Under the pieces are notes generated by a model, which saw only the letters and a list, made by a program, of their open reading frames with translations, was not told the origin of the DNA and did not search any database. A program made the translations under genes and the position numbers. From contig CANBUA010000302.1 of assembly GCA_947372535.1 (NCBI GenBank), positions 1-5,058 of the forward strand: a DNA stretch of 5,058 nucleotides, in the 5' to 3' direction. Position 1 is the stretch's first letter. Every line of letters begins with the position of its first letter. Below are positions 1 through 5,058 of this stretch, piece by piece. This stretch comes from Burkholderiales bacterium. Its GTDB lineage: Bacteria; Pseudomonadota; Gammaproteobacteria; Burkholderiales; Burkholderiaceae.

Positions 1-785
1 AGCAGCGCGAAATTGTGCGAAGGACCGAAGAACTGTTTGGCTTGGTTGACCGCATCGAATCCCGCTACACCGCCATGCTTGCCCACGCCCAACGCTTGGT
101 CCCCCAAGTCCTGGCCAAGGCCTTCCGTGGCGAGTTGGTTCAGCAAGACCCGCAAGACGAACCCGCCAGCGTGTTGCTCCAGCGTCTGGCCGCCAGCCAG
201 CCTGTCAAAGCGCCCATCTCGCGCGACAGGCCCCGTGCGAGACCCCTGGTGCAGCCCGACCCGCCCGAACTCAAACCAAGCGATTGGGCCACCTTGCCCA
301 GCGGCGAATGGGTCGCCCCGGCTGATCCTCAAGGCCAGGCCACCACCGTTTGCCTCACCGCCGTGTTGAGGGCCTGGGGCCAACCCATGCCCGAACGCGA
401 CGCTCGCTTGGCCACTCTGTTGTGCCAGCAGCCCCGCCTTTTCACCACTGTGTTGCCCGCAGCACAAGCCAAGCAGTGGTCGCGTCTGGTGGGCGATGAC
501 GCCAAAGCCTTGCCCGCCAAGGTGGCCCGCATCCAGCCTGCGGCCAACCATCATTGGGGGCAAGCCTTCAAGCGCATGAGGGCGAGCGGAGATCTGGTTG
601 AGTCAGGCAGTGGTGACAACGCCACCTGGGCCCTGGGCTCCGGCGCAGTGGGCATCACCACCACGGGCTGGCCCGATGGCCGAGCCGCGTTCGTGGTCGC
701 GCACTTGAGGGCCCATGGCATCGCTTCGGTCCTGCCCGCACTGGAGCCTGCCGCGCAGGAGTTCGTCAATGTCAGAGCAGCCTGA
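1..785 (+). CDS. hsdS: Type I restriction-modification specificity subunit, 3' part, with long C-terminal extension
   Basis: The reading frame is open from the left edge (first full codon at 3) to TGA at 783-785, giving 260 visible residues; the start and both main target-recognition domains lie outside the window. Visible residues 1-66 match the end of HsdS proteins: QREIVRRTEELF, DRIESRY, then the conserved LAKAFRGELVQQDP and DEPASVLLQRL. This is the distal conserved helix, which packs against HsdM, and the loop after it. HsdS normally ends about here. This protein continues for some 190 residues: a Pro/Arg-rich linker (about 67-95), then a compact part (about 100-220) ending in a winged-helix-like stretch (WGQAFKRMRASGDLVES followed by ATWALG), then an Ala-rich tail. 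HsdS directs methylation and cleavage by the HsdM/HsdR complex to a bipartite DNA site. The family call for the first 66 residues is firm; the role of the extension is unknown. An internal GTG at 15 is not the start, because the family match continues upstream of it. Confidence 0.92.
   Translation, partial: QREIVRRTEELFGLVDRIESRYTAMLAHAQRLVPQVLAKAFRGELVQQDPQDEPASVLLQRLAASQPVKAPISRDRPRARPLVQPDPPELKPSDWATLPSGEWVAPADPQGQATTVCLTAVLRAWGQPMPERDARLATLLCQQPRLFTTVLPAAQAKQWSRLVGDDAKALPAKVARIQPAANHHWGQAFKRMRASGDLVESGSGDNATWALGSGAVGITTTGWPDGRAAFVVAHLRAHGIASVLPALEPAAQEFVNVRAA
201..782 (+). other. HsdS C-terminal extension, winged-helix-like, function unknown
   Basis: This part of the HsdS frame lies beyond the usual end of the family. 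It starts with a proline- and arginine-rich linker. It continues with helices around the AVLRAWGQPMPERDARLATLL segment (visible residues about 120-140) and a block rich in hydrophobic and tryptophan positions. The sequence WGQAFKRMRASGDLVESG with a downstream TWALGS resembles the recognition helix and wing of a winged helix-turn-helix domain, judged by pattern only. Codon use does not change at the boundary, so this is not a read-through of non-coding DNA. It may be a separate domain fused to HsdS that links the restriction-modification complex to the ATPase encoded next. Confidence 0.5.
757..761 (+). promoter_or_regulatory. Ribosome binding site that decides the ATPase start
   Basis: AGGAG lies seven bases before the ATG at 769, inside the end of hsdS. 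The same frame also has an upstream ATG at 715, but the residues it would add (MASLRSCPHWSLPRRSSS) look like out-of-frame translation of hsdS. The site therefore favours 769 as the start. Confidence 0.75.
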
Positions 786-2751
786 TCTGTTCGGGCGCAC
801 GGCCCTGTCGGTCAACCCACCGCCAGGGGTCACTCAGCCCGTGCTGTGGGTGCGCCGCCTCACCATCTGGCGCGAGCCCGGTGAGCCGGTGCGTACCATC
901 GAACTCAGGCCCGGTTTGAACTTCGTCTGGTCGCCTGACCCGGCTGATATCCAAGGCCTGCGCGAGGCGGGCAGAGAGGGCGACCTGGGTCATGGCGCTG
1001 GCAAGACCCTGTTTTGCCGCCTGTTGCGTTACTGCCTGGGCGAAGACAGGTTCGCCCCGGAAGCCCAAAGGCTCAGCATTGGCCGGGCCTTTCTCAATGG
1101 CTGGGTGTCGGCTGAGGTGATGTTGCAAGGCCAGCTCTGGGGCGTGCTGCGGCCCCTGGGGGCCAATCGCAGTCACCTCGCAGTTGAGGGCGTTTTGCCT
1201 GAGCAACTGTTTGACCGACTGAACCAGCCCACAGGCATGGGACCCTTGCTGAAGGCCATCGAAGCGCAGGTGCTCACGCCCGATGTGGCCATGCGCATGC
1301 CCGTTCTGCGGGAGCACGACGCCTGGCGCGTGGCACTGGCTTGGCTGACACGCGATCAGGAGTGTCGCTTCAACCATGTGCTGGAGTGGCGTGCCGTTGA
1401 ATCGGATTCCGACTCCCCCACGCGAGCCATGTCCAAGGGGCGCTTGCAAGATGCCTTGCGGGTGCTGATTGGGGCCATTTCCGTGGAAGAAATCGCCTTG
1501 CAAGAGGCCATGTCCACCAAAGCAGAAACCCACAAAACCCAGTTGCAGGATGAGGCGCGGCGGGCATGGTCCTGCCAGCGAACCAGGTTCAGCATCATCC
1601 AGACGCTGGAGCTGACGGCGGACGATGTGCCCGATGGCAAGCTGGGCATTGAGTCGCTGCAACAGGCAGCTCGTCGGCATCTGGCCAACGTGAGCCAGGT
1701 CAGCCCTGGCGTGGACGTGTCCAACCTGGATGACTTGCGACAGCGTTACCGCGAGGCTGAGTCGAACGTTGGTGAACTGGCCAACAAGCTGGCGGGCTTG
1801 GCAGGCAGCTTGGAGCCGCATCAGGAGCTGCTGCGCCAATACCGGGCAGACTTGCCGTTCAGCTCGGTTCAAGTCCGTGCGGCTGAGGTACCCCAGTGCC
1901 AGATTTGTGAGGTGCCCATCGACCGGGTCAAGGCAGAGGGGTGCAAGCTGTCCCACAAACTGCCAGATCTGGATGGCTTGAAGAAGCGGCATGAAGAGCT
2001 GACGCTGAAGGTCAGCAAGCAGGAGGCGCTTGTCGCGGGCGTGCAATCATCTGTCACAGGATTGAATCAGCAGTTGGCGCCAGCGCGGGCCTCGCGAGAC
2101 ACCCTCAAACAGGCGTTGAGTCAGGCTGAAAAGTTGAATGAGCAACGCTCGTCTGTTTGGTTCAAGGCGCGCAGGACGCTGGATGACATCAAGCGCCTTG
2201 GTAGTGACTGGGACGAGTGGGAGTTGGCGCAACGACAAGTGGCCGAGGCCGCTACGCAGCTTGATGCGGACCGTGAAAGGTTGACGGCATTCAGAGGGCG
2301 CCAGGCAGTGGTCTTTGACAAACTGTCTGCTTACTTCGATGCCATCATTCGCGCGACGGTAGGTCCGTCGGCAACGGGCCGGATCCATCTGGATGGGCAG
2401 GGATTGAAGCTGGTGGTTCAGTTTGGCGGCGAGCGCTCGACGCCCGCCATCGAGTCACTGAAAGTCATCGCGTTCGATTTGGCCGTCATGTGCATGAGCA
2501 TCGAGGGTGGCACGCACCTGCCTGCGCTCCTGGTGCATGACAGCCCACGCGAGGCTGATCTGGGGCTGAGCGTGTACCACCGGCTTTTCAACATGGTCGT
2601 CGCATTGGAGGGTGAGGGCTGTTCAGCTTTCCAGTACATCGTCACCACGACCACACAGCCGCCCGCCGATTTCCAGGCCGAACCATGGTTGCGAGAGACA
2701 TTGCACGGAGCCCCCGCCACAGATCGTTTATTGAGGTGTGACTTGCCATGA
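769..2751 (+). CDS. SMC/Rad50-like ABC ATPase with mid-coil cysteine motif
   Basis: The product has 660 residues from the ATG at 769. It shows a split ABC ATPase plan. The N-terminal half-domain has a Walker A motif GHGAGKT at residues 74-80, followed by LFCRLLRYCLGE. A long, mainly helical and partly coiled-coil middle follows (about 225-515, rich in Glu, Gln, Leu and Arg). Near its centre is CQIC at 377-380, with C392 and H396 nearby, placed like the zinc hook of Rad50. The C-terminal half-domain has a signature-like stretch (FGGERSTPAIESLKVIAFD, about 552-570), a Walker B-like LPALLVHDSPRE with D591, and YIVTTTT (623-629) near the last strand. The residue after the Walker B aspartate is Ser, not the usual catalytic Glu; a Glu follows at 595. 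Such proteins bind and hydrolyse ATP and usually clamp or tether DNA. The start overlaps hsdS by 17 bases and the stop overlaps the next gene by ATGA. The ATPase class is secure; the exact subfamily (for example of the ABC three-component type) is not. Confidence 0.85.
   Translation: MSEQPDLFGRTALSVNPPPGVTQPVLWVRRLTIWREPGEPVRTIELRPGLNFVWSPDPADIQGLREAGREGDLGHGAGKTLFCRLLRYCLGEDRFAPEAQRLSIGRAFLNGWVSAEVMLQGQLWGVLRPLGANRSHLAVEGVLPEQLFDRLNQPTGMGPLLKAIEAQVLTPDVAMRMPVLREHDAWRVALAWLTRDQECRFNHVLEWRAVESDSDSPTRAMSKGRLQDALRVLIGAISVEEIALQEAMSTKAETHKTQLQDEARRAWSCQRTRFSIIQTLELTADDVPDGKLGIESLQQAARRHLANVSQVSPGVDVSNLDDLRQRYREAESNVGELANKLAGLAGSLEPHQELLRQYRADLPFSSVQVRAAEVPQCQICEVPIDRVKAEGCKLSHKLPDLDGLKKRHEELTLKVSKQEALVAGVQSSVTGLNQQLAPARASRDTLKQALSQAEKLNEQRSSVWFKARRTLDDIKRLGSDWDEWELAQRQVAEAATQLDADRERLTAFRGRQAVVFDKLSAYFDAIIRATVGPSATGRIHLDGQGLKLVVQFGGERSTPAIESLKVIAFDLAVMCMSIEGGTHLPALLVHDSPREADLGLSVYHRLFNMVVALEGEGCSAFQYIVTTTTQPPADFQAEPWLRETLHGAPATDRLLRCDLP
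1897..1956 (+). other. Zinc-hook-like motif in the ATPase coiled coil
   Basis: This segment encodes C377-Q-I-C380, then C392 and H396 (GCKLSH). CxxC at the turn between two coiled-coil arms is the Rad50 zinc-hook arrangement. The extra Cys and His could complete a single-chain four-ligand site instead of one shared between two subunits. Zinc binding is inferred from spacing only. Confidence 0.55.
2733..2738 (+). promoter_or_regulatory. Ribosome binding site for the DUF5655 gene
   Basis: GAGGTG lies nine bases before the ATG at 2748, within the last codons of the ATPase gene. It supports this start and allows both reinitiation from the ATGA overlap and independent ribosome loading. Confidence 0.6.
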
Positions 2752-3719
2752 GCGACATCAAGCTTTTCCGCCTGGCCAACGGCCTGGCCACCGAGTTACA
2801 AGGCGATGCATCCGATCTGGAAAGGCCATTGCAACACCTCATCGAGGCCAACCTCGAAGTGCTGCTGGGCATCCGCTTTTTGGCCACCGAGTACTCCACC
2901 GGCAAAACCCACGGCGGCCGCATCGATACCCTTGGGCTGGATGAAAACAACTGCCCGGTGATCCTGGAGTACAAGCGCTCGGTCGGCGAGAACGTCATCA
3001 ACCAAGGCTTGTTCTACCTGGACTGGCTGATGGACCACCAGGCTGAATTCAAGCTGCTGGCGCTCGACAAGTTCGGTAAGCCTGCCTCCGACGCCATTGA
3101 TTGGAGTGCGCCGCGCCTCGTTTGCATTGCCGCTGACTTCACCAAGTACGACGGCCACGCGGTGCAGCAAATCAACCGGAACATCGAGCTGATTCGCTAC
3201 CGCCGCTTTGGGGACGAACTCCTGCTGTTCGAGCTGGCCAACGCGTCGTCGGCATCAAGTCCGAGGCCTGGGGCAAGCAAGGCCATCAAACCCGTGAAAG
3301 ACGTCAAGGAGATCGGCGGAGAGAAGCCGGTGGGCCCCGATAAGCCGTATGCCGAAACGGTGGCCGCCTTGTCTCCTGCGCTGACTGATTTGCTCGCCTC
3401 GTTGGAGGACTACACACTCTCATTGGGCGACGATGTTCAGCGCAAGGAGCTGCGTCTCTACGTGGCATTCAAACGGCTCAAGAACTTTGCAACCCTCGTT
3501 CCGCAGAAAGGCCGATTGCTGCTTTACCTGCATCTGGATCCAACCAAGGTGATGAAGCTGCTGCCCAGTGCTGAAGACGTGTCTCAGAAGGGGCATTGGG
3601 GCACCGGCGATGTGCTCATCCCGCTGGCAATGCAGGCCGATCTAGAGGCTGCGAAGCCGTTCATTGCAGAGGCCTACGAAGGGCGATCACAGGCAAGCCG
3701 GAGCACCAATGTCGTCTGA
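2748..3719 (+). CDS. PD-(D/E)XK nuclease-like protein with C-terminal DUF5655-type domain
   Basis: The product has 323 residues and starts in an ATGA overlap with the ATPase stop. Residues 20-160 follow the PD-(D/E)XK nuclease order seen in NucS/DUF91-like proteins. There is an acidic helix with E33 and E37 (LIEANLEVLL). D60 in GGRIDTLGLD and ILEYKR with E74 and K76 give the D...ExK core. Then comes NVINQGLFYLDWL with Q86 and Y90, the conserved QxxxY helix. All core residues are present, so an active DNA nuclease is plausible. A Ser/Pro/Lys/Gly-rich linker (about 166-200) joins a C-terminal domain (about 205-312) containing LRLYVAFKRLKNFATLVPQ, LLLYLHLDP and KGHWGTGD. This resembles DUF5655, a domain of unknown role often found behind such nuclease domains; relatives are sometimes labelled 'predicted transport protein', but no membrane segment or signal peptide is visible. 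Its place after hsdS and an SMC-like ATPase suggests a cytoplasmic effector acting on DNA. The target is unknown. Confidence 0.82.
   Translation: MSDIKLFRLANGLATELQGDASDLERPLQHLIEANLEVLLGIRFLATEYSTGKTHGGRIDTLGLDENNCPVILEYKRSVGENVINQGLFYLDWLMDHQAEFKLLALDKFGKPASDAIDWSAPRLVCIAADFTKYDGHAVQQINRNIELIRYRRFGDELLLFELANASSASSPRPGASKAIKPVKDVKEIGGEKPVGPDKPYAETVAALSPALTDLLASLEDYTLSLGDDVQRKELRLYVAFKRLKNFATLVPQKGRLLLYLHLDPTKVMKLLPSAEDVSQKGHWGTGDVLIPLAMQADLEAAKPFIAEAYEGRSQASRSTNVV
3700..3703 (+). promoter_or_regulatory. Ribosome binding site that favours the 3709 start
   Basis: GGAG lies five bases before the ATG at 3709, inside the end of the DUF5655 gene. An in-frame upstream ATG at 3664 would give a longer overlap of 56 bases and adds residues (MQRPTKGDHRQAGAP) that look like shadow coding. 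The later start is preferred. Confidence 0.55.
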
Positions 3720-4746
3720 AGCGCACCAGATCGATCCGCAGGATGCATCTCTGTTGATCGCGTTGTTCAAAGCCTCGGAATCGGTTAAGCCATGGGTAGA
3801 GGTGAACGCGTTTCGCCATGCCCACGTTGAACGCCGGAAGGACATTGATCGTCTCAATCAAATGGGGTTCATTCGCAAAGAGCGAATCGGTGAGCAGGAG
3901 TTCTACTGCTTGAGCTTGACCGTGCTGAAGCAGCTTGGGGAGCAGCCCGCCTTCGCGGAGATTCTTGAAACGGCGAATTCAATGTGGCAAGCGTTTCGAG
4001 GGCACTTCAAGAAGTCATCGAGTGCGCCAGTCACCTTGAGAGCGATTTCAGATCTGATCGGCAAGCCACTGGACCAAGTGACCCTCGTGCATACCTACAT
4101 GCGTGAGTGGTGGCATACCCCTCACTGTCACACGCCTGCTGATGCGATGTACCAGTCGGTGATCGTCAACGAACATGTGTTCGATCATTCATCATTCGAT
4201 GACTGCATTCGGGAGCTAAGCCAGTTTCAGTTGACTGGCCTTCACACTGTTCCCAACGGCTTTCGAGTTTCTTCAGCCTTGATCGACAGCTCGGAGGCTC
4301 TAGCTGCTTCATCATTGCCAGCCTTCGTGGAGCCATCTTGGTTCGACAAGTTGCCGCAACATGCGCAGGCGCTCATGCGTGAGATGCATGTGGCCCGCCA
4401 CTCTGGCCTCGTGGCGCTGACGGCGATGGGCATCCGAGCGGTGATCGACGTGGTGGCCGATGACTTGCTCAAGTCTGCTGAGTGGGGCTTTGGGGAAAAG
4501 CTAACCGCTCTCCATGAAGATGAACACCTGACGGCAGATCAGCTTCAAACGATCAAGGCGGTGGTTGAGGTTGGCCACGCTGCAGCGCACCGGGCGCACG
4601 TTCCCTCAGATCGAGATGTGCAGTTGATGCAGGAGGCCCTGGACCATGTGTTGTGTTCGGCCTACGGTCTGCAGAACGCACAGCAAGAACTGGCGTCGAG
4701 AACGCCTGTCGGCTCAAAACCCACCAAGCGCCGTAAGGTCAGCTAG
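3709..4746 (+). CDS. DUF4145 domain protein with winged-helix-like N-terminus
   Basis: The product has 345 residues from the ATG at 3709, overlapping the previous stop by 11 bases. Residues about 10-75 look like a winged helix: helices LLIALFKASESV and RRKDIDRLNQMGFIRKE, then a wing-like EQEFYCLSL. A second helical block (about 105-170) is not recognised. Residues about 208-325 match the DUF4145 pattern: LPQHAQALMREMHVARHSG, then AMGIRAVIDVVADDL with R243, FGEKLTALHEDEHLTADQL, and VGHAAAHRAH with G289, H290 and H294. DUF4145 occurs alone and also at the N-terminus of some HsdR subunits; it is small, helical, and of unknown activity. The tail KPTKRRKVS is strongly basic. By hand count, 4261-4320 has 30 G+C in 60 bases against 42 in 60 for 301-360, so this gene is less GC-rich than hsdS and may have a separate origin. 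It is likely an adaptor or effector in the same operon; no function can be assigned from sequence. Confidence 0.8.
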   Translation: MSSEAHQIDPQDASLLIALFKASESVKPWVEVNAFRHAHVERRKDIDRLNQMGFIRKERIGEQEFYCLSLTVLKQLGEQPAFAEILETANSMWQAFRGHFKKSSSAPVTLRAISDLIGKPLDQVTLVHTYMREWWHTPHCHTPADAMYQSVIVNEHVFDHSSFDDCIRELSQFQLTGLHTVPNGFRVSSALIDSSEALAASSLPAFVEPSWFDKLPQHAQALMREMHVARHSGLVALTAMGIRAVIDVVADDLLKSAEWGFGEKLTALHEDEHLTADQLQTIKAVVEVGHAAAHRAHVPSDRDVQLMQEALDHVLCSAYGLQNAQQELASRTPVGSKPTKRRKVS

Positions 4747-4870
4747 TTTCTGCGAACATCTGAACCAATCCGCTGACTGCTTACGGACTCTATTCCTGTG
4801 GAGGCAATCGAAGTCGGCCAACCTTTACGGACTCTATTCCATGGTTACTGACTCTATTCCGTTGAACCAC
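4747..4870 (+). other. Non-coding junction between the cassette and gph
   Basis: This 124-base gap lies between the TAG of the DUF4145 gene and the likely gph start. It holds three direct repeats and no convincing stem-loop terminator or sigma-70 promoter. GGAGG at 4800-4804 looks like a ribosome binding site but has no start codon at a useful distance. The gap marks the change from accessory genes to a probable housekeeping gene. Confidence 0.6.
4781..4860 (+). repeat. Three direct copies of a 16-base repeat
   Basis: TTACGGACTCTATTCC occurs at 4781-4796 and 4825-4840, and as TTACTGACTCTATTCC at 4845-4860. Starts are 44 and 20 bases apart, close to whole numbers of DNA helical turns, so the copies would lie on roughly one face of the helix. 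All copies point the same way, and the flanks between them are not conserved. Possible explanations are binding sites for a regulator of gph, the multiple end repeats of a transposon (as in IS21 or Tn7-like ends), or a dispersed genomic repeat. The window alone cannot separate these. Confidence 0.85.
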
Positions 4871-5058
4871 ATGCCCTACCAAGCCGCCATCATCGACCTC
4901 GACGGTACGCTCGTCGACACCCTGGGTGACTTCCAGATCATCCTGGCCCACACCCTGTCCGACATGGGCTGCCACGCCATCGAGATCGCGCGGGTGGACC
5001 GCCATTTCCTCTCGCTCACCGTGGGCAAGGGCTCCGAAGACCTGCTGCGCAAATCCAT
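4871..5058 (+). CDS. gph: HAD-family hydrolase, probably phosphoglycolate phosphatase, 5' part
   Basis: The frame from the ATG at 4871 runs off the right edge with no stop, giving 62 full codons. The protein starts MPYQAAIIDLDGTLVDTLGD. D9-L-D11-G-T is HAD motif I, with the aspartyl nucleophile D9 and acid/base D11. The following helix (FQIILAHTLSDMG) and VGKGSEDLLRK (residues about 51-61) fit the cap domain of Gph-type phosphatases, which remove phosphate from 2-phosphoglycolate. The HAD family is certain; the substrate is inferred from similarity to betaproteobacterial Gph. No strong ribosome binding site precedes 4871. The same frame stays open upstream to an ATG at 4841 (would add MVTDSIPLNH), which falls between repeats two and three and also lacks a clear binding site. 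The 4871 start is chosen because it begins directly before the conserved first strand. Confidence 0.85.
   Translation, partial: MPYQAAIIDLDGTLVDTLGDFQIILAHTLSDMGCHAIEIARVDRHFLSLTVGKGSEDLLRKS

Follow-up and report, generated by a model that had tools for sequence, protein, structure and literature searches.

To our knowledge, the field has yet to explain how SMC-like immune ATPases such as that of Lamassu distinguish foreign from chromosomal DNA. The locus discussed here raises the question in a concrete form: what might link an SMC-like ATPase to HsdS of a Type I restriction-modification (R-M) system? The window, that is, the whole stretch of 5,058 nucleotides of a Burkholderiales contig that was analysed, starts inside hsdS, so that only the 3' end of this gene is present and any hsdM and hsdR would lie beyond the window edge. 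ORF calling confirms the four plus-strand genes of the preliminary description, which overlap pairwise by 17, 4 and 11 nt (ATG starts at 769, 2748 and 3709). The identities assigned there (HsdS, SMC-like ATPase, PD-(D/E)XK candidate with DUF5655, DUF4145 protein) are upheld by PADLOC and Pfam. The features are as follows:

3 to 785, plus strand: C-terminal 260 codons of hsdS, a 5'-open reading frame (PADLOC Specificity_I, 2e-20, residues 1-109; HsdS profile match, residues 3-206)
237 to 782, plus strand: C-terminal extension of HsdS, the winged-helix "tail", proposed to be LmuC-like (no Pfam family)
769 to 785, plus strand: overlap of the HsdS tail with the ATPase start, 17 nt, the size found in 20 of 23 tail-ATPase junctions
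769 to 2751, plus strand: LmuB-like ATPase of the SMC/Rad50 type, 660 aa (ORF calling, PADLOC)
988 to 1008, plus strand: Walker A motif GHGAGKT, ATPase residues 74-80 (sequence, alignment)
1897 to 1908, plus strand: zinc-hook-like CxxC, ATPase residues 377-380 (invariant columns in 19 aligned sequences)
2536 to 2553, plus strand: end of Walker B, HDSPRE, ATPase residues 590-595 (invariant in 19 aligned sequences)
2748 to 3719, plus strand: PDC-S18 PD-(D/E)XK nuclease candidate with C-terminal DUF5655, 323 aa, ATG start (PADLOC, Pfam)
3709 to 4746, plus strand: DUF4145 protein, 345 aa, with DUF4145 at residues 235-311 (Pfam, 6.4e-7)

The ATPase length is counted from the ATG at 769, while the reading frame as listed opens at 715; the DUF4145 gene has 345 codons if it starts at the ATG at 3709, with the TTG at 3664 as an alternative. 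Beyond the end of the DUF4145 gene and ahead of the following ORF, a 19-nt direct repeat occurs three times (4778-4860, spacing 44 and 20, common end GACTCTATTCC); it is possibly a regulatory element or a boundary. The window closes with the start of a HAD-family gene (4871-5056), similar to phosphoglycolate phosphatases (best 4e-6, partial, below the curated cut-off) and truncated by the contig end.

The best-supported new fact is that a shared tail ties the LmuB-like ATPase to two different DNA-modification machineries. Relatives were gathered via the ATPase (12 genome loci and 9 of the 10 matching plasmid records), and the profile scan covers 43 loci, every one collected through the ATPase. 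The tail profile, built from an alignment that holds 21 of the 23 tail loci (all but L019 and L084), detects the tail in 23 of the 43. It is borne by HsdS, which relatives from Hydrogenophaga and Methylibium also have, in seven (the window, L001-L004, L010, L011) and by large Eco57I/MmeI- or DrmMI-like methyltransferases in 14 (L005-L009, L013-L018, L020, L051, L052); the viral contig L084 has it on another carrier protein, without assigned identity, and L019 retains a carrierless remnant. The methyltransferase of L009 is fragmented, and its carrier ORF has weak methyltransferase matches (56 and 43 bits) and no PADLOC match. The 20 loci without a tail match are the 18 members of a sister clade (L053-L070), the ATPase fragment L012, and L085, which is cut by a contig end. 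In all 23 tail loci the end of the carrier gene runs into the ATPase start; the overlap is 17 nt in 20 of them, 14 nt in L020, 11 nt in L052 and 29 nt in L084, if the start codon closest to the profile start is used.

The recurrence of hsdS with an SMC-like ATPase, suspected from the window, is thus borne out in seven loci, the window included, and most of the other loci likewise associate the ATPase with a protein that recognises or modifies DNA. The tail, which the preliminary description did not mention, is likely the physical link of the hsdS-ATPase pair. In L019, a Paracoccus versutus plasmid, a tail remnant of about 70 residues is followed by the ATPase gene, which is uninterrupted, and by an HNH gene; as this remnant alone precedes the ATPase, the upstream operon appears to have been lost. 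In L021, which lies outside the 43-locus scan, a separate 165-aa protein overlaps a DUF2326 gene by 22 nt.

A tail-first search of plasmids returned six records, all of them among the 10 ATPase-bearing ones. Genome searches for the tail scored the best eight first-look candidates per genome; G001 and G005 had been selected as centres because they have the ATPase, and G002 was known beforehand, so that G319 is the one fresh tail-ATPase positive. Among 399 genomes of the family of G005, the ATPase profile matches 12, two of them strongly (>1,000 bits) and the rest at 118-150 bits; precisely the two genomes with strong matches also have the tail. Similarly, the tail is present in 2 of 396 genomes of the order of G001, the same two that have strong ATPase matches (1,077 and 873 bits; 399 searched).

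The preliminary description suggested looking for hsdM and hsdR to the left of hsdS, and both are indeed upstream in the five HsdS-linked relatives with enough upstream DNA. Profile matches give the order hsdR-hsdM-yhcG-hsdS(tail)-ATPase in all five, with Pfam confirming HsdR in four and HsdM in one; hsdS of L010 is in two pieces. The gene between hsdM and hsdS in these relatives (L001, L002, L004, L010, L011) encodes a YhcG/DUF1016 nuclease, with the match split in two in L010 and L011 and a PADLOC PDC-S02 assignment in L001. HsdR is of the EcoEI type with an N-terminal DUF4145 in the four relatives tested (L001, L002, L010, L011; below the Pfam cut-off for DUF4145 in L002), and this domain family is common to the HsdR N-terminus of the relatives and the fourth gene of the window. 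Profiles for YprA, BrxH and methyltransferases have no match in the HsdS-linked relatives. A relaxase-like gene on the opposite strand follows the system in L001.

The methyltransferase-linked tail operons may, judged by gene order, be described as ARMADA-like. In the available text of Bell et al. 2025 (PMC12458937), ARMADA Type I has the order YprA helicase, BrxHII-like helicase, PglX-like methyltransferase, and both helicases lie upstream of the methyltransferase in 11 of the 14 methyltransferase-linked tail loci. An extra gene of about 530 aa is inserted between helicases and methyltransferase in L005 and L006. L013/L071 encodes, in order, a 1720 aa DEAD helicase with a weak match to the MrfA Zn-binding domain, an SNF2-type helicase best matched by the DpdE/DrmD models, and a DrmMI-like methyltransferase.

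The two genes downstream of the ATPase are less constant. The third protein of the window matches PADLOC PDC-S18 over its full length (4e-133, 441.9 bits, residues 1-315), has DUF5655 (3.6e-11) and a NucS_C match under the Pfam cut-off, and contains D60 and E74-x-K76, which we take to be the catalytic PD-(D/E)XK residues. PDC-S18 follows the ATPase in four of the seven HsdS-linked loci (the window, L002, L003, L011) and in none of the 16 other tail loci. HNH proteins show the opposite distribution, with none in the HsdS-linked loci and eight among the 16 others (L015-L020, L051, L052); Pfam confirms HNH_2 in L019, L020, L051, L052, L061 and L062. A small HNH protein also stands right after the ATPase in L061, L062, L065, L068, L070 and L085, sister clade included. 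PDC-S18 relatives occur on 41 plasmid records, of which six were inspected. Six of the 12 PDC-S18 loci scanned lie near HsdM/HsdS matches (L073, L074, L086-L089, of which L086 and L087 look identical and L089 has weak matches), with a 4-nt overlap of PDC-S18 and hsdS in L073, and ATPase and tail profiles match in none of the 12. Because it is found near HsdM/HsdS without ATPase or tail, PDC-S18 seems to accompany Type I loci independently.

The DUF4145 protein has 40 relatives in the protein database at E<=1e-5, with P0144 at 87% identity among those closest to the window, and no relative among viral contigs, and within the 43 ATPase loci its profile matches the window only. The neighbour tabulation proposed in the preliminary description therefore splits its claim: by the refuting condition set there, the two-gene hsdS-ATPase unit stands and the conserved four-gene system does not. 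The PDC-S18 and DUF4145 genes are best explained as optional add-ons. PADLOC has no LmuA match for the window proteins at E<=0.1. Other effector candidates near the ATPase are encoded in L005 (a protein with HEPN/RES domains) and in L014 (a GmrSD-like protein). Downstream of the system, L013 and L017 have transposition genes of the TniB and Mu types, which suggests that these two are carried as transposon cargo.

P0002, among the closest relatives of the window, has 97% identity in the ATPase. The ATPase is LmuB-like by PADLOC (2e-13) and DUF2326-like at 6e-4, under the Pfam cut-off; the ATPases of L001, L013 and L020 also match PADLOC PDC-M68B (1e-13 to 3e-19). In 19 aligned sequences, the window among them, H75, G76, G78 and K79 of Walker A are invariant, as is a third cysteine at residue 392. 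In the structure model the CxxC is flanked by helices 320-373 and 401-531. The model has an LmuB-like fold consisting of head and coiled coil only, and although Rad50 and SMC are also resembled, its widest structural matches are Lamassu and YydD. At the sequence level, a comparison with PDB chains gave nothing useful, the best hits being coiled-coil stretches of SMC proteins; chains of Lamassu entries, deposited as DUF3732 proteins, reached E 0.02. Walker B usually has Glu after Asp. In the HDSPRE motif Ser directly follows the Asp, and this residue suggests that ATP hydrolysis may be slow.

Lamassu consists of LmuA, LmuB and LmuC (ABC-3C), with the middle component LmuC missing from some systems, and its effector LmuA has a C-terminal docking domain. 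The ABC-3C group was reportedly defined in the classification of Krishnan et al. 2020. We propose that the HsdS extension is a winged-helix docking domain resembling the Lamassu middle component, and its genomic context makes it likely that it is a true LmuC. HsdS residues 1 to about 68 of the window align with HsdS of the relatives, and from about residue 79 onwards no Pfam family matches at E<=0.1. In the relatives L001 and L002, HsdS has two Methylase_S stretches. The tail domain, of about 180 residues, usually ends the protein immediately upstream of the ATPase in relatives. In the structure search with the tail, winged-helix domains of many kinds score at similar Z, and the small chains of Salmonella Lamassu (9hqx, 9hqu) are absent among the best 50 structural matches listed. 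PDB chain sequences contain no useful relative of the tail, and BFVD gave no match. A protein database search with the tail, among candidates of limited length, found 22 proteins with lengths of 132-292 aa, some of which may be stand-alone tails. Of the 12 that carry a name, 11 are labelled hypothetical and one a partial restriction endonuclease.

The ATPase tree, made by a quick method, has 39 rows, with the partial ATPases of L012, L054, L055 and L085 omitted. The seven HsdS-linked rows form one group (SH-aLRT 100), which adjoins the methyltransferase-linked L013/L014 with a support of 85, below the starred level, within a starred group of 14 that holds seven methyltransferase-linked rows (99). 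The tail tree (23 rows) recovers the HsdS group with full support (100), as well as several pairs of the ATPase tree, but is weak in its deep branches. When every non-HsdS row is labelled methyltransferase, including L019, L084 and L058 with unassigned carriers, and the root is placed towards the sister clade, one carrier change suffices. The sister-clade ATPases show 22-25% identity (10 rows aligned), and a methyltransferase match lies upstream in 17 of the 18 loci (all but L058), and both helicases do so in 15 of the 18. In view of the carrier trees and of the methyltransferases beside the sister-clade ATPases, a methyltransferase was probably the first carrier of the module, with a single move to HsdS within the loci sampled.

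A tail homologue in the sister clade is suggestive only. In hhalign comparisons, the tail profile aligns with the C-termini of sister-clade methyltransferases at the same place over 88-89 columns (P 0.0026-0.008), and another stretch of the same methyltransferases reaches P 0.006 over 32 columns. The methyltransferases of L057 and L059-L070 have a common C-terminal domain at the place of the tail that is weakly similar to it. In Priestia, the protein encoded ahead of the DUF2326 gene does not match the tail profile.

Together, the data suggest a merger of two different anti-phage machineries. Gene and domain anatomy are well supported, and from them we infer the mechanism that we tentatively favour, with a chance a little short of even: a Lamassu-type ATPase with its docking domain is wired to the recognition subunit of an R-M system, as a methylation-guided Lamassu. 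The tail would tether two ATPase copies, as a dimer, to the M2S or else the R2M2S complex, and HsdS, on engaging unmethylated sites on incoming DNA, would place the ATPase there. The ATPase may then clamp this DNA or sense ends made by HsdR, and would license a nuclease, which could be HsdR, the YhcG-type nuclease of the relatives, or the downstream PDC-S18. In methyltransferase-linked loci, the ARMADA-like methyltransferase would play the DNA-recognition part of HsdS. The wider generalization is possible, but the chances are somewhat against it: a portable LmuC-like domain and an LmuB-like ATPase core, captured by DNA-modification systems, normally fused to a methyltransferase and transferred once to HsdS, would make up a class of methylation-guided Lamassu systems.

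The tethered ATPase might instead be part of the restriction machine, holding or processing HsdR-made ends like Rad50 (or, in a variant, acting with the ARMADA-like helicases) and involving no separate alarm or effector; DNA degradation by the R-M enzyme would thereby become more complete. For this the R-M complex may suffice, because many loci have no PDC-S18 or HNH match directly 3' of the ATPase (three of the seven HsdS-linked and eight of the 16 other tail loci), and the resemblance of the model to Rad50 and SMC fits as well. We nevertheless consider such a role rather unlikely, as a nuclease often does follow the ATPase, the widest structural matches are Lamassu and YydD rather than Rad50, and the slow hydrolysis suggested by Ser after the Walker B Asp does not suit it. 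A guard in the manner of PrrC, in which the R-M complex silences ATPase and nuclease via the tail until a phage anti-restriction protein releases them, appears unlikely outright. PrrC has its effector within the same protein, whereas our ATPase model contains only head and coiled coil, and several loci are without a recognised effector directly 3' of the ATPase. There is a precedent all the same, since PrrC, according to the available text of PMC3874168, is silenced by its associated type Ic R-M protein and activated by a phage anti-restriction peptide, and a physical fusion to HsdS would make a good latch.

That the four genes of the window form one dedicated system is very improbable. All four overlap, and a comparison by eye with the 120 ATPase relatives listed out of 1398 finds two of the 40 DUF4145 homologues whose longest contig is as long (81517 and 3615) as that of an ATPase relative, a hint of further co-occurrence; however, PDC-S18 is present in only 4 and DUF4145 in only 1 of the 23 tail loci, and the 12 PDC-S18 loci scanned lack ATPase and tail matches throughout. 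We give scarcely any credence to the view that the tail merely provides HsdS with one more DNA-binding winged helix of an ordinary kind, with the ATPase paired by mere gene order and without contact. The many winged-helix kinds that match the tail equally well would agree with it, but tail and ATPase occur together on two different carriers, all six tail-bearing plasmid records have the ATPase, and the two trees agree on the HsdS group and several pairs.

If the methylation-guided reading is correct, R-M self/non-self marking targets a structure-sensing ATPase. The proteins to which the apparent docking piece of Lamassu is fused are known for making this very distinction between self and foreign DNA, by sequence and methylation. 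If correct, this reading would offer a direct genetic handle, since swapped HsdS recognition domains or changed methylation should show whether the ATPase follows. It would also suggest that defence systems exchange sensor modules, not effectors alone, and would add to ARMADA-like operons a new partner not found in the available text of the paper that describes them (PMC12458937).

Among known systems, Hma (helicase, m5C methylase, ATPase) was considered because the relatives combine helicase, methyltransferase and ATPase. It was ruled out: the methylase described in the available part of PMC8565338 differs, and in PADLOC scans (five relatives at E<=1e-5, the window at E<=0.1) the ATPases matched LmuB, PDC-M68B or, weakly in the window, JetC, and not HmaC. 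Literature searches for DUF2326 with restriction-modification and for PDC-S18 found no paper, and no HsdS-Lamassu or ARMADA-Lamassu fusion appeared in the titles and abstract openings of the other matches listed. ARMADA Type I appears to share the helicase-helicase-methyltransferase order with 11 of the 14 methyltransferase-linked tail loci. It differs from the window locus, which goes with Type I R-M instead of YprA and a PglX-like methyltransferase, and main-text terms of its description (PMC12458937) include no ABC ATPase, SMC, Rad50 or Lamassu partner.

The third gene of the window is a clear member of PDC-S18, a candidate single-gene defence system of PADLOC, but overlaps the ATPase gene here, whereas elsewhere it is alone or beside Type I genes. 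PrrC and RloC are likewise Rad50-like ATPases of the anti-phage or damage response; in the available text of PMC3874168 RloC has a zinc hook, and PrrC is tied genetically and functionally to Type I R-M. In contrast to both, the ATPase here is without an anticodon-nuclease part, and its link is a domain fused to HsdS. Type I R-M is matched by hsdR-hsdM-hsdS in five relatives, with EcoEI-type HsdR in the four tested, with the difference that HsdS bears the extra domain of about 180 residues and its gene is overlapped by that of the ATPase. Lamassu is similar in that its ATPase, LmuB, is about 650 aa long and has short coiled coils as well as a CxxC hook, with a small winged-helix partner encoded just 5' of it and often a nuclease gene close by. 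LmuB in general has a Glu-to-Gln change in Walker B, as given in the available text of PMC10586767, where our ATPase has D-S. The systems described here differ further in having no conserved LmuA and in their small partner, which forms the C-terminal part of HsdS or a large methyltransferase instead of being a protein by itself.
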